The position numbers and the translations under genes were made by a program. Below, piece by piece: positions 1 through 64,000 of a stretch of DNA of 64,000 nt (positions within the stretch are counted from its first letter, which is position 1; each line of letters begins with the position of its first letter). This stretch comes from Janibacter sp. Soil728 (GTDB taxonomy: Bacteria > Actinomycetota > Actinomycetes > Actinomycetales > Dermatophilaceae), in contig NZ_LMRZ01000003.1 of NCBI RefSeq assembly GCF_001428305.1, forward strand, positions 1 to 64,000. The letters run 5' to 3'. Under the pieces are notes generated by a model. The model saw only the letters and a program-made list of their open reading frames with translations, was not told the origin of the DNA and did not search any database.

Positions 1-148
1 GTGCTCATGCAGCCATCATCTGGCCACTACCGGAGCCCCGGACTGTCAGCGGTGTCCCTTCACATACCTGTCAGACATGTCCCTTCAAATCACACCGACG
101 ATTCACCGGCGGGTTCACCTCCAATGAGGAAGGGGTGTGTCCCCGGCG

Positions 149-154
149 TAGGCT
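149..154 (+). promoter_or_regulatory. Leaderless-type -10 box of lipB
   Basis: TAGGCT fits the actinobacterial -10 pattern TANNNT and lies 7 nt before the lipB ATG at 162, with no Shine-Dalgarno between. This predicts a leaderless transcript. The 161 bases before lipB hold no convincing gene. Seen: the motif and spacing; inferred: promoter use. Confidence 0.5.
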
Positions 155-161
155 GCTGGAC

Positions 162-830
162 ATGCGTTTTGAGGAGCTCGGCTTCGCCCCCGACACCGTC
201 GACTACCTGACCGCTTGGGAGCACCAGAAGCAGGTGCACGCAGCCGTCGTCGCCGGTGAGCTCGAGGACACCACCCTGCTGCTGGAGCACACCGCGGTCT
301 ACACCGCGGGCAAGCGCACCGAGCCGCACGAGCGGCCCTTCGACGGCACCCCGGTCATCGACGTCGACCGCGGCGGCAAGATCACCTGGCACGGCCCCGG
401 GCAGCTCGTCGGCTACCCGATCGCCCACCTGCCGGGTCGGCGCGATGTCATCGCGCACGTGCGCCGCCTCGAGGAGATGATGATCCGCGTCGCCGCCGAC
501 GTGGGCGTCACCGTCACCCGGGTGCCCGGTCGCTCCGGCATCTGGGTGCCCGGCACCGACGGTGAGCGTGACCGCAAGCTCGGCCAGATCGGCATCCGCG
601 TCTCCCGGGACGTGGCGATGCACGGCTTCAGCCTCAACGTCAGCTGCGACCTGTCCTGGACGCAGACGATCGTCCCGTGCGGCATCCCCGACGCCGACGT
701 CTCGACCCTGGCGCTGGAGACCGGGCGCGACATCACCGTGGCCGACATCCTCCCTTCGGCCAAGGCCCACCTGCTCGAGGTCATGACGGAGGACCTGCCG
801 CTGACCAAGGGGGCTGCGGCCACCGCCTGA
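162..830 (+). CDS. lipB: Octanoyl-[acyl carrier protein]:protein octanoyltransferase LipB
   Basis: Transfers the octanoyl group from acyl carrier protein to lipoyl domains, the first step of de novo protein lipoylation in the cytoplasm. The 222-residue product has the family motif RGGKITWHGPGQ (residues 70-81), the catalytic lysine in RKLGQIG (Lys139) and the catalytic cysteine in VPCGI (Cys173). The ATG at 162 is preferred over an upstream in-frame GTG at 135 because the family starts here and a TAGGCT -10 box lies 7 nt upstream. lipA follows about 590 bp later with a divergent gene between, so the two lip genes are neighbours but not one operon. Confidence 0.95.
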   Translation: MRFEELGFAPDTVDYLTAWEHQKQVHAAVVAGELEDTTLLLEHTAVYTAGKRTEPHERPFDGTPVIDVDRGGKITWHGPGQLVGYPIAHLPGRRDVIAHVRRLEEMMIRVAADVGVTVTRVPGRSGIWVPGTDGERDRKLGQIGIRVSRDVAMHGFSLNVSCDLSWTQTIVPCGIPDADVSTLALETGRDITVADILPSAKAHLLEVMTEDLPLTKGAAATA

Positions 831-1259
831 TCAGCGCTTCAGGATGGCGTGCTCCCACGGCCTGTCCAGGTCGAAGCGCCGACCGGTGACCTCCTCCGGG
901 ACGATCTCGACGAAGACCTCCTTGTCCGTCGGGATCCACGAGCGCAGTCGAGAGTTTTCGGCACGTTCGCGGTCGTCCCTCTTCTCCAGCACCCGCGCGT
1001 CACCACGCACGATGACCGACCACGCCTCGTCCTGCGCGTACCCGTCGATCTCGAAGGCCACGTCGGACTGCATGACGACCCCCAGGAGCTTGTTGCCCTG
1101 CGAGGTGCGAAACAGCAGGACCTCGTGGTCGGTCGCGTAGTTGAGCGGCACGATGTGCACCTCCCCCGTGAGGTGGAAGGCGAGACGGCCGAACTCGTTG
1201 CCGCGCAACAGCTCCCAGCACTCGTCCCGGCTCAGCTCGTGGATTGGTGACTGCGTCAT
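831..1259 (-). CDS. Pyridoxamine 5'-phosphate oxidase-like flavin/heme-binding protein
   Basis: A 142-residue single-domain protein of the split-barrel PPOx-like superfamily, which binds FMN, F420 or heme. The core reads [18 protein letters not shown], then [11 protein letters not shown] and an [11 protein letters not shown] strand, as in many small actinobacterial members annotated as pyridoxamine 5'-phosphate oxidase-related. It is too short for a true PdxH. AGGAGG precedes the start. It is convergent with lipB, with stops directly adjacent, and divergent from lipA. Cofactor and substrate cannot be read from the sequence. Confidence 0.85.
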
Positions 1260-1312
1260 CCCGACCTCCTGTGGCCCGACCCGGGCACCGCTGCCCGTCC
1301 CATGATCGTAGT

Positions 1313-1343
1313 GACGAAGGGGGTCCCCGTCGCCCCCCTTCGT
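1313..1343. terminator. Perfect 11-bp hairpin in the divergent lipA upstream region
   Basis: GACGAAGGGGG and CCCCCTTCGTC pair perfectly around a 9-nt loop. The hairpin lies between two divergent starts (1259 and 1418), an odd place for a terminator. It is built from two opposed copies of the over-represented CGAAGGGGG motif, so it may be a chance product of that motif or an attenuator for lipA. Confidence 0.4.
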
Positions 1344-1417
1344 CCCCCGCGGGGAGCGGCGTAGGCTTGAGTGATTCCGGACACCACCGGATCACCGAGA
1401 GTTGCCAGGAGAGTTGC

Positions 1418-2473
1418 GTGACCGTCGCACCCGAAGGACGTCGCATGTTGCGTGTCGAGGCACGCAATGCCGAGACCCCGATCGAGCGCAAGCCGGAGTG
1501 GATCCGGACCACGGCGAAGATGGGCCCCGAGTACAACCAGATGCGTGGCCGCGTCAGTGGCGCCGGCCTGCACACGGTGTGCCAGGAGGCCGGCTGCCCC
1601 AACATCTTCGAGTGCTGGGAGGACCGAGAGGCCACCTTCCTCATCGGAGGTGACGTGTGCACCCGTCGCTGCGACTTCTGCGACATCGCCACCGGTCGCC
1701 CGACGAGCCTCGACCTGGACGAGCCGCGTCGCGTCGCCGAGTCCGTCCTCGAGATGGGCCTGCGCTACTCCACCGTCACCGGCGTCGCCCGCGACGACCA
1801 GCCCGACGGTGCCGCGGGCCTGTACGCCGAGACGATCCGCCAGATCCACGCGCTGAACCCCAACACCGGCGTCGAGATCCTCCCGCCCGACTTCGGCGCC
1901 AAGCCCGAGCTCGTCGGCCAGGTCTTCGACGCCCGACCCGAGGTCTTCGCCCACAACCTCGAGACGGTCCCGCGGATCTTCCGCAAGATCCGCCCCGCCT
2001 TCACCTACGAGAAGTCGCTCGCGGTCCTGTCGATGGCCCGCGAGGCCGAGCTCGTCACCAAGTCCAACCTCATCCTCGGGATGGGCGAGGAGGACCACGA
2101 GATCGAGGAGGCCATCCGCGACCTGCACGAGGCCGGCTGCGACATCCTCACGATCACCCAGTACCTGCGCCCCTCCAAGCTGCACCACCCGATCGAGCGG
2201 TGGGTCAAGCCGGAGGAGTTCGTCCACTGGAGCGACCTCGCCGAGGAGATCGGCTTCAAGGGCGTCATGTCCGGGCCGCTCGTGCGCTCCAGCTACCGCG
2301 CCGGTCGTCTCTACGCGACCGCGATGCGCAAGTGGGGTCGCCCGATCCCCGAGCACCTCTCGCACCTCGAGGCAGCCATCGACGAGCCCGCCCGCCAGGA
2401 GGCCTCCTCGCTGGTCGCCAAGGCGCATGCCCAGGCCCTCCTCGACCAGCCCGCCACCGGCACCGACGGCTGA
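1418..2473 (+). CDS. lipA: Lipoyl synthase LipA (radical SAM)
   Basis: Inserts two sulfur atoms into protein-bound octanoyl groups, completing lipoate synthesis begun by LipB. The 351-residue product carries the auxiliary cluster motif CX4CX5C (Cys55, Cys60, Cys66) and the radical SAM motif CTRRCDFC (Cys81, Cys85, Cys88). A late RSSYRAG supplies the conserved serine ligand. The frame is open further upstream, but GTG at 1418 is chosen because AGGAGA lies 5 nt ahead and this gives the usual LipA length. A TAGGCT -10 candidate lies near 1363. Confidence 0.95.
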
Positions 2474-2497
2474 CGCTTCCCCCTTCGCAAAAGGAAC

Positions 2498-2503
2498 TAG
2501 ACT
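2498..2503 (+). promoter_or_regulatory. Leaderless-type -10 box of the DUF4191 gene
   Basis: TAGACT fits TANNNT, is 8 nt before the ATG at 2512 and is followed by a C-rich stretch with no ribosome-binding site. A leaderless start is inferred. Confidence 0.5.
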
Positions 2504-2511
2504 CCCCCCTC

Positions 2512-3234
2512 ATGGCCAGCAAGAGCGACAAGCCCGTCAAGCCCAAGCGCGAGAACCCCTTCAAGCGGATCGCCGGCGTCTACAAGACGATCAAGGCGAT
2601 CGATCCGCAGGTGACCCTGTGGATGCTCCTCGCCTTCGTGGTGGTGCTGCTTGTCGGCACGGTCATCGGCCTGATCTTCGGGCATGTCATCGCCTCGCTG
2701 CTCGTCTCGATCCCCTTCGCCGCGCTCGCCGCGATGATCGTGCTCTCGCGGCGTGGTGAGGCGGCTGCCTTCAAGCAGATGGAGGGCCAGCGCGGCGCCT
2801 CGATCGGTGGTCTGTCGGCGCTGCGTCGTGGGTGGTACTACGACCAGGAGCCGATCGCCGCCGACGCGACCAAGCCGAGCGAGATCAACACCGCGGCCGT
2901 CGTCTTCCGCGCGCTCGGCCGTCCCGGCATCGTCCTGCTGGGCGAGGGCCCCAAGCACCGCGTCGACAAGCTCTTCGCCAAGGAGATCAAGAAGGTGGGC
3001 CGGGTCGCGCCGGGCGTTCCGGTGCACACCTACCTCGTCGGCAGCGGCGACGGTGAGCTGGCTCCTCGCAAGATCCGGATGACGCTGACCAAGCTCAAGC
3101 CCGAGCTGACCAAGGAGGAGATGTCGGTCGTCAACAAGCGGCTGAAGTCCCTCCCCGGGCTTCGCCAGGGCGTCCCGGCCGGGGTCGACCCCAACCGGGC
3201 CCGCTCCAGCCGCGCCGCCCAGCGGGGCCGCTGA
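2512..3234 (+). CDS. DUF4191 membrane protein
   Basis: A 240-residue actinobacterial protein of the DUF4191 family, usually found next to lipA and glnA. A basic N-terminus (KPVKPKRENPFKR) precedes two hydrophobic helices at about residues 35-57 and 59-78, then a cytoplasmic domain (GGLSALRRGWYYDQEP, RPGIVLLGEGP). The tail is rich in Arg and Ala. The open frame extends far upstream inside lipA, but the ATG at 2512 behind TAGACT is the natural start. Function is unknown. The family recognition rests on both sequence character and the conserved neighbourhood. Confidence 0.85.
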   Translation: MASKSDKPVKPKRENPFKRIAGVYKTIKAIDPQVTLWMLLAFVVVLLVGTVIGLIFGHVIASLLVSIPFAALAAMIVLSRRGEAAAFKQMEGQRGASIGGLSALRRGWYYDQEPIAADATKPSEINTAAVVFRALGRPGIVLLGEGPKHRVDKLFAKEIKKVGRVAPGVPVHTYLVGSGDGELAPRKIRMTLTKLKPELTKEEMSVVNKRLKSLPGLRQGVPAGVDPNRARSSRAAQRGR

Positions 3235-3275
3235 GCGTCCACGCTCCACCCCACGTCTCGTCGAGGAGAGCCGCC

Positions 3276-4553
3276 CTGCCTGCTGCACCGATCGCCCACG
3301 CCGAGGACCTCGCCGACTTCGTCGACGCCTCCCCCTCGAGCTACCACGCCGCGACCGAGGTGGCTCGCCGCCTGCAGGACGCCGGGTTCGCCGCACTCGA
3401 CGAGACGCAGTCCTGGCCGCAAGAGCCGGGCCGCTACCTCGTCGTGCGCGACGGTGCCCTCATCGCGTGGGTCCTCCCGAGCACGGCGTCGACGACCACG
3501 CCCGTGCGGGTCTTCGGCGCCCACACCGACTCCCCCGGATTCAAGCTCAAGCCGCAGCCGACGACCGGACGCCTCGGCTGGCTGCAGGCAGGTGTCGAGG
3601 TCTACGGCGGACCGCTGCTGAACTCCTGGCTCGACCGCGAGCTGCGTCTGGCCGGTCGGCTGGTCCTCGACGACGGCACCGAGGTCCTCGCCGACACCGG
3701 CCCGCTGCTGCGGTTGCCGCAGCTGGCGATCCACCTCGACCGCGAGGCCAACGAGCGCTTCGCCCTCGACAAGCAGGCGCACACCCAGCCGGTGTGGGGG
3801 CTCGGCGCCCCCGAGTCGGCCGACCTGCTGGCCGAGCTCGCGGGCTCAGCCGGTGTGGACGCCGCTCGCATCCGCGGCTACGACCTCGTCACCGCCGACT
3901 CCGCGCGCGGCGCCGTCTTCGGTCGTGACGACGCCTTCTTCGCCGCGGGCCGCCTCGACGACCTCGCGTCCGTCCACGCCGGCACGGTCGCCATGGCGGC
4001 GCTCGGCAGCGATCTCGACGCCGACCACATCCCGGTGCTCGCCGTCTTCGACCACGAGGAGATCGGGTCGGCGACCCGCTCGGGCGCGGCCGGCCCCTTC
4101 CTCGAGGACGTGCTCGAGCGCATCGGCCTGGCGCTCGGCGCCGATCGGGGCGAGCGGATGCGCGCGCTGGCGTCGTCGTGGTGCGTCTCGAGCGATGTCG
4201 GCCACTCCGTGCACCCCAACTACCCCGGCAAGCACGATCCTCAGGTCCGCCCGGTGCTCGGCTCCGGTCCGATCCTGAAGATCAACGCCAACCAGCGCTA
4301 CTCGACCGACGGGGTCGGAGCCGCCGCGTGGCACGGCTGGTGCGAGGCGGCGGGCGTGACCAGCCAGGAGTTCGTCTCCAACAACACGGTGCCGTGCGGC
4401 TCGACGATCGGGCCGATCACGGCGACCCGGCTGGGCATCCGCACCGTCGACGTCGGCATCCCGATCCTGTCGATGCACTCGGCTCGGGAGCTGGCGGGCA
4501 CGAGCGACCTGTACGACCTGACGCGGGTGGCGGAGCGCTTCTTCCGCGGCTGA
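3276..4553 (+). CDS. apeB: M18 family aminopeptidase with a probable CTG start
   Basis: A zinc aminopeptidase of family M18 removing N-terminal residues (often acidic) from peptides in the cytoplasm; 425 residues from the proposed start. Metal and active-site motifs are HTDSPGF, RLDDLAS, DHEEIGS, SSDVGHSVHPNY, NNTVPCGST and SMHSAREL. The first ATG/GTG/TTG in frame is GTG at 3360, which would delete the conserved N-terminal LADFVDASPSSYHA segment. No ATG, GTG or TTG lies in frame between the previous stop at 3234 and that segment. A CTG at 3276 sits 5 nt after GAGGAGAG and fits the family start, so initiation at CTG is proposed. Confidence 0.9.
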   Translation: MPAAPIAHAEDLADFVDASPSSYHAATEVARRLQDAGFAALDETQSWPQEPGRYLVVRDGALIAWVLPSTASTTTPVRVFGAHTDSPGFKLKPQPTTGRLGWLQAGVEVYGGPLLNSWLDRELRLAGRLVLDDGTEVLADTGPLLRLPQLAIHLDREANERFALDKQAHTQPVWGLGAPESADLLAELAGSAGVDAARIRGYDLVTADSARGAVFGRDDAFFAAGRLDDLASVHAGTVAMAALGSDLDADHIPVLAVFDHEEIGSATRSGAAGPFLEDVLERIGLALGADRGERMRALASSWCVSSDVGHSVHPNYPGKHDPQVRPVLGSGPILKINANQRYSTDGVGAAAWHGWCEAAGVTSQEFVSNNTVPCGSTIGPITATRLGIRTVDVGIPILSMHSARELAGTSDLYDLTRVAERFFRG

Positions 4554-4554
4554 G

Positions 4555-4962
4555 TCAGCGTCGCGTGATGCGGGTGCCGGCCGCGCGGTCGTGCAGACCG
4601 CGACCGTCGTCACCCAGGACGATCAGGGCGGGGATGAAGAGGCACAGCAGCGCAGCACGAGCGGCGGCACGAAGGGGGGTGACCCACTCCCCGTGCAGCG
4701 GCACGACCTGAAGACCCATGAGCCGGTGGCCGAAGGTGGCGCCCCCGAGGGTGACCCCGACGACGTTGAGCAGGAAGAGCAGCCCGAGCGGCGCGAAGGA
4801 GAAGGCCGCGGGGCTGAGCTCGACCACGGCACCGATGAGCCCGTGGACGATCAGCAGGCACGAGGCCCAGTCGATGACGAGGGCGATGAAGCGACGACCG
4901 AAGGGGGCGCGGCTCCCCCCTTCGTCCGAAGTGGGGGCGGGAGGACCGACTCTGCTGCTCAC
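4555..4962 (-). CDS. RDD family membrane protein
   Basis: A 135-residue RDD-domain protein. After an N-terminal linker come FGRRFIALVIDW (RDD signature), a hydrophobic segment LLIVHGLIGAVV, another at LGLLFLLNVVGVTLGG, and the GHRLMGLQVV motif, giving about three membrane helices. RDD proteins are proposed transporters or cation/H+ antiporters, but substrate is unknown. GTG at 4962 is preferred over an upstream start at 5064. The extra 34 residues look non-coding, and AGCCTA on this strand reads as a TAGGCT -10 box 7 nt before the GTG. It converges on the M18 gene with 1 bp between stops. Confidence 0.85.
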   Translation of the reverse strand: MSSRVGPPAPTSDEGGSRAPFGRRFIALVIDWASCLLIVHGLIGAVVELSPAAFSFAPLGLLFLLNVVGVTLGGATFGHRLMGLQVVPLHGEWVTPLRAAARAALLCLFIPALIVLGDDGRGLHDRAAGTRITRR

Positions 4963-5057
4963 GCGCGGAAGCCTACGTCGCCGCGCGGCGGACGCTCCCA
5001 CCGCCCGAGCCACTCGCTGAGTAGGATCGACCTCAGCAAATGGGGCCTCGGCCTCAT

Positions 5058-5095
5058 GTAACACAGGTGAAACATGTGGGTCATGGCCGAGAAAC
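5058..5095 (+). promoter_or_regulatory. GlnR box upstream of glnA
   Basis: Four 5-mers, GTAAC, GAAAC, GTCAT and GAAAC, are separated by exactly 6 nt each. They match the actinobacterial GlnR consensus GTnAC-n6-GAAAC-n6-GTnAC-n6-GAAAC except for one base in the third block. The box ends 11 nt before a TAGCGT -10 candidate, as expected for a nitrogen-responsive activator of glutamine synthetase. Binding itself is inferred. Confidence 0.85.
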
Positions 5096-5105
5096 CGTCC
5101 GTGTC

Positions 5106-5111
5106 TAGCGT
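5106..5111 (+). promoter_or_regulatory. glnA -10 promoter element
   Basis: TAGCGT fits TANNNT and lies 11 nt after the GlnR box. The implied transcript would carry a leader of about 55-60 nt that includes a short reading frame (5142-5189) overlapping the glnA start. Confidence 0.5.
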
Positions 5112-5141
5112 GATCACCAACAGTTGAAGCGGGAGGTCACA

Positions 5142-5172
5142 GTGGCCCGCCGCCCCACCCCAGGAGGATGGT

Positions 5173-5189
<17 letters not shown>
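5142..5189 (+). CDS. Possible 15-residue leader peptide overlapping the glnA start
   Basis: GTG at 5142 has GGGAGG 5 nt upstream and opens a 15-codon frame reading [15 protein letters not shown], ending at TGA 5187-5189. It contains the glnA ribosome-binding site and overlaps the glnA TTG at 5173 in another frame. The good ribosome-binding site suggests it may be translated and couple to, or compete with, glnA. It may equally be chance in GC-rich DNA. Confidence 0.35.
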
Positions 5190-6597
<1,408 letters not shown>

Positions 6598-6614
6598 GCC
6601 GACAGGGCAAGCGA

Positions 6615-6654
6615 AAGGCCCCAGATCCCCGAAATACCGGGGGTCTGGGGCCTT
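6615..6654 (+). terminator. Rho-independent-type hairpin after glnA, inside attL flank
   Basis: AAGGCCCCAGA pairs with TCTGGGGCCTT, extended by an inner CCCCG/CGGGG pairing around AAATAC. It lies just inside the satellite beyond attL. It therefore gives glnA and the convergent integrase gene a terminator brought by the element, while the presumed native one is now at 16858. Confidence 0.75.
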
Positions 6655-6666
6655 CGTCGTGCTCGG

Positions 6667-7728
6667 CTACTTGGCCGCTGGCCGCAGATTGGCCGCAGGC
6701 CGGTCCGCGAAGACGGCCGACATGGCTGCACGGCTGCGATCGTCGGCGTCCGGCATGAGGTGGCCGTAAGTGTTCAAGGTCGTGGTGGCCGAGGCGTGGC
6801 GCAGGCGGGCCTGCACGACCTTGACGTCGAGGCCGCCGGCGATGAGGGCCGAGGCGAAGAAGTGCCGCAGGTCGTGGTGACGGAACGCCTCTGGCAGGCC
6901 CTCCACCCCACCTCGGGCGGCCCGGATGGCGCGCTCGAGGGTGTGTGGCGCCACGGGCTTGCCGAAGGGGTCGGTGAGGATCGTTTCGCCGTGCATGTGC
7001 TCGGCCAGCTCGGCCGCGACCTCGACCGGGAGCGGCACCGTCGCGGCCGACGACGCCGATTTGAGGGGCCCGCCACCCCACTGGACCTCTGGGGTCACGC
7101 TGCCGGTCTCCAGGTCAACGTCCCCGGGTCGCAGACCGCAGACCTCACTGATGCGCAGGCCGGCGAAAGCACCGAGGAGGATGGCTGGCCGCAGGTGTTC
7201 GGGCATCGCGTCGTGGAGGCCCCAGACCTGCTCTGCCGTCGCGACATACGGCCGCTGGGCACCCTGGGGAGGTGCGGTCCGCCGGGAGCACGGAGAGCGC
7301 GGGATCAGGCCGTCGTGGGCCGCGTCGGCCATGACCTGCGCCAGCCTCCTGTAGATCGCGTACCGGGTCGAGGGTGCGTACCTCTCCCCCAGCTTCGCCA
7401 CCCAGGCCGACACATCGCTGGGTCGCACATCTCCGAGCCGCCGGTCCCCGAACTCGGCCACGATGACGCGGCAGTGGACCTGCGCTTGGCGAAGGGTCGA
7501 GGCCCTCCTCGATGCATACCCCTCGAGCCACCGCTCGACCCATTGGGCCACCGTGGTCTCCGACGCCTTGCGGTCGAGGTGGTCGCCGCGCTGGACGGCC
7601 GCCTCGCCTGACTTCACCCACGCCCTGGCGTCGGCCTGGCGCTTGAAACGTCGGTGATGCTCCCGGCCGCGCTCATCCCGATATCGGGCTCGATAGGTGC
7701 CGTTCTCCTGCCGCCTGACGCTGCCCAT
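6667..7728 (-). CDS. Tyrosine-type site-specific integrase of the satellite
   Basis: Catalyses integration and excision between attP and the glnA 3' end. The 353 residues show an N-terminal arm-binding region (GTYRARYRDERGREHHRRF, about 10-28), a SAM-like core-binding domain (about 60-150) and the catalytic domain. Its residues are Arg192 (AGLRISE), Lys223, His285-Arg288 (HDLRH), His311 (RHAS) and nucleophile Tyr321 (NTYGH). AGGAG stands 8 nt before the ATG. The last codons (RPAANLRPAAK) are written by tandem TTGGCCGCA-type repeats that recur next to attR, so the gene end doubles as a probable arm-type binding site. Divergent from xis. Confidence 0.96.
   Translation of the reverse strand: MGSVRRQENGTYRARYRDERGREHHRRFKRQADARAWVKSGEAAVQRGDHLDRKASETTVAQWVERWLEGYASRRASTLRQAQVHCRVIVAEFGDRRLGDVRPSDVSAWVAKLGERYAPSTRYAIYRRLAQVMADAAHDGLIPRSPCSRRTAPPQGAQRPYVATAEQVWGLHDAMPEHLRPAILLGAFAGLRISEVCGLRPGDVDLETGSVTPEVQWGGGPLKSASSAATVPLPVEVAAELAEHMHGETILTDPFGKPVAPHTLERAIRAARGGVEGLPEAFRHHDLRHFFASALIAGGLDVKVVQARLRHASATTTLNTYGHLMPDADDRSRAAMSAVFADRPAANLRPAAK
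6679..6697 (+). repeat. Left copy of a 19-bp candidate integrase arm site
   Basis: TGGCCGCAGATTGGCCGCA occurs here, within the integrase 3' coding end, and again at 16633-16651 near attR. Each copy is two near-identical TTGGCCGCA units 11 bp apart. Direct repeats at both ends, close to the att cores, are typical of integrase or excisionase arm sites. Binding is inferred. Confidence 0.6.
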
Positions 7729-7910
7729 GCTGGCCGCTCCTAACTTCGACTAGCCCTGACTCTAACCCCACTGCTACGTTCTAGTTAGACGTCCTGGTTG
7801 TTCCACAGAACTTCTCCTTTCGGGTCGAGGAAGCCTCTCCGAGAGCAGCGCACCAATCCGGGAAGCCCGGTACGTGTGATCCATGCAGATCACTACCGAT
7901 GGGATCCCCC
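7729..7910. promoter_or_regulatory. Divergent int/xis control region
   Basis: The 180 bp between integrase and excisionase hold repeated CTAAC/GTTAG motifs. These include CTAAC just upstream of int, and a TCTAAC...GTTAGA inverted pair at about 7760-7790. This is the expected place for the lysogeny or induction switch. No repressor gene is recognisable in the element, so control may depend on Xis, Int or a helper-phage product. Confidence 0.4.
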
Positions 7911-8087
7911 ATGTCCACACGCCTCTTCACGAAGCCCGAGGTCGCCGAGCGCCTCCGCATCCCCGTCTCGACGCTCAACTATTGGAGGAGCCGGGGAGAG
8001 GGTCCGCGTTTCGTGCGCGTCGGCCGTCGCCTCGCCTGCACCGAAGCCGACCTGGAGGCGTTCATCTCCTCCCTCGCGGCCGCCTGA
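7911..8087 (+). CDS. Excisionase/MerR-type helix-turn-helix protein (Xis)
   Basis: A 58-residue winged helix-turn-helix of the excisionase (HTH_17) type. LFTKPEVAERLRIPVSTLNYWR is split by the turn, then GPRFVRVGRRLACTEADLEAFI. Such proteins bend DNA at att arms to direct excision, and may repress the divergent int. ATG at 7911 has GGGA 6 nt upstream; an in-frame ATG at 7899 would add four residues. The gene heads the rightward satellite operon. Confidence 0.9.
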   Translation: MSTRLFTKPEVAERLRIPVSTLNYWRSRGEGPRFVRVGRRLACTEADLEAFISSLAAA

Positions 8088-8120
8088 GCACCCTTCCCCC
8101 ACAACGAGATCGGAGTACCC

Positions 8121-9797
8121 ATGATTGACGCCGACATCACCACCGCACTGGCCCGCCTCGACGCCCACAACGACCGCTGCCAGGAGGCCCGCGCCCGCAT
8201 CGAGGAAGAGCACCTCGCCTACGCCCGCGAGGCCGTCGGGCTGCCTTTCGGCCCCCTCGACCACGACGGGGAGCGTCGCCTCGCTGACGCCCTGCGCGAG
8301 CGCAAGAACCGAGAGCCCGACTGGAGCCTGCCCATCGGCGACTTCAAGGATCCACTGGACTGGCGAGAGATGCGCGCAGACACCGACGACCGGGGCCACA
8401 TCGTCCTGATCGACGGCGAGCGCACCATCCCCTCCGACCCGATGGTCGAGCGTCGCCTGTCTGGCCTGCTGGCCGAAGCTGAGGACCGCCACGAGGCCGA
8501 CCACGGCCAGGCCACCAACCCGTGGTGCGCCTCCTGCGAGATTCGCTTCCTGCGATCGCCCTACGGCGACAACGATCTTGCGTCCGCCGGCTGGACCGAG
8601 AGCGAGCTGCGGGAGAGCGCACAGACCACCCTGCGGGCCCGTGCCCGAGCCACCCTGCTGAGGACGCGGGGAGTCGTCCCAGACGCCACCCCGGCGGACC
8701 CGGAGACCGTGGAGACCCTCGGTGGGTCCTGGGCGGCGCAGGATCTCACCGACGTACTCGACGGCACTTTCGAGCCCACCGTGCCCTGCATCTTCGAGCG
8801 CGAGGATGGGCAGGCCCTGTTCTACGCGGGGATGGTCCACTCCATGCACGGCGAGTCCGAGTCCGGGAAGTCGCTCGTCGCACAGTGGGCCTGCGCGATC
8901 GAGCTCCAGATGGGCGAGAGCGTCGTCTACATCGACTACGAGAGCGACAGGGAAGAGGTGGTCGGCCGCCTACTGATGATGGGCTGCAGCAAGGACTCGA
9001 TCCTCGACGGCTTCACCTACGTCCACCCCGAGGAAGACCCCGCCGCGGACCGGGCCAACTTCGAGGCTCTGCTGCGGACCAAGCCCTCCTTGGTCATCAT
9101 CGACGGCGTCACCGACTCCCTCGGACTGGCCGGGCTGTCCTCGATGGACAACGACGATCTGGCGCGCTGGTCGAGGAACCTGCCTCGGCGCATCGCCAAG
9201 CGCACCGGCGCCGCCGTCGTGCTGATCGACCACGTCACGAAGTCCACGGAGGGCAGGGGCCGGTTCGCTCTCGGAGGACAGGCCAAGATGTCCGGCCTCG
9301 ACGGCGCGGCGTACACCGTCGACGTGATCTCCCCCGCAGGAAAGGGGCGGTTTGGCCGCCTCTCCCTGCGAATCGCCAAGGACCGCCCCGGCGGGATCCG
9401 AGGAGCCTGTGGGGAGCCCCGGAAGTCGGATCGCACGCAGGAGGCCGCCATCGTCGTGATCGACGGCACCGTCGACGGGCAGATCGGCGTGAGGGTCAAG
9501 GCCCCCGATGAGCTGGCAGACCCGGCCGTCATCGAGCGTCGCCACCAGTCCAAGGCGGCCGGCATCATGCGCAACCTCATCGACGAGATTGAAGCCCACC
9601 CTGGCTCCACGAAGAACGCCCTCATTGACTCGGTCAAGGGCAACAAGGAGGAGAAGAGCACCGCACTGCGGTCCCTCATCGAAGACGGATACGTCCGGGT
9701 GGACACCGGCGCTCGCAACGCCCACCACCACCACATCGGAGACAAGCCCTTCGCCATCACCCCCGATCTCCTGCCCACCATCCAGACGGAGGACTGA
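8121..9797 (+). CDS. RepA-like AAA ATPase (replication/helicase protein of the satellite)
   Basis: A 558-residue protein with an AAA_25/RepA-type RecA-like ATPase core. The Walker A HGESESGKS is at 243-251, YIDYES follows, then a Walker B in LVIIDGVTDSL and VLIDHVTKS. The N-terminal 200 residues are charged and carry an isolated CASC pair (CX2C). The C-terminal 110 residues read as a winged-helix domain (IEAHPGSTKNALIDSVKG, then ALRSLIEDGYVRVD). Such proteins act as hexameric replicative helicases or loaders in plasmids and phage satellites. GGAG precedes ATG 8121. It is the only candidate for autonomous replication in the element. Confidence 0.85.
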   Translation: MIDADITTALARLDAHNDRCQEARARIEEEHLAYAREAVGLPFGPLDHDGERRLADALRERKNREPDWSLPIGDFKDPLDWREMRADTDDRGHIVLIDGERTIPSDPMVERRLSGLLAEAEDRHEADHGQATNPWCASCEIRFLRSPYGDNDLASAGWTESELRESAQTTLRARARATLLRTRGVVPDATPADPETVETLGGSWAAQDLTDVLDGTFEPTVPCIFEREDGQALFYAGMVHSMHGESESGKSLVAQWACAIELQMGESVVYIDYESDREEVVGRLLMMGCSKDSILDGFTYVHPEEDPAADRANFEALLRTKPSLVIIDGVTDSLGLAGLSSMDNDDLARWSRNLPRRIAKRTGAAVVLIDHVTKSTEGRGRFALGGQAKMSGLDGAAYTVDVISPAGKGRFGRLSLRIAKDRPGGIRGACGEPRKSDRTQEAAIVVIDGTVDGQIGVRVKAPDELADPAVIERRHQSKAAGIMRNLIDEIEAHPGSTKNALIDSVKGNKEEKSTALRSLIEDGYVRVDTGARNAHHHHIGDKPFAITPDLLPTIQTED

Positions 9798-9799
9798 CC

Positions 9800-10027
9800 A
9801 TGTGCATCACCGGCAAGCGCGCCTACTACTCACGGGCTGAGGCCAAGAAGAAGGCCAAGGACATGAGCCGACGCACGGGCGAGCGGGTCATCCCCTACCG
9901 CTGCGATGTGTGCCCGGACTGGCACATCGGCAAGCCACCCCCCGGCCTCATCCGGGGTGAGGTCTCCCGCTCGGAGATCCACCAGCACAGGTACGACCGT
10001 GCCCGCGCCCTGGGCTACGAGCAGTGA
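9800..10027 (+). CDS. Small phage-type CxxC protein
   Basis: A 75-residue basic protein. A lysine-rich helix (RAEAKKKAKDM) precedes YRCDVCPDWHIGK, a half zinc-knuckle with CX2C and a WHIG motif common in actinophage early genes. Its C-terminal half is HQHRYDRARALGYEQ. It starts 2 bp after the ATPase stop and shares GTGA with the HNH gene, so it is part of the same operon. Function unknown; nucleic-acid binding is a guess from charge and CX2C. Confidence 0.75.
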   Translation: MCITGKRAYYSRAEAKKKAKDMSRRTGERVIPYRCDVCPDWHIGKPPPGLIRGEVSRSEIHQHRYDRARALGYEQ

Positions 10028-10365
10028 CCATGACCTGCTGCCTCGAGTGCGGGGAGCTGAGCGACGAGGCCCGATGCGAACAGCATCGGGCCTCGCCCGT
10101 TGAGCGGCGCGGCTCGAGCCCACGCGAGCGGGGGTACGACGCCGCATGGGATCGCCTCTCACGGAGTGCTCGAGCAGCACAACCTTGGTGCTCAGACTGC
10201 GGAGCAACCTCAAGGCTCACTGCCGACCACAAGCCCTCCGCGTGGACGCGCAGGGCCAAGGGCCTGCCGCTGCGCCTCATCGACGTGGACGTCGTGTGCA
10301 GTGACTGCAACTGGGCCCGAGGCTCGAGCCGACCGGGGTCTCCTCGCGCCGACCCTGGGGGGTAG
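10024..10365 (+). CDS. HNH endonuclease next to the terminase
   Basis: A 113-residue phage HNH nuclease. WCSDCG and VVCSDCNWARG give the two CX2C zinc pairs, with LTADHKPS carrying the catalytic His. A further N-terminal CLECG pair is present. In HK97-type cos phages and in capsid-forming islands, an HNH protein beside the large terminase is needed for cos cleavage. That is the likely role here. GTG at 10024 overlaps the previous stop (GTGA); ATG at 10030 is the alternative. Confidence 0.88.
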   Translation: MTMTCCLECGELSDEARCEQHRASPVERRGSSPRERGYDAAWDRLSRSARAAQPWCSDCGATSRLTADHKPSAWTRRAKGLPLRLIDVDVVCSDCNWARGSSRPGSPRADPGG

Positions 10366-10508
10366 GGGGTGCGGGGTCCGAGCGGGACCGGGACGCAGAG
10401 GACGAATCTTCGACTCTCTCGAACACCTGTGCGACGAGGAGCCCCAGACCCCCCTCTCAGGGCCTCAAGCACCTACCTCACGCATGAGATAACGACCCTC
10501 TTTGCCCC

Positions 10509-10556
10509 ACTGGGTCTGACTGGGTCTGACTGGGTCTAAAAGCCCCCAGACCCAGT
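10509..10556 (+). repeat. Three ACTGGGTCT direct repeats plus one inverted copy
   Basis: ACTGGGTCT occurs at 10509-10517, 10519-10527 and 10529-10537, and its complement AGACCCAGT at 10548-10556, so the last direct copy can form a 9-bp stem with it. The 10-bp spacing puts the units on one face of the helix, as in protein-binding arrays. Confidence 0.75.
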
Positions 10557-10570
10557 GACCACGACTGGGT

Positions 10571-10601
10571 CTGGGTCCCCCCTCCCTTTAGGGGGACCCA
10601 G
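10571..10601 (+). terminator. 11-bp perfect stem-loop upstream of the terminase gene
   Basis: CTGGGTCCCCC (10571-10581) pairs with GGGGGACCCAG (10591-10601) around a 9-nt pyrimidine-rich loop. It may terminate early transcription before the packaging genes or be part of the packaging site. Confidence 0.55.
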
Positions 10602-10703
10602 TCCCGGTCAGCGCTGGAGAATCGGTGACCGGGTCCGAGAGACCTGGACCCGGTCGATTTTGACCCTCAACCTCTACTTTAGACTTTGCGATACCCTCTC
10701 CTC

Positions 10704-12173
10704 ATGGGGAAGCCGGGACCGAAGTCTCAGATCACAGCTCCCCCGCTCGACCTCACTGGAGCACCAGAGCGGGGATGGGAGCGGGTGGTCTGGTTCGCCC
10801 AACGCTTCCTGCTGGTCCCCAAGGGCACCGGCGCGAAGACCCCGTTTACCCTGCGGCCCTGGCAGGTCGACATCGTGCGGGAGTTCTTCCCGGCCGCTGG
10901 TCGGCCCCGGCAAGGACTGCTGTCCCTCCCCCGCGGCAACGGCAAGACGGCTCTGGCCGCCGTGCTGGCCCTCTACGCGCTGTTTGCTGACGAGCAGGAG
11001 GGAGCGCAGGTTCTGGTGGTCGCATCCGACGAGAGGCAGGCGGGGCACGTCCTGCGGGCTGCGCGTCGGATGATCGAGCTGTCTCCTGAGCTGGCCGAGC
11101 GCACTCACCTGTACGCCGATCGGATCCACTGCCCGCAGACCGACTCGGAGATGCGGGCGCTCCCTGCCGACGAGGGCGCCCTCCAGGGATGGGATCCCAC
11201 GCTCATGATCGTGGACGAGCTGCACGTCGTCACGGAGAAGGTGTGGGAGGCCGTCACGAGCGCCTCCGGCAAGCGGGCCGAGTCGCTCACGCTGGCGATC
11301 TCCACGCCGGCCGACAACACCGAGTCTGTGATGTGGAAGCTGGTGCAGTGGGGCCGTGAGGGCACCGACCCCTCGGAGTTCGTCTACGTCGAGTACAGCG
11401 CCCCGGATGGCTGCGCTCTGGACGACGAGGAGGCCTGGGCTGTCGCGAACCCTGCCCTGGGTGACTTCCTCGCCATCGACGCGCTGCGGAGCCAGAAGCG
11501 CACCATCCGCGAGGAGGCCTTCCGCCGGTACCGCCTGGGGCAGTGGGTCGGGAGCGAGAACACCTGGCTCCCCTTCGACTCCTTCGCACCGCTGGCCCGC
11601 CCTCACCTGATCGGCAAGCGGGAGCGCGTGGTCCTCGCCTTCGATGGGAGCGCCTCGGGCGACTCCACGGCCCTGGTGGGCTGCACGCTCGGTCCGACGC
11701 CCTACGTCTTCGTGGTGGGCCTGTGGGAGAACCCGACGCCCGGCAAGGCCGGCTGGAGGGTGCCACGCGAGGAGGTCGACACCACGGTGAAGGACGCCTT
11801 CAAGCGCTTCAACGTCGTGGAGATGGCCTGTGACCCCTGGGGCTGGCGCTCTGAGATCGAGTCCTGGGCAAAGCGCCACGGGGAGCGCCGCGTCATCGAG
11901 TGGAACACCGCGCACGCCTCACGGATGGCACCGGCCACGGACCGCATGTACCAGCTGGTGGTCACTGGTGGGCTCGAGCACGACGGAGACCCCCGGATGA
12001 TCGCGCACTTCGACAACGCGGTGGCGAAGAACACCAACCTCGGTGACCTCATCAGCAAGGACAAGAAGAACAGCACTCGGAAGATCGACTCGGCCGTGGC
12101 GGCCATCGTCGCCGCAGACCGGGCCGCCTTCCACACCCAGAAGCCCGCTCGCACAGGAAGTTTCGCCTCATGA
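10704..12173 (+). CDS. Terminase large subunit (TerL)
   Basis: The DNA-packaging motor of the satellite; 489 residues. The ATPase has Walker A LPRGNGKT (75-82), Walker B LMIVDELH and the coupling motif LTLAISTP. The C-terminal RNase H-like nuclease has LAFDGSASGDS and CDPWGW acidic residues, then DSAVAAIVAADRA. It resembles the phage lambda/HK97-type TerL of actinophages. ATG at 10704 is preferred over a TTG at 10686; TACCCT lies 6 nt upstream, suggesting a leaderless start. Its stop overlaps the portal ATG (ATGA). No small terminase was found. Confidence 0.95.
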   Translation: MGKPGPKSQITAPPLDLTGAPERGWERVVWFAQRFLLVPKGTGAKTPFTLRPWQVDIVREFFPAAGRPRQGLLSLPRGNGKTALAAVLALYALFADEQEGAQVLVVASDERQAGHVLRAARRMIELSPELAERTHLYADRIHCPQTDSEMRALPADEGALQGWDPTLMIVDELHVVTEKVWEAVTSASGKRAESLTLAISTPADNTESVMWKLVQWGREGTDPSEFVYVEYSAPDGCALDDEEAWAVANPALGDFLAIDALRSQKRTIREEAFRRYRLGQWVGSENTWLPFDSFAPLARPHLIGKRERVVLAFDGSASGDSTALVGCTLGPTPYVFVVGLWENPTPGKAGWRVPREEVDTTVKDAFKRFNVVEMACDPWGWRSEIESWAKRHGERRVIEWNTAHASRMAPATDRMYQLVVTGGLEHDGDPRMIAHFDNAVAKNTNLGDLISKDKKNSTRKIDSAVAAIVAADRAAFHTQKPARTGSFAS

Positions 12174-13456
12174 CCACTACCAAGACCCTCGAGGCCCTCA
12201 CGGCCTCCCTCGACACTCGGCAGGCCGCCATCGCGGAGAACGAGACCTACCTCTCGGGCAAGCAGCGCCTGGCGTTCATGTCCTCGCAGGCCCGCGAGGC
12301 CACGAAGCTGGGCCGGATGGCGACCAACGTCCCCCGGCTGGCCGTCACCTCCTTGGCCGAGCGCCTGCGGGTGACCGACCTGCACCTGTCTGGCCAGCAC
12401 GATGAGGCCCTGTGGGCCGACTTCCGGCGCAACGACCTCGACCAGACGCTCGGGCTGGCCTTCCGGGAGGCGCTCGGCCTGGGCTCCTCCTACGCCATCG
12501 TGTGGGACCGCACCGGGCGGGCCCGGCCGCGGGTGAGCATCGAGTCTGCGCAGCACGTCACGGTGCAGACCGACCCCGGCACCGGGGAGACCCTGGCCGC
12601 GGTGAAGCGGTGGAACGTGCCCGGCGGGAGCCGTGCAGTCCTCTACCTCCCCGACGCGGTGATCCCCTTCACCGCCGACGGCGAGAACGCCACCATCGGC
12701 TGGCGAGAGGGCGAGAGCATCCCCAACCCGCTCGGTGCGGTGCCGGTGGTGGAGTTCCGCAACGGTGACCGGCTCCTGGGCCCCGGCGTCTCCGAGATCG
12801 AGGATCTCAAGCCGCTGGTGGACGCCCTGAACAAGGTGCTGGCCGACATGATGGTCGGCTCTGAGTTCTACGCCCGGCCCCGTCGCTGGGCGACCGGCGT
12901 AGAGCTCGGCGAGGACGAGGAGGGCCGCCCGGTCAACCCCTTCCCCGAGGGCGACCGGATGATGATCTCCGAGGCCGTCGAGGCCCGTTTCGGCTCCCTG
13001 CCGGCTGCGGACCTGGGCTCCTACGAGGCTGCGGTGAAGATCCTCCTGGGGCAGATCATGGCCGTGTCGGCCCTGCCGGCGCACTACATCGGCGTCCTCA
13101 ACTCCAACCCCACCAGCGCCGACGCAAACCGCTCGGCCGAGGCCTCCTTGGCCGCTCGGGCGCAGGCTCGGCAGGCGCAGTTTGGTCGGCCCGTCGAGGC
13201 CATCGGCCGGCTCATGCACGCGGTGCGTACCGGCACCGATCCCGAGGCCGCCGACGTCTCGGTGGTGTGGGCCGACCCGGCCACGCGCTCGGTGGCGCAG
13301 GAGGCTGACGCGGTGGTGAAGCTGCACGCCGAGGGCCTGCTGCCCACGGACTACGCGCTGGCCCGCCTGGGCTACTCCGGCGACGAGATCGCCCGTATCC
13401 GCCTGGCTCGCCTGCAGGAGAGCGTGGAGCGTGCGCGGCTGGAGCCGCCGGCATGA
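12170..13456 (+). CDS. Phage portal protein (SPP1 gp6-like)
   Basis: Forms the dodecameric vertex through which DNA enters the head. 428 residues with the portal layout: N-terminal helices (SQAREATKLGRMATNVPRL), a wing with SYAIVWDRTG and YLPDAVIPF, the stem/clip VPVVEFRN, and the long crown helix region GQIMAVSALPAHYIGV, then NPTSADANRSAEA. Its start and stop each overlap the neighbouring gene by ATGA. The gene keeps usual full length, so it is likely functional. Confidence 0.92.
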   Translation: MTTTKTLEALTASLDTRQAAIAENETYLSGKQRLAFMSSQAREATKLGRMATNVPRLAVTSLAERLRVTDLHLSGQHDEALWADFRRNDLDQTLGLAFREALGLGSSYAIVWDRTGRARPRVSIESAQHVTVQTDPGTGETLAAVKRWNVPGGSRAVLYLPDAVIPFTADGENATIGWREGESIPNPLGAVPVVEFRNGDRLLGPGVSEIEDLKPLVDALNKVLADMMVGSEFYARPRRWATGVELGEDEEGRPVNPFPEGDRMMISEAVEARFGSLPAADLGSYEAAVKILLGQIMAVSALPAHYIGVLNSNPTSADANRSAEASLAARAQARQAQFGRPVEAIGRLMHAVRTGTDPEAADVSVVWADPATRSVAQEADAVVKLHAEGLLPTDYALARLGYSGDEIARIRLARLQESVERARLEPPA

Positions 13457-14274
13457 CGGAGCCTCTGCTCGATTACCGGACGCTGGAGCTCCTGCGGGAT
13501 GGGGCCGTGGCGATCTTCGAGCCGGTCTGGGGCTTCCGCAAGGACGTCCCGGCCGACCAGTGGGTCGACCTGGCGGCCCGGACGATGGTCTCCACCTCCC
13601 TGCAGGGTGAGGCCCTGGGCCGCTCCTACGGCTCCTACGCCACGACGGTGGACGGGAGCGCCCTCCTCCCGCCGGACATCGCCACGACGGCCCGCAGGCC
13701 CGCGCCGGACGACTTCGAGCCGCGCTCCTCCCGTGCGCCCAAGCCGGATCCGCTCATCGACGTGGAGGAGCGCTCCCGGGAGCTGGAGGGCCAGTACGTC
13801 TCTGCCCTGCGCACCATTGGTGGGCTCTCTAGTGGCTTTGAGGACGCCGACCGCCCGCGGGTCGATCGGCTCATCGGGGATGAGGCCGTGGCCGCTGTGC
13901 AGCGCGGCTATCAGGACGGTCTACGCCTCTACGACCAGGAGGACGTGGAGTACGAGGAGTTTGGGCAGGACACCGGCGGCCGCCCCGAGGTGGACGCGCT
14001 CGGCCGCGTCCGACCGAGCACGACTTCCACGAGGGTTCGCGGCTACCGGCGCGGGATCAACCCCGGCTGCTGCGAGCTGTGCTTCTGGCTGTGGAAGGAA
14101 GGGCGCGTCTACCCGATCGACCAGCCGATGCACCGGCACACCGGATGCCGGTGCGTGCCGGTACCCACCACCGACCCTGTGGGCCGGTGGTCCCTGAGCA
14201 ACGAGGAGATGGATCTCCTCGAGGCGCTCTACGAGCGTTACGTGAAGACCGACGATGAGGAGGAGTCAGCATGA
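13453..14274 (+). CDS. MuF-like minor head (capsid morphogenesis) protein
   Basis: A 273-residue protein between portal and scaffold, the position of the SPP1 gp7/MuF family. The C-terminal region has the typical cysteine-rich core CCELCFWLW, then HRHTGCRCVPVP, in which clustered Cys and His probably bind metal. ATGA overlaps join it to both neighbours. MuF proteins help assemble the procapsid and may enter the host with the DNA. No toxin domain is visible. Confidence 0.82.
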   Translation: MTEPLLDYRTLELLRDGAVAIFEPVWGFRKDVPADQWVDLAARTMVSTSLQGEALGRSYGSYATTVDGSALLPPDIATTARRPAPDDFEPRSSRAPKPDPLIDVEERSRELEGQYVSALRTIGGLSSGFEDADRPRVDRLIGDEAVAAVQRGYQDGLRLYDQEDVEYEEFGQDTGGRPEVDALGRVRPSTTSTRVRGYRRGINPGCCELCFWLWKEGRVYPIDQPMHRHTGCRCVPVPTTDPVGRWSLSNEEMDLLEALYERYVKTDDEEESA

Positions 14275-14678
14275 CCGAGCAGGAGCAGACCGTGGAGCAG
14301 GACCAGGAGCAGGAAGGGGCCGACCAGGAGCAGGAGCAGGAGCCCGACACCTTCCCGCGTGACTACGTGGAGAAGCTGCGCAAGGAGAGCGCGGGGCACC
14401 GCACGTCCGCCCGTGAGGCCACCGAGGCCCTGCTGCCGCTGCAGGAGCGCCTGCATGGGGCACTGGTGGGCGCTACGGGCCGTCTGGCCGACCCGTCCGA
14501 CCTCCCCTTCGACCCGGCGCACCTCGAGGACGAGGACGCCCTGACGGCCGCGATCGACGCCCTCCTCGAGGCCAAGCCTCACCTGGCCCCCCGGCGCGTC
14601 TCTGGGGACGTGGGGCAGGGACTGGGTGGCCCCCAGTCCGGCGTGGACCTTGGCGGGATGCTGCGCACGCGAGCCTGA
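14271..14678 (+). CDS. Capsid scaffolding protein
   Basis: A 135-residue acidic protein. Its first 30 residues are a Glu/Gln-rich run; then DTFPRDYVEKLRKESAGHR, typical of actinophage scaffold proteins, is followed by a helical segment (REATEALLPLQERLHGAL) and a glycine-rich tail. It guides capsid shell assembly and is lost on maturation. It lies directly before the capsid gene, separated by a strong hairpin. No protease gene is present, so scaffold exit may not need cleavage. Confidence 0.85.
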   Translation: MTEQEQTVEQDQEQEGADQEQEQEPDTFPRDYVEKLRKESAGHRTSAREATEALLPLQERLHGALVGATGRLADPSDLPFDPAHLEDEDALTAAIDALLEAKPHLAPRRVSGDVGQGLGGPQSGVDLGGMLRTRA

Positions 14679-14686
14679 ACCCTCAA

Positions 14687-14723
14687 CCTGTGGTCGAGGG
14701 TTTCTGTTACCCTCGACCACAGG
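14687..14723 (+). terminator. 15-bp perfect stem-loop between scaffold and capsid genes
   Basis: CCTGTGGTCGAGGGT pairs perfectly with ACCCTCGACCACAGG around TTCTGTT. It starts 9 nt after the scaffold stop and lies 78 bp before the capsid ATG. It could attenuate read-through, stabilise a processed capsid mRNA, or end the upstream transcript so that the capsid gene is expressed from its own promoter. Confidence 0.75.
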
Positions 14724-14801
14724 AGCCCGGCGCTCCTCCTGAACAACGGCTAGATGCCCGCGTGACCACTTCCGCTGCATCTCGTCCTCAGGAGGACTCC
14801 A

Positions 14802-15671
14802 ATGGCTCTCGACACCACCACCGCTACCGAGCTGACTTCCGAGCAGGTCCAGACCGTCCTGGTCCAGCCGCTCGAGGCCCGCTCCACCTTCCTCTCCTCC
14901 GGTGTGCGCATCATCGACACCGCCGGCCCCCTTCGCCTGCCCAAGATGGGTGGAGCGACCGCTCCCCAGTGGCACGGCCAGAACGAGCAGATTTCCGAGG
15001 TCGACCCCGACTTCGACGAGATCACGCTCCTGCCCTCGACGATGAAGTCGGTCAAGACCCTGACCCGCTTCTCCAACGAGCTGGCGCGGCAGTCCGTCGT
15101 GGCTCTGGACGAGGCCCTCAAGGCCCGCCTGGTCAAGGACGTGGCCGACACCATCGACGCCCAGCTCCTGAGCGCAGGCGGCGACGGCGTCACGATGCCC
15201 AAGGGCCTGTTCGGCTACGCCGGCACGCAGTCGGTGCCCGTGGGTGGAGACCTCACGCTCGACCACCTCATCGAGGCTGAGGGCCTGGCCCTGGCTGGCA
15301 ACGTCAACTCCGAGGCTCTGAAGTGGGTCATGACCCCGCGGGAGTTCACCAAGCTCCGGAAGGTCAAGGACACCTCGGAGCGCTACCAGCTCCAGCCCGA
15401 CCCGACCCGCGCCGGTGGCTTTACCCTCTTCGGTCACTCGGTCATCGTCACCGGCCGCGTCCCCGACACCACGGGCGCGACGCCGACGGCCCGCGTCGGT
15501 CTGGTCGACTTCTCGCAGGTCGTCGTGGCCCGCGACGCTTCCCCGAGCGTCAAGATCCTCGACCAGACCTTCGGCGACTTCGACCAGCAGGCCATCCGCG
15601 TGGTGGCCCGCTACGACGCGGCCCCGCTCAACTCCGAGGCCGTCATCGTCCTCTCGGGCATCACCGTCTGA
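14802..15671 (+). CDS. Major capsid protein, HK97 fold
   Basis: A 289-residue HK97-type shell protein. LTSEQVQTVLVQPLEARS is the N-arm. VRIIDTAGPLRLPKMGG and STMKSVKTLTRFSNEL mark the E-loop and spine. PREFTKLRKVKD and GFTLFGHSVIVTG mark the A-domain, with AIRVVARYDAAPLN and VIVLS at the end. No N-terminal delta domain is seen, consistent with the separate scaffold gene. AGGAGG lies upstream. The protein lets the element build its own heads, the key difference from satellites that remodel helper capsids. Confidence 0.94.
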   Translation: MALDTTTATELTSEQVQTVLVQPLEARSTFLSSGVRIIDTAGPLRLPKMGGATAPQWHGQNEQISEVDPDFDEITLLPSTMKSVKTLTRFSNELARQSVVALDEALKARLVKDVADTIDAQLLSAGGDGVTMPKGLFGYAGTQSVPVGGDLTLDHLIEAEGLALAGNVNSEALKWVMTPREFTKLRKVKDTSERYQLQPDPTRAGGFTLFGHSVIVTGRVPDTTGATPTARVGLVDFSQVVVARDASPSVKILDQTFGDFDQQAIRVVARYDAAPLNSEAVIVLSGITV

Positions 15672-15673
15672 CG

Positions 15674-15793
15674 ATGAGCGCGCTCACCAATCTGGAGGCC
15701 TCCCCCTCGGCCTCCTGCGCCCGCCGAGGGGGACGGTCCGACCTCTGCTCCTGGTCTGGCTGTCCCTCTCGGTGCGGGGCGGTGAGCCCATGA
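15674..15793 (+). CDS. Possible 39-residue protein after the capsid gene
   Basis: ATG at 15674, 2 nt after the capsid stop, opens a 39-codon frame (MSALTNLEASPS...) with three cysteines. Its stop overlaps the next ATG as ATGA, like the other junctions in this operon. That overlap is the main support. It has no recognisable domain and may exist only to couple translation. Confidence 0.45.
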   Translation: MSALTNLEASPSASCARRGGRSDLCSWSGCPSRCGAVSP

Positions 15794-15984
15794 GCGAGCC
15801 CGTCCCCGTGCTGGCACTGGTGGGCCCCTCGGTCCTCCAGGAGGCCCGCGCACGCGGCCTGCGGGGCGGCGTCGAGGTGGTCTGGTCTCCCGAGCGTGGA
15901 TGGCTCTGTGCCGACCACACCGCCCAGCCCTGCATCCACACCGAGGGCCTCCCCGGCCCCGGACTTCCTCAGGAGGACTCATGA
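15790..15984 (+). CDS. Small unknown satellite protein
   Basis: A 64-residue protein (MSEPVPVLALVGPSVLQEAR at the start) with TWSP-like aromatic/proline segments (VVWSPERGWLCADH) and two isolated cysteines. ATGA overlaps at both ends place it in the head operon between capsid and head-tail adaptor. That slot in actinophages often holds a small head-decoration or capsid-associated protein. No family recognised. Confidence 0.65.
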   Translation: MSEPVPVLALVGPSVLQEARARGLRGGVEVVWSPERGWLCADHTAQPCIHTEGLPGPGLPQEDS

Positions 15985-16295
15985 GCGCACCGACCGGCCA
16001 GACCGTGGCCGACTTCCTCGGAGCGGGCGACGACGTGGAGCTGGTGGCCCTGGCCTCCCAGCACGTCCTGATCGTCACCGCGATGGCACGGACCTATGTG
16101 CGCGGCAACGGCTTCACTGAGGGCGACGTCTCCGAGGACATCGCGGCCGTCATCACCACGGCCACGGCCCGGATGGTCGCCAACCCCGAGCAGATCAACA
16201 CCCAGATCGGCTCCACGGCTGTGTGGGGTGGCTTCCAGGGCTGGTCCCTGGCTGAGCTCTTCGTCCTCAACTCGTGGCGGGGGCGGGCGGCATGA
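15981..16295 (+). CDS. Head-tail adaptor (gp6/gp15-like connector)
   Basis: A 104-residue helical protein of the phage head-tail connector type. TVADFLGAGDDVELVALASQH, cut by its turn, is followed by VIVTAMARTYVRGNGF, EDIAAVITTATARMVANP and a terminal GFQGWSLAEL segment. These match small adaptors that sit below the portal. Its ATG overlaps the previous stop, and its own stop overlaps the next start. Confidence 0.8.
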   Translation: MSAPTGQTVADFLGAGDDVELVALASQHVLIVTAMARTYVRGNGFTEGDVSEDIAAVITTATARMVANPEQINTQIGSTAVWGGFQGWSLAELFVLNSWRGRAA

Positions 16296-16612
16296 TCCGG
16301 GTGATGCATGAGCGGTGCGACCTCGAGGCATCCGAGGTCGATCGGTTCGGGGACACCACCTGGGTCCTCAAGGCGTCCAACGTCCCCTGCGAGATGGTCC
16401 CGCTGGACTCGAGCGAGCAGACCCAGCGCGGCGTCGCCGTCACGACCACCTACCAGTGGGTGACGCGCTCGACCCTGATCCCCAACGTGCAGACCAACTG
16501 GCGCATCATCTGGCGCGGGAGGGACTTCAACGTGGTGGGTCACGTCGAGGACTACTACCTGCGGGGCCGGCTGCAGCACCGGCAGGCCGTCGTGAAGTTC
16601 ATCCAGGGCTGA
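16292..16612 (+). CDS. Head-closure / head-tail joining protein
   Basis: A 106-residue beta-rich protein in the position of phage head-completion proteins. The final strands WRIIWRGRDFNVVGHVEDYY and RQAVVKFIQG resemble head-tail joining (gp16/HK97 gp7) proteins. ATG at 16292 overlaps the adaptor stop. This is the last gene of the element; the next phage gene would be a tail terminator, and it is missing. The satellite thus appears to make finished heads that need foreign tails. Confidence 0.75.
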   Translation: MIRVMHERCDLEASEVDRFGDTTWVLKASNVPCEMVPLDSSEQTQRGVAVTTTYQWVTRSTLIPNVQTNWRIIWRGRDFNVVGHVEDYYLRGRLQHRQAVVKFIQG

Positions 16613-16632
16613 CCGGACGAGGGAACCTCGTT

Positions 16633-16651
16633 TGGCCGCAGATTGGCCGCA
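16633..16651 (+). repeat. Right copy of the 19-bp candidate integrase arm site
   Basis: An exact second copy of TGGCCGCAGATTGGCCGCA, in the non-coding stretch between the last satellite gene and attR, in the same orientation as the left copy at 6679-6697. Confidence 0.6.
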
Positions 16652-16755
16652 AGCGGGCTCACGATTGCTCGCATCCACTAGCACGCTCTAGACGCTTCCA
16701 CACCGGATTTCCGGTGTTTCTCGCACCGGCTGACATGGGCTCACACCCTCCGATT

Positions 16756-16786
16756 AGTTCGAGATGTACTTCGACATCTGAGCCGA
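16756..16786 (+). repeat. attR, 31-bp copy of the glnA 3' end
   Basis: Exact copy of 6572-6602, in the same orientation but with no glnA sequence in front of it. It marks the right end of the satellite. The sequence beyond is the original downstream region of glnA. Confidence 0.92.
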
Positions 16787-16857
16787 GCCGAGCGCCAGCG
16801 AGGGTCGGGTCAGATGTCGAACAGAAAACTCAGTGACATCTGATCCACGCCACACGC

Positions 16858-16895
16858 CGAAGGGCGGGACTCCCGATCGGGGGTCCCGCCCTTCG
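16858..16895 (+). terminator. Presumed native glnA terminator displaced by the satellite
   Basis: CGAAGGGCGGGAC and GTCCCGCCCTTCG form a 13-bp stem. An inner CCCGATCGGG extends the pairing. It lies 72 bp after attR, so before integration it would have stood just behind the glnA stop. Confidence 0.75.
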
Positions 16896-16904
16896 TCATG
16901 GCTT

Positions 16905-16991
16905 GGTTGTGTGTTGAACCGGTAGCCCAGGATGTCGGCATGCCCTGGGTAGCCCTGCCGGCACGCAGGGCTACCTGTTCAACACACAACC
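16905..16991. repeat. Nested inverted-repeat element
   Basis: Outer arms GGTTGTGTGTTGAAC (16905-16919) and GTTCAACACACAACC (16977-16991) are perfect 15-bp complements. Inside are GGTAGCCC twice and its complement GGGCTACC once, so the last can pair with either copy and give two alternative folds. The 87-bp unit stands alone between glnA's terminator and the epimerase gene. It could be a small structured RNA or a miniature repeat element. Confidence 0.7.
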
Positions 16992-17087
16992 TTCCAGCGA
17001 TTGGGCTCCCTCACCCGCGGTCCCCGGACGGCGACCGGTAGGTGACGTCCACCTGACATCCCCCGCCTCGCAGTGCACAGTGGAGTC

Positions 17088-17864
17088 ATGAGCACACGAC
17101 GCATCCTCATCACCGGAGCGGCAGGCGGGGTGGGGACGTTCCTCACCGAGCGTCTCAAGGACCAGTACGACATCACCGGCCACGACCTGGAGCCGCAGCC
17201 CGACGCGCACCCGGTGATCCTCGGGGCCGACCTCACCGACTACGACGCCGTCCGCGGGGTCATGGACGGCATCGACACGGTGGTCCACCTGGCCGGGGCC
17301 GCGTCGCCCGAGGCGTCCTGGGAGGCCGTGCTCAACGCCAACATCATCGGCACGCGCAATGTCCTCGAGGCAGCACGTGACGCCGGTGTGCGGCGGGTCG
17401 TCTTCGCCTCGTCCAACCACGCGATGGGCATGTACGACCGTCACGAGCAGTGGCCGGTCTACCCGGACACCGTGCCGCGACCGGATTCCTTGTACGGGGT
17501 CTCCAAGGTCTTCGGCGAGACGATCGGTCGCTACTACTACGACGAGTACGGCCTGTCCTTCATCGCACTGCGGATCGGGTGGGTCTCCGGCGACCCGACC
17601 GTCTCCGATGTCGACGTCCTGCACGCCATGTGGCTCAGCGAGCGTGACACCGCGCAGGTCGTGCGGTGCGCGATCGAGGCAGAGGTCGACTTCGGGATCT
17701 ACTACGCGATCTCCGACAACCCCAACCGTCGCTGGGCGATGACCAACACCATGCTCGAGCTCGGCTACCGACCGCAGGACTCCTGGGCCGACGAGGCGCC
17801 GGCCGATGAGCCCGTGGTCGAGGGCGGTGTGCCCGTCGCCGACACCTGGCCCAAGGGGTCGTAG
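17088..17864 (+). CDS. NAD-dependent epimerase/uronate dehydrogenase-like extended SDR
   Basis: A 258-residue Rossmann-fold enzyme. GAAGGVGTFL gives the NAD-binding glycines, DLTDYDAV binds adenosine, VVHLAGAAS and FASSNHAMGMY follow, and YGVSK is the catalytic Tyr-Lys pair. The layout matches uronate dehydrogenases and related sugar oxidoreductases (SSNHA...G motif). An upstream GTGGAG serves ATG 17088; the longer frame from 17073 lacks such support. It stands alone, so substrate is open. Confidence 0.85.
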   Translation: MSTRRILITGAAGGVGTFLTERLKDQYDITGHDLEPQPDAHPVILGADLTDYDAVRGVMDGIDTVVHLAGAASPEASWEAVLNANIIGTRNVLEAARDAGVRRVVFASSNHAMGMYDRHEQWPVYPDTVPRPDSLYGVSKVFGETIGRYYYDEYGLSFIALRIGWVSGDPTVSDVDVLHAMWLSERDTAQVVRCAIEAEVDFGIYYAISDNPNRRWAMTNTMLELGYRPQDSWADEAPADEPVVEGGVPVADTWPKGS

Positions 17865-17910
17865 GTCGCGGGGTGAGGTCGGCCCGGCGTGACATGGGAG
17901 ACTTCCCCCA

Positions 17911-19077
17911 GTGAGCAGTGTGTGGACGGCGCGAGGCATGCCCGCGCTCTTGTGGGCGACCTTCCTGGGGTTCAGCGGCTTCGCTGTCCTCATGCCGGTC
18001 GCTCCCCTGTGGGCGGTGCACGGCGGCGCTGACGAAGGGGGTGCCGGCCTCGTCAACGGCGTGCTGCTGGCGGTCACCGTCCTCACGCAGTTCACGGTGC
18101 CGGCGATGCTGCGCCGCTTCGGCTGGGGCCCGACACTCGCGGTCGGCTTGATCCTCCTCGGCGCTCCGTCTCTCGGCTTCATCGCCAGCGACTCGCTCGC
18201 CACCGTCCTCTCCCTGTCCGTCGTGCGCGGCGTCGGCTTCGGCATCCTGACGGTCACCGGCAGCGCCGCCGTGGCCGAGCTGTCGACGCCCGAGACCCGC
18301 GGCAAGGCGGTCGGTGCCTACGGGCTGGCGATCGCCGGGCCACAGGTCGTGCTGCTCCCCCTCGGCTCATGGGTCGCCGAGACGGTGAACTTCAGCGTCG
18401 TCTTCGTCGTCGGTGCGCTCCCCCTGCTCGGGGTGCCCGCGGCGCTGGCGCTCGGTCGGGTCGTCGACGCCTTCCCGGCACACAGCGAGACCCCGGGCGC
18501 CACGCCGGGAGCCAGCACCCACCGCGCCACCATCACCCTGCTGCGCCCGATGATGCTGCTGCTGGGCGTGACGGTCGCAGGCGGCGCAGTCCTCACCTTC
18601 GGCCCGCAGATGGTGCGCAACCCCGCGATCGTCATCCCCGCCCTGGCTCTCATGGAGCTGATGGCCGCCATCTTCCGCTGGTGGATCGGCGGCGTCGCGG
18701 ACCGGTACGGAGCAGAGCGCTTCCTCGCCCCCTTCGTCCTGCTGACCGTGCTCGGTGTCGGCGGTATCGCCTGGGCCATCCACGAGCAGTCCGTGCCCGT
18801 GCTGCTCATCGGCGCGGTCCTGCTCGGCAGCGCCTACGGAGGCCTGCAGAACCTCACCCTCGTCATCTCCTTCGCCTCCGTGTCGCGACGGCACATCGGG
18901 CTGGCCAGCTCGATCTGGAATGTCGGCTTCGACCTCGGCTCCGGGCTCGGCTCCGTCATGGTGGGCGCGATCGCCGCCGGCCACGGCTTCCCCACGGCGC
19001 TGGCAGTGACAGCGGCCCTCGCGCTGCTGACGCTGCCGTTGGCGCTCGTGCGGCGGGGGCTTCGTGACGGTCGCTGA
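17911..19077 (+). CDS. MFS transporter
   Basis: A 388-residue major facilitator with about 12 hydrophobic helices. ARGMPALLWATFLGFSGFAV opens helix 1. The loop 2-3 motif is degenerate (MLRRFGWGPTL), and RWWIGGVADRYGAERF is the loop 8-9 equivalent. Substrate is unknown; drug or sugar efflux is usual for this type. GTG start at 17911. Its last codons and stop lie inside the first unit of the 35-bp tandem array. Confidence 0.85.
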   Translation: MSSVWTARGMPALLWATFLGFSGFAVLMPVAPLWAVHGGADEGGAGLVNGVLLAVTVLTQFTVPAMLRRFGWGPTLAVGLILLGAPSLGFIASDSLATVLSLSVVRGVGFGILTVTGSAAVAELSTPETRGKAVGAYGLAIAGPQVVLLPLGSWVAETVNFSVVFVVGALPLLGVPAALALGRVVDAFPAHSETPGATPGASTHRATITLLRPMMLLLGVTVAGGAVLTFGPQMVRNPAIVIPALALMELMAAIFRWWIGGVADRYGAERFLAPFVLLTVLGVGGIAWAIHEQSVPVLLIGAVLLGSAYGGLQNLTLVISFASVSRRHIGLASSIWNVGFDLGSGLGSVMVGAIAAGHGFPTALAVTAALALLTLPLALVRRGLRDGR

Positions 19078-19238
19078 GCGACCTCCTCAGCCAGCGTGGT
19101 GACCGTCGCTGAGCGACCTCCTCAGCCGGCGTGGTGACCGTCGCCGAGCGACCTCCTCAGCCAGCGTGGTGACCGTCGCGGAGCGACCTCCTCAGCCAGC
19201 GTGGCGACCGTCGCTGAGCGACCTCCTCAGCCAGCGAA
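19064..19238 (+). repeat. Tandem array of five 35-bp units
   Basis: Units start at 19064, 19099, 19134, 19169 and 19204 with few differences. Each contains GTCGCTGAGCGAC, a near-perfect palindrome, followed by CTCCTCAGC. The first unit includes the MFS stop codon. There are no variable spacers, so this is not CRISPR. The unit resembles the dispersed repeats at 23606, 30983, 31030 and 53348. Confidence 0.9.
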
Positions 19239-19319
19239 AACCGGGGAGTCCTCCCCTTCGCGCTGCCTCTGTCGACCGTGGGAGGATCGCCGCACACGAT
19301 CGGGACAAAGGGGTATGGG

Positions 19320-21068
19320 TTGAGTACAGGGGCGCAGCAGTTCATGAATGCTGCCCGGCAGGTCGCAGGAGCGACCGGCATGGGACAAGCAGTCGACGAC
19401 GTGAGGCAGCAGGCACAGGGGGCCGGCTTCGACCTCAACGCGCGGGACTTCCCCGCAGCCCGGGGCGAAGGGGGGACCGCCGGAACCCGGATCAACACCG
19501 AGCACGTCTCCCTCGACGACGCCGCCGAGGCGCTCAGCCGCAGCCGCTACGAGATGGGGCAGCACGGCCCGGTCCACGTCATCACGCCGATGATCATGCC
19601 CAAGGGGCGCCGCCTCAAGGCCATGCTGCCCGTGATCCTCCTGATCATCCTCGGCTTCGTCGGATCGCTCTTCCTTCTCCCCTTCGGGACCAGCCTGGCC
19701 GTCTTCGGCCCGCACTACTGGGTCCTTGTCATCGCCGTCGCGGCCTTCATGTGGTGGCGCCAGGGCATGGTCATGGTCCCCGAGGGCTGCACCGCGCTCA
19801 TCAGCCGCTTCGGCAAGGTCGAGGCCGAGGTCGGTCCCGGTCGCGTGACCTTGTGGAACCCGTGGAAGCGGGTCTCCTACATCGTCAACACCACGCGCGA
19901 GTACCCCTTCAACGCACCGATCCGCTCGGCACCGACCAAGTCGGGCGTCCAGGCGTCGGTCGACCTCTTCCTGCAGTTCCGCATCGTCAGCGCCCGCGAG
20001 TTCGTCTTCGTGCTCGGCGCCGTGCAGGGCTTCCAGGACAAGCTCAACAACGCGATCTCCGAGACCACCCGCTCGCTCATCTACGAGCAGGAGGCCTCCA
20101 GCATCTACGACCTCGTCGGTGAGAGCACCGCGCGACTGCTCGACCAGCTCAACGCCCAGTTCGCCCCCGCGGTCGAGCTGACGACGGCCAACATCACGCA
20201 CGCCGAGCCGTCGGCCCAGGAGTACCGGATGGACCTCGCGGCACCGGAGATGATCCGGGTGGCCAAGGAGGCCTACACCTATGACTACGAGCTGGGGCTG
20301 AAGAAGGAGCAGAACGAGGGTGACCTCAACAAGGACCTCGCCTCGCTCAACGAGAACCTCTCCGGCATCCAGGCCGACATCGCGCGCTACCAGGCGCAGA
20401 TGGACACCGCGCTGGAGCGGGAGACCAACCGGGCCGAGGCGGTGGCGCGTCAGCGCTTCGTCGAGTCCGAGTCGGACGCCAATGCCAACGCGGCACTCCT
20501 CGAGGCGCAGGCCCTGGACATCCGCGCACTGAGCGCGGCGCTGGCCCCGGAGATCCTCGACTACCGCTACCAGCAGGACATGCTGGACAAGATGGAAGGG
20601 GTGTCCGGCTCCCTCCCGCAGATCGTGCGGATCGGCGAGGAGTCCGAGGGCGTGGACTACCTGCAGATCGCCCGCCAGCTCGTCGGCGGCCAGGAGGCCA
20701 AGCTCTTCACGGAAGAGGACATGGAGGCCATCCGTTCGCGTCAGGGCGACATCGCCGACCGGGTCAGCGCCCGCCAGGCCGACATCGTGGATCTGCTGCA
20801 CGCTCCCGAGGAGACGGACGTGGAGATCCTTCCGGTCACCGAGACGCAAGCAGACCCCGAGGGCGAGCAGCGACTCGACGAGATCCGCCAGTCCGTGACC
20901 GACGAGAGCGTCACCGAGGCGCTCGGCGAGGTCAGCGGCACGCGCACCCCGGCCCAGCCGGCAGGAGCGCCGGAGCCACCCGACGCTCCGGTCGACCTGC
21001 CACCACCGCCGCCGATGACCGAGCCGATGACCCAGACCGACCCGAGCGAGGGTGAGCGCAATGAGTGA
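19320..21068 (+). CDS. SPFH/band 7 domain membrane protein A
   Basis: About 582 residues. Two hydrophobic helices (LPVILLIILGFVGSLFLL and WVLVIAVAAFMWW) anchor a band 7 domain (MVMVPEGCTALISRFGKV, then VGPGRVTLWNPWKRVSYIV). A long coiled coil (NEGDLNKDLASLNENLSGIQ, ALERETNRAEAVARQRF) and a Pro-rich acidic tail follow. Such flotillin/stomatin-like scaffolds form membrane microdomains. TTG at 19320 is the likely start, with ATG 19344 as alternative. Its stop overlaps the next gene by 8 bp and the partner is homologous, so the two probably co-assemble. Confidence 0.85.
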   Translation: MSTGAQQFMNAARQVAGATGMGQAVDDVRQQAQGAGFDLNARDFPAARGEGGTAGTRINTEHVSLDDAAEALSRSRYEMGQHGPVHVITPMIMPKGRRLKAMLPVILLIILGFVGSLFLLPFGTSLAVFGPHYWVLVIAVAAFMWWRQGMVMVPEGCTALISRFGKVEAEVGPGRVTLWNPWKRVSYIVNTTREYPFNAPIRSAPTKSGVQASVDLFLQFRIVSAREFVFVLGAVQGFQDKLNNAISETTRSLIYEQEASSIYDLVGESTARLLDQLNAQFAPAVELTTANITHAEPSAQEYRMDLAAPEMIRVAKEAYTYDYELGLKKEQNEGDLNKDLASLNENLSGIQADIARYQAQMDTALERETNRAEAVARQRFVESESDANANAALLEAQALDIRALSAALAPEILDYRYQQDMLDKMEGVSGSLPQIVRIGEESEGVDYLQIARQLVGGQEAKLFTEEDMEAIRSRQGDIADRVSARQADIVDLLHAPEETDVEILPVTETQADPEGEQRLDEIRQSVTDESVTEALGEVSGTRTPAQPAGAPEPPDAPVDLPPPPPMTEPMTQTDPSEGERNE

Positions 21069-22434
21069 CCAGATGATGGAGCAGGCGGTCCGCGCGGTGC
21101 GCGGCCAGGGCATGAGCTCGATCAAGGAGGTCGTCTCCGGGTGGAGCGATGTCGCGCGCTACCTGCGTGGCGGTGACTCCGGATCGCTCGTCCCCGTGGT
21201 CATCCCCAAGGACAAGCGTGGCCTGAAGTGGGCCTCACTCATCTGGTTCGGCCTGTGGGCACTCTTCAGCGGGGTCTTCCTCGCAGCGAGCGACCACGGC
21301 GCCATGGGTGGTCTGGCGATCTTCGTCGCAATCATCTCCTTCCTCCTGGCGGCACTGTGGTGGTGGCGCTCCGCGATCGTCGAGATCGAGGAGGGCACGG
21401 TCGGCGTGCTGACGAAGTTCGGCGCCATCTCCGGCCCCGGCCTCTCCCCCGGTCGCCACTACCTGTGGCACCCCTGGGCCCGGGTCGCGTACGTCGTCGA
21501 CGTGACGACCGAGATCCCTTACACCGCACCGGTGCTCAGCTCACCGACGCATGAGAACGTGCCGCTGAAGTCGATCGAGTTCTTCCTGCGCTTCCGCATC
21601 GTCGACGCGATCCGCTTCGTCCAGACGATCGGCGCGGGCAACTTCGACCTCGTGCTGTCCAACTCGGTGCAGGACGCCATCCGTCAGCGCAGCCGGCAGG
21701 TGCGCACCGAGCAGGCCTATGACCTGCGCGGCAGCGACGTCAAGGACATGCAGGACATCCTCAACCGTCAGCTGACCCGGTACGGCGTGCAGATCATGGG
21801 CTGCAACATCCCCGACGTGCAGCTGCCCGACCAGTACCGCGAGCACATCGCCACGCGTGAGCGGGTCGCCAAGGAGCTCGTGGCCTACGAGAAGGAGTGG
21901 GAGCTGACGCGCAAGCGCCGTATCGACACCCTCCTGCTCGAGATCGAGCGGTCCAAGAAGGTGCGCGACGCCAAGGTCGTCGAGGTCCAGGCCTCGCTCA
22001 ACAAGGCCCGCAAGGATGTCGCGCAGATGCTCGAGGAGCGCGAGACCGAGGCGCAGAAGATCCGCTACGAGATCGAGACCCGGGCCCGCACCAACCTCGT
22101 TGCGGCACAGGGTGAGGCGAAGGCCCAGGAGCAGCTGGCCACGGCCTACCGCGACAACCGTGCGGTCCTCAGCTACGAGCTCGCCCGTCGTCGCCTCGAC
22201 GTGGGCGCGACCCTCGCCGAGGACGCCCCCCGGCCGGTCATCGTGCACACCGACGCCGGCAGCGGTGACACCTCGGCGCTGTCCACGCTGCTCATGGCCC
22301 AGCTGCTGCCGCAGCTGCAGTCCGGCGGCTCGGCTCCGCGTCGCGGATCCCGTCAGGTGGCCCAGTCCGCCGGCGACATCGACCAGGTCGCCGAGCGCGC
22401 CGCCCGCGCGCTGCGGGAGCAGACGCAGGGCTGA
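21061..22434 (+). CDS. SPFH/band 7 domain membrane protein B
   Basis: A 457-residue homologue of the preceding gene. Two hydrophobic helices (WASLIWFGLWALFSGVFLA, GLAIFVAIISFLLAALWWW) lead into IVEIEEGTVGVLTKFGAISG, then SPGRHYLWHPWARVAYVV. A band 7 domain, a charged coiled coil (EKEWELTRKRRIDTLLLEIE) and a Ser/Arg tail follow. ATG 21061 lies within the end of gene A (8-bp overlap), implying coupled translation. Strict pairing suggests a hetero-oligomeric scaffold of unknown cargo. Confidence 0.85.
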   Translation: MSDQMMEQAVRAVRGQGMSSIKEVVSGWSDVARYLRGGDSGSLVPVVIPKDKRGLKWASLIWFGLWALFSGVFLAASDHGAMGGLAIFVAIISFLLAALWWWRSAIVEIEEGTVGVLTKFGAISGPGLSPGRHYLWHPWARVAYVVDVTTEIPYTAPVLSSPTHENVPLKSIEFFLRFRIVDAIRFVQTIGAGNFDLVLSNSVQDAIRQRSRQVRTEQAYDLRGSDVKDMQDILNRQLTRYGVQIMGCNIPDVQLPDQYREHIATRERVAKELVAYEKEWELTRKRRIDTLLLEIERSKKVRDAKVVEVQASLNKARKDVAQMLEERETEAQKIRYEIETRARTNLVAAQGEAKAQEQLATAYRDNRAVLSYELARRRLDVGATLAEDAPRPVIVHTDAGSGDTSALSTLLMAQLLPQLQSGGSAPRRGSRQVAQSAGDIDQVAERAARALREQTQG

Positions 22435-22456
22435 GCAACGGGCTGCAGAACCACGG

Positions 22457-22499
22457 CCGAAGGGGGGCGCTTCCGATCACGGGAGCGCCCCCCCTTCGG
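22457..22499 (+). terminator. Terminator after the SPFH operon
   Basis: CCGAAGGGGGGCGCT pairs with AGCGCCCCCCCTTCGG-type sequence around a short loop, 22 bp after the SPFH-B stop. The stem again consists of opposed CGAAGGGGG copies. It lies between convergent genes and can serve both. Confidence 0.75.
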
Positions 22500-22534
22500 C
22501 TGAATTTCGTGGCGCCGAGGAAGCTCCTCGCTGC

Positions 22535-22599
22535 CTCTGCCGTTGCTCCGTACTTTGTGCCACGTGCCGCGTGGCACAAAGTACGGAGCAACGGCAGAG
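22535..22599. repeat. Perfect 30-bp inverted repeat with 5-nt loop
   Basis: The 30 bases 22535-22564 are exactly complementary to 22570-22599 (ends CTCTGCC/GGCAGAG, centre CCACG-TGCCG-CGTGG). The stem lies between the SPFH operon terminator and the end of the convergent PadR gene. It is longer and more perfect than a terminator needs. It may be a recently formed cruciform element, a miniature transposable repeat or a double-stranded RNA source. Confidence 0.85.
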
Positions 22600-22607
22600 C
22601 GCCCGGA

Positions 22608-23171
22608 TCAGCCCGGCGGCGCCTGCCGGGCATCGAGGACCGTGAGCACCTGCTGGGCCCACCGGATGTTTTCCTCCTCGAAGCTGATCCCCCGCAGCAG
22701 CGTGAGGTACTGCCCCACGCGCGGCTCCGCGACGAGGTACTCCTCTTCGGGCCGTCCGGCGAGGGTGCGCTCCTGCACGAGCCGGTAGACGGCGAGCTTG
22801 GCCTCGAAGGCCTCGAGCCGCTCGACGACGTGCTCCCGGATCGCCTCCGGCTCGCCCGACTCCAGCGCCGCCACCTGGACCAGCAGCTCGTCACGCACCG
22901 CCATGGGCTTGGGCGAGCGCAGCGTGTGGGCACGCAGGGCCGCGCGGCCCGCGGCGGTGAGGCGGAAGACCCGCTTGTCCGGTCGCTTCGACTGGGCCAC
23001 GGTGCGCGCGGTGACCAGTCCGGCGTCCTCGAGCTTGTCCAGCTCGCGATAGAGCTGCTGCGGACTCGCGGTCCAGTAGTTGGCGACCGATACGTCGAAG
23101 GCCTTGGCCAGGTCGTACCCGGACGACTCGTCGTGCGCGAGAGCGGTGAGGATCGCGTCCTGGAGTGCCAT
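22608..23171 (-). CDS. PadR family transcriptional regulator
   Basis: A 187-residue PadR protein: winged helix (ILTALAHDESSGYDLAKAF, then YWTASPQQLYRELDKLEDAG, TARTV) and a C-terminal coiled-coil dimerisation arm (REHVVERLEAFEAKLAVYRL). PadR proteins repress detoxification or efflux genes until bound by a phenolic or drug. It is divergent from the SnoaL-like gene with 51 bp between starts, so it likely controls that gene and itself. TAGGAT on this strand lies 6 nt before the ATG, a leaderless promoter arrangement. Confidence 0.9.
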   Translation of the reverse strand: MALQDAILTALAHDESSGYDLAKAFDVSVANYWTASPQQLYRELDKLEDAGLVTARTVAQSKRPDKRVFRLTAAGRAALRAHTLRSPKPMAVRDELLVQVAALESGEPEAIREHVVERLEAFEAKLAVYRLVQERTLAGRPEEEYLVAEPRVGQYLTLLRGISFEEENIRWAQQVLTVLDARQAPPG

Positions 23172-23222
23172 GCCCGGATCCTACCTCTGGCACCTATTCA
23201 TATCGTTGAGTAGGTTGAGCGC
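23172..23222. promoter_or_regulatory. Back-to-back leaderless promoters of padR and the SnoaL-like gene
   Basis: In 51 bp, TAGGAT (minus, 23183-23178) stands 6 nt before the PadR ATG, and TAGGTT (plus, 23211-23216) stands 6 nt before the ATG at 23223. Any PadR operator must lie in the 27 bp between the boxes. Confidence 0.5.
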
Positions 23223-23612
23223 ATGTTCCGTGAAGCGATCGAACGCCATGACATGGACGCCGCCGAGGCACTGCTCTCCGACGATGTCGTCTTCCACAGC
23301 CCTGTCGCCCACAAGCCCTACCCGGGCAAGGCGATCACCAACGCGATCCTGCGCGCGGTGACCGAGGTCTTCGAGGACTTCCGCTACGTGCGCCAGCTCC
23401 AGGACGGCAAGGAGGAGGCCTACGTCTTCGAGGCGACCGTCAACGGCCTCGAGCTCACCGGGGTCGACTTCCTCACCCTCGACGAGGACGGCAAGATCGT
23501 CGACTTCATCGTGATGACCCGACCGCTCAAGGCGAGTCAGGCGTTGGCCGACCGGATGGCCGAGCGCTTCCCTCAGATCCAACAGGCAGCGGCGGACTAC
23601 CCCGCTCCCTGA
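23223..23612 (+). CDS. SnoaL/NTF2-like fold protein
   Basis: A 129-residue single-domain NTF2-like protein. MFREAIERHDMDAAEALLSD, then DVVFHSPVAHKPYPG, followed by VTEVFEDFRYVRQ and DGKIVDFIVMTRP, matches the SnoaL_2 pattern. Members are isomerases, hydrolases or ligand-binding proteins; none can be chosen here. It is divergent from PadR and is its probable target. Its end overlaps the convergent GDSL gene by 16 bp. Confidence 0.8.
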   Translation: MFREAIERHDMDAAEALLSDDVVFHSPVAHKPYPGKAITNAILRAVTEVFEDFRYVRQLQDGKEEAYVFEATVNGLELTGVDFLTLDEDGKIVDFIVMTRPLKASQALADRMAERFPQIQQAAADYPAP

Positions 23613-24382
23613 GGAGGTCGCTCAGCGACCGTCTCGAAGGGGCTGAGCGTCGGCCGCTTGGCGACGCGTCCGTCACCAGAGGACCTGCCGGTCAGGCGCC
23701 GGCCGAGCCACGGGCCGACATGTCGACGGCTCCACTCGACCTCGGTGCGCACGCTCCGGCGGGGAGCCGCCCCGGCGGGCACCGAGTCCCAGCCCTGCTC
23801 CACGGGCACATCGAGCGCAGCGGCGCTGCCCAGGGCGAGCCTTTCGTGACCGAGCGCCGACAGGTGCAACCGGTCATCGGCCCATGCCCGCGGATCCTCG
23901 AAGATCGTCCCCGTGGTCGGCGCCGGCGGCATCATGCCGTGCTCGTCCGCCAGCTGCTGGTAGATCCCGTTGAGCACCAACCGCCGCCGCGCGATGAGGC
24001 GCCCGGCAGGGCTGACCGCCCGGATGTCCGGGATCGGCACGACGACGACGCGGGCCCCCTTCGCGGTGAAGGGCGCCACGACCTGCACGAGGGTCTCGCG
24101 CAGCTCGTCGACGTCCAACCGGGGCCGCAGGAGGTCGTTCATCCCCGCGGTGAAGGTCAGCACGTCCGGCTCCAGTGCCAACGCCGCCTCGACCTGGGTC
24201 TCGAGGATCTGCTGCGCCCGCAGACCCCGTACGGCGAGGTTCGCGTAGTCCACCTCACCGTGGTGGCCGGCGAGCAGCTCGGCGAGCCGGTCCGCCCACC
24301 CGCGAGGTGTGCCGTCGGGCCATGGGTCGTCACCGACCCCCTCGGAGAGGCTGTCACCGATGGCCACGTAGCGCAGCGCCAT
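23597..24382 (-). CDS. SGNH/GDSL family hydrolase
   Basis: A 261-residue esterase/lipase-like protein. YVAIGDSLSEG holds the nucleophile Ser11, NLAVRG and GMNDLL supply the oxyanion Gly and Asn, and DDRLHLSALGH the catalytic Asp-His. No signal peptide is seen, so it is cytoplasmic. ATG at 24382 shares one base with the FadH stop (TGATG), so the two genes are coupled. The last 15 or so residues (SPFETVAERPPQGAG) are encoded by one of the dispersed palindromic repeats, which also supplies the stop codon. Confidence 0.88.
   Translation of the reverse strand: MALRYVAIGDSLSEGVGDDPWPDGTPRGWADRLAELLAGHHGEVDYANLAVRGLRAQQILETQVEAALALEPDVLTFTAGMNDLLRPRLDVDELRETLVQVVAPFTAKGARVVVVPIPDIRAVSPAGRLIARRRLVLNGIYQQLADEHGMMPPAPTTGTIFEDPRAWADDRLHLSALGHERLALGSAAALDVPVEQGWDSVPAGAAPRRSVRTEVEWSRRHVGPWLGRRLTGRSSGDGRVAKRPTLSPFETVAERPPQGAG
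23606..23641. repeat. Dispersed palindromic repeat (copy with GTCGCT/AGCGAC core)
   Basis: CTCCCTGAGGAG, core GTCGCTCAGCGAC, then CGTCTCGAAGGGG. Same flanks as the copies at 30983, 31030 and 53348 but a different self-complementary core. It overlaps the ends of both convergent genes. Confidence 0.8.
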
Positions 24383-26400
24383 CAGACCCGCGCCGCGATC
24401 CGGGTGCCCTGGTCGATGGCCCGCTTGGCGTCGAGCTCCGCGGCGACGTCGGCGCCGCCGATGAGGTGGACGGTGGCCCCCTTCGCGTCGAGCTCGTCGT
24501 GCAGGCCCCGGTTGGGTTCCTGACCGGTGCACAGCACGATCGTGTCGACCGCGAGGACCTGCGACTGCCCGTCGATGACGACGTGCAGGCCGTCGTCGTC
24601 GATCCGCTCGTAGGTCACGCCGGGCACCATCGTCACGCCGCGGGCCGCGAGCTCGCCGCGGTGGATCCAGCCGGTGGTCTTGCCCAGGCCCTTGCCGACC
24701 TTCGTCGTCTTGCGCTGCAGGAGGGTCACCTCGCGCGGCGCCGACCGGTGCGAAGGGGGAACCAGCCCACCTCGTGTCGTGTGGTCACCGTCGATGCCCC
24801 AGGTCCGCTGGAAGGCCGCGATGTCCAGGCTCGCCTCGTCACCCGGGTCGGTGATGAAGGCCGCGACGTCGAAGCCGATGCCGCCTGCGCCGAGGATCGC
24901 CACGCGTCGGCCCACCTCGACTCGCCCACGCAGGACGTCGAGGTAGGTGACGACCGTGGGGTGGTCGGTGCCCGGCAGGTCGGGGACGCGCGGGGTGACA
25001 CCGGTGGCGATGGCGACCTCGTCGTAGCCGGACAGGTCGTCCGCCTCGACTCGAGCACCGAGCTTGACGTCGACACCGGTCTCCGTGAGCTTGTGCCGGA
25101 AGTAGCGCAGCGTCTCGTCGAACTCCTCCTTGCCCGGGACCCGCCGGGCCACGTCGAGCTGGCCGCCGATGTCGTCGGCGCCGTCGAAGAGGGTCACGTG
25201 GTGGCCGCGCTCGGCGGCCGTCGTGGCGAAGGCCAGACCGGCGGGACCGGCCCCGACGACGGCGAGGCGCTTGGCCAACCGGGTCGGGCCGATGACCAGC
25301 TCGGTCTCGTGGCAGGCACGGGGGTTCACCAAGCAGGACGTGATCTTGCCGCTGAAGGTGTGGTCGAGGCAGGCCTGGTTGCAGCCGATGCAGGTGTTGA
25401 TCGTCTCGGGCTCCCCCTTCGCCGCCTTGGCCACGAACTGCGGGTCGGCGAGGAAGGGCCGCGCCATCGAGATCATGTCGGCGTAGCCGTCGGCGAGGAG
25501 CTGCTCGCCGACCTCGGGGGTGTTGATCCGGTTGGTCGCGACGAGCGGGATCGAGACCTCGCCCATCACCCTCTTGGTCACGCCAGCCCACGCGGCGCGC
25601 GGCACCTGCGTGGCGATCGTGGGGACGCGGGCCTCGTGCCAGCCGATGCCGGTGTTGATGATGTCGGCGCCCGCGCTCTCGACCTCCTTGGCCAGCTGGA
25701 CGACCTCCTCGAGCGTCGAGCCCTCGGGGACGAGGTCGAGCATCGACAGCCGGTAGACGAGGACGAAGTCAGGGCCGACCGCCTCCCGGACCCGGCGCAC
25801 GATCTCGAGGGGGAAGCGGATCCGGTTGGCGTAGGAGCCACCCCAGCGGTCGGTGCGCTGGTTGGTCCGCGTGACGATGAACTCGTTGATGAGGTAACCC
25901 TCGGAGCCCATGATCTCGACGCCGTCGTAGCCGGCCTGCTGGGCCAGCCGGGCGCAGCGCACGTAGTCCTCGATCGTCTGCTCGACCTCGGTGTCGGTCA
26001 GCTCACGGGGAACGTACCGGCTGATCGGGGCCTGGATCGGCGATGGGGCGACGAGGTCGGCGTGAGTGGCATAGCGGCCGAAGTGCAGGATCTGCATGGC
26101 GATCAGGCCACCCGCCTCGTGCACGGCCTCGGTGACGATGCGGTGGTTGGCCACGTCGGCCTCGGTCGTCATGGCAGCCCCACCCTCCGCCGGACGGGCC
26201 TCCAAGTTGGGCGCGATACCGCCGGTGACGATCAGGCCGGCTCCCCCCTTCGCCCGCTCGGCGTAGAAGGCGGCCATCCGCGCGAAGCCGCCCGGCGCCT
26301 CCTCGAGGCCGACGTGCATCGACCCCATGATGACGCGGTTGCGCAGGGTGGTGGTGCCGACCGTGATCGGCTCGAGCAGGTGCGGGTAGGGCAGAGACAT
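24382..26400 (-). CDS. fadH: NADPH-dependent 2,4-dienoyl-CoA reductase (FadH type)
   Basis: Reduces 2,4-dienoyl-CoA during oxidation of unsaturated fatty acids. About 672 residues. An N-terminal old-yellow-enzyme barrel (RNRVIMGSMHVGLEE, ADIINTGIGWHEARVP) binds FMN. The 4Fe-4S motif CIGCNQACLDH with a later Cys in SCLVNP bridges to a C-terminal FAD/NADPH module (LAVVGAGPAGLAFATTAAERG and AILGAGGIGFDVA). ATG 26400 is taken as start; a GTG two codons upstream is possible. It is followed by the GDSL hydrolase gene with a one-base overlap. Confidence 0.92.
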   Translation of the reverse strand: MSLPYPHLLEPITVGTTTLRNRVIMGSMHVGLEEAPGGFARMAAFYAERAKGGAGLIVTGGIAPNLEARPAEGGAAMTTEADVANHRIVTEAVHEAGGLIAMQILHFGRYATHADLVAPSPIQAPISRYVPRELTDTEVEQTIEDYVRCARLAQQAGYDGVEIMGSEGYLINEFIVTRTNQRTDRWGGSYANRIRFPLEIVRRVREAVGPDFVLVYRLSMLDLVPEGSTLEEVVQLAKEVESAGADIINTGIGWHEARVPTIATQVPRAAWAGVTKRVMGEVSIPLVATNRINTPEVGEQLLADGYADMISMARPFLADPQFVAKAAKGEPETINTCIGCNQACLDHTFSGKITSCLVNPRACHETELVIGPTRLAKRLAVVGAGPAGLAFATTAAERGHHVTLFDGADDIGGQLDVARRVPGKEEFDETLRYFRHKLTETGVDVKLGARVEADDLSGYDEVAIATGVTPRVPDLPGTDHPTVVTYLDVLRGRVEVGRRVAILGAGGIGFDVAAFITDPGDEASLDIAAFQRTWGIDGDHTTRGGLVPPSHRSAPREVTLLQRKTTKVGKGLGKTTGWIHRGELAARGVTMVPGVTYERIDDDGLHVVIDGQSQVLAVDTIVLCTGQEPNRGLHDELDAKGATVHLIGGADVAAELDAKRAIDQGTRIAARV

Positions 26401-26412
26401 GGTCACCGACTT

Positions 26413-26424
26413 AATTGGTCAATT
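26413..26424. promoter_or_regulatory. Operator-like palindrome before fadH
   Basis: AATTGGTCAATT is a 5-bp inverted repeat with a 2-nt centre, 13 bp before the fadH start in an AT-rich patch unlike the surroundings. A TetR- or MarR-type regulator of fatty-acid genes is a plausible ligand, by inference only. Confidence 0.4.
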
Positions 26425-26483
26425 TGTTGAATAGGGAAACCATAGCGGGTCTCCCCGCGCGGCTGACCCGACCTCCGCCATCC

Positions 26484-26532
26484 GGGTGGAGGTATACCCG
26501 CCGACGAATCCTCGGCGAGCCTGCGTCCACCC
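26484..26532 (-). repeat. 49-bp repeat, copy 1 (inverted orientation)
   Basis: Begins GGGTGGA and ends TCCACCC, so it has 7-bp inverted ends. Read on the minus strand it matches copies 2 and 3 in GACTCGCCGA-like, GAATCGTC-like and GCGGGTATACCTCCACCC blocks. It lies 19 bp from copy 2 in opposite orientation. Confidence 0.75.
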
Positions 26533-26550
26533 AGGAACCCGCTTCGTCGA

Positions 26551-26597
26551 GTGGATGCCGACTCGCAGGTGAATCGTCCGCGGGTATACCTCCACCC
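26551..26597 (+). repeat. 49-bp repeat, copy 2
   Basis: GTGGATGCCGACTCGC, GAATCGTCCGCGGGTATAC and TCCACCC blocks shared with copy 3 at 44054 and, inverted, with copy 1. The two local copies can form a large stem-loop in the 230-bp gap between fadH and the LysR gene. The rest of that gap has three short CAGCCGGCCGCG units near the LysR stop. Confidence 0.75.
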
Positions 26598-26636
26598 GCG
26601 GGGGCAGCCGGCCGCGAGGTTCAGCCGGCCGCGGGG

Positions 26637-27521
26637 TCAGCCGGCCGCGGCGACGGCGAGCAGGGCAGACGTGGCGGCGCTCATCCGGCCGTCCTTGCGC
26701 CACACCGCCGTCAGCGGCCGCTCGAGGTCCAGGGTGGTCGGCACCACGACGAGGTGACCGGCGTCGACCTCGGTCGCGACCGCCCGCTGGGAGATGACTG
26801 CGGGCCCGAGGCCGGCCCGCACGGCACCCATGAGCGCGGTCGTGGAGCCGGCCTGCAGCGCGATGGTCGGCACCCCACCGAGGGCCCGTTCGAAGGTACT
26901 GCGGGTCCCGCTCCCTTCCTCCCGCAGCACCCACTCAGCCCGAGCCAGCACCTCCGGACGAAGGGGGGTCCGCCGCGCCGCCCACGGATGGTCGGGATGG
27001 ACCACGACGACCAGCCGGTCGGTCCCGACGACGCGGTGGTCCAGGCCGGGCGCACGAGCGGCGGTCTCGATGAAGCCGATGTCGGCCAGCTGCGAGCGGA
27101 CCATGTCGGCGACCCGGTCGCTGTTGACGACGTGCAGCTGCGGGTGGACCTCCATCCGCTCCCGCAGCGCACCGAGCCATCGCGGGAGGATGTGCTCGGC
27201 GATCGTCAGGCTCGCCGCGACGCGCACCTCCCCTCGCTTGCTCCCGGTCAGCGAGGACAGGCCCGCACGCATGGCCTCCACCTCGTTGAGGACCCGCCGA
27301 GCCCAGGCGATGACCGCTCGACCGTCGGTGGTCAGGGTGGACCCGCGCGGGGTGCGCTCGAGGAGCGAGAGCTGCCACCGAGCCTCGAAGGCTCGCACCC
27401 GCGCGCTCGCGGACGGCTGGCTCAACCCCCGCTCACGGGCAGCGGCACTCAGGCTGCCCGTCTCGTCGACGGCCACGAGCAGACGCAGCGTCTCGATGTC
27501 GAGGTCCGGAAGATCAGCCAT
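26637..27521 (-). CDS. LysR family regulator, divergent from the YeiH-type transporter
   Basis: A 294-residue LTTR: N-terminal winged helix (LRLLVAVDETGSLSAAARER, GLSQPSASARVRAFE) and a periplasmic-binding-like effector domain (RGEVRVAASLTIAEHILP, ADIGFIETAA, LVVVVHPDHPWA). Its pairing with a YeiH gene 72 bp away resembles the CysB/CysL-like yeiE-yeiH arrangement, so control of sulfite or sulfur export is likely. TAGGCT stands 6 nt before its ATG (27533-27528 minus), suggesting a leaderless mRNA. Confidence 0.9.
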   Translation of the reverse strand: MADLPDLDIETLRLLVAVDETGSLSAAARERGLSQPSASARVRAFEARWQLSLLERTPRGSTLTTDGRAVIAWARRVLNEVEAMRAGLSSLTGSKRGEVRVAASLTIAEHILPRWLGALRERMEVHPQLHVVNSDRVADMVRSQLADIGFIETAARAPGLDHRVVGTDRLVVVVHPDHPWAARRTPLRPEVLARAEWVLREEGSGTRSTFERALGGVPTIALQAGSTTALMGAVRAGLGPAVISQRAVATEVDAGHLVVVPTTLDLERPLTAVWRKDGRMSAATSALLAVAAAG

Positions 27522-27592
27522 AGCCCCAGCCTATGACCTGAGTCCAGATCGGGGTCTACTGCGACGCCCTCGGTCGGCGCACTGTAGGGAGC

Positions 27593-28600
27593 GTGACCTT
27601 GACCCGGACCGCATCCGCACCTGCGAACCAGACGCCGACCAGCCCCACGCGGCGGTACGCCTGGGGCACTGCCCTGCCACCGCTGACCGCTGCCGCGCTG
27701 GCGATGGTCGTCGCCCCCTTCGTCCCTCTGCTCAGCCCCCTCCTCCTCGCCCTCGTCGCCGGGACAGTCATCGCCAACTCCCACTTCGTCCGCCTCTCGG
27801 TCGTCGCCGACCACGCTCGGGCGACCCCCTTCCTGCTGCGGCTCGGGGTGGCGGCACTCGGGCTGCAGCTGCCCTTCGGCGACATCGTCGGGATCGGTCC
27901 CGCAGGGCTGGTGGTCATCGTGACGACGGTGGCGGTGACCTTCCGCACGACCTTGGCCATCGGCCGCCGACTGGGTCTGGACGAGGGCTTCGTCGTGCTG
28001 CTGTCCGCCGGGTTCTCGATCTGCGGCGCGGCAGCCATCGCCGGTGTCCAGGACTCGGTGCGGGCAAAGGAGAAGTTCGTCGCGCTCGCCGTTGCCATGG
28101 TGACGATCTTCGGCTCCGCGATGATCGTCCTCGTGCCGTGGCTGGCAGGGGTCATCGGCCTGAGCGATCACCAGGCCGCGATCTGGGCGGGCGCGAGCAT
28201 CCACGAGGTCGCCCAGGTGGCTGCCGCAGGGTCGCTCATCGGCGGGCCGGCCGTGGCGCTCGCGATGACCGTCAAGCTCGGCCGGGTGGCGCTGCTCGCC
28301 CCGATCTCCGCGCTCCTGGCGAAGGGGGCGAAGGGAACCTCCGCGCCCCTCGTCCCCTGGTTCATCCTCGCCTTCGCCGTCGCGGTCGCGGTGCGCTCCG
28401 CCGGGCTGCTGCCGGCGCAGGTGCTCGAGGGGACGGGCCTCGCGACCACGCTGCTGCTGGCGGCCGGCATGTACGGGCTGGGGATGGGCATCCGGGCCAA
28501 GGACCTGTGGCCGCTGCCCGTCCAGGCGCTCATCCTGGCGACCGTCTCGACGCTCGTCGCCGGCGGGACCTCGCTCGCGCTCGTCCTGGCGCTGGCGTGA
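27593..28600 (+). CDS. YeiH family putative sulfate/sulfite exporter
   Basis: A 335-residue membrane protein of the YeiH/Cons_hypoth698 family with about 10-11 helices. Family signatures are LLRLGVAALGLQL, SAGFSICGAAAIAG, GASIHEVAQVAAAG, then KLGRVALLAPI. The GTG at 27593 fits the family start. Divergent from the LysR regulator. Members are proposed exporters of sulfate, sulfite or related anions; substrate not visible in sequence. Confidence 0.88.
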   Translation: MTLTRTASAPANQTPTSPTRRYAWGTALPPLTAAALAMVVAPFVPLLSPLLLALVAGTVIANSHFVRLSVVADHARATPFLLRLGVAALGLQLPFGDIVGIGPAGLVVIVTTVAVTFRTTLAIGRRLGLDEGFVVLLSAGFSICGAAAIAGVQDSVRAKEKFVALAVAMVTIFGSAMIVLVPWLAGVIGLSDHQAAIWAGASIHEVAQVAAAGSLIGGPAVALAMTVKLGRVALLAPISALLAKGAKGTSAPLVPWFILAFAVAVAVRSAGLLPAQVLEGTGLATTLLLAAGMYGLGMGIRAKDLWPLPVQALILATVSTLVAGGTSLALVLALA

Positions 28601-28620
28601 CGAGCTCAGCGGCTCGCGGG

Positions 28621-28676
28621 GCACGGGTGGCGGGGCACGGGTGGCGGGGCACGGGTGGCGGGGCACGGGGCGCTGG
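28621..28676 (+). repeat. 14-bp tandem repeat
   Basis: GCACGGGTGGCGGG is repeated three times exactly from 28621, followed by a diverged fourth unit and short GCGCTGGG units to about 28690. It follows the YeiH stop by 20 bp in the convergent gap and looks like slipped-strand expansion. Confidence 0.85.
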
Positions 28677-28725
28677 GGCGCTGGGGCGCCGACGAGGTTC
28701 CGCCCGGGGGTGCTGGCATGCCTCC

Positions 28726-28772
28726 GGCCGTGACTCATGACGTGAATCTGATTCACCCCATGAGTCACGGCC
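28726..28772. terminator. Nested perfect palindrome between convergent transporter genes
   Basis: GGCCGTGACTCATG pairs with CATGAGTCACGGCC (14 bp); inside, GTGAATC pairs with GATTCAC around a single T, with one 2-nt mismatch between. The 47-nt structure lies 23 bp from the end of the MHS permease gene and 126 bp after YeiH. It could terminate transcription from both sides. Confidence 0.7.
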
Positions 28773-28788
28773 GAAGGCGCGACACAGG

Positions 28789-30147
28789 TCAGGCGACGGG
28801 CACGCTCTCGGCGATCGGCCCCCTTCGCGTCGTGCGTCGTGCTGCGGACCGCGACAGGAGCACCGCGACCGCACTGATGACGTAGGCGCCGCCGATGTAC
28901 CACGCGAGGTGGCTCGTGCCGGCGGAGTCGCTGACGAGGCGCTGGGCGACGAGCGGGGCCAGGCCGGCGCCGAGCAGCGAGCCGAGCTGATAGGTCAGCG
29001 AGACACCGGAGTAGCGGGCCGTGGGTTCGAAGAGCTCGGACAGGTAGGCACCGACCGGGCCGTACATCGAGGCCTGGATCAGCGGGTTGCCGACGAGGAA
29101 GGCGATCGTGATGAGCGTGGCGTTGCCGCTGTCGAAGAGCATGAACATCGGCCACACGGCAATCGCGGAGAAGACGGCGCCACCGATCATGACCTGCTTG
29201 CGGCCGAGGCGATCACTCAGCGCGGCGAAGGCCGGGATGGTGAAGATGTGCACGAAATTGCTCAGCGTCAGCATGTACAGCGCCGTCTCCCGGGAGACCG
29301 CGCCGCTGTCGACGACGTACGGGACCATGAAGACCGCGAGCAGGCCCTGGATGAAGAGCGGCGCCATGACCGCGAGGCTGCCGAACAGGATCGTGGAGCG
29401 GTACTGGGTGAAGAGGATGGCCATCGGCAGGCCCGTGTGCACCTCGCCGCGCTTGCGGGCGGCCTCGAACTCGGGGCTCTCCGAGACGCGGGTGCGCATG
29501 TACAGACCCACGGCGACGACGACGGCCGACAGGAGGAAGGGGATGCGCCAGGCCCACTCGACGAAGGCCGGACCGGCCAGTCCGGAGGTCACCGCGAGGA
29601 CAAAGGTGGCCATGACGGCACCGAAGGGGGCTCCGGCCATCGCCAACGAGGCACCGAAGCCCTTGGTCCCGGTGGTGGAGTGCTCGCCGGACATGAGCAT
29701 CGCGCCGGCCCACTCGCCACCGACGGCGAGGCCCTGCACGAGTCGCAGCACGGCGAGCAGGATCGGGGCAGCGATGCCGATGGACGCGGCGGTCGGCATC
29801 AGCCCGATGACCATGGAGACGATGCCCATGACGAGCAGGGTGATGACGAGCATCTTCTTGCGGCCGATCTTGTCGCCGAAGTGCCCGAAGAGCAGCCCAC
29901 CGATGGGCCGGGAGATGTACCCGGTGAAGAGGGTGAGGTAGCTGAGCAGCACCCCTGTGCCGTGGTCCACCCCGGAGAAGAAGAGGTCGGGGAAGACCAG
30001 GCCGGCCGCTGCCGCGTAGAGCAGGAAGTCGTAGTACTCGACGGCCGAGCCGATGAAGCTCGAACCCTGCGCGCGACGCCTCTCGCGCGGGGTCGTCGTG
30101 ACGGTGGCAGCGGGCGCCGCGGGGGTGGGCAGATCGTCGTTGATCAT
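28789..30147 (-). CDS. MHS family MFS permease of the phenylpropanoid locus
   Basis: A 452-residue metabolite:H+ symporter of the MFS. SSFIGSAVEYYDFLLYAAA is the MHS helix 1 signature, GHFGDKIGRKKMLV the loop 2-3 motif, LQGLAVGGEWAGAML-like helix 4, and LSDRLGRKQVMI in loop 8-9. MHS members take up aromatic and organic acids. It is divergent from the IclR regulator, shares its operator and neighbours mhpABC, so hydroxyphenylpropionate or a relative is the inferred substrate. GGAGG precedes ATG 30147. Confidence 0.88.
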   Translation of the reverse strand: MINDDLPTPAAPAATVTTTPRERRRAQGSSFIGSAVEYYDFLLYAAAAGLVFPDLFFSGVDHGTGVLLSYLTLFTGYISRPIGGLLFGHFGDKIGRKKMLVITLLVMGIVSMVIGLMPTAASIGIAAPILLAVLRLVQGLAVGGEWAGAMLMSGEHSTTGTKGFGASLAMAGAPFGAVMATFVLAVTSGLAGPAFVEWAWRIPFLLSAVVVAVGLYMRTRVSESPEFEAARKRGEVHTGLPMAILFTQYRSTILFGSLAVMAPLFIQGLLAVFMVPYVVDSGAVSRETALYMLTLSNFVHIFTIPAFAALSDRLGRKQVMIGGAVFSAIAVWPMFMLFDSGNATLITIAFLVGNPLIQASMYGPVGAYLSELFEPTARYSGVSLTYQLGSLLGAGLAPLVAQRLVSDSAGTSHLAWYIGGAYVISAVAVLLSRSAARRTTRRGPIAESVPVA

Positions 30148-30210
30148 GGGGCCTCCAGGTCTGGGGTACTGGCCCCATTGGTGGGTCTGCGCGCCCCAGA
30201 ACCCAGCACG

Positions 30211-30229
30211 CGTGCCACGTGGTGGCACG
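30211..30229. promoter_or_regulatory. IclR operator candidate between permease and regulator genes
   Basis: CGTGCCAC-GTG-GTGGCACG is a perfect 8-bp inverted repeat with 3-nt spacer, 8 bp before the IclR start and 63 bp before the permease start. Its 17-bp core GTGCCAC-N3-GTGGCAC recurs at 31067-31083 in front of mhpA. Confidence 0.75.
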
Positions 30230-30237
30230 ATGGGGCC

Positions 30238-30978
30238 ATGCCCAAGCAGGTCAGCTCGGTCGAGCGTGCGGTCCAGCTGCTCGCGATGGTCGACCAGTTC
30301 GGCAGTGACGGACTCGGCGTGAGTGAGCTGGCGCGGCGCACGGACATCCCCAAGTCGACCGTCTTTCGCCTGCTGCACACCCTCGAAGCCAGCGGCGCCG
30401 TCGAGCGGCGCGGCGAGCACTACCGGACGGGTCCCCTCTTCGGCACCCACCTGGCTCTGCCGGACGACCCGCTGGTCGCCAAGGTGCAGACGCGACTGAC
30501 CCCCTTCCTCTCGGTCCTCTACGAGCAGACGCGCGAGACCTGTCAGCTCGGGGTGCTGCGGGAGGGCGAGCTGCTCTTCCTCAACAAGCTGCACGGCGTG
30601 CACCGAGCGCACTCGCCCTCACGTATCGGCGGCCGCGCCCCGGCGCACGCGACCTCGCTGGGCAAGGTGCTGATGGCCTTCGACCGGGAGAGCGCGGACC
30701 GGGTGTGTGCCTCCGAGCTGACCGCCTTCACCGACCGCACGATCACCGACGGCGAGGAACTGCGCGTGGAGCTGGCCAAGGTCGCCCGCACCCGGATCGG
30801 CGTGGACGACAACGAGTACGTCGAAGGGGTGAGCAGCGTCGCCTCCGTCGTCATGGACGCTGCTGGCCGGCCGGTCGCGTCCCTCGCCCTCACCGGCCCC
30901 ACCAGCGTCGCCCGCGCCGGCTACGAGCAGCTGCTGCTCGACGTGTGCGCGCGAGCGAGTGCGGCGATGCGGGCCTGA
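30238..30978 (+). CDS. IclR family regulator of the mhp locus
   Basis: A 246-residue IclR protein. The N-terminal winged helix (SVERAVQLLAMVDQFG, LSELARRTDIPKSTVFRLL-like segment) is followed by the effector domain (THLALPDDPLVAKVQ, GRAPAHATSLGKVLMA, DDNEYVEGVSSVASVV). MhpR-type IclR proteins activate hydroxyphenylpropionate genes on binding substrate. The shared palindrome before its own gene, the permease and mhpA supports control of all three. Confidence 0.9.
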   Translation: MPKQVSSVERAVQLLAMVDQFGSDGLGVSELARRTDIPKSTVFRLLHTLEASGAVERRGEHYRTGPLFGTHLALPDDPLVAKVQTRLTPFLSVLYEQTRETCQLGVLREGELLFLNKLHGVHRAHSPSRIGGRAPAHATSLGKVLMAFDRESADRVCASELTAFTDRTITDGEELRVELAKVARTRIGVDDNEYVEGVSSVASVVMDAAGRPVASLALTGPTSVARAGYEQLLLDVCARASAAMRA

Positions 30979-30982
30979 GCGT

Positions 30983-31065
30983 CCCTTCGAGACGGCCGCG
31001 GGCGGCCTCCTCAGGGACCGGGGCCCCGCTCCCTGAGGAGCTTGCGCAGCAAGCGTCTCGAAGGG
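30983..31065. repeat. Two inverted copies of the dispersed palindromic repeat
   Basis: Copy one, CCCTTCGAGACG with core GGCCGCGGGCGGCC then TCCTCAGGGA, spans about 30983-31016. Copy two, CCCTGAGGAG with core GCTTGCGCAGCAAGC then GTCTCGAAGGG, spans 31031-31065. Flanks are shared, cores differ but each is self-complementary. They separate the IclR gene from the mhp operon and can act as its terminator. Confidence 0.8.
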
Positions 31066-31066
31066 T

Positions 31067-31083
31067 GTGCCACCGGGTGGCAC
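31067..31083. promoter_or_regulatory. Second IclR operator candidate, upstream of mhpA
   Basis: GTGCCAC-CGG-GTGGCAC, the same 7-bp arms and 3-nt spacing as the operator at 30211-30229, 65 bp before the mhpA ATG. It marks the mhp operon as a target of the adjacent IclR protein. Confidence 0.7.
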
Positions 31084-31147
31084 GGCAGGTGGGCGGGGCG
31101 GGGCGGCGTTGCGAGGGTGGGCGCACAGACCCCGAAGGAGTGGTGAC

Positions 31148-32851
31148 ATGCAGACCGAAGTTGTGATCGTCGGAGCCGGCCCGACCGGCCTGGCCCTGGC
31201 CAACCTGCTGGGTCGTTACGGGCGGAGCGCGATCGTGCTCGAGTCCCGCAGCGACCTCATCGACTACCCGCGCGGCGTGGGCCTGGACGACGAGTCGATG
31301 CGCTCGATCCAGACGATGGACCTGGTCGAGGAGGTCACCCCCTTCACCATCCCCCACCACGTCATGCGCCTGGTCAACGGCAAGGGCGAGACGATGATGA
31401 CCAACGCGCCCGCCGGCGAACCGCTCGGCTGGCCGCGCAAGTTCGGCTTCATCCAGCCGCTCGTCGACCGCCAGCTCTACGAGGGCCTGTCCCGCTTCGA
31501 CGACATCGACATCCGCTTCGACCACACGGTCACCGACGCGCAGGACCGCGGCGACCACGTCGAGGTCACCGCGACCGTCACCGGCCCCGACGGGGCGACG
31601 CGCGAGGAGGCCATCACCGCGCAGTACGTCGTCGGGTGCGAAGGGGGAGCCTCCCCCACGCGCAAGCGGATGGGCGTCGACTTCGTCGGCCACTCCCCCT
31701 CCACGCGCTGGGTCGTCATCGACGTCAACAACGACCCGCTCGGTTTGCCCAATGTCTACCTCGGCGCCGACCCCGCGCGTCCGTACGTCTCCATCGGTCT
31801 GCCGCACGGCATCCGCCGCTGGGAGTTCATGCTCTTCGACGACGAGCCGAGCGAGCAGGTCGAGGACCCCGACTTCGTCGCCGCCCTGCTCAAGGACCAC
31901 GTCCCCGACTCCTCGACGCTCGACGTCATCCGCTGTCGCGTCTTCACCCACCACGGGCGGATCGCGAGCAGCTTCCGCCAGGGACGTGTGCTCATCGCCG
32001 GCGACGCCGCGCACCTCATGCCCGTCTGGATGGGCCAGGGGTGGAACTCGGGCATGCGCGACGCCACCAACCTGTCGTGGAAGCTCGCCAGCGTCCTCGC
32101 CGGGCAGGCCGACGAGACGATCCTCGACAGCTTCGAGGCCGAGCGGCACGACCACGCCAAGGCGATGATCGACTTGTCGATGACCCTCGGCAATGTCATC
32201 AAGCCGACCAACCGCGTGGTCTGCGGAGCGCGCGACCTCGCCTCCCGGGCGCTCAATCTCAGCCCGCGGGTCAAGAGCTACTTCACCGACATGCGCTTCA
32301 AGCCGATGCCCTTCTACGCGAAGGGAGTGGTCGTCGCCCCGGACTCGCTGACGCCCGGTGAGCAGCCGCGCACGCGCACCTCCTCCTTCATGACGATCAA
32401 GAACGCGGTGGACAAGAAGACACCGGTCGGCGTCCAGTTCCCCCAGCCTCGCGTCAACACGGCGGACGTCACCGGGGCCCGCCTCGACGACGTCACCGGC
32501 GACTGGTGGACCATCGCCGCCTGGGGCAACGACCCGGCCCGGCTCTTCACCGAGGACGAGCGAGCACAGCTGCAGCACATGGGCGCTCGCTTCGTCTCCT
32601 TCATGTCCGAGTCGCAGCGCCCGTGGGCCGAAACTGAGTACGCCGGGTCCGGCACCCTCGTCGTCGGCGACGTCGACGGCTCGATCAAGGGCTGGTTCGA
32701 CAAGCACGCGATGGGTGTCGTCTTCCTGCGGCCCGACCGCTTCGTCGGCGCGGCCTGCTTGGCGCAGGAGTCGGGCAAGGCGCTCGCTGCGCTGCGCGTG
32801 GCGATGGGCGCGACCAGCGTTGCGGCACCTGCCCTGGCGGTCGTCGCATGA
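31148..32851 (+). CDS. mhpA: 3-(3-hydroxyphenyl)propionate-type hydroxylase MhpA
   Basis: FAD and NAD(P)H-dependent monooxygenase adding a hydroxyl ortho to the ring OH to give a catechol-type substrate for MhpB. 567 residues: FAD motif VVIVGAGPTGLALANLLG, the DG-like segment near GCEGGASPTRKRMG, and LIAGDAAHLMPVWMGQGWNS (GD motif). The C-terminal thioredoxin-like domain is as in MhpA. AAGGAG precedes ATG 31148. It overlaps mhpB by ATGA. The exact aromatic substrate (phenylpropionate or cinnamate) is inferred from the operon. Confidence 0.9.
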   Translation: MQTEVVIVGAGPTGLALANLLGRYGRSAIVLESRSDLIDYPRGVGLDDESMRSIQTMDLVEEVTPFTIPHHVMRLVNGKGETMMTNAPAGEPLGWPRKFGFIQPLVDRQLYEGLSRFDDIDIRFDHTVTDAQDRGDHVEVTATVTGPDGATREEAITAQYVVGCEGGASPTRKRMGVDFVGHSPSTRWVVIDVNNDPLGLPNVYLGADPARPYVSIGLPHGIRRWEFMLFDDEPSEQVEDPDFVAALLKDHVPDSSTLDVIRCRVFTHHGRIASSFRQGRVLIAGDAAHLMPVWMGQGWNSGMRDATNLSWKLASVLAGQADETILDSFEAERHDHAKAMIDLSMTLGNVIKPTNRVVCGARDLASRALNLSPRVKSYFTDMRFKPMPFYAKGVVVAPDSLTPGEQPRTRTSSFMTIKNAVDKKTPVGVQFPQPRVNTADVTGARLDDVTGDWWTIAAWGNDPARLFTEDERAQLQHMGARFVSFMSESQRPWAETEYAGSGTLVVGDVDGSIKGWFDKHAMGVVFLRPDRFVGAACLAQESGKALAALRVAMGATSVAAPALAVVA

Positions 32852-33798
32852 GCCTCTCGCTCGTCGCCATGTCGCACACCCCGCTGCTGCACCGGGTGGA
32901 GGTGGACCCGCAGGTGCGGGCCGAGGTCGACGGCGCCTTCGAGGCGGTGCGCGCCTTCGTGCGCGAGGTCGACCCCGAGCTCGTGATCACCATCGGGCCG
33001 GACCACTACAACGGCTTCTTCTACGACACGATGCCGCCCTTCTGCCTCGGTCTGGGCGCCTACGGCCTGGGTGACTACGGCACCGCGACCGGCGCGCTGG
33101 ACGTGCCCGCCGACATCGCCGAAGAGCTCGCACGTCACGTGCAGGGCGAGGACATCGACCTGACGATCTCGCGCGCCATGGGCGTCGACCACGGAGCGGT
33201 GCAGCCGCTCGAGGTGATCTTCGGCGGGATCGACACCGTCCCGACGATCCCGCTCTTCGTCAACGGCGTGGCCGCCCCCTTCGTCCCGATGCGTCGGATC
33301 CGCGCGCTCGGCGAGTCGGTCGGTCACTGGGCCGCGGATCGTCCCGAGCGGATCCTCGTCATCGCCTCGGGTGGGCTCAGCCACGACCCACCGGTCCCGC
33401 AGTGGGCCACCGCGACGCCCGAGGTGCGCGCGGGCCTGCTTGACGGGCGCAACCCGACGCCGCAGGCGCGCGCCGCCCGCGAGCAGCGCGTCGTCGACAC
33501 GGCCCGCGACTTCGTCGCCGGCACCGCCACCATCCAGGACCTCAACCCGGAGTGGGACGCGCAGTTCATGAGCGTCTGCCGCGAAGGGAGGACCGCCGCC
33601 TTCGACGACTACGTCACCGAGGAGATGGCTGCCACCGCGGGCAACTCCTCGCACGAGGTCCGCAGCTGGGTCACCGCCTTCTCGGCGATGGCCGCCGTCG
33701 GCGACTACGCCGTCGAGCACGAGTACTACCGACCGATCCGCGAGTTCATCGCCGGCTTCGGTGTCATGACCGCACGCACCAAGGAGACCCACGCATGA
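32848..33798 (+). CDS. mhpB: 2,3-dihydroxyphenylpropionate 1,2-dioxygenase MhpB
   Basis: Extradiol (meta) ring-cleavage enzyme of the class III LigB superfamily, Fe(II)-dependent; 316 residues. SLVAMSHTPLL with its metal His, GPDHYNGFFYD, GVDHGAVQPLE and VIASGGLSHDPPVP are the MhpB motifs. ATGA overlaps on both sides link it to mhpA and mhpC. The product is the 6-carboxylated ring-fission diketone used by MhpC. Confidence 0.94.
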   Translation: MSLSLVAMSHTPLLHRVEVDPQVRAEVDGAFEAVRAFVREVDPELVITIGPDHYNGFFYDTMPPFCLGLGAYGLGDYGTATGALDVPADIAEELARHVQGEDIDLTISRAMGVDHGAVQPLEVIFGGIDTVPTIPLFVNGVAAPFVPMRRIRALGESVGHWAADRPERILVIASGGLSHDPPVPQWATATPEVRAGLLDGRNPTPQARAAREQRVVDTARDFVAGTATIQDLNPEWDAQFMSVCREGRTAAFDDYVTEEMAATAGNSSHEVRSWVTAFSAMAAVGDYAVEHEYYRPIREFIAGFGVMTARTKETHA

Positions 33799-34643
33799 GC
33801 GCCACCACCACCACCGAGCTGACCTACGAGTCCACGAGCCGCATGGTGCAGACGCGGCGCTGGAACATCCACATCAACGAGGCCGGCAGCGGCGAGCCGC
33901 TGATCCTGCTGCACGGCTCGGGCCCCGGCGCCACGGGCTGGAGCAACTTCTCCGCGAACATCCCGCAGCTGGCGCAGCACTACCGCGTCATCGCCGTCGA
34001 CATGCCCGGCTGGGGCGAGTCCGAGGCCGTGACCTGGCAGGAGCGCGACCACTCGACGGCTCTGCTCGACCTCATGGACGCCCTCGAGCTCGACAAGGCC
34101 ACCATCATCGGCAACTCGATGGGCGGCGGCACGACCCTGCGCTTCGGCTACGAGCACCCCGAGCGGGTCCACCGCCTGATCACGATGGGTTCCTCATCCG
34201 GCGCACCGACCCTCATGGGCGCGGCCGGCCTCACCGAGGGGCTGAAGGTCCTGCAGAAGGGCTACCGCAAGCCGAGCTTCGACACGATGCGCGAGCTCGT
34301 GGACGTCATGACCTTCGACTCGAAGTTCGCCACCGACGAGCTCATCCAGGGGCGGGCCGACATGGTCACCGCGCACCCGGAGCACGCGCAGAACTTCATC
34401 GACGGCACGGGCAAGAAGCCCGTCGTCGAGCTCGACCACGCGCGCCTGCGCGAGATCGCCGTGCCGACGCTGCTCTTCCACGGTCGCGATGACCGGGTCG
34501 TGCACTTCGAGCACTCGCTGCGCCTGACCTCGCTCGTGCCCAACTCGCGCCTGTACCTGATCAACGGCTGCGGGCACTGGCTCCAGATCGAGCACGCCCA
34601 GGAGTTCACCGACCAGGTGCTGCACTTCCTGCGCAACTCCTGA
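33795..34643 (+). CDS. mhpC: 2-hydroxy-6-ketonona-2,4-dienedioate hydrolase MhpC
   Basis: Carbon-carbon hydrolase of the alpha/beta fold that splits the ring-fission product into succinate (or fumarate) and 2-hydroxypentadienoate. 282 residues: LLHGSGPGATGWSNF oxyanion region, nucleophile Ser in GNSMGGGT, Asp in FHGRDDRVV and His in NGCGHWLQIEH. ATG 33795 overlaps the mhpB stop. The lower-pathway genes mhpD, mhpE and mhpF do not follow. Confidence 0.93.
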   Translation: MSATTTTELTYESTSRMVQTRRWNIHINEAGSGEPLILLHGSGPGATGWSNFSANIPQLAQHYRVIAVDMPGWGESEAVTWQERDHSTALLDLMDALELDKATIIGNSMGGGTTLRFGYEHPERVHRLITMGSSSGAPTLMGAAGLTEGLKVLQKGYRKPSFDTMRELVDVMTFDSKFATDELIQGRADMVTAHPEHAQNFIDGTGKKPVVELDHARLREIAVPTLLFHGRDDRVVHFEHSLRLTSLVPNSRLYLINGCGHWLQIEHAQEFTDQVLHFLRNS

Positions 34644-34760
34644 CCCCGCACCTGGATCCACCGCAGATGTGGGCCTGCGGACTCGCTCATCCCTAGACTC
34701 GGTAGGCAGGATGCAGCAGTGCGCCTCGCCCGCTGCACGACAGGTGGAGGGATGAGATCA

Positions 34761-35522
34761 ATGACGATCGAGCACACGCTGATGGGCACCGGCCCGACCA
34801 AGGTGATCACGGTGCACGGCTGGTTCGGCGGTGAGGACGGCTGGGGTCTGCTCCCCGAGCTGATCGACACCGACGCGTACACCGTCGCCTTCTTCGACCT
34901 GCGCGGCTACGGGCGGCGGATCGACGTCCCGGGCGACTACACGCTCGACGAGGTGGCGCAGGACGTCTTCGCCCTGGCCGACGAGCTGGGGTGGCAGCAG
35001 TTCGCCCTCGTCGGCCACTCGATGGGTGGGGCGATGGTGCTGCGCACCTTCAGCGACGACCCGGAGCGGATCACCGCGGTCATCGGGATCAGCCCGGTAC
35101 CCGCGTCCGGGGTCCCCCTCGACGCCGACTCCCAGGCGCTCTTCGACGGGGCCGCGCAGGAGCACGGCAACCGTCGGGCGATCATCGACTTCACGACCGG
35201 CAACCGACAGCCGGCGAGCTGGCTGGACGCGATGGTCGCCTACTCCGCGCAGCACTCGCGGCCCGAGGCGGTGACCGCCTACCTCACCGCGTGGACCGGC
35301 GCCGACTTCGTCGCCGACCTGCCCGCGCTCCACGTGCCGATCCATGCCGTCGTCGGCGAGCACGACCCCGCCCTCGGTGAGGCGACGATGCGGGCGACGT
35401 GGATGGAGCAGCTCGCCGGGTGCGAGCTGACCGTGATCCCCAACGCCGGCCACTACGCGATGTTCGAGGCCCCGGTCTCCCTGATCGCCGCCATCGACAC
35501 GACCCTGCGCAGCGAGGGCTGA
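34761..35522 (+). CDS. Alpha/beta hydrolase
   Basis: A 253-residue alpha/beta-fold hydrolase: VHGWFGGEDGW oxyanion segment, nucleophile Ser in VGHSMGGAM, Asp in VGEHDPAL and His in NAGHYAMFE. ATG 34761 with GGAGG about 10 nt ahead is preferred to ATG 34752. It may serve the aromatic pathway next to it, but a separate promoter (TAGACT near 34694) is likely. A short, frame-shifted copy of its 5' end lies at 43219-43274. Confidence 0.85.
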   Translation: MTIEHTLMGTGPTKVITVHGWFGGEDGWGLLPELIDTDAYTVAFFDLRGYGRRIDVPGDYTLDEVAQDVFALADELGWQQFALVGHSMGGAMVLRTFSDDPERITAVIGISPVPASGVPLDADSQALFDGAAQEHGNRRAIIDFTTGNRQPASWLDAMVAYSAQHSRPEAVTAYLTAWTGADFVADLPALHVPIHAVVGEHDPALGEATMRATWMEQLAGCELTVIPNAGHYAMFEAPVSLIAAIDTTLRSEG

Positions 35523-35539
35523 GCAGGTCGGCCGACGGG

Positions 35540-35854
35540 TCAGCCGGCCAGGTCCACCTGGTCGCCGACGGGCGTCATCACGGTGACCACGGGCGGGCCC
35601 GTCACGAAGGTCTTGGTGGCCTGACCCATGGCGGCGAACTCGTCCATCGCGCCGTGCCGGCGCAGCGCGTCCTTGGAGTCGTAGGCCTCGATGAAGACGT
35701 AGTCGCCCTCGCTCTTGGCGACCCGCTGCAGGTCGTAGCGCAGGCACCCTTCGTCGGCGAGGAAGGCTGCGCGAGCTGTCGCGACCGCCGCCTCGAAGTC
35801 GTCGGTGCACTCGGGCTTCACGGTGAGGGTGGCGATGACATTCAGCATGCCCAC
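35540..35854 (-). CDS. Antibiotic biosynthesis monooxygenase (ABM/YgiN-like) domain protein
   Basis: A 104-residue ferredoxin-like ABM domain: MLNVIATLTVKPECTDDFE, LRYDLQRVAKSEGDYVFIE, HGAMDEFAAMG. These small dimers oxidise quinols or aromatics without cofactor, or act as heme-degradation homologues. It faces the alpha/beta hydrolase gene tail-to-tail. A link to aromatic catabolism is plausible from position only. Confidence 0.85.
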   Translation of the reverse strand: MGMLNVIATLTVKPECTDDFEAAVATARAAFLADEGCLRYDLQRVAKSEGDYVFIEAYDSKDALRRHGAMDEFAAMGQATKTFVTGPPVVTVMTPVGDQVDLAG

Positions 35855-35998
35855 ACCCTATGTGAATCTGGCTTCAAGTACAGCCCCTGCTGCTGGTGAG
35901 CCGGATGGCGGGCGCGTTCCGGGGTGGCGAACACCGCGGCAGGACCAGCACGGGTTGCCTACGTTGACGCGCGACCCCGCTGATCAAAGGAGATCACC

Positions 35999-37219
35999 AT
36001 GTCCGATCACACCGAGCACGGTCCCGCCTGCCTGTGCGACCACCTCCCCCACGAGCCCGTGACGAGCGAGCGCGACGAGGCGGTCGACGAGGCCCGCACC
36101 GGCCTGAGCCTCTCCCGTCGCTCGATCATGGCCGGCATCGGCGCGGCCTCCGGTCTCGCCCTCGTCCCCGGCATGGCGGCGGCTGCGCCCAACCCCCGTG
36201 CGAAGGGGGGACGCCCGCCCCGTGGTGAGGGCGTCGAGCTCGTCCTCCTCGGGACCCGCGCCGGCCCGCCGGTCGACCTGCACCAGGTCGGGGCCTCGAG
36301 CGCCCTCGTCGTCGACGGTCGCACCTATGTCGTCGACTGCGGCCGCTCGTCGGTCACCCAGTTCGCCGCTGCCGGACTGCGTTTCGACTCCATCGCCGGT
36401 GTCTTCCTCACGCACCTGCACGCCGATCACATCGCCGACTACTACAACTTCTTCATGATGGGTGGTCACATCAAGAACCAGGCGGGCGACCACATCGAGC
36501 GGCAGGTCCCGATCTACGGGCCCGGCTCCGCCGGTGGGCTGCAGCCGAAGTTCGGTGGCGGCGAGGTCCCGACCCTGAAGCCGTCCGACCCGACGCCGGG
36601 CACCGCAGCGATGACGCAGTCGCTGCACGACGCCTACGCGTACAGCATGAATGTCTTCCTGCGGGACATGAATGTCGCGGACATCCGCACCCTGATGGAC
36701 GTCCGCGAGATCGGACTGCCGGCCGGCACCAACGCGACCTTCGAGCAGACGTCTCCTCGGATGCGTCCCTTCAAGATCTTCAGCGACGACAAGGTCGAGG
36801 TGTACGCCACCCTCGTGCCGCACGGCCCGGTCTTCCCGGCATACGCCTTCCGCTTCGACACCGAGTACGGCTCGGTGACCTTCAGCGGCGACACCCGCCA
36901 CTCCGACAACCTCATCGAGATGGCGCACGGCACCGACCTGCTCGTCCACGAGGCCATCGGGGTCAAGGGCGCCGGCATCGGCGAGGCGTCGCTGGACCAC
37001 ATGCTCCAGTCGCACGTCGAGATCGACAAGCTCGGCCCGATCGCCCAGGAGGCCGGCGCCAAGCACCTCGTCGTCTCCCACTACGCCGACCTCGGCGCAG
37101 CCAAGGTCGACACCAACCTGTGGCGACGTGACGCGCAGAAGGGCTACGGCGGGCAGGTCACCATCGGTCAGGACCTCGACCGCTTCACCCTGCCGGCGCG
37201 TGGTCGCAAGCACGGCTGA
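35999..37219 (+). CDS. Exported metallo-beta-lactamase-fold hydrolase with Tat signal
   Basis: A 406-residue protein. A twin-arginine signal SRRSIMAGIGAASGLALV (about residues 39-56), ending near AAAAP, follows an unusual 38-residue cysteine-containing N-extension (CLCDHLPHE). The MBL core has FLTHLHADHIADY (HxHxDH), FSGDTRHSDN and VVSHYADLG, similar to arylsulfatase/RNase Z-type enzymes. It is predicted to act outside the membrane after folding with metal. AAAGGAG precedes the ATG. Substrate unknown. Confidence 0.85.
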   Translation: MSDHTEHGPACLCDHLPHEPVTSERDEAVDEARTGLSLSRRSIMAGIGAASGLALVPGMAAAAPNPRAKGGRPPRGEGVELVLLGTRAGPPVDLHQVGASSALVVDGRTYVVDCGRSSVTQFAAAGLRFDSIAGVFLTHLHADHIADYYNFFMMGGHIKNQAGDHIERQVPIYGPGSAGGLQPKFGGGEVPTLKPSDPTPGTAAMTQSLHDAYAYSMNVFLRDMNVADIRTLMDVREIGLPAGTNATFEQTSPRMRPFKIFSDDKVEVYATLVPHGPVFPAYAFRFDTEYGSVTFSGDTRHSDNLIEMAHGTDLLVHEAIGVKGAGIGEASLDHMLQSHVEIDKLGPIAQEAGAKHLVVSHYADLGAAKVDTNLWRRDAQKGYGGQVTIGQDLDRFTLPARGRKHG

Positions 37220-37230
37220 CCCCGCCGCAT

Positions 37231-37262
37231 GGACGAAGGGGGGCGGCGGCCCCCCTTCGTCC
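37231..37262 (+). terminator. Terminator after the Tat-exported hydrolase
   Basis: GGACGAAGGGGG pairs with CCCCCTTCGTCC (12 bp) around a short GC loop, starting 12 bp after the stop. Built from opposed CGAAGGGGG motifs. Confidence 0.8.
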
Positions 37263-37286
37263 ACCTGCGCACCATCTGAACCACTA

Positions 37287-37303
37287 TTGCGCAGTCTGCG
37301 CAA
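37287..37303. promoter_or_regulatory. Operator candidate of the acid-sugar operon
   Basis: TTGCGCA-GTC-TGCGCAA is a perfect 7-bp inverted repeat, and a related half-site TTTTACGCAAAA follows at about 37314-37325. The patch is AT-rich and about 65-100 bp before the gntP-type start. CATACT near 37332 is a -10 candidate. The DeoR regulator in the same operon is the likely ligand, which is inference. Confidence 0.55.
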
Positions 37304-37387
37304 AAAGTGATTGTTTTACGCAAAAACTCGTGCCATACTCGCCTGTGCCGGGCAGCGCCGCCCGCCCCCGCTCTCAGGAGAGTCATC

Positions 37388-38890
37388 GTGGACATCAAAC
37401 TGCTGCTAGCCCTGGTGGTGGGCATCGCGGCCATCATCGTGCTGGTCCTCCGTACACGGCTCGACGCCTTCGTCGCCCTGCTCATCGCCGGCCTCGTGAC
37501 CGGTGTCATCGCCGGTCAACCGCTGACCGGCATCGTCAGCTCGATCACGACCGGCTTCGGCAACACCCTCGGCAGCATCGGCATCGTGATCGGTCTCGGT
37601 GTCGCCATCGGCAAGATCCTCGAGGTCTCCGGTGCCGCGGACTCGCTCGCCCGGGCCTTCCTCACCGCCTTCGGCAAGGGCCGCGAGGAGTGGGCGATGG
37701 GATCGGTCGGCTCACTGGTGTCGATCCCGGTCTTCTGCGACTCCGGCTACGTGATCATGAACCCGCTGGCTCGCTCGATCGCCCGCGTCAAGCGCGGCGG
37801 CTACGTCGCCCTCGCCCTCGCGCTCGGCTGTGGCATGACGCTGACCCACCACATGGTCCCCCCGACGCCCGGTCCGCTCGCCGCGACCGGCATCCTCGGT
37901 GCCGACCTCGGTCTGGTCATCGTCGTCGGCCTGATCTTCACCGTCATCCTGCTGCCGGTGGTCATCGTCTACGCCCGATGGGTCGGCCCCACCCTCGAGG
38001 ACCAGATCATCCCCGAGGTGCGCGAGGCCGTCTACGGCCACCTGACCCCTGTCGGCGCCGGTTCCGGTTCCGGTTCGAGTTCGGGCCTCCCCGACGCTCC
38101 GGCATCCGGTGGTCACGACGGTGACGAGGTCAGGGAGATCGCCACGTACAACCCGAACGACTACCTGGGCGAGCCCCCCGCCGGCAAGTCCCACCGCCAC
38201 GTCGGCGCCCTCCTGGGCTCGCTGCCGCTGGCCATCCCGCTCGTGCTGATCGTGCTCAACACGGTCACCGCCGCGGTCGATCGAAACCAGCAGGGCGCCC
38301 TGTCGGGTGAGTACGAGCCGAGCAGCTGGACGACCCCCTTCGCCTTCCTCGGCAACCCGGTCGTCGCGCTGGTCATCGGCGCCATCCTCGCCGTCTACGT
38401 CCTGCTCCCCCGCTGGACCCCGCGCAACAAGGTCCAGGGCTGGATGGCCGACGCTGCCGCATCGGCCGGTCTCATCCTGCTGATCACCGGTGCCGGTGGC
38501 GCCTTCGGTCAGGTCCTGCGCGACTCCGGCGTCGGCGATGCCCTCGCCGAGGCGGTCGCCGCGACGGCCCTGCCCGCCTTCCTCGTCCCCTTCGTCATCG
38601 CCTCCGTGGTGCGCATCGCCCAGGGCTCGGGCACGGTCGCGATGATCACCGCGGCCTCGGTCACCGCACCGCTCGTCGCGACTCTCGGTATCGACCCCAC
38701 CGTGGCGGTCATGGCCTGCACCACCGGCTCGATGGTCTTCAGCTACTTCAACGACTCCTACTTCTGGGTGGTCACCCGCTTCACCGGCATCGAGGGCACG
38801 GCCGCGCTGAAGGGTTGGTCGGGCATCACCACGAGCGTGTGGGTCTGCTCCATCCCGCTGCTCTTCATCCTCAACATGGTGATGGGCTGA
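37388..38890 (+). CDS. GntP family gluconate/aldonate:H+ symporter
   Basis: A 500-residue permease with about 12-14 helices. Family motifs are GFGNTLGSIGIVIGLGVAIG, SIPVFCDSGYVIMNPLA and GCGMTLTHHMVPPTPGPLAA. A flexible Gly/Ser loop lies near GSGSGSSSG, with STGSMVFSYFNDSYFWVV-like segment near the end. GTG 37388 is chosen because AGGAGAG lies just upstream. First gene of the operon; with the kinase and PdxA2 behind it, threonate or a similar acid sugar is the probable cargo. Confidence 0.9.
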   Translation: MDIKLLLALVVGIAAIIVLVLRTRLDAFVALLIAGLVTGVIAGQPLTGIVSSITTGFGNTLGSIGIVIGLGVAIGKILEVSGAADSLARAFLTAFGKGREEWAMGSVGSLVSIPVFCDSGYVIMNPLARSIARVKRGGYVALALALGCGMTLTHHMVPPTPGPLAATGILGADLGLVIVVGLIFTVILLPVVIVYARWVGPTLEDQIIPEVREAVYGHLTPVGAGSGSGSSSGLPDAPASGGHDGDEVREIATYNPNDYLGEPPAGKSHRHVGALLGSLPLAIPLVLIVLNTVTAAVDRNQQGALSGEYEPSSWTTPFAFLGNPVVALVIGAILAVYVLLPRWTPRNKVQGWMADAAASAGLILLITGAGGAFGQVLRDSGVGDALAEAVAATALPAFLVPFVIASVVRIAQGSGTVAMITAASVTAPLVATLGIDPTVAVMACTTGSMVFSYFNDSYFWVVTRFTGIEGTAALKGWSGITTSVWVCSIPLLFILNMVMG

Positions 38891-38893
38891 GCC

Positions 38894-40267
38894 ATGGCCA
38901 AGGTTCTCGTGGTCGCCGATGACCTCACCGGCGCCAACGCCAGCGCCGCCGGCTTCGCGAGGACGAGCATGCGAGCGGTCACCCTGGGACGAGCGGACGA
39001 GTGGAGCGCGATCACGCAGTTCCACCCGCAGTTCGACGCGATCGTCGTCACGACCGACTCACGGCACGCCAACCCGCAGGACGTGCGTGGACCCATCCAC
39101 GACGCCGTGCGGGCCGGCTGGCCGGTCGAGCTGCTCAGCACCCGGATCGACACGACCCTGCGTGGCAACATCGGCATCGCGACCGAGGCCATGCTCACGA
39201 CGGTCCGGGAGCTCTCGGACCGCCGGGTGATGGCCCTGTGCCTGGCGGCTCACCCGGAGGCTGGGCGGGTGACCGTCGACGGCCACCAGCTCCTCGGCGG
39301 ACAGAGGCTCGAGCTCACCGAGCTGGCTCGTGACCCACGCACCCCGGTCGACACCTCGGACGTCGGCGAGGTGCTGACCCGCTTCACCGACCTGCGCATC
39401 GGCTACCTGCCGCTACGCGCGGTCACCAGCCCGCGCGACGAGCTCGTCGACACGATCCGCGAGCTGCTCCACGAGGACATCGACGTCATCGTCGCCGACG
39501 CGCTGACCGTCGACCACCTGGAGCGCGTGGCCGCAGCCGCAGTCGCCGCGGATGACGACATCCAGTGGATGACCGTCGACCCCGGCCCCGGTGCGTTGGC
39601 CATGGCGATCGCACTCGACCTCCCCGACCAGTCCAGCACCAGACCGCTCCTGGCCGTCTCGGGATCGGCCACCGAGCTGACCCGGGCCCAGCTGCAACGA
39701 CTCATCAGCGAGCGTGGCTGCCACGTCGTCAGCCCGACGGCCCTCCCCGGCTCGGTGGTCCCCGACGTCGACGCCACCGTCCCCGAGGTGGTGCGTGCAC
39801 TCCAGCAGGCCGGCCCCGGCGAGATCGTCCTGGTCGCGACGGTCCTCGACAGCAGCCACCTGCGTCAGCTCACCCCGGCGGAGGGCGACGCGCTGCCGGT
39901 GGCACTCGGCGACATCGTCCGGCGGACCCTCGCGCGGGTCCCGGTGGACGGCCTCTTCACCACCGGTGGTGACATCACCGCGGCGGTCCTGCAGCACCTC
40001 GACGGTCAAGGCCTCGAGGTCGAGGACGAGGTCATCCCCCTCGCCGTCGCCGGTGAGATCGTCTCCGGCCCGTATGCCGGCCTGCCCATGGTCACCAAGG
40101 GCGGCCTGATCGGTGACCCGGACACGACCGTGCTGTGCCTCGACCGCCTCACCGAGATGGCCCAGCTGAGACGAAGGGCGGTCCGCGCGGCCCCCTCCCT
40201 GACCAGTCCCCCTTCGCCCGCTCCCCCAACCCACGACGTCGGCCCGACCGGGCCGCAAAGGAGATAA
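38894..40267 (+). CDS. dtnK: DUF1537 four-carbon acid sugar kinase
   Basis: A 457-residue kinase of the DUF1537 family, shown elsewhere to phosphorylate D-threonate, L-threonate or D-erythronate. The N-terminal domain reads VVADDLTGANASAAGF and TTDSRHA, then RIDTTLRGNIG. The C-terminal nucleotide-binding domain has LAVSGSATELTRAQ, LFTTGGDITAAVL and GPYAGLPMVTKGG. Starts 3 nt after the permease stop. Combined with PdxA2 the expected reaction is D-threonate to D-threonate 4-phosphate. The C-terminal 25 residues are Pro-rich and not conserved. Confidence 0.88.
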   Translation: MAKVLVVADDLTGANASAAGFARTSMRAVTLGRADEWSAITQFHPQFDAIVVTTDSRHANPQDVRGPIHDAVRAGWPVELLSTRIDTTLRGNIGIATEAMLTTVRELSDRRVMALCLAAHPEAGRVTVDGHQLLGGQRLELTELARDPRTPVDTSDVGEVLTRFTDLRIGYLPLRAVTSPRDELVDTIRELLHEDIDVIVADALTVDHLERVAAAAVAADDDIQWMTVDPGPGALAMAIALDLPDQSSTRPLLAVSGSATELTRAQLQRLISERGCHVVSPTALPGSVVPDVDATVPEVVRALQQAGPGEIVLVATVLDSSHLRQLTPAEGDALPVALGDIVRRTLARVPVDGLFTTGGDITAAVLQHLDGQGLEVEDEVIPLAVAGEIVSGPYAGLPMVTKGGLIGDPDTTVLCLDRLTEMAQLRRRAVRAAPSLTSPPSPAPPTHDVGPTGPQRR

Positions 40268-40274
40268 CCCCACC

Positions 40275-41321
40275 ATGGCTTCTGCGCCTGTCCTCGCCCT
40301 CACGCTCGGTGACCCCGCCGGCATCGGCCCGGAGATCACCGCCAAGACCCTCGCCGAGTTCGCCGGCACCCCGGAGCACCACGGCATCGCCGTCGGCGAC
40401 CGCATCGCGCTCGAGAAGGCCGTCGAGGTCCTCGGCCTCGACGTGCAGGTGCGCAGCGTCGACGGGTGGGACACCCCACCCGCCGGTGAGGGCGTCATCG
40501 ACGTCTTCGACATCGGTGTCCTCGGCGACACGATGGTCGAGTGGGGCACCGTCGACGGCACTGCCGGTCGGGCTGCGATCACCGCCATCGAGGTCGCGGC
40601 GAAGGCTGCGATGGACCAGCAGGTCGCGGGCATCGTCACCGGGCCGATCAACAAGGAAGCCATCTGGGCGGCCGGCAGCGAGCACCTGGGCCACACCGAG
40701 ATGCTCGGCGAGCTCACCGGCGTGACCAAGCAGGACACGATGTTCGTCGTGCGCAACGACGCCCAGCAGGGCCACCACCTGCGGATCTTCTTCGCCACCC
40801 GGCACACCTCCCTTCGCAAGGCGCTCGACGCGATCACCATCGAGACCCAGATCGACTCGATCGAGCGCGCACACCGCGCCCTGCAGATCTACGGGGTCGA
40901 GCAGCCCCGCCTCGCGACGGCTGCCATCAACCCGCATGCCGGGGAGAACGGCGCCTTCGGCGACGAGGAGATCGACGTCCTGCGTCCCGCGGTCGCCGCC
41001 GTCAACGCCAAGGGCCTGGCCGTGGCCGGTCCGATCCCGGCAGACTCGGTCTTCCACCACGGGCTCATCGGCCGCTACGACGGGGTGCTCTCGCAGTACC
41101 ACGACCAGGGCCACATCGCGGCCAAGACCTACGACTTCGACGGCACCATCTCGGTGACCGTGGGACTGCCCATCCTGCGCACCTCCGTCGACCACGGCAC
41201 CGCCTTCGACATCGCCGGCACCGGCAAGGCCGACCACGGCACCATGCGCTCGGCCTACCTCGCCGCGGTCGACTACGCTCCCTTCGTCGATCGCATCCGG
41301 GAGGAGTACCTCCCGAGGTGA
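40275..41321 (+). CDS. pdxA2: PdxA2-type 4-phospho-threonate dehydrogenase
   Basis: A 348-residue homologue of PdxA, the metal-dependent NAD enzyme for 4-hydroxythreonine phosphate. LTLGDPAGIGPEI, VTGPINKEAIW, LGHTEML, NPHAGENGAFG, VFHHGLIGRYD, YHDQGHI and TVGLPILRTSVDHGTAFD are family motifs with metal-binding His residues. Next to a DUF1537 kinase it is the PdxA2 that oxidatively decarboxylates threonate 4-phosphate to dihydroxyacetone phosphate. AAAGGAG lies upstream. Confidence 0.9.
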   Translation: MASAPVLALTLGDPAGIGPEITAKTLAEFAGTPEHHGIAVGDRIALEKAVEVLGLDVQVRSVDGWDTPPAGEGVIDVFDIGVLGDTMVEWGTVDGTAGRAAITAIEVAAKAAMDQQVAGIVTGPINKEAIWAAGSEHLGHTEMLGELTGVTKQDTMFVVRNDAQQGHHLRIFFATRHTSLRKALDAITIETQIDSIERAHRALQIYGVEQPRLATAAINPHAGENGAFGDEEIDVLRPAVAAVNAKGLAVAGPIPADSVFHHGLIGRYDGVLSQYHDQGHIAAKTYDFDGTISVTVGLPILRTSVDHGTAFDIAGTGKADHGTMRSAYLAAVDYAPFVDRIREEYLPR

Positions 41322-41350
41322 GCCGCCACCCACGACAGTCAGGCATCCAG

Positions 41351-42148
41351 ATGAGTGACCTTCGAGCCGGCATGCACCGGGGCCGCGGCCAGCGGTTGAG
41401 CGAGATCGTCCGGCTGCTGCACTCCGGGGTCACCCGGGTGGAGGACCTCGCCGTGGCGGTCAAGATCTCCGAGTCGACGGTGCGGCGTGACCTGGCCTCC
41501 CTCGAGGCCGAGGGCGCGATCGCCCGGACCTACGGCGGTGCACAGCCCTTCGCTCCCTTCCGCGAGACGCTGCTGCACGATCGGATGAGCGTGGAGGTCG
41601 AGGCCAAGACCCGTATCGGGGCCGCCGCTGCCGAGCTCGTCGAGGACGGGTCGACGATCTTCGTCGATGCCGGGACCACGACCGCGCACCTCGTCGAGTG
41701 CCTGCGCGGCCGGACGGACCTGATCGTCCTCACTCGTGGGCTCGAGATCGCGCTGGCCCTGGCGGACAGCCCGATCGAGGTGATCGTCGTCGGCGGCGCG
41801 GTCTCGTCGTCGAGTCATGGGATGACCGGCGCGGTCTCGCAGCTCGTCCTCGAGCGGTTCGCCGTCGACATCGCCTTCCTCGGCTGCGATGCCGTCCACC
41901 CCGAGCGGGGTGTGGGTGAACCAACCATCGAGGAGGCCGCCACCAAGGAGGTGGCGGCGCGCAATGCCCGCCGCTCGGTGGTCCTGGCCCATGCCGCCAA
42001 GCTCACCGCCGGCGCGGTACCGGCGTGGGCACCGCTGCCGCTGGGATGGACCCTCGTGACCGACGAGTCCAGCGAGGCTCGCCTGCAGCCCTACCGGGAT
42101 GCCGGGGTCGAGCTGATCGCTGCCGGGGCACGGCTCCAGGAGCGCTGA
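41351..42148 (+). CDS. DeoR family regulator inside the acid-sugar operon
   Basis: A 265-residue DeoR/GlpR protein: winged helix (RLSEIVRLLHSGVTRVEDLA, ISESTVRRDLASLE, TYGGA) and a sugar-isomerase-like effector domain (ETRIGAAAAELVEDGSTIF-like, DAGTTTAHLVE, FLGCDAVH). Such repressors sense phosphorylated sugars. Located between pdxA2 and the glycerate kinase, so probably autoregulated. Its stop shares a base with the next ATG (TGATG). Confidence 0.9.
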   Translation: MSDLRAGMHRGRGQRLSEIVRLLHSGVTRVEDLAVAVKISESTVRRDLASLEAEGAIARTYGGAQPFAPFRETLLHDRMSVEVEAKTRIGAAAAELVEDGSTIFVDAGTTTAHLVECLRGRTDLIVLTRGLEIALALADSPIEVIVVGGAVSSSSHGMTGAVSQLVLERFAVDIAFLGCDAVHPERGVGEPTIEEAATKEVAARNARRSVVLAHAAKLTAGAVPAWAPLPLGWTLVTDESSEARLQPYRDAGVELIAAGARLQER

Positions 42149-43224
42149 TGGCGGCGATGGACGAAGGGGGTCGGGCCCGCCGGCGCACGGTGCTCGTCGC
42201 CCCGGACAAGTTCCGCGGGTCGATGACGGCACCCGAGGTGGTGGCGGCAGTCACCGCCGCTGCCGAGCCTCTGGGGTGGCAGGTCGTGGGCCGCCCGATG
42301 GCCGACGGCGGCGAGGGCATGCTCGATGCCTTCGGCGGCGCCAACCGCTCCAGCGAGGTCACCGGTCCGCACGGCCGGCCGGTGTCCGCGCCATGGCGTC
42401 ACCACGACGGTGTGTCCGTCATCGAGAGCGCCCTGGCCTCTGGCCTGGACCTGGCCGGCGGCGGGTCGCTCAACGACCCGATGGCCGCCACCAGCCGCGG
42501 CACCGGTGAGCTCATCGCCGACGCCGTCCTCGACGGAGCCCGGCGCATCATCGTCGGTCTCGGCGGCTCCGCCATGACCGACGGTGGGCAGGCCGCGGTC
42601 GAGGCAGTCCTCGAGCGCCTCGGCGGGGACCGGCCGATCGACCGCGGCGTCGAGCTGCTCGTCGCCTGCGATGTCGAGACGGTCTTCACCGACGCGGCTT
42701 CGGTCTTCGGACCGCAGAAGGGAGCCGACCCCGACCAGGTCATCGAGCTCACCGACCGGCTGCACCGGGTGCGAGCCCACTACGAGGACCGCCACGGCGG
42801 CTGGCTGACCGAGCACGGCGTCGACCTCGCGACGGCGCCCGGTGGTGGCGCCGCCGGTGGGATGGGTGGCGGGCTGCTCGTCCTCGGCGGATGGCTCGTG
42901 CCCGGGCTCAGGCTGGTGGCCGAGCAGGTCGGCCTCGACGAGGCGCTCACGCACGTCGACGCGGTCATCACGGGTGAGGGCGCCCTCGATGCCGAGTCCT
43001 TCAACGGCAAGGTCGTGGGCGGTGTCGTCGACGCCGCACTCCTGCGTGAGCTCCCGGTGCTGATCCTCACGGGCACCATCCGGGCGGACGTGCCCTCTCT
43101 GCCGCCGCGGGTGACCGCCGTCGATCTCAGTGGAAGGTTCGGTGAGGACGCGTCGTGGACGCACACGGCCGCGTGCATCCGTCGCGCCGTCGAGCAGGAG
43201 ATGGACAACTTCCCTGAAGGATGA
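42148..43224 (+). CDS. glxK: Glycerate kinase
   Basis: A 358-residue glycerate kinase of the GlxK/GarK family, phosphorylating D-glycerate. VLVAPDKFRGSMTAPEVV, GRPMADGGEGMLDAF, GTGELIADAVLDGARRIIVG (split by turns), GGSAMTDGG, FGPQKGA, PGGGAAGGMGGGL and ITGEGALDAESF are the family motifs. Last gene of the operon. Its presence suggests the pathway also yields glycerate, or serves several acid sugars. The downstream 55 bp is a broken hydrolase fragment. Confidence 0.9.
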   Translation: MAAMDEGGRARRRTVLVAPDKFRGSMTAPEVVAAVTAAAEPLGWQVVGRPMADGGEGMLDAFGGANRSSEVTGPHGRPVSAPWRHHDGVSVIESALASGLDLAGGGSLNDPMAATSRGTGELIADAVLDGARRIIVGLGGSAMTDGGQAAVEAVLERLGGDRPIDRGVELLVACDVETVFTDAASVFGPQKGADPDQVIELTDRLHRVRAHYEDRHGGWLTEHGVDLATAPGGGAAGGMGGGLLVLGGWLVPGLRLVAEQVGLDEALTHVDAVITGEGALDAESFNGKVVGGVVDAALLRELPVLILTGTIRADVPSLPPRVTAVDLSGRFGEDASWTHTAACIRRAVEQEMDNFPEG

Positions 43225-43274
43225 GATCAGTGATGATCGACCACACGCTGGTGGGTTCGGCCCGACCAAGGTGA
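43219..43274 (+). pseudogene. Frame-shifted 5' fragment of the 34761 alpha/beta hydrolase gene
   Basis: GGATGAGATCAGTGATGATC, then GACCACACGCTGGTGGG and GGCCCGACCAAGGTGA, closely follow 34750-34806 (ATGAGATCAATGACGATC, CACACGCTGATGGG, GGCCCGACCAAGGTGA), with one base lost near the middle. The fragment reads MIDHTLVGSARPR then stops. It is a partial duplication of the start of that gene with its upstream ATGAGATCA, not a functional gene. Confidence 0.8.
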
Positions 43275-43304
43275 ATCGAGCCTTCAGGTGCAGGCGCCGG
43301 TCGG

Positions 43305-43700
43305 CTAGTAGGCCGCACGACCAATGTCCGTCGCCGCGAAGGCGTCACCGATGAAGAGCAGCTCGTCGCCCAGGTCTGCCGCGAGTGCGTACGAGAAGCA
43401 GTCGCCCAGATTGAGCCGCGCAGGGCTGCCGCTCCCCCGACCGAAGTCGCGGTGCGCCTCGCGCGCCAGCCGAGCCTGCTGCGGCGTGAGCGCCGCTACC
43501 TCCACGTCCAGGGTCGTCAGCAGGTCGTCGAAGCGGCGCCGGGTGGCGGCGCTCGATCGGTTGTCGATGACGATGCCGCACTCGACATGGGTGGCCGCCG
43601 ACATCTGCACCGAGTCCGCAGAGGCCAAGGCACGCAGGAGTCGCTCAGCCTCCGGCTCGTCGGCGATGATCGCGACCAAGGCCGAGGTGTCGACGATCAT
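43305..43700 (-). CDS. vapC: VapC-type PIN-domain toxin
   Basis: A 131-residue PIN ribonuclease. MIVDTSALVAII gives the first acidic residue, THVECGIVIDNR the second, and NLGDCFSYALAADLG with FIGDAF the C-terminal acidic pair. All four expected metal ligands are present, so it appears active. The ATG overlaps the antitoxin stop (ATGA). It resembles the Rv0624/Rv1838-like VapC group of mycobacteria. Toxicity and target RNA are not deducible. Confidence 0.92.
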   Translation of the reverse strand: MIVDTSALVAIIADEPEAERLLRALASADSVQMSAATHVECGIVIDNRSSAATRRRFDDLLTTLDVEVAALTPQQARLAREAHRDFGRGSGSPARLNLGDCFSYALAADLGDELLFIGDAFAATDIGRAAY

Positions 43701-43969
43701 GCGGGCAGACCGTCCTCGTCGTACATCATCTCGAGGTCGGCTCGCATGGCCGCACGGTCCTCGTCGGTCATGGCGCCATGGATCTGGTCGACGAGCGCGC
43801 GGGCCCGGACGAGCTTTGCCTGAGGCCGGGAGTGTGCGTCCTGCTCACGCAGACGCGCCAGGTACTGCTCCAAGGCGGCCTCCAGGGCGCTCGTCTGGGT
43901 GCTGCCAGTACGCCGGGCCGCCTCTCTCGCCAGCTCGTGGACCCGCTCGTTCTTGATGTTCATGGCCAT
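43697..43969 (-). CDS. vapB: VapB-type antitoxin
   Basis: A 90-residue antitoxin of the Rv0623-like (PSK-type) family: MNIKNERVHELAREAARRTG and TQTSALEAALEQYLARL form the DNA-binding N-terminus, and MTDEDRAAMRADLEMMYDED the toxin-neutralising tail. GGAGG lies 7 nt before the ATG at 43969. Direct GGTGTAG units at about 43974-44010 are candidate operator half-sites for autoregulation. Confidence 0.92.
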   Translation of the reverse strand: MAMNIKNERVHELAREAARRTGSTQTSALEAALEQYLARLREQDAHSRPQAKLVRARALVDQIHGAMTDEDRAAMRADLEMMYDEDGLPA

Positions 43970-44053
43970 GACTACACCTCCATCAACACATTTTGCACCT
44001 GCTACACCACGGTGGATGTCGAGGTGTCAGACCGACATCTGCCGGGCCCCACT

Positions 44054-44102
44054 GGGTGGATGCGGACTCGCCGACGAATCGTCCGCGCGGATACCTCCAC
44101 CC
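44054..44102 (+). repeat. 49-bp repeat, copy 3
   Basis: GGGTGGATGCGGACTCGCCG at the start and GATACCTCCACCC at the end, with GACGAATCGTCCGCG between. It matches copies 1 and 2 at 26484-26597 and carries the same 7-bp inverted ends. It lies between vapB and the next plus-strand gene. Confidence 0.75.
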
Positions 44103-44135
44103 GGGCGCGAGGCAGAAGGTGCTTGACTCAGGCAC

Positions 44136-45149
44136 ATGACTCAGAGCGCGACCCATGACTGGACCGCCCCGGGACCCGAAGAGGTCGCTCCCGGGGTGCA
44201 CCGCATCCCCCTTCCGCTGCCGATGGACGGGCTCAAGGCGGTCAACGTCTACGCCGTCCTCGGCGAGGACCGGCACACCCTCATCGACGGCGGCTGGGAG
44301 ATCGAGGTCGCGCAGCGGGCGCTGGATGACGCCCTGGGCGAGCTCGGGTTGGCGACGCAGGACTTCGAGCAGTGCCTCGTCACGCACCACCACCGTGACC
44401 ACTTCACGATGGCGATGGGTCTGCGGCAGCGCGCCGGTCTGATCGTCGGACTGGGCGAAGGGGAGGCCCCGCAGCTGGAGGCGATCCGCAGCACCCACGG
44501 GCTGGAGGGGTCCCACACCCTGCTGGTCGCCGCGGGCGCCACCTCGGTGATCGAGGACCTGGCCCGGCTCCCCCACGAGGAGCAGGACCGGTCGCTGTGG
44601 GCCGACCCCGACCGCTGGCTCGTCGACGACGAGTCGGTGACGGCGGGGCACCGCTCGCTGCGGGTCAAGGCGACGCCGGGGCACACGAGCGGGCACGTCG
44701 TCTTCTTCGACGACGACGCCGACCTCGTCTTCGCCGGCGACCATGTCCTGCCGCACATCACGCCGTCGATCGGCTTCCAGGCCAAGCCGGAGCCGACCCC
44801 GCTCGCGGACTACCTCGACTCGCTGGCCGCGATGCTGACCGAGCGCGACCGCGTGCTGCTGCCGGCCCACGGAGCGGCCGGCGGCAGCCTGCACCGGCGG
44901 GTCGAGGAGCTGCTCGCCCACCACGAGCGTCGGCTGGCGCAGACCGAGGCGGTCGTGCGAGCGGGCGCGTCCACCGGGTTCGACGCGGCCCGCGCGCTGC
45001 GCTGGACCCGTCACGAGCGGCACCTGGACGAGCTCGACCCCTTCAACCAGATGCTCGCCACCACCGAGACGCTCGCGCACCTGCAGGTGCTCGCCGCGCA
45101 GCAGCGGGTGCGGCAGAGCGAGGTCGACGGGGTGTGGCGCTACTCGTGA
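44136..45149 (+). CDS. MBL-fold metallohydrolase
   Basis: A 337-residue cytoplasmic metallo-beta-lactamase-fold protein. VNVYAVLGEDRHTLIDGGW, VTHHHRDHFTM (HxHxDH), TPGHTSGHVVFFDDD, FAGDHVLPHITPS and LPAHG give the zinc ligands in glyoxalase II-like order. A helical C-terminal domain (about 240-337, HERRLAQTEAVVRAG) is as in LACTB2-like members. Overlaps the MFS gene by GTGA, so the two are probably one unit. Substrate unknown. Confidence 0.88.
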   Translation: MTQSATHDWTAPGPEEVAPGVHRIPLPLPMDGLKAVNVYAVLGEDRHTLIDGGWEIEVAQRALDDALGELGLATQDFEQCLVTHHHRDHFTMAMGLRQRAGLIVGLGEGEAPQLEAIRSTHGLEGSHTLLVAAGATSVIEDLARLPHEEQDRSLWADPDRWLVDDESVTAGHRSLRVKATPGHTSGHVVFFDDDADLVFAGDHVLPHITPSIGFQAKPEPTPLADYLDSLAAMLTERDRVLLPAHGAAGGSLHRRVEELLAHHERRLAQTEAVVRAGASTGFDAARALRWTRHERHLDELDPFNQMLATTETLAHLQVLAAQQRVRQSEVDGVWRYS

Positions 45150-46339
45150 CACGACCCGTCGAGTCGCCGTCCGCGCACCGCCGGACGGCCTGGATCACGC
45201 TGTTCGCCCTGCTGTCGGCGGGGTGGGCGACCAACCACTTCGCCGCGCTCCTGCCAGCCCTCGCGGACGTCTCGCACATCTCCAAGCCGGGTCTGGACGC
45301 GGCCTTCGGCCTCTACGCGCTCGGTCTGCTGCCCAGCCTGATGCTCGGCGGCGGGATCTCCGACCGCCGGGGTCGGCGACCGGTCGTCCTCACCGGGCTC
45401 GTCCTCGCGGCCTCCGGCAACCTCGTGATGCTCCTCTGGCCGACCTTGGCCGGGGTGGTGCTCGGCCGCCTCGTCGTCGGTCTGGGCGTGGGCATGGTGG
45501 CCAGCGCCGGGACCGCATGGGCGGCCGACCAGGACGCGGCGAAGGGAGCCGCCCGCGCCGGCGTCGTCCTCACCAGCGGCTTCGCGATCGGCCCCGTGGC
45601 ATCCGCCCTCCTGGCGGTGTCGATGCCCGGTCGACCGGGCATCGTCCTGGCCTACGCCGTGCCGGTCGTGCTCACCGGCGTCTCGGCGCTGCTCGTCCTG
45701 CGGGCGCACGCCACCGCCCGGACCACGGCTACGGCGACCCGCCGGGACGACGACGCACGGTCCGCTCCCTTCGTCGACGGGCGGCGCATCGGCCCGGCCC
45801 TCGCCTCGGCCCTGCCGATGGGGCTGTGGGTCTTCTCGTGCGTCGTCGTGGCGGTCATCGTGCTCACCGAGCGCATCGGGGACCGGTTCAGCGGGCCGAT
45901 GCTCATCGCGGTGGCCTGCGTCCTGTCGCTGGGCACCGGGATGGTCGCCCAGATCTCGACGCGCACCGTGGTCGGCTGGCGCCCCCTCGGCGTCGTCGGC
46001 GCGGGCCTGGCGGCCGCCGGGTTCGCCATCGCGGCCGTGGCCGGCGCGCAGATGGGGCTGGCGACCTTCGTCCTGTGCGCGCTCGTCCTCGGCTCCGCCT
46101 ACGGGCTGTGTCTCGGCCAGGGTCTGCAGGACGTCGAGCGGCTCGCGCCGCGGCACGCGCGCGGACTGGTGACCGGCCTCTTCTACGTCGTGTCGTACTC
46201 AGGCTTCGCGCTGGGCTTCGTGCTCAACACCTACGAGGACAGCATCGGCTCGTCCGCCCCGCTGCTCGTGCTCGCCGTGCTGGCCGCGGTGACCGCCCTC
46301 GCCCGGTCCGTGGGCGGCGCGAGGAGCACGCAGCACTGA
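45146..46339 (+). CDS. MFS transporter
   Basis: A 397-residue major facilitator. About 12 helices; HFAALLPALADVSHISKPGL and GGISDRRGRRPVVLTG (loop 2-3 motif), LVVGLGVGMVASAGTAWAAD in helix 4. GTG 45146 lies in GTGA shared with the MBL gene stop. The residues before that are shadow coding of the MBL gene. Substrate not predictable. Confidence 0.85.
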   Translation: MTRPVESPSAHRRTAWITLFALLSAGWATNHFAALLPALADVSHISKPGLDAAFGLYALGLLPSLMLGGGISDRRGRRPVVLTGLVLAASGNLVMLLWPTLAGVVLGRLVVGLGVGMVASAGTAWAADQDAAKGAARAGVVLTSGFAIGPVASALLAVSMPGRPGIVLAYAVPVVLTGVSALLVLRAHATARTTATATRRDDDARSAPFVDGRRIGPALASALPMGLWVFSCVVVAVIVLTERIGDRFSGPMLIAVACVLSLGTGMVAQISTRTVVGWRPLGVVGAGLAAAGFAIAAVAGAQMGLATFVLCALVLGSAYGLCLGQGLQDVERLAPRHARGLVTGLFYVVSYSGFALGFVLNTYEDSIGSSAPLLVLAVLAAVTALARSVGGARSTQH

Positions 46340-46347
46340 CCCGGGAG

Positions 46348-47001
46348 CTACCGGCCCGCTCCTCGCTCCAGCACCTCGACCGCGGCGCTGGCCGCGAGCC
46401 GGTGCCAGCGCCCCGGGTGGTCGAGCAGGGCGTGGCCACCGCTCACCTGCTGGTAGGTGGCGTCGCCGCCGAGGGCGCGCAGCCGGTCGACGAGGTCACG
46501 TGAGCGCGCCGGGCTGCACACGGTGTCGTCCACGCCATGGATGACGCGGACGACCTTGTCCCGCAGGTGATCGACGGGGTCGTGCTCGCCGACCCACGGG
46601 GCGAGAGCGACAGTGCCGATTACCTCGTCCTGGCCCCCGCCGCGCAGTGCGGCCCAGCCGCCGCTGGAGTGACCGAGCAGCACGACGGGCAGGTCGTGCT
46701 CGGTGGCCAGGCGCCGCACGATCTCGCGGGTCTGCACCAGACCGGTGCCCGACGAGGCGATCCAGCCCCCGTGCCGGTTGTGCACGAGGACGGGCGCGAT
46801 GCTCCCTCGCGAGGCCCGCGCCACGGCGGGTGCGAAGGGGAGCATCCGCAGGTAGGAGACGTCGCGATGGCGGCGGGGTTGTGGGGTCACCGAGCGCCCG
46901 CCGTGCAGGACCAGCGCGATCGCCCGGGTACGTGGCCCGACCCGCAGGCGGCCTTGCCGGACCGCTGCCATGAGGTCGTCGAGATCGTCGCGCGTCGTCA
47001 T
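46348..47001 (-). CDS. Alpha/beta hydrolase (dienelactone-hydrolase-like)
   Basis: A 217-residue serine hydrolase: ALVLHGGRS oxyanion, nucleophile Ser in LLGHSSGGWAALRG, Asp in VIHGVDDTVCSP and His in SGGHALLDHP. It has a short lid, as in small cytoplasmic esterases. ATG 47001 is chosen; the 57 residues possible upstream are Arg-rich shadow sequence. Tail-to-tail with the MFS gene (8 bp). Confidence 0.82.
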   Translation of the reverse strand: MTTRDDLDDLMAAVRQGRLRVGPRTRAIALVLHGGRSVTPQPRRHRDVSYLRMLPFAPAVARASRGSIAPVLVHNRHGGWIASSGTGLVQTREIVRRLATEHDLPVVLLGHSSGGWAALRGGGQDEVIGTVALAPWVGEHDPVDHLRDKVVRVIHGVDDTVCSPARSRDLVDRLRALGGDATYQQVSGGHALLDHPGRWHRLAASAAVEVLERGAGR

Positions 47002-47030
47002 GTCGCGAGTCTCGCACGACGCTCGCCGGG

Positions 47031-47552
47031 TCAGCCGCCCGCTGGCCCCGGCTCGGCGGGCGCGTAGTCGTAGCGGGCGGAGGACCGGGTCTCGCGGAAC
47101 TCCGCGAAGGTCATGCCGCCCGAGTCGGGGAAGGCCTCGTACTGCTCCCAGCGCGCCCACCTGCGCCGCCATGCGGCGTCCTTGGCGTCCTCCTCGACCG
47201 TGTAGTACCAGCGGTCGTCACCGAGGTGGCCGTCCTTGAGGACCAGCCAGATCCGTCCCGTCGGTCCTTCGCTCGTCGGCTCCCCACTCTCCGGCGCGAC
47301 GGCGTCGTCGGGCTGGTCGGCCGCCTCGACGTGCGGGACCTCGTCGATGGCGTAGGTCGGCAGGTCCTGGATCTCGCGGTACTGCTCCCACGTGACGCCG
47401 AGGTCGACGCGCGCGCCCAGCTCCTCGAAGTCACGCTGCTCGTCCGCCACGAGCGCCTCCACGCGGGCCACTGCGTCTGCCTGCGCGGCGTAGTACTCGA
47501 AGACCGGCATCCAGCTCTGACGGATGCCACTGATGACCCAGACGTTGTGCAT
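47031..47552 (-). CDS. Hypothetical acidic protein
   Basis: A 173-residue acidic cytoplasmic protein rich in Trp, Tyr, Asp and Glu (HVEAADQPDDAVAPESGEPT in the middle, then DDRWYYTVEEDAKDAAWRRR). No signal peptide or membrane helix. I do not recognise a family. It lies 29 bp upstream of the hydrolase gene start on the same strand and may be co-transcribed with it. Confidence 0.7.
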   Translation of the reverse strand: MHNVWVISGIRQSWMPVFEYYAAQADAVARVEALVADEQRDFEELGARVDLGVTWEQYREIQDLPTYAIDEVPHVEAADQPDDAVAPESGEPTSEGPTGRIWLVLKDGHLGDDRWYYTVEEDAKDAAWRRRWARWEQYEAFPDSGGMTFAEFRETRSSARYDYAPAEPGPAGG

Positions 47553-47620
47553 CGCTTCTCCTCAGATCACGGGCAGTGCTCCCCATGGCACTACCCCCTT
47601 CGCGCCGATTGACTCTCCCC

Positions 47621-49078
47621 ATGACGAGCTTCCCCCGCCCCCTGCCCGCGACCGACTCCGTCCGCGGGGAGCAGCCCGCCGTCGACCTCGGTGGGGCGGT
47701 CCTGCGCTACCGGTGCGCTGACGAAGTCGCGTCCTTTGCCGGCCCGGTCATCGATCGATTTCGCCGGTACCACGCGTCGGGTGCACCGCTGGACGGGCAG
47801 CGCACGATCGTCGGCTTCACGATGTGGCAGCTGCGCCAGTCCGGTCCGCCGCACGAGTACTGGATCACCGCCTCCGACTACGACAGTGACGACATCGTGG
47901 ACATCGCGACCGATGACCTGACCTTCGCGCTGTGGATCGAGGCGAGCCAGGTCGACGTCGTCGGGCGCGTGGGGGCACACGGCGATCAGGTGGACGTGTC
48001 CTCGCGGGTGATGTTCACCAAGGCCGCGTTGACTGTCATCGACAAGGGACGTCCGGACGAGCTCGTCCTGGAGCGTCGTGCGCCCAAGGACGAGCAGGAC
48101 TCCGGCTGGTTCGTCCGCACTGCGGAGCGGTCTGTGCTGCGCAACAAGGAGGTCGAGATCCTCGCCGGGGTCATGGCCGGCACGACGCCGTACCTGCTGC
48201 CCCATCTCACTCTGCCGGTCGGGTCGGTGGTCCGCTTCGCCGATGGCCGCTGCCTGGGCATCTGGTCGGGGCAGGGTGACCTGCTGATCGACGGCAACGG
48301 CACCCGGGTCGCCGCCCCTTCCCCGTCGCGGGTGGTCTCGGACCTCGAGGTGCTCACCGAGACGGTGGACGGGGTGACGCTGCAGGCCAGGATCGATCCC
48401 GCGATCGCACCGCTCGCTGGAGGGATCGTCGCTGCCTTCGCCGCGGGCGCAGCGGGTCCGCTGCGGGCCGGCGCGCAGATCGCCTCCTCGTACGCGACCT
48501 TCACGCTGCAGGAGGGCGAAGGGGGGACCCTCCTGATCACCACCCCCGACTTCTCCTCACCGGAGAGCTACCGCAGCGCCACGACCGATGACCTGACCGC
48601 TGCCCTGTGGGCCCACGCGGCGCAGACCAAAATGGTCCGTCAGGCCGAGCTGGAGCCGCAGCGCACACGCGCCGGGACGACCATCGCGATCCAGCGCGCT
48701 GCGATGGAAGCCCTCGTGCTCGGCTCCAGCGTCCCCTACCTGATGGAGCGCATCCCCTCGGCGGAGGGTGAGGGCCTGCTCGCGGACGGCACCGTCCGCT
48801 CGGGCTGGTTCATCACCTCGCCGGTCGCGCAGACCGACGAGGAGCGCGCGATCCTCAACATCGACGCGGGCGAGCTGCAGGCGTGCGACCCGCTCTTCGC
48901 GCCCTACTACGCGCTGCCGGACCACGTGATCCTGGAGTTTGCCGGAGGTCAGCTCGCGGCGGGTCACCTGCTCGACCCCGTGAGGTTCGACGAGGTGAGC
49001 TCGCAGCACCTGGGCATGACCATGGGTGAGCTCCTGGGCTCCGGCAAGGTGTCGCGGCCGGTCCTTCGCTGCAGTTGA
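47621..49078 (+). CDS. Paralogue A of a two-fold-repeat protein, Imm33/DUF2185-like segments
   Basis: A 485-residue cytoplasmic protein built from two similar halves. Each half has VDLGGAVLRYRC/VTLQARI-type opening, FTMWQLRQ/ATFTLQE, a DDLTFALW or DDLTAALW helix, and an SGWFV...(or SGWFI...) module ending in a LPVGSVV or LPDHVIL strand. The SGWF modules recall DUF2185/Imm33 immunity domains; this is tentative. A homologue of the same size lies at 50667. No toxin gene adjoins. ATG 47621 follows GACTCT by 4 nt with no ribosome-binding site. Confidence 0.7.
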   Translation: MTSFPRPLPATDSVRGEQPAVDLGGAVLRYRCADEVASFAGPVIDRFRRYHASGAPLDGQRTIVGFTMWQLRQSGPPHEYWITASDYDSDDIVDIATDDLTFALWIEASQVDVVGRVGAHGDQVDVSSRVMFTKAALTVIDKGRPDELVLERRAPKDEQDSGWFVRTAERSVLRNKEVEILAGVMAGTTPYLLPHLTLPVGSVVRFADGRCLGIWSGQGDLLIDGNGTRVAAPSPSRVVSDLEVLTETVDGVTLQARIDPAIAPLAGGIVAAFAAGAAGPLRAGAQIASSYATFTLQEGEGGTLLITTPDFSSPESYRSATTDDLTAALWAHAAQTKMVRQAELEPQRTRAGTTIAIQRAAMEALVLGSSVPYLMERIPSAEGEGLLADGTVRSGWFITSPVAQTDEERAILNIDAGELQACDPLFAPYYALPDHVILEFAGGQLAAGHLLDPVRFDEVSSQHLGMTMGELLGSGKVSRPVLRCS

Positions 49079-49098
49079 TCCGGTCAGGCCGACCTGGA

Positions 49099-49476
49099 TC
49101 AGGCGCCTGAGTTGAGCACAGCCCACGCGATGAGCTGGTCGAGCCGGCGGATGTCGATCTTCTTGTCGAGCTTGATCTTGATGTGCCCGGCACGGGTCCA
49201 CATCTCCAGCTCCGAGTTGAAGTCGAACATGCCGCTGGCATTCTCCGACGACCACATGTCGATGCGGCTGTATGGCAGCGAGTAGACCTCGACCTTCTTG
49301 CCCGTGAGCCCCTGCGCGTCACGCACGATGAGTCGCTTGGTGGTGAAGACCGCTGAGTCGCGGAAGGTCTTGTACGCCGCGACGGCCTGCTCCCCCTCGA
49401 CCAAGAGGGCGGTGACGTCGTCGGGGATGGGGATCTCCTGGATCAGGGTCCATGAGGTGATCGCTGCTGTTTCCAT
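49099..49476 (-). CDS. Bacterial PH-domain protein
   Basis: A 125-residue protein of the bPH_1 type: EGEQAVAAYKTFRDSAVFTT, KRLIVRDAQGLTGKKVEVYS, LPYSRIDMWSSENASG, FDFNSELEMWTRAGHIKIKL. The SLPYSRI and LDKKIDI turns match the single-domain cytosolic family that forms rings. Function unknown. Convergent with paralogue A, 20 bp between stops. Confidence 0.88.
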   Translation of the reverse strand: METAAITSWTLIQEIPIPDDVTALLVEGEQAVAAYKTFRDSAVFTTKRLIVRDAQGLTGKKVEVYSLPYSRIDMWSSENASGMFDFNSELEMWTRAGHIKIKLDKKIDIRRLDQLIAWAVLNSGA

Positions 49477-49509
49477 GACCGGATCGTGGCAGCGAGCTCT
49501 GACAACGCC

Positions 49510-49550
49510 GATCGCCCTGGGCCCGAGTCAATCTCGGGCCCAGGGCGATC
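49510..49550. terminator. 18-bp perfect hairpin after the DUF2510 gene
   Basis: GATCGCCCTGGGCCCGAG pairs exactly with CTCGGGCCCAGGGCGATC around TCAAT. It lies 15 bp downstream of the DUF2510 stop (minus strand) and 34 bp upstream of the PH-domain start. It should isolate the two genes transcriptionally. Confidence 0.8.
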
Positions 49551-49564
49551 GTCAGCTGCTGCGG

Positions 49565-50290
49565 TCAGACGACCTTGCAGTTCTTCAGGTCGACGCCCAG
49601 GTCGCCGCCGTCGTCGAAGTCGCCGATCACCTTGATCGCGTCGCCGACCGTGAGCTTGGACAGCACGTCGTTGCTCATGTCGTGGCAGGTGACGCTGAGG
49701 AACTCAAAATCTCCACCGTCGGTGATGTTGAGCAGGTACTTGTCCTCGTTGAAGAGCTCGGTGTCGATCTTCTCCACGACACCCGAGACCTCGACGGTCT
49801 TGCCCTTGTACTTCTGGTCCGCAGCAAGCTCGTTGCCCTCGAACTCCTTGATGAACTCACCCGCCGTGACCTTCATGTCGGCGCCAGCCGGGGCAGCCGG
49901 TGCTGGGGCAGGTGCCGGGGCCTTCGTCGATGAGGGGCTCTTAGGAGCCTCCTTCTTCTTCTCGGCCGGCTTGGCGGACGGCGTCGCCTCGGCGGCCTTT
50001 GCTGCCGTCGACACCTCCGACGACTCAGCCGCACTGCTCGTGCTCTCCGAGGACGAGGTGTCCGTGTCGTCGCTGCCCTGGCTGACCGCGACGGCGCCGC
50101 AGCAGCAGATGATGACCACGGCAATCACGCCGATGATGATCCACTTGACCATGCCGCCCTTCTTGGCGGGTGGCGTGGGGCCGGCCGTCGCAGCCGGAGC
50201 CTGTTGGGTCCGAGAGTCATCGGTCCACTCGCTACCGTTGAAGTAACGCTCGGTGCCGTCAGGCTGGGGGTACCACCCGGGAGAGCTCAT
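49565..50290 (-). CDS. DUF2510 membrane protein with OB-fold (tRNA_anti-like) domain
   Basis: A 241-residue protein. N-terminal DUF2510 motif (PGWYPQPDGTERYFNGSEWT), a linker, one membrane helix (WIIIGVIAVVIICCCGAVAV, about 50-69), a long Ser/Ala/Pro/Lys spacer, then an OB-fold domain (DMKVTAGEFIKEFEGNELAA, YKGKTVEVSGVVEKID, DGDAIKVIGDF-like) facing outside. AAGGA lies before ATG 50290. Likely an envelope-anchored binding protein; ligand unknown. Confidence 0.85.
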   Translation of the reverse strand: MSSPGWYPQPDGTERYFNGSEWTDDSRTQQAPAATAGPTPPAKKGGMVKWIIIGVIAVVIICCCGAVAVSQGSDDTDTSSSESTSSAAESSEVSTAAKAAEATPSAKPAEKKKEAPKSPSSTKAPAPAPAPAAPAGADMKVTAGEFIKEFEGNELAADQKYKGKTVEVSGVVEKIDTELFNEDKYLLNITDGGDFEFLSVTCHDMSNDVLSKLTVGDAIKVIGDFDDGGDLGVDLKNCKVV

Positions 50291-50666
50291 GATCCTTCTT
50301 TCCTCGCATGAAGAGGCGGGAAGGGCTCTTGCGCGAGTCTGTCGCGACAGCACGAGTTCACCCGCCCCGACGCAGGGGCGAGCCACTTCATGGTGATCGT
50401 GCTGGAAGGGATGAAACAGCCCCAATGCCAGGCTCGACCGCGGTCGACAACTTGACCCCCACCGAATGTCTCCCCGACCGCAGTGAATGACGGCGCCAAC
50501 GTAACACTTGATCGTTCAAGTGTGGGTTTGGTCAGCGTCGAGTTACGAAAACGTAAGAAAGGGCGCTGTTTCGCGACGCTCTGCTGCGTCCCTACACGAC
50601 CTTCGGGGAGTGCTGGCTCGTCGTCGGGCCCCTGGCCAGACCGGCCGAACAGCGGGAGGCTGGAGT
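50291..50666. promoter_or_regulatory. Divergent control region with two operator-like palindromes
   Basis: The 376-bp gap holds ACACTTGA-TCGT-TCAAGTGT (50504-50523, perfect 8-bp arms) and TTACG-AAAA-CGTAA (50543-50556). Both lie in a locally AT-richer patch, 110-160 bp before paralogue B. No convincing gene is seen. The palindromes are good candidates for regulator binding at the paralogue B promoter. Confidence 0.5.
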
Positions 50667-52163
50667 ATGACTCCCTTCCCGCTCCCGAAGCCCACGACGG
50701 TGGCCGAGCCGCAACCGGCCCAGGACCTCGGTGGCGTGGTGGTCACCTTCCGCTGCGCCCCCGAGCTGGCCGGCTATGCCGTCCCCGTGATCGACCGTTT
50801 GCGCCAGCACCATGGGGCGAAGGGGGTCGAGCACGGACTGTCGACGCCCTTCGGCTTTTCCCGGTGGCTGCTGCGTCAGGACGGCGAGGCGCAGTACGCG
50901 ATCACCTCGCCCGGCCACGCCGGCGGTGAGGGCACCGGCGGGGTCACCGATGACCTCACCGTGGCGCTGTGGGTCGAGGCGAGCCAGGCCGATGCGGTGC
51001 ACCGGGCCGCGGTCCACCGTCAGCACGTCGACTTCTCCAACGCGGTGTCCTTCACCCGGGCCGCGCTGGCCGCCGTCGAAGGGGGTGGGCCCGGCGAGCT
51101 GGTCCTGCACCGACGCCGCCCATCGGCCGACGGCGACTCGGGCTGGGTCGTGCGGACGGCTGACCCGTCGACGGGGAGCGACGACGTCGAGGACATCCAC
51201 GTCACCGCTGGCCGCCTGGTCGACGTCGCACCCCATCTCGTCCCCTATCTCGCGCTACCGGTCGGGACGGTGGTGCGCGTGGCCGAGGGGCGCTTCCTCG
51301 GGGCGTGGTGGACGGCGTCGAAGGACGGCACCATCACCGCAGCGGACCACCAGCTCCTCGACGAGGAGGGCCACGGCCCGGGCGCGCGTCGCGGCGATGA
51401 CGCCGCGCCTGCGCGCACGACGGTGGAGCGGGTGAGCGAGGGTGTCACGCTGCGAGTGCGCGCTCACCCAGACCTCGCCGGGCTCGCCGAGGCGGTGCTC
51501 GTGGGCTTCGCCGACGGCGCGTCACCGCTCACAGCGGGGTCACGCCTGGAGTCGAGCTATGTCACCTACTCGCTCGCGGAGAGCGACGACGAGAGTGTCC
51601 TGCTCGTCACCGCCCCGGACTTCTCGTCGCCGAGTGCCTACCGCGAGGGGACGAGCGATGACCTGACGGCGGCGCTCGAGGTCGAGGCCGAGCAGGCCGC
51701 ACTGGCCCGTCGCGCCGGTGTCGAGCCGGAGCCGGTCCTGGCGTCGGATGTCATCGCGATCCAGCAGGGTGCGCTCGACGACCTGACGCACCACCGGCTC
51801 ACGTCCTATGTCATGGAGCGGGAGGCTCCCGCCCCGGGCTCGGAGTACCTCGCCGACGGCGCGCGCCGGTCCGGCTGGTCGATCAGCACACCGTCGGCGC
51901 AGTCGGAGCGCTCGCGGGCCGTGGTCCAGGTCGACGCGGGTGAGCTGCAGGCGTGCGACGACATCTTCGCCCCCTACTACGCACTGCCCGTGGGCACGCT
52001 CCTGGAGTTTGCCCACGGCAACCTGCACTCGGCCCACCTGGTCGACGAGGGTGGGTTCGAGGCGCTGGCCCGCCAGCACCCCGAGCGCAGCATGCACGAC
52101 CTGCTCGCCTCGGGTGAGGTCTCGCGGCCACTCTTCGACCCGCACAGCACCCACGCCCCCTGA
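50667..52163 (+). CDS. Paralogue B of the two-fold-repeat protein
   Basis: A 498-residue homologue of the 47621 product with the same two-half plan. Matching blocks include DLGGVVVTFRCAPELAGYAV, DDLTVALWVEASQAD, DSGWVVRTAD, LPVGTVVRVAEGRFLG, LVTAPDFSSPSAYREGTSDD and VDAGELQACDDIFAPYYALP. GGGAGG serves ATG 50667. Conserved Trp/Asp blocks are kept in all four half-domains, so both genes are likely functional. Role unknown; an immunity or chaperone-like role is a guess. Confidence 0.7.
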   Translation: MTPFPLPKPTTVAEPQPAQDLGGVVVTFRCAPELAGYAVPVIDRLRQHHGAKGVEHGLSTPFGFSRWLLRQDGEAQYAITSPGHAGGEGTGGVTDDLTVALWVEASQADAVHRAAVHRQHVDFSNAVSFTRAALAAVEGGGPGELVLHRRRPSADGDSGWVVRTADPSTGSDDVEDIHVTAGRLVDVAPHLVPYLALPVGTVVRVAEGRFLGAWWTASKDGTITAADHQLLDEEGHGPGARRGDDAAPARTTVERVSEGVTLRVRAHPDLAGLAEAVLVGFADGASPLTAGSRLESSYVTYSLAESDDESVLLVTAPDFSSPSAYREGTSDDLTAALEVEAEQAALARRAGVEPEPVLASDVIAIQQGALDDLTHHRLTSYVMEREAPAPGSEYLADGARRSGWSISTPSAQSERSRAVVQVDAGELQACDDIFAPYYALPVGTLLEFAHGNLHSAHLVDEGGFEALARQHPERSMHDLLASGEVSRPLFDPHSTHAP

Positions 52164-52182
52164 GCAGGCCCTCGAGCGACGG

Positions 52183-53313
52183 TCACCACCCGTGGCAGCG
52201 CTCCCACCGCTCGGTGACCGGCTCCCCTTCGCCGGTGACGACCTCGTAGTGGTCGTGCTGAGCCGCCGTGGCGCAGGCGTGGATCGGCAGGATCCGCACC
52301 CGCGTGCCGACGGGCAGGTCGGGCAGCTCGCGCTCGACGCCGGGGCGGATGGCGAGGACGCCGTGCTCCTGGCTCGCCCCGACCATGAGCAGGTCGGGCA
52401 GGACCTCGCCCGCGTCCGTGGTGACGAGGCCGAGGTGCTGGTCGACGGCCTGGGTGCCGGTGCCGCGGTCGCTGGAGGTGGCCGTCCACCCGGCGTCGGT
52501 GAGGATCGACGCGTCGTCGGGGCCGCGGCCGATGACGGTGGCGACGACCGACAGGGCGAGGTCGTCGATCGCGCACACGCCGATGCCGGCCATGACGAGG
52601 TCGAAGAAGACGACATTGCCGGCGCGGACCTCGGTGACGCCGGTGAGGTCGGCCGCGGCGTGGGCGGTCGGGGTCGAGCCGACGCTCACGACAGGGGCGG
52701 CATGGCCGGCGGCCCGCAACCGCTCGGCAGCGTCGACGGTGGCGCGGCGCTCCTGCTCGGCAGCGGCGCGCTGAGCCTGTGGGGTGGTCGCGAAGTAGGA
52801 CCCGCCCGCGTGCGCCATGACCCCACGCGTCTGCGCCCCACCGTCGGTGAGGACGCGCGCGATCTCGAGGAGCTGCGGGTCGTCGGGGAGCACCCCGGCC
52901 CGGTGCCCGTCGGTGTCGATCTCGATGAGCACCGGCAGTGACTCCTCGTGCTCCGTGGCGAAGTCCGCAACCGCCTGCGCCTGAGCAACGGTGTCGAGCA
53001 GGATCGTCAGGTCGATGCCGCGCCGACGCAGCCGCGCGACCCGCTCGAGCTTGGTCGGCGCGATGCCGACGGCGTAGAGGATGTCGGTGTAGCCCGCGTC
53101 GGCGAAGAACTCCGCCTCGGCCAGCGTCGAGACCGTGATCGGCCCGGTCCCGCCGTCGAAGATCATCGCCGTCGGCTCGAGCGCCTTGCTCGTCTTGACG
53201 TGCGGGCGCCAGGTCACGCCGAGGGCGTCGAGGTGGGCCCGCAGGCGGGCGATGTTGCGCTCGACCTTGGCTCGGTCCACGCGGGCGAAGGGAGTGTCCG
53301 GTGACGTCGTCAT
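52183..53313 (-). CDS. D-serine dehydratase-like / D-threonine aldolase family PLP enzyme
   Basis: A 376-residue fold-type III PLP enzyme. The alanine racemase-like barrel contains WRPHVKTSKAL with the PLP lysine, STLAEAEFFADAGYTDILYA and GVMAHAGGSY, then VRAGNVVFFD. The C-terminal domain ends with ILPIHACATAAQHDHY, whose His and Cys bind zinc in eukaryotic-type D-serine dehydratases. Predicted to cleave or dehydrate D-threonine or D-serine. ATG 53313 is chosen, since codons upstream belong to a palindromic repeat. Confidence 0.9.
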   Translation of the reverse strand: MTTSPDTPFARVDRAKVERNIARLRAHLDALGVTWRPHVKTSKALEPTAMIFDGGTGPITVSTLAEAEFFADAGYTDILYAVGIAPTKLERVARLRRRGIDLTILLDTVAQAQAVADFATEHEESLPVLIEIDTDGHRAGVLPDDPQLLEIARVLTDGGAQTRGVMAHAGGSYFATTPQAQRAAAEQERRATVDAAERLRAAGHAAPVVSVGSTPTAHAAADLTGVTEVRAGNVVFFDLVMAGIGVCAIDDLALSVVATVIGRGPDDASILTDAGWTATSSDRGTGTQAVDQHLGLVTTDAGEVLPDLLMVGASQEHGVLAIRPGVERELPDLPVGTRVRILPIHACATAAQHDHYEVVTGEGEPVTERWERCHGW

Positions 53314-53347
53314 GGGGTCATGATGCCCCCAACGCTCCCCGTCTCGA

Positions 53348-53389
53348 ACGGTCCCTGAGGAGGTTGCGCAGCAACCGTCTCGAAGGGTC
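53348..53389. repeat. Dispersed palindromic repeat (GGTTGC/GCAACC core)
   Basis: GGTCCCTGAGGAG, core GGTTGCGCAGCAACC, then GTCTCGAAGGGT. Same flanks as the copies near 23606 and 31031 with a different self-complementary core. It lies between two minus-strand genes and may end the upstream transcript. Confidence 0.8.
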
Positions 53390-53403
53390 CCCGACATGCG
53401 GTC

Positions 53404-54027
53404 TCACGCCGGGTCGTCGGGGAACTGCATCGGCAGCAGGTCCAGCGCCTCGGTGGTCAACCGAGCGGTGCTCTCGAGCAGCTCGTCGACGGTGGCCGAG
53501 CGCAGGAGCGTCTGATGGTCCAGGGCGCCGAGAGGGGCGATGCCCGCCAGCTGCCAGCTGCGGCTGACGGGGTCGTCGGACAGCTCGACGTCGGACGGCC
53601 AGAGATGCTCGTGGTACTCGCTCATCACCGCCAGGGCCCGCCGGACGACGTGCTCGGTCTCCGTCAGTCGGGAGGCCTGCTCGCTGCTCCACTCCAAGGC
53701 CGGCACGAGGCGCACCTCGGCCCGCGGATACGGGTCGTCGGGGAGCCACTGGACGACCTCGAACCGGTCGCCGCCGCGTGCCAGCAGGCCCATCCGACCG
53801 CCCGGCATCGGGCGCAGCTGGTCGATGGTGGCGACGGTGCCGATCGAGAAGCGCTGGTCTCCCCCGCCAACCTCGACGCCGCGCTCGATGAGGACCACCC
53901 CGAACTGCCGGTCGCCGCCCACGACGTCCCGCATCATCGCCAGGTACCGGGGCTCGAAGACCTGCAGGAGCAGGGGGCTCCCAGGGAGCAGGGCTGCCCC
54001 CAGCGGGAACATCGGCAGTAGGTCCAT
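53404..54027 (-). CDS. Lon N-terminal (substrate-binding) domain protein
   Basis: A 207-residue stand-alone LON substrate-binding domain: LLPMFPLGAALLPGSPLLLQ, VFEPRYLAMMRDVV, FGVVLIERG, VATIDQLRPMPGGRMGLL, then a helical bundle. No AAA or protease domain is attached. Stand-alone forms are common in actinobacteria and may select substrates for an unlinked protease. ATG 54027 chosen on family start. Confidence 0.9.
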   Translation of the reverse strand: MDLLPMFPLGAALLPGSPLLLQVFEPRYLAMMRDVVGGDRQFGVVLIERGVEVGGGDQRFSIGTVATIDQLRPMPGGRMGLLARGGDRFEVVQWLPDDPYPRAEVRLVPALEWSSEQASRLTETEHVVRRALAVMSEYHEHLWPSDVELSDDPVSRSWQLAGIAPLGALDHQTLLRSATVDELLESTARLTTEALDLLPMQFPDDPA

Positions 54028-54342
54028 CTGACCAACATGGCACACGTGGCGTCGGACTGGGCGCGCACGGATGCAGAGCGCCATCGGCGCCATCACGAGC
54101 TACCCCGCTGCATCGGACAGCACCGACGAGCCGGCCCAGACCTGCCCGACGGACACTCCTCGCGAGGGCGGCTGGACGTGCTACGCGCCCGATCAGCCCT
54201 GACGGGGACCGAAGTCGATGACGTCGGCGAACCCGCCGGCCCGCTCGTCTGGTGACCAGACGCCCGCAACCATCCAGTCCTCGTGTCCTCGCATCGCCTC
54301 GGCGATGCGCTTGCGGACCTGACCTCGCCACTCCGGTTTCGG
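54028..54342. other. Gap with an in-frame extension behind the serpin-like gene
   Basis: On the minus strand, the frame of the upstream serpin-like gene stays open for 49 codons after its TGA (54345-54343), ending at 54193. The translation is protein-like (PEWRGQVRKRIAEAMRGHED, then WMVAGVWSPDE and GGFADVIDFG). No start with a ribosome-binding site precedes it. It may be a gene remnant or a once-continuous C-terminus. The rest, 54028-54192, holds nothing recognisable. Confidence 0.4.
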
Positions 54343-55818
54343 TCAGACGCTTGGCAGCTCGCCCCGGTTTCTCATCTGCTGCTCCTTGTACCCCCGCAGC
54401 CCGGCCGCCTCCTCGGGGTCTGTGTCAGCAAGCAGCTCGAGTGCTTCCACGTCAGAGTCGCCGTGGTTGGCGCCCCCAATCCAGGCACTGACGAGCGGGA
54501 CGCCCTCCCACGCTCCACCGCGTGCGACGGCGACGACGGCGTGCGGTGCGCGGAAGTCGAGGTCCACCCGCTCCACCTCGACCTGCTTGAGCTGCGGCGG
54601 CATTGACCCCACCCTGTCCAACGCGGTGAGCGCGGCAGCGCGGAACCCGTAGGCGTCGTACTCGGCGCGCACCGTCTGCACGCAACTCGTCACGGCGTCC
54701 GGCTCCTCCGGAAGGATCACTGCGGCTACCTCGGCCACCCCGGGTGCGTCCGTCAGGTCGAGCATCTCCTGGGCCGCCCACGCGGGCACGCGGCTGCGCC
54801 ACTGCTGCGGTCGCCCCATGACGTCGGTCGGCAGGCGCGACCGCTCGCCCTCGGTCATCTGCACGCTCGTGGTTCGGACTCGCCAGCCAAACCCGTTGGC
54901 CTGCAGACCTCCCGGCCGCTCGGCATGCCACAGCCCCCCGTCGTCCAGCAGGGCCACGACCTCGTCGACGGCCTGCCACACCTGCGCGGGCTTGGTCCGC
55001 GGGTGCGCGCGCACGCTGATGACGTCGATGCCGTCCTGCGAGTGCGGCTTGGCCACGACGACCAGCCCCGCGGCGCGGGTCTCGACGATGGTCTGCAGGC
55101 CACCGGTGAGCCTGAGCCACGCGCCATCGGCCACCAGTCGCTCGGTCCACCTCGGCTCGAGGACGAGCGCGGTGGCCAGCACGATCCGGGTCAGCTCGGT
55201 GACCTCGAGCGGGAAGCGATCGATGAGCCCGCGCGTGTACTCCGCCGCCCACGCGTCGAGCGAGGCCTGGTCGGGGATCGGCCGCTCCACCCCTACGGGC
55301 GTCACCGCATCTGCGGCGGCCCACGCCCCGGCGGCCGCGGCAAGGGTCGGGTGCGGCTGCGCGAGCAGGCGCCTCCCTGCGGCACTCGCCTCGTCCAGAG
55401 ACATCCCGAGGATCTCCTCGAGGGAGGCTCGGTCGTCCCCCGTGGCGCGCTCGGCGGCGGAGGCGAGGAGCAGCCAGAGCCCCGCGTGGGAGACCACGGA
55501 GGTCGTGGTCTGGTCGAGCTGCTCACGGCAGCGGGCCGCGTAGCCGGTGATGGCCCGGGCGACGGTCCTGTCCGGTGCCGGCGTCGCGGTGAAGTCCGCT
55601 GGTCCCCCTTCGACCGTCTCCCGCTGGCCGCACGTGAGGCACTCGGCGGTCCACATGCCCGGCACGATGAGGCAGCCACCGAGCCGCTGCCACGGGGTGG
55701 CGGCGACCTGCTCGGCGAGCTCGAGGGGCGGCATCCCCATGACGACCTGGTGGGTCGCGCTCGACCCGCAGCGTCCGCACTGCAGCCTTGTTGACTCATC
55801 GAAGGGGGCTGAATTCAT
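54343..55818 (-). CDS. Serpin-like protein with N-terminal zinc-ribbon cysteines
   Basis: A 491-residue protein. Residues 13-64 hold two cysteine pairs (CGRC and CLTC) likely to bind zinc. The remainder resembles actinobacterial serpin-like proteins: LWLLLASAAERATGDDRASL, EEILGMSLDEA, SLDAWAAEYTRGLIDRFPLE, TELTRIVLATALVLEPRW, and AVDEVVALLDDGG further on. No clear reactive-centre loop or signal peptide, so inhibitory function is doubtful. Its ATG overlaps the stop of the TY-Chap-like gene (ATGA), so the two are co-expressed. Family call tentative. Confidence 0.6.
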   Translation of the reverse strand: MNSAPFDESTRLQCGRCGSSATHQVVMGMPPLELAEQVAATPWQRLGGCLIVPGMWTAECLTCGQRETVEGGPADFTATPAPDRTVARAITGYAARCREQLDQTTTSVVSHAGLWLLLASAAERATGDDRASLEEILGMSLDEASAAGRRLLAQPHPTLAAAAGAWAAADAVTPVGVERPIPDQASLDAWAAEYTRGLIDRFPLEVTELTRIVLATALVLEPRWTERLVADGAWLRLTGGLQTIVETRAAGLVVVAKPHSQDGIDVISVRAHPRTKPAQVWQAVDEVVALLDDGGLWHAERPGGLQANGFGWRVRTTSVQMTEGERSRLPTDVMGRPQQWRSRVPAWAAQEMLDLTDAPGVAEVAAVILPEEPDAVTSCVQTVRAEYDAYGFRAAALTALDRVGSMPPQLKQVEVERVDLDFRAPHAVVAVARGGAWEGVPLVSAWIGGANHGDSDVEALELLADTDPEEAAGLRGYKEQQMRNRGELPSV

Positions 55819-56684
55819 GGGGTCTCCTGACGGTCGCGGGCTTCGGGGAGGATCTCGTCGTCCCAGTCGGCGATGAGTTGGAAGAGCAGGTGGACGTGCT
55901 CGCGCAGATGCTCAGGCACGAAGGGTGTGGCCAGCATGTCGATCATCGCCAGGAGGCTCTCGTCGTCGAGGACTGTGAACTTCACACCGTGGACGGAGCC
56001 GTTGAGTCGATCGGCGATCCGTGTCGCGTCGTCGCAGTCTGCGGCGTGATGATCGAGGGCACAGCAGATGCGGATGCGCGGCACGCTGCAGGATGACCGG
56101 ACCCACACGAAGGTGTCGAGGTACTCGACGTAGACGTCTCCATCATCGGTCCCGTCGATCTCCGCGAGCATGGGACGCAGGGCGATATCGACGAGCTCGT
56201 TGACTTCCGCCCTGCTGGTGGGTCGGGCTCCATCGGCGTGGACGGGGCTGGCCTGCCAAGGCTCGACGGACGGCGGCGTGAGCTCATCAGACAGGCTCGT
56301 CAGCAGCGCCGGGTGGACGATGCCGAAGACGTCGCGCAGCACGCTGATGACCACCGTGGCCGGCTCGTCGGGGCGACACTCGTCGTAGTACTTCCCGTAG
56401 GTCGGCTCCTGCCGCGTGGGGCACACCATCCCCCAGCGACGGATGGCCGCCTGCTGACGACGGTTCATCCGCCACTCGCGCGCGAGCGTCATATTGCTCG
56501 CGACCTCGACGAGCACCTGAGGGCGCACGAAGTTGAGCTCGACGAAGGGGGTGTCTCCCTCGACGTCCTCGCTCGTCCGGTCGAGCGAGATGCGGAAGAT
56601 GTTGTCACCGTCCCACTCCTCGATGACCGTGACCAGGCGCTCGTGGAAGTCCCTCCACGCCGCCTCGACCTGCTCGTCGAACAT
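55815..56684 (-). CDS. TY-Chap (YbjN/CesT-like peptide-binding chaperone) protein
   Basis: A 289-residue cytoplasmic protein that reads as two YbjN/CesT-like alpha-beta domains. The first starts AWRDFHERLVTVIEEWDGDN, with VEVASNMTLAREWRM and a WGMVCPT turn. The second has VEYLDTFVWVRSS and VKFTVLDDESLLAMIDMLA. Actinobacterial TY-Chap proteins are predicted chaperones of secreted or toxin proteins. ATG 56684 with GGGGAG is preferred to an upstream start. Translationally coupled to the serpin-like gene. Confidence 0.6.
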   Translation of the reverse strand: MFDEQVEAAWRDFHERLVTVIEEWDGDNIFRISLDRTSEDVEGDTPFVELNFVRPQVLVEVASNMTLAREWRMNRRQQAAIRRWGMVCPTRQEPTYGKYYDECRPDEPATVVISVLRDVFGIVHPALLTSLSDELTPPSVEPWQASPVHADGARPTSRAEVNELVDIALRPMLAEIDGTDDGDVYVEYLDTFVWVRSSCSVPRIRICCALDHHAADCDDATRIADRLNGSVHGVKFTVLDDESLLAMIDMLATPFVPEHLREHVHLLFQLIADWDDEILPEARDRQETP

Positions 56685-56770
56685 GCCCCGCTCCCCTCTC
56701 GACCCTTGAGCAAGGCTAGGTGGCAGCACCGACAACGGTCCTCTGCTCCGTTACGTGGATGTCGCGCAGG

Positions 56771-58147
56771 TCAGGGCATGCCGGCGAGCTCTGCCATGCG
56801 GGTCAGCGCCGGCCCGGCGCTGGCGCGTAGCCTGCCCAGCACCTGCTGCATGGCCTCGGACTCGGCCAGCTCCGGCGGTGTGCGGGCTGGGTTGAGCGCC
56901 ACCGTGTCCGCCCATGCCTTGAGGTGGGGATCGCTGGCGAAGGCAGCTCCGGCGCGAGCGCCGATCACCTGCATCGCGAGCCAGTCGGTCGGGGTGTCGG
57001 AGTAGGGCGAAGGGGGGCACAGCCGGTTCTTCTCCACGTCACTGGAGATCGTCGCCTCTGCATGACCCGCGAGCGCCGCGCCGAAGCACGGGAAGCCGGT
57101 CCGGATCGGTTGCAGGGTGATGACTTCCGGCTGCCAGATCGGGACCAGCGGCGGGTACCGCAGCCCGGAGGCGGCGCAGTGCACGACGAGGGCGTCGGGG
57201 GCGACCTGCACGCTCCCGTCGGCGCAGACGACGCGCCCCTGCTCGACGGCCAGCACGTGGCCCAGGCGTACGACGTGCTCGATGGTGCGCAGTACGTCGA
57301 GCTCCCACGTGGCCAGGGTCGGCGTCTTGGCCATCGTCGGCGTGACCGTCGGGTCGATCCGCAGCAGGACACCCCGCTCCTCCAGACCCAAGAAGATCTC
57401 ATCGGCCGTGGCCGCCGTGGCCGCGACCTCCATGACGTCGGCGGCGGCGCCGAGGAAGATCCGTGGGTCGGGTTGGATCATCGCGCGGTTGAGCATCCAC
57501 GGCTCCCGGGAGCGCACCCAGCAGATCCGGTCGGGGTCGACGCCGCGGTCGAGCAGCCAGATGCACGCGTCGGTCGCCGTCTTGCCGGACCCGACGACCA
57601 CGTACTCGGAGGGTGCGTCGGCCACCCGCACGAGCTCGTTGACCGGGATGACCCTGGCTCCCGTGTCCACGGCGAAGGGAGGCATCGTGGTGGCGGGGAT
57701 GTGCGGTGAGAGGTAGTGCGCGTTGACCACCCGGGCGGGACCGCGCACGTTGTGCCGCTCCCCCGAGATCGTCGAGACGCACCGCCCGTCGTCCGTCCAC
57801 ACGTAGCCGGGCATGAAGCTCACCCGGCCCGAGGCCACCAGGCGCTCGGTGAGGACGGAGTCGTAGTACGCGCAGATCTGCGCGGCGGTGGCCCGCTCGT
57901 GCAACCCACGCTCCGGCCCGTGCTGCTGTGCGCGTCCGTCGCCGAGGAGCGTGGAGGCCACCCCGTAGAAGGCCGAGGCCTGGTGCAACCGGACGAAGGG
58001 GTAGGCGTCCAGCCAGTGCCCGCCGGGCGCGTGCCGCCGGTCGAGGAGGGCGACCCGCACGTCGGCGTGGCTGATGAGCGCGTCGGTGAAGGCCATGCCC
58101 ATGGCCCCCGCACCGACCACGACGTAGTCGGCCTCGATGGTGCCCAT
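56771..58147 (-). CDS. FAD-dependent oxidoreductase (flavin monooxygenase-like)
   Basis: A 458-residue two-dinucleotide-binding flavoprotein: YVVVGAGAMGMAFTDALISH (FAD), DRRHAPGGHWLDAYPFVRLH, then EYVVVGSGKTATDACIWLLD (NADP-like). DAYPFVRLHQAS is typical of a large actinobacterial group annotated as NAD(P)-binding or FAD-NAD(P) proteins. No FxGxxxHxxxY Baeyer-Villiger fingerprint is seen. Reaction unknown. Stands alone. Confidence 0.82.
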   Translation of the reverse strand: MGTIEADYVVVGAGAMGMAFTDALISHADVRVALLDRRHAPGGHWLDAYPFVRLHQASAFYGVASTLLGDGRAQQHGPERGLHERATAAQICAYYDSVLTERLVASGRVSFMPGYVWTDDGRCVSTISGERHNVRGPARVVNAHYLSPHIPATTMPPFAVDTGARVIPVNELVRVADAPSEYVVVGSGKTATDACIWLLDRGVDPDRICWVRSREPWMLNRAMIQPDPRIFLGAAADVMEVAATAATADEIFLGLEERGVLLRIDPTVTPTMAKTPTLATWELDVLRTIEHVVRLGHVLAVEQGRVVCADGSVQVAPDALVVHCAASGLRYPPLVPIWQPEVITLQPIRTGFPCFGAALAGHAEATISSDVEKNRLCPPSPYSDTPTDWLAMQVIGARAGAAFASDPHLKAWADTVALNPARTPPELAESEAMQQVLGRLRASAGPALTRMAELAGMP

Positions 58148-58294
58148 CGCTCAAGCGTCCTCCCGCCGCGGGGGTGGGTCAACGCTGGTGCTCCTCGGCT
58201 CACGCCGCGCGGGTCAGGCACCTGAGTCAGCACGGCCCAGGCGTCGAGCCCAAGGGCTTGACCACAGGTTGGCGGTGCTTGCTCCGCCAACAAC

Positions 58295-58591
58295 TCACGG
58301 CCCTATGTCACCGTGCGGCTCATCACCAGCCTCACCTCTGGGCGACCACATGGGCCAAAAGAGCTGGCCTTTGCCACGAGTCCTTTTGACCTCCACCTGC
58401 CAGGCCCTTGCTGCCCGATTCAGCGCTTGCCAGTGAGGGTCCGACAAGGGCGGTCCCATGAGCTCATCGCAGCAGTCGCATCGTCGGAGCTCGTCTACCC
58501 GACAAGCTTCCTGCTCCTGCCACCTCCGCAGCACCCGTGCGAAAAGGCCTGCCAGCACCCCCGCCCCGACCCCCTCGTGACGCTCGGTCAT
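58295..58591 (-). CDS. Small CxxC protein of unknown function
   Basis: A 98-residue basic protein: GVLAGLFARVLRRWQEQEAC, then RRCDCCDELMGPPLSD and a Trp-rich tail (HWQALNRAARAWQVEV, WPMWSPRG). CDCC gives a single CX2C-like pair. ATG 58591 has GGGAGGGG 5 nt upstream. It follows the 199-residue unknown gene by 77 bp in the same direction and may be the last gene of the operon. The remaining bases 58148-58294 show nothing. Confidence 0.55.
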   Translation of the reverse strand: MTERHEGVGAGVLAGLFARVLRRWQEQEACRVDELRRCDCCDELMGPPLSDPHWQALNRAARAWQVEVKRTRGKGQLFWPMWSPRGEAGDEPHGDIGP

Positions 58592-58668
58592 GCCAACCCC
58601 TCCCAGCACTCCCACGCCCGACAACGTTGCTCAGCGCCCACCTTCAATGCCCTGTCCGCCATGTCGTC

Positions 58669-59268
58669 TCACCTCTGGTCGTGACGTTCCCGAAGCCATT
58701 CATAGGCCACCTGCGCATCACGTCCTGGCCGCTCCAGGATGCGATCGCGAGCTTCAGTCGAGAGCGGCTCCGCGTGGCTGGAGGACTGCTCCCACAGCGC
58801 GAGGAAGAGTACGTCCACTCCGCCGACCTCTGCGACGAGGGTGCGCATCACGGCCCTGGCCCGTTGCTCGACACACTGACGGAGCAAGACGTGTCTGCTC
58901 TCCGCGTAGGTCCACTGCCCCACGTCGTGCCGAGCCGCCCAGCGTCCCAAGGCGATGTCATCAAGGAAGTCGACGACATCAGATGGATCGTGCGGGTCGA
59001 CCAACTGCTCTTGCCCCGTGGTGCGAACCTCGTTGAAGAGTTCGCTCTCGTAGGCCAACGCCAGCAACGTGAGGACATGATCTGTCACGTTGTCAGCTTC
59101 GCCGTCGATCTCCTCGGGAACTACGCCTGCGGCGGCCAGCGACATCCACGCCCATGCTGCCCACCGGACGTCGCCGTGGCTGCCCCAGTATCGAAAGCAT
59201 GTCCCCATGAGCAAGTGGAGGGCGTCAGGTCCCGTCGTCACACGTTGCGGCTGCACCATGCCCGTCAC
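58669..59268 (-). CDS. Hypothetical protein coupled to the ExoVII-like gene
   Basis: A 199-residue, mostly helical cytoplasmic protein (WAAWAWMSLAAAGVVPEEID, HVLTLLALAYESELFNEVRT, SRHVLLRQCVEQRARAVMRT). No family recognised. GTG 59268 shares GTGA with the stop of the ExoVII-like gene, so the two are translated together; ATG 59259 is the alternative. Tight coupling suggests a partner or regulator of the nuclease. Confidence 0.75.
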   Translation of the reverse strand: MTGMVQPQRVTTGPDALHLLMGTCFRYWGSHGDVRWAAWAWMSLAAAGVVPEEIDGEADNVTDHVLTLLALAYESELFNEVRTTGQEQLVDPHDPSDVVDFLDDIALGRWAARHDVGQWTYAESRHVLLRQCVEQRARAVMRTLVAEVGGVDVLFLALWEQSSSHAEPLSTEARDRILERPGRDAQVAYEWLRERHDQR

Positions 59269-60572
59269 CGCAGGGATCGCAGTTGCGAGGGAGTGCGGCT
59301 ACGCAGGACACGATCGCGCCATTCCTGGGTCGAGGACCAATCGCGTCGTGACCTCTGGCGCTTGAGAGGAGTGACAGCTCGTGTCGGCCCCCACGACACC
59401 CAGACACTGAGCACCACCAAGACACCCGCGGCTGCCAGGCAGACCCATGGGAGGAAACCCCAGACAGCCACCTGCACGAGCAGCACAGCGCACAACGAGA
59501 TGAAGGCTGTGGCCAAGCGATGGGCCCGACGGCGGATCCGGACCACTGCATCCTCCACGAGGTGGACGTCGATCCATTTGTGCGCGTCATCAGCCTGGGC
59601 ACGGCAGCGACGCGCGACTCTCTCAGCGAGCTCAACGCTGTTGCGCAACCGCGCGATCTCCCCCTTCTGCTCCCCCAACTTCTGCTGGCTGGATGACAGT
59701 TCGTTCTTGATCTTTTCCCGCTCTGTCTCGCGCCGCTTCCTCGCCACGGCAGCCCGGCCGTTTGAGACCAAGGACAGAGCGCGACCTGCCTCCCCCGGTG
59801 TCGGAAAGGCAGCATGCGCCGCAGCGTCCGCGAGGCTGATGTCCTCGCGGTGGCCGATCCCGGTGACCACCGGGACCGGCGACGCGTGGATTGCCCTGGC
59901 CAGATCAGCGTTGTCGAACTCCTCAAGTCCCGCCTTGTCGCCACCACCTCGGATGATGGCCACCACGTCGGCATCTCCCGGGGACAAGTCGGCTAGGAAG
60001 TCGGCACACCCCTGTGCCATCGTCTGACCCCGGCCTCCAACTGGGACCACGGTGAGCTGATCGTCCCGCAGATGGCCCAGCTGCCCTGCCACGTCCCGCC
60101 ATCCGGCCCGCCCCGCTGGAGGAACAAGTGCCGTGATCCGGCGAACACCCTCCACGCCTCGGATGGAGTAGGAGTACAACTGAGCGTCCAAACTCCGACG
60201 TCGGATGACTCCCTGAGCTGACAGCGTCCTAGCGAATTGCTCACGGCGCTGCTGCCGGGGGCCGGTTTGCTGGGCCATTCGGGCATGCAGGGCCAAGCAA
60301 AACCAGCCCGGCTTGCCCTGATTTGGCGTTGCCCGCACCTGCATATCAAGGACCATCCCCAGCTCCACCCGGGGCGTCCGTCCACTCAGTTGACCGCCGG
60401 GGATGCAGACATCCACATACCCTCCGTCCTCCGCGACGGTCGCCCAGACATTTCCATCTGTTGGTCTGACCGAAATGACCTCAGCGCGGATGCGGCGAGG
60501 CTCCAAGGCGCGGATGAGCTCCCCCGCTTCGTCGCAGAGTTCCTTCAGTGGTGCTGACGCGATATCCGTCAT
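59265..60572 (-). CDS. Exonuclease VII large-subunit-like protein with C-terminal membrane helices
   Basis: A 435-residue protein. N-terminal OB-like region (RIRAEVISVRPTDGNVWATV, about 28-100). XseA catalytic core: VPPAGRAGWRDV, LTVVPVGGRGQ, VVAIIRGGGDKAGLEEFDN, LARAIHASPVPVVTGIGHRE, DISLADAAAHAAFPTPGEAG (about 150-275). Coiled coil (REKIKNELSSSQQKLGEQKG, about 285-315). Two hydrophobic helices (AFISLCAVLLVQVAVWGFLP and CLAAAGVLVVLSVWVSW, about 355-395) and a basic tail. Housekeeping XseA has no membrane segment, and no XseB gene adjoins. It sits in a helicase operon, so an accessory nuclease role is inferred. Confidence 0.82.
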   Translation of the reverse strand: MTDIASAPLKELCDEAGELIRALEPRRIRAEVISVRPTDGNVWATVAEDGGYVDVCIPGGQLSGRTPRVELGMVLDMQVRATPNQGKPGWFCLALHARMAQQTGPRQQRREQFARTLSAQGVIRRRSLDAQLYSYSIRGVEGVRRITALVPPAGRAGWRDVAGQLGHLRDDQLTVVPVGGRGQTMAQGCADFLADLSPGDADVVAIIRGGGDKAGLEEFDNADLARAIHASPVPVVTGIGHREDISLADAAAHAAFPTPGEAGRALSLVSNGRAAVARKRRETEREKIKNELSSSQQKLGEQKGEIARLRNSVELAERVARRCRAQADDAHKWIDVHLVEDAVVRIRRRAHRLATAFISLCAVLLVQVAVWGFLPWVCLAAAGVLVVLSVWVSWGPTRAVTPLKRQRSRRDWSSTQEWRDRVLRSRTPSQLRSLR

Positions 60573-60831
60573 GTCGCCCTCCCTGATCTCGTGCTTGTCA
60601 CGCTATGGGAGACGTACGACATCGGAGGCTCAGCGCCTCCGGATAGAACCCGTCCTCGATGCGGGGGCCCGACGGGCTCGGCACAGACGACGTGGTGAAT
60701 GGCGAGGCCCCGCCGCCCTAGGTGTAACTGGGCATGATCGTGGTGACGCGGGCCTTGGCGCGGGGGGCGCGGATGGGCCGTGGCCTCTGTCCCACCGATG
60801 GACCTTCTCTAGTCGGCGGGATCGAGGCTTA
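60573..60831. other. Gap within the right-hand operon
   Basis: 259 bp without a convincing gene. It contains a short inverted repeat, GGAGGC-TCAGC-GCCTCC, near 60625-60645, which may be a terminator or attenuator. The ExoVII-like gene therefore may have its own promoter here. Confidence 0.4.
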
Positions 60832-61788
60832 TCAGCGGCCTGCCCGTATAAGCCGCCATTTCTCCAACTCCTTGGTGTACGCCTCCAAGGAAGCCTCATG
60901 CTGCACAGTGAAGGCGCGCTGCTGCTCGGCATGGAGCCAGGCAGCGCGACTCTTCCGTTCCGTCCACTTCTCGAACGCGGGGTTGGAGATCGTGCGCGCA
61001 TGCGAGCCGTAATACTTGATGCAGTCCGTCCCGACTCGATGGCGCTGACTCTCAGGGTTCGTCAATCGCCGGCCACATTTGACGCAATGGCTCGCCATAT
61101 CCCAAATGGTGGTGGGTGGCGCGGACCCGACTTGCTCGAGACGCACCTTCGCGAGCTTCGGCTTACGCGGCTTCTTGCCTGCGCGGCGGCGAGCCTCCGC
61201 TCGGTCCCGCCACGTGCGACGCGGGCGTGGTGACAAGCTCCCTTGCCCATGCACACCTGTCGTCGGCCCCGTCGGCCCCTCTCCCGATGTTGCGTTTCGC
61301 GGCGTCTTCTGAGGCCGAGCATTCACCTCGGTGGCCGTCAACGACCCGCTGTCCAGCAGAGCAGAGAGCCAGTCAACCGGCCCATCTTCATCGGACACGT
61401 GAACGGGCGGTGGTGACGACTGAGGCGTCCGGGCAGCGACGTGCCCCAAGATGACACCCAGATCCGGGTCGAGCCGCGACCCCCAGAGCGTTTTGCGGCC
61501 CAAGGGAGTCATCACTCGAGCGCTCTGTGTCGATCCCTTGGGCTCGCGGATCACCTCGAGCGGGAAAGGAACCCGCGTCACCTTGGCCCACATCGCCCCC
61601 TTGACTAGGAGGAGCGCCCGATCCGTCAAGACGGCATCACACCAGATGTGGGCGCTCACTGAGTAGAGCGCCCGTGGTACTTCGTCGGCTTCCAAAGCCT
61701 CGATAAGGGCCTGACGCATGCCGTTGTCTCGCAGCCCAATTTCACCGTTGAGAGGAGCCAGTCGGGCCTCGGTGAACGTCGCCATCAC
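60832..61788 (-). CDS. Zinc-finger (DUF6011-like) protein of the helicase operon
   Basis: A 318-residue protein. N-terminal region (ALYSVSAHIWCDAVLTDRAL, LLLVKGAMWAKVTRVPFPLE) resembles a small PH-like fold. The middle is a basic, disordered linker (RTWRDRAEARRRAGKKPRKP). The C-terminus holds CVKCGRRLTNPESQRHRVG followed by TDC, the C-x2-C...C pattern of DUF6011 zinc fingers, then a charged helix. GTG 61788 overlaps the helicase stop (GTGA), with ATG 61785 as alternative. Nucleic-acid binding is likely; activity unknown. Confidence 0.75.
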   Translation of the reverse strand: MMATFTEARLAPLNGEIGLRDNGMRQALIEALEADEVPRALYSVSAHIWCDAVLTDRALLLVKGAMWAKVTRVPFPLEVIREPKGSTQSARVMTPLGRKTLWGSRLDPDLGVILGHVAARTPQSSPPPVHVSDEDGPVDWLSALLDSGSLTATEVNARPQKTPRNATSGEGPTGPTTGVHGQGSLSPRPRRTWRDRAEARRRAGKKPRKPKLAKVRLEQVGSAPPTTIWDMASHCVKCGRRLTNPESQRHRVGTDCIKYYGSHARTISNPAFEKWTERKSRAAWLHAEQQRAFTVQHEASLEAYTKELEKWRLIRAGR

Positions 61789-63302
61789 ACCGTCCCTTCG
61801 AGGGACAGCTGTCCCCGGGAGAAAGCCTTCAGGATCCGTCGATGCGTCTGCCGTGGCAATTCCCTGGTCCCGGGTTCACCCAGCGGTGTGCCAGGAACTG
61901 CAGGCGCATTGTCGAGCAGCTCATCAAGCCCCGCACGGCTCACCAGCAGCAATCCGTGGGTTGCACGGGTACACGTCACGGCTAGCCGACCAAAGGCAGA
62001 GTTGAAGGCGTCCAGACCCGACGCTCCCGAGAGCGGGTGCACGGCGACGGTGAGCGTGTTGGTCTGTCCCTGCCAAGAGTCGACGGTGGATGCCACGATC
62101 CAGCCGTCCGGCAGACGGTGACGCTCCGTCAATCGCTCGACCATGGCGAAGGCGTCGTCCACCGCAGCATTGCGTGTCGCGAGGACAGCGATGACCGGGT
62201 CGTCGCCTTCCTGCTCCAGCGCCGGCACCGTGGTCGACTGCTGTGGCACACCGTGTGCGTCATACGTCCTGCCGTGGATCGTGACCTGCGCCGAGATCAG
62301 ATCCTCGAGGTATGCCTCCAGCACCGAGAGCAGTGGTTGATCGATGTCCGGCGCCTCTGCGTCCGGCAGACCGTCCACCTCGAGGAGGGTGGGTTGGCCC
62401 GTACCCACCTGGTCCCACAGGACTTTCGCATCACCGGACAGTCCGTCGACTTCGAGCGCGCGGTCTCCCGGGCCAGCGACACAGGTGAGCGAAGCCCAGT
62501 CCGAGTAAAAGGCTCGCCAGAGCGGTAGCTGCTCGGCCGTGGGTCGCCACACGGCAGGGAGCTCACGCGTCCACGTGTTCGGGTCATGCCCAAAGCCCTC
62601 TGGCCAAGCGCGATACGGGTTGTGCCCGGGGTCGCCGCGCCATGGGTTCTGCGATGGGTCCAGTGGCGGAAGTTGACCGACATCGCCCACACCGACGATC
62701 AGCGGTGCCAGCCAAGAGACCTTGGCGTACCGATGGTTGGGCAGCTGCCAGGCCTCGTCCACGAAGAGCACGTCAAAGAGCCGCTCACCGTTGTGCGCGT
62801 TGCCCAGTCGGTCACGCATGTACCGAGCCGACCCCTCGAGCTTGTGGGTCGTCCCGATGATGACCTCGACCGACTCCGGGATGTCCTTGTAGCTGATGAC
62901 CACCGTTGCCTTGTCGCGCACCCAGTCCGGCACCTTGTCGAACCACGCCTCGGACACGGACAGGCAGACGCGCTCTCGGCCCAGTTGGTCGCCCAGCTGC
63001 CCCGCCAGCGGGATCACCTGCTTGTTGGCGAAGGCAGTGACTCCCACCCGCGTGCAGCTCTCGTGGGCGAGGGCCTCCACCACCATTCGCTTCAGTGCGA
63101 AGGTCTTGCCGGCGCCCGCGGCGGCCTTGAGGAGGACCCGCTCATGCGGCTCATGTCCATCGAGGGCATCTTGCAGCGCGCCGATCGCTTGGGTCACGAC
63201 GTCCAAGTTCTGGATCGCAGCGGAGGCGTGGTGCGCGCCCGTGGCGTCAGCCATGGACGAAGGGGGCGTGAAGTTCAGTGTCGTCATCTCAGTCAACGTC
63301 AT
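61785..63302 (-). CDS. Superfamily 1 helicase (Upf1/UvrD-like)
   Basis: A 505-residue SF1 helicase. Motif I LLKAAAGAGKTFALKR, Ia VGVTAFANKQ, motif II VLFVDEAWQLP (DEAW), motif III GVGDVGQLPPLD, motif V ASTVDSWQGQTN and motif VI VTCTRATHGLLLVS. The spacing between III and V holds an insertion (about residues 225-370). DEAW and the WQGQT/TRATHG pair point to the Upf1/Pif1-like side. No nuclease domain is fused. It overlaps the upstream gene by 14 bp and the downstream gene by 4 bp. Confidence 0.88.
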   Translation of the reverse strand: MTLTEMTTLNFTPPSSMADATGAHHASAAIQNLDVVTQAIGALQDALDGHEPHERVLLKAAAGAGKTFALKRMVVEALAHESCTRVGVTAFANKQVIPLAGQLGDQLGRERVCLSVSEAWFDKVPDWVRDKATVVISYKDIPESVEVIIGTTHKLEGSARYMRDRLGNAHNGERLFDVLFVDEAWQLPNHRYAKVSWLAPLIVGVGDVGQLPPLDPSQNPWRGDPGHNPYRAWPEGFGHDPNTWTRELPAVWRPTAEQLPLWRAFYSDWASLTCVAGPGDRALEVDGLSGDAKVLWDQVGTGQPTLLEVDGLPDAEAPDIDQPLLSVLEAYLEDLISAQVTIHGRTYDAHGVPQQSTTVPALEQEGDDPVIAVLATRNAAVDDAFAMVERLTERHRLPDGWIVASTVDSWQGQTNTLTVAVHPLSGASGLDAFNSAFGRLAVTCTRATHGLLLVSRAGLDELLDNAPAVPGTPLGEPGTRELPRQTHRRILKAFSRGQLSLEGTV

Positions 63303-64000
63303 CCGGGGTCTTGTCCGAGGGAACTGTCATGTCCGTCTCGGCCTCTGTCGAGTCAGTGGGCGTGCCAGCTGCAGGCGTGTCGAACTGGTCCATGTCGATG
63401 ACCGGGGGCCACACCTCGGGGTTCATCTCGCCAGCCGCACGCTTCTCTGCGATCCAGTCCGAGGTCCCGGCCTCCCGGGACTCGTGCGGTTGGCAGCAGA
63501 ACTGATGGTTGTCCGGGTCGTCGACGAAGGACTCCTCCGTGCAGTCCTTGCCGGGTCCGCTCTGGTTGTCAGCGGGTGGGCGTCCGATCGCGATCTCATG
63601 GCCCGACTTGTAGCCACCGCCGATCCAGTCGGAGTGCGCGACGACGACCTCGTCCCCGATCGAGACGACGGCAGGAACCTTCGGCTCCCAGACAAGGCTC
63701 GCGTCGAGTGCAGTGCGCTCGTCCTCCTCCAACTGCGCGAGCGGCCACTGACCGAACCGGAAGGAGCCCGTCTGCACCTTCAACGTCACGTCCTCCCCAT
63801 CGACGACCGGTCCACGACCGTCCAGGACGACAGCCACCTTGTCGCCGGCGCCGATCCGACGCGTCTTCAACCGCAGCCGGACAGGGTCCACGGCCACGAC
63901 TTCCGCGTAGGCGACTTCTCGCGTCCCGGCATCCCGCGCTGCCTCACGCGCAGAGTGCGGATTGCCCAGCACCCTCAGTTGTGAGGCGCAGGTCGTGTCC
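63289..64000 (-). CDS. Unknown protein, cut by the right edge of the window
   Basis: The frame is open to the end of the window; at least 237 residues are present and the start is not seen. A GTG at 63972 is possible, but the upstream codons (CASQLRVLGNPHSAREAARD across it) also look coding. Beta-rich segments (YAEVVAVDPVRLRLKTRRIG, VPAVVSIGDEVVVAHSDWIG) suggest OB or SH3-like folds. Cys residues in KDCTEESF and FCCQPHE may bind metal. The tail is acidic. Its stop overlaps the helicase start, making it the upstream operon member. No family recognised. Confidence 0.6.
   Translation of the reverse strand, partial: DTTCASQLRVLGNPHSAREAARDAGTREVAYAEVVAVDPVRLRLKTRRIGAGDKVAVVLDGRGPVVDGEDVTLKVQTGSFRFGQWPLAQLEEDERTALDASLVWEPKVPAVVSIGDEVVVAHSDWIGGGYKSGHEIAIGRPPADNQSGPGKDCTEESFVDDPDNHQFCCQPHESREAGTSDWIAEKRAAGEMNPEVWPPVIDMDQFDTPAAGTPTDSTEAETDMTVPSDKTPDDVD

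What the first reader, a model, noticed from the sequence alone, without database searches (positions are those of the whole stretch)
6572..16786. Tail-less, capsid-forming phage satellite in an actinobacterial glnA gene
The 10,184-bp element encodes integration, excision, replication, packaging and complete head-assembly functions. It stops exactly after the head-closure gene, with no tail, lysis or repressor genes. The ordered ATGA overlaps and full-length motifs argue against a decayed prophage. Capsid-forming phage-inducible islands, which make their own heads and take only tails from a helper phage, share this plan; mycobacterial phiRv1/phiRv2 are similar in size and content. Each gene call is from sequence; the lifestyle is inferred.
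Basis: partly seen in the sequence, partly recalled or inferred. Interest (0 to 1): 0.88.

Follow-up and report, generated by a model that had tools for sequence, protein, structure and literature searches.

The report
Tail-less capsid-forming phage satellite
This 10-kb stretch of an actinobacterium's chromosome looks like a phage parasite that builds its own DNA-filled heads but must borrow tails from another phage; it belongs to a widespread group of very similar size, which makes it a good new example of a known kind rather than a new kind.

Summary
An exact 31-bp repeat (6572-6602, 16756-16786) bounds a 10,184-bp insert at the end of glnA carrying int, xis, RepA-like, HNH, TerL, portal, MuF-like, scaffold, capsid, adaptor and Hc1 genes. 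Only 143 bp separate Hc1 from attR: no room for tails.

It is no lone remnant. Of 39 portal relatives in named genomes, 25 are bounded by direct repeats, 20 of these overlapping tRNA genes. The 25 are 9.6-11.8 kb (SD 0.44 kb); 24 measured end 0.6-2.5 kb after the capsid gene. No tail family was found there. One of them and one further locus sit in glnA of other genera. Contigs with identical ends and an exact tandem duplication suggest mobility. Phage records held only distant capsid, portal and terminase matches.

Best reading: a capsid-forming satellite that borrows helper tails. The helper step is inferred; no small terminase was recognised. Similar mycobacterial elements are in print (PMC10654092), and this element is already in IMG/VR.

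The parts
6572..6602 (.). attL, 31-bp direct repeat at the 3' end of glnA
   Evidence: exact repeat
6667..7728 (-). tyrosine integrase, 353 aa
   Evidence: PF00589 3.3e-18; relatives 51-60% identical next to glnA in the same family
7899..8087 (+). AlpA-like excisionase/regulator, 62 aa
   Evidence: PF12728 6e-10, phrog_66 9e-9
8121..9797 (+). RepA-like replicative ATPase/helicase, 558 aa
   Evidence: PF13481 1e-9, phrog_695 8e-27
9800..10027 (+). small protein, 75 aa, function unknown
   Evidence: phrog_9124 3e-5, unknown function
10024..10365 (+). HNH endonuclease, 113 aa
   Evidence: phrog_144 7e-9
10508..10655 (.). candidate replication origin (packaging site not excluded): six copies of ACTGGGTC in both orientations and a hairpin at 10571-10601
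   Evidence: all six copies in the element lie here; other repeat motifs at the same place in L075, L076, L083, L086
10686..12173 (+). terminase large subunit (start probably 10704, 489 aa)
   Evidence: phrog_9 1.9e-95, PF03354, PF20441
12170..13456 (+). portal protein, 428 aa
   Evidence: phrog_104 4.6e-97, PF05133
13453..14274 (+). MuF-like minor head protein, 273 aa
   Evidence: phrog_1522 1.6e-9 over the C-terminal 69 aa; the name MuF rests on motif recall
14271..14678 (+). head scaffolding protein, 135 aa
   Evidence: phrog_233 3.6e-6
14802..15671 (+). major capsid protein, HK97 type, 289 aa
   Evidence: PF05065 3e-39, phrog_10 4e-40; alignment A3
15790..15984 (+). conserved small ORF of 64 aa, unknown
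   Evidence: 44-68% identical ORFs in L075, L076, L079
15981..16295 (+). head-tail adaptor (Ad1) candidate, 104 aa
   Evidence: no HMM hit itself; 34-65% identical to post-capsid genes of relatives, a set in which phrog_137 and phrog_442 adaptor families are hit
16292..16612 (+). head closure protein Hc1, 106 aa
   Evidence: phrog_501 8.7e-6
16756..16786 (.). attR, 31-bp direct repeat

Best explanation
It is an integrated, apparently intact capsid-forming phage satellite of a Janibacter species. Shown by sequence: it sits between direct repeats at glnA, encodes integration/excision, replication, packaging and head genes up to the head-closure protein, and stops there. Inferred: when a tailed helper phage grows in the cell, the element excises (Int plus Xis), replicates from its own Rep and repeat-array origin, fills small heads of its own make with its ~10-kb genome using its own TerL and HNH nuclease, closes them with Ad1 and Hc1, and the helper's tails dock on Hc1; the helper also supplies lysis. 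The narrow genome size of the whole group is what a fixed small head would impose.
For: Exact att repeats, single site in 13 of 15 sister genomes. Open head and packaging genes. 25 of 39 named-genome relatives have repeat-bounded ends: 9,607-11,827 bp, mean 10,662, SD 436; 555-2,500 bp after the capsid gene in the 24 measured; in 20 of 25 a repeat copy overlaps a tRNA gene, 14 anticodons. The post-capsid genes of 20 of those 25 elements hit only adaptor, closure and connector families; many had no hit. TerL is under purifying selection: pN/pS 0.20, 0.27, 0.31, 0.38 against L075, L086, L083, L076. Signs of movement: three IMG/VR contigs with identical ends, units of 10,741, 11,956 and 9,785 bp; an exact tandem duplication with a 9,752-bp unit (9,766 identical bases) in G036. 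Phage records held only distant head genes. MulchRoom, a Streptomyces satellite seen by electron microscopy with a small head and a helper-length tail (PMC10690885, passages), has a head module that also ends with adaptor and stopper. In the host genome PF10145 and phrog_58 (tape measure) found nothing and the single phrog_991 hit lies among genes that look like housekeeping genes by eye, so a helper would probably come from outside.
Against: No helper is known; nothing here shows induction, particles or borrowed tails. No small terminase subunit was recognised, unlike the published description of capsid-forming PICIs. MuF and Ad1 are weakly called. Hc1 has no match in the phage records even at E 0.01, so the tail partner cannot be guessed from it. 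pN/pS is near or above 1 in two comparisons (Rep against L086 1.06, Hc1 against L076 1.18) and 0.5 or more in many distant ones; synonymous sites look saturated. The contigs with identical ends could be terminally redundant linear genomes, and the 77-bp ends of L147 could be att repeats; the tandem copy could be an assembly effect. Three tape-measure families do not cover all tails, and three weak terminase-type hits elsewhere in the host genome were not examined.
Confidence: 0.84

Rival explanations
1. A defective prophage that lost its tail, lysis and repressor genes by deletion.
For: Tail and lysis genes are missing, and a survey classed 47% of predicted actinobacterial prophages as remnants (PMC10023795, passages).
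Against: The same end point recurs in 25 repeat-bounded relatives at 14 tRNAs, glnA and a few other places; the head genes are open; no phage record shares close head genes (four more queries in 87-90).
Confidence: 0.07
2. An autonomous mini-virus that makes a tail-less or unusually short-tailed particle by itself.
For: It has its own replication and head genes; one relative with identical contig ends, L076, has a fibre-like ORF and no integrase found.
Against: No lysis, tail or fibre family hit in the window element; Ad1 and Hc1 are tail-docking parts; MulchRoom with the same end point carries helper-length tails (PMC10690885).
Confidence: 0.06
3. A domesticated head-making element, such as a gene-transfer agent, kept for the host's benefit.
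For: Head genes without tails, conserved size.
Against: Keeps Int, Xis, Rep and att sites; its capsid gene has no relative at E 1e-10 in 14 of 15 sister genomes; related copies sit at many sites.
Confidence: 0.02

Closest known systems
Capsid-forming PICIs (cf-PICI)
   Same: Own capsid, portal, connectors, large terminase and HNH, helper needed only for tails (as described in PMC10690885, passages); integrase, AlpA and own replication as shared features are recalled.
   Different: No small terminase subunit recognised; no direct sequence comparison with a cf-PICI was made here; helper induction untested.
Mycobacterial candidate PICIs, including phiRv1 and phiRv2 (PMC10654092, passages)
   Same: Integrase plus capsid gene; several integrate at tRNA genes, some with replication, terminase and scaffold genes. 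19 of the 39 relatives found here have titles naming Mycobacterium, Mycolicibacterium, Mycolicibacter or Mycobacteriaceae.
   Different: The window element uses glnA; phiRv sequences were not compared; phiRv1 uses a serine integrase.
Streptomyces satellites MulchRoom and MiniFlayer (PMC10690885)
   Same: MulchRoom: TerL, portal, scaffold, capsid, adaptor, stopper in this order, then no tail genes; its particles carry helper-length tails.
   Different: Portal 23% and 26% identical, capsid 24% to MiniFlayer (E 0.002), integrase 26% to MulchRoom, no TerL match at E 0.01; both carry terS and long terminal repeats, lack primase homologues (PMC10690885 section 12), and are 14.8 and 17.4 kb; MiniFlayer has a fibre gene before its adaptor.

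Membership tests
capsid-forming PICI | integrase, excisionase/AlpA and att repeats | tested here: met
capsid-forming PICI | own capsid, portal, head maturation and connector genes | tested here: met
   the maturation protease/MuF call is weak and the adaptor rests on relatives
capsid-forming PICI | own packaging genes: HNH, TerL and TerS | tested here: inconclusive
   HNH and TerL met; no TerS hit among the window proteins scanned or among the 25 of 64 families shown for upstream genes of relatives; a diverged TerS such as the 75-aa protein is not excluded. So it is described as working like a cf-PICI, not filed as one.
capsid-forming PICI | no tail or lysis genes | tested here: met
   143 bp between Hc1 and attR; no tail or lysis hit
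capsid-forming PICI | induced by a helper phage, packaged with helper tails | not testable with these tools
   needs bench work
phiRv1/phiRv2-like elements | close capsid or portal sequence relationship | not tested
   phiRv sequences were not fetched; likeness of kind taken from PMC10654092 passages
Mulch/Flayer satellites | clear sequence relationship of the head and packaging genes | tested here: not met
   portal 23-26%, no TerL match at E 0.01
complete prophage | tail, lysis and repressor genes | tested here: not met
   no space after Hc1

The most novel reading that the evidence does not exclude
An Actinobacteria-wide family of satellites with its own capsid lineage, not seen at close identity in any full-length phage record, a near-constant ~10.7-kb genome set by its head, repeated switching of integration site and origin repeats, and helper-tail dependence: a separate satellite family that arose independently of the described cf-PICI radiations and packages without a TerS.
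Probability: 0.38. Interest if true: 0.7.

Novelty: new member of a known kind. Interest (0 to 1): 0.5.

Why it matters
Such elements are easily filed as remnant prophages. The constant size, constant end point and recurring att boundaries argue that they are a working class of tail-stealing satellites across Actinobacteria, Mycobacterium included, so gene transfer by borrowed tails may be common there. It also gives a system in which to ask how a satellite head is matched to a foreign tail and how DNA is packaged without a recognised small terminase.

Tried and rejected
Deletion remnant, autonomous mini-virus and gene-transfer agent were considered and ranked low (see rivals). A helper was sought in the host genome with PF10145, phrog_58, phrog_991 (tape measure) and PF05133, phrog_2 (portal, terminase): only the element's own portal; three weak terminase-type hits outside the element were not examined; the phrog_991 hit, with one stop inside, lies among genes that look like housekeeping genes by eye. 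A helper was sought through Hc1 and gave nothing. Rfam gave nothing in 5000-18000. A cos-site reading of the HNH-TerL gap was considered; I prefer an origin because the repeat motif differs between elements whose TerL is 77-85% identical to the window's, while Rep of L086 is only 26% identical. A small E. coli record that matched one relative's capsid weakly is annotated with tail and lysis genes. A 17-bp repeat pair 19 kb apart in L018 was not accepted as att. L023 (15 bp) and L024 (17 bp) are weak att calls but are counted in the 25.

Against or limiting: 14 of 39 relatives showed no acceptable repeat, several on short contigs. The gene caller was a home-made codon score trained on the window and missed genes; 5 of 25 elements (L016, L019, L021, L040, L041) gave no post-capsid ORF. 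In one search, 57 of 60 called ORFs were given, 59 of 68, 67 of 95, from 14 viral contigs and within 7 kb of the capsid gene; two long contigs (L117, L135) were not included. One search lists all 25 families found; others (64 families; 38) show the first 25 only, so a weak single tail match there cannot be excluded. Searches kept the best 80 of 147 and of 204 relatives. Shuffles for the repeat counts kept base composition only. In the upstream genes of relatives two of 59 proteins match a repressor family, phrog_4, so absence of a repressor is not general. Capsid of L021 matches 167 phage records, 37 of them Mycobacterium phages, at low identity in the rows listed.
Full report
What is there. 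The 31-bp direct repeat at 6572-6602 and 16756-16786 is exact and 10,184 bp apart; there is no third exact copy in the 3.64-Mb genome. glnA (5173-6597) is open to its stop codon, which lies inside the repeat, so integration leaves the gene whole. Of 15 other genomes of the genus, 13 carry the 27-bp site once and 2 not at all (up to 2 mismatches). Between the repeats lie, in order, Int (minus strand), then on the plus strand an AlpA-like regulator, a RepA-like ATPase, a 75-aa protein, an HNH nuclease, TerL, portal, a MuF-like minor head protein, scaffold, an HK97-type capsid protein, a 64-aa ORF, an adaptor candidate and Hc1. After Hc1 143 bp remain before attR. The listed frames are open. The host genus is inferred to be Janibacter: the same-genus handle G011 has a contig of 32,830 bases with the same head genes as the 32,830-base record of Candidatus Janibacter merdipullorum (L018, L108).

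Relatives. A portal search of named genomes returned 39 loci, in Mycobacterium and its kin (19 of 39 by title), Nesterenkonia, Brevibacterium, Gordonia, Nocardia, Tsukamurella, Arsenicicoccus, Arachnia and others. The order HNH, TerL, portal, scaffold, capsid, adaptor, with Int, Xis, Rep and MuF found in part of them, recurs. For 25 of 39 a direct repeat of 15-58 bp brackets the element. These 25 measure 9,607 to 11,827 bp, mean 10,662, SD 436. In 20 of 25 a repeat copy overlaps a tRNA gene found by ARAGORN, 14 different anticodons in all, which supports the boundaries independently. The distance from capsid stop to the end of the downstream repeat is 555-2,500 bp (median 818, n = 24). Of 32 post-capsid proteins scanned (one from the window, 31 from 20 of the 25 elements) the only families hit were head-tail adaptor, head closure and head-tail connector; the window's adaptor candidate and others had no hit. 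In 12 of the 14 loci without accepted repeats, 57 of 60 downstream ORFs hit 25 families, none a tail family. Of 95 ORFs behind the capsid gene in 14 viral contigs, 67 were scanned; none of the 25 families shown of 38 is a tail family. The method does find tape-measure genes where present (L094).

glnA. Loci L045-L060 hold integrases 51-60% identical to this one in other genera of the family; glnA lies beside the integrase in 15 of these 16. I fetched 17 regions (L091-L107). Two carry the same head module: L091, the same contig as L034 (Arsenicicoccus cauae, repeats 9,953 bp apart, capsid 63%), and L092 (9,737 bp apart, capsid 69%). Six more (L094, L096, L097, L100, L101, L102) show a repeat of the glnA end 6-12 kb away but no hit to the window's head genes; in the other nine no repeat was found in the stretch held. 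L096, L097 and L100 have a small terminase gene (phrog_1496, 1e-15 to 3e-23) and L094 a tape-measure-like ORF. So one integrase clade serves several sorts of islands at glnA. A capsid profile hit 11 of 186 genomes of the family, own included, three of them weakly (E 1e-20 to 1e-26).

Viral collections. IMG/VR already holds this element as IMGVR_UViG_2643221703_000001 (9,946 bp, capsid and TerL 100%). Four scans gave 139 loci on 136 contigs; 125 of the 136 are no longer than 13 kb. Contigs in IMG/VR may be fragments or software-trimmed proviruses. The 79 loci with both Int and capsid have median length 10,700 (two contigs counted twice). Three contigs have identical ends of 127, 127 and 77 bp, giving units of 10,741, 11,956 and 9,785 bp, as expected of circular or terminally redundant molecules; for the third, att repeats are also possible. 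L086 encodes a serine integrase (phrog_95). In genome G036 a relative is present as an exact tandem duplication: 9,766 identical bases at an offset of 9,752.

Distance from phages. In 50,697 phage records the capsid protein matches 29 records, at about 25% or less in the 25 rows listed, none of these an actinophage; the portal matches 1,849 records, at 35% or less in the 25 rows listed, and TerL 2,931, at 33% or less in the 15 listed; every match is below 60%. Two more portals and two more capsid proteins of relatives stay below 37% and 30% in the rows listed, though the capsid of L021 does reach 37 Mycobacterium-phage records. Rep matches 14 records, none over 80% of its length. Hc1 has no match at E 0.01. 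A recent deletion of a phage in that collection is therefore very unlikely. MulchRoom and MiniFlayer portals are 23% and 26% identical.

Candidate origin. The 320-bp gap between HNH and the TerL ORF holds six copies of ACTGGGTC or its complement, all six that occur in the element (composition-keeping shuffles of the stretch: mean maximum 1.9, highest 4), and folds strongly as single-stranded DNA (z -4.3) with a hairpin at 10571-10601. At the same place L075, L076, L083 and L086 have arrays of a different motif each (GATGCA 7, CTGGAC 10, GTGGGA 10, ACCGGA 9 copies; shuffle mean maxima 2.3-3.3, highest 5-7) and hairpins (z -2.0 to -3.3) whose loops share a CTYTAG/CCTTAG-like core by eye. Because TerL of these elements is 77-85% identical to the window's while the motifs differ, I read this as an origin bound by a fast-changing Rep; a packaging site is not excluded. 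In L034 and L092, for example, the stretch before TerL looks like coding sequence (HNH), so an origin there would lie elsewhere (by eye).

Selection. Against the four closest relatives TerL has pN/pS 0.20-0.38; the capsid 0.37-0.58, the portal 0.40-0.55; Rep against L086 is 1.06 and Hc1 against L076 1.18. Synonymous differences are 0.4-0.6 per site in most comparisons, so these ratios are upward-biased.

Mechanism and status. Shown: integration at glnA, open head and packaging genes, absence of tails, constancy of size and end point. Inferred: excision, replication, self-made heads, docking of helper tails at Hc1, helper lysis. The nearest experimental parallel is MulchRoom, whose head module also ends at adaptor and stopper and whose particles show small heads with helper-length tails (PMC10690885, passages and section 12).

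Literature. Candidate PICIs with integrase and capsid genes, phiRv1/2 among them, are described in Mycobacterium (PMC10654092, passages); a survey of actinobacterial prophages suggests that many elements under 15 kb could be satellites and says experimental validation lags (PMC10023795, passages); cf-PICI capsids form three radiations (PMC11389934, passages). Six searches listed no paper whose title or shown start of abstract describes a capsid-forming satellite at glnA or in Janibacter; the library lacks most subscription papers. Hence: a well-supported new member of a known kind, with a case for a separate family that a joint tree could test.

Noticed in passing
L096, L097, L100 (glnA 3' ends in other genera): Islands with the same integrase clade at glnA carry a small terminase gene but no hit to the window's head genes: possible terS-only satellites sharing the capsid-forming satellite's site.
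   Followed up: partly
L094:8919-10580: A 9.7-kb glnA-bounded element with a 553-aa tape-measure-like protein (phrog_3981 1e-14) and no hit to the window's head genes.
   Followed up: no
L076 (10,868 bp, 127-bp identical ends): Relative with no integrase found and a collagen-like fibre ORF between capsid and Hc1, reminiscent of the non-integrating MiniFlayer.
   Followed up: partly
G036:C1:76835-96352 (L237, L238): Exact tandem duplication of a related satellite, unit 9,752 bp; assembly effect not excluded.
   Followed up: yes
window 10663-10698 and 14679-14714: Similar 36-bp stretches (72%) before TerL and before the capsid gene, possibly paired late promoters; the second is partly conserved in L075 and L083 by eye.
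   Followed up: partly
G022 (L239, L240): Two related satellites at different places in one genome.
   Followed up: no
L102: A glnA-bounded 12-kb island with Int and two long ORFs that look like restriction-modification genes (by eye, no family search).
   Followed up: no
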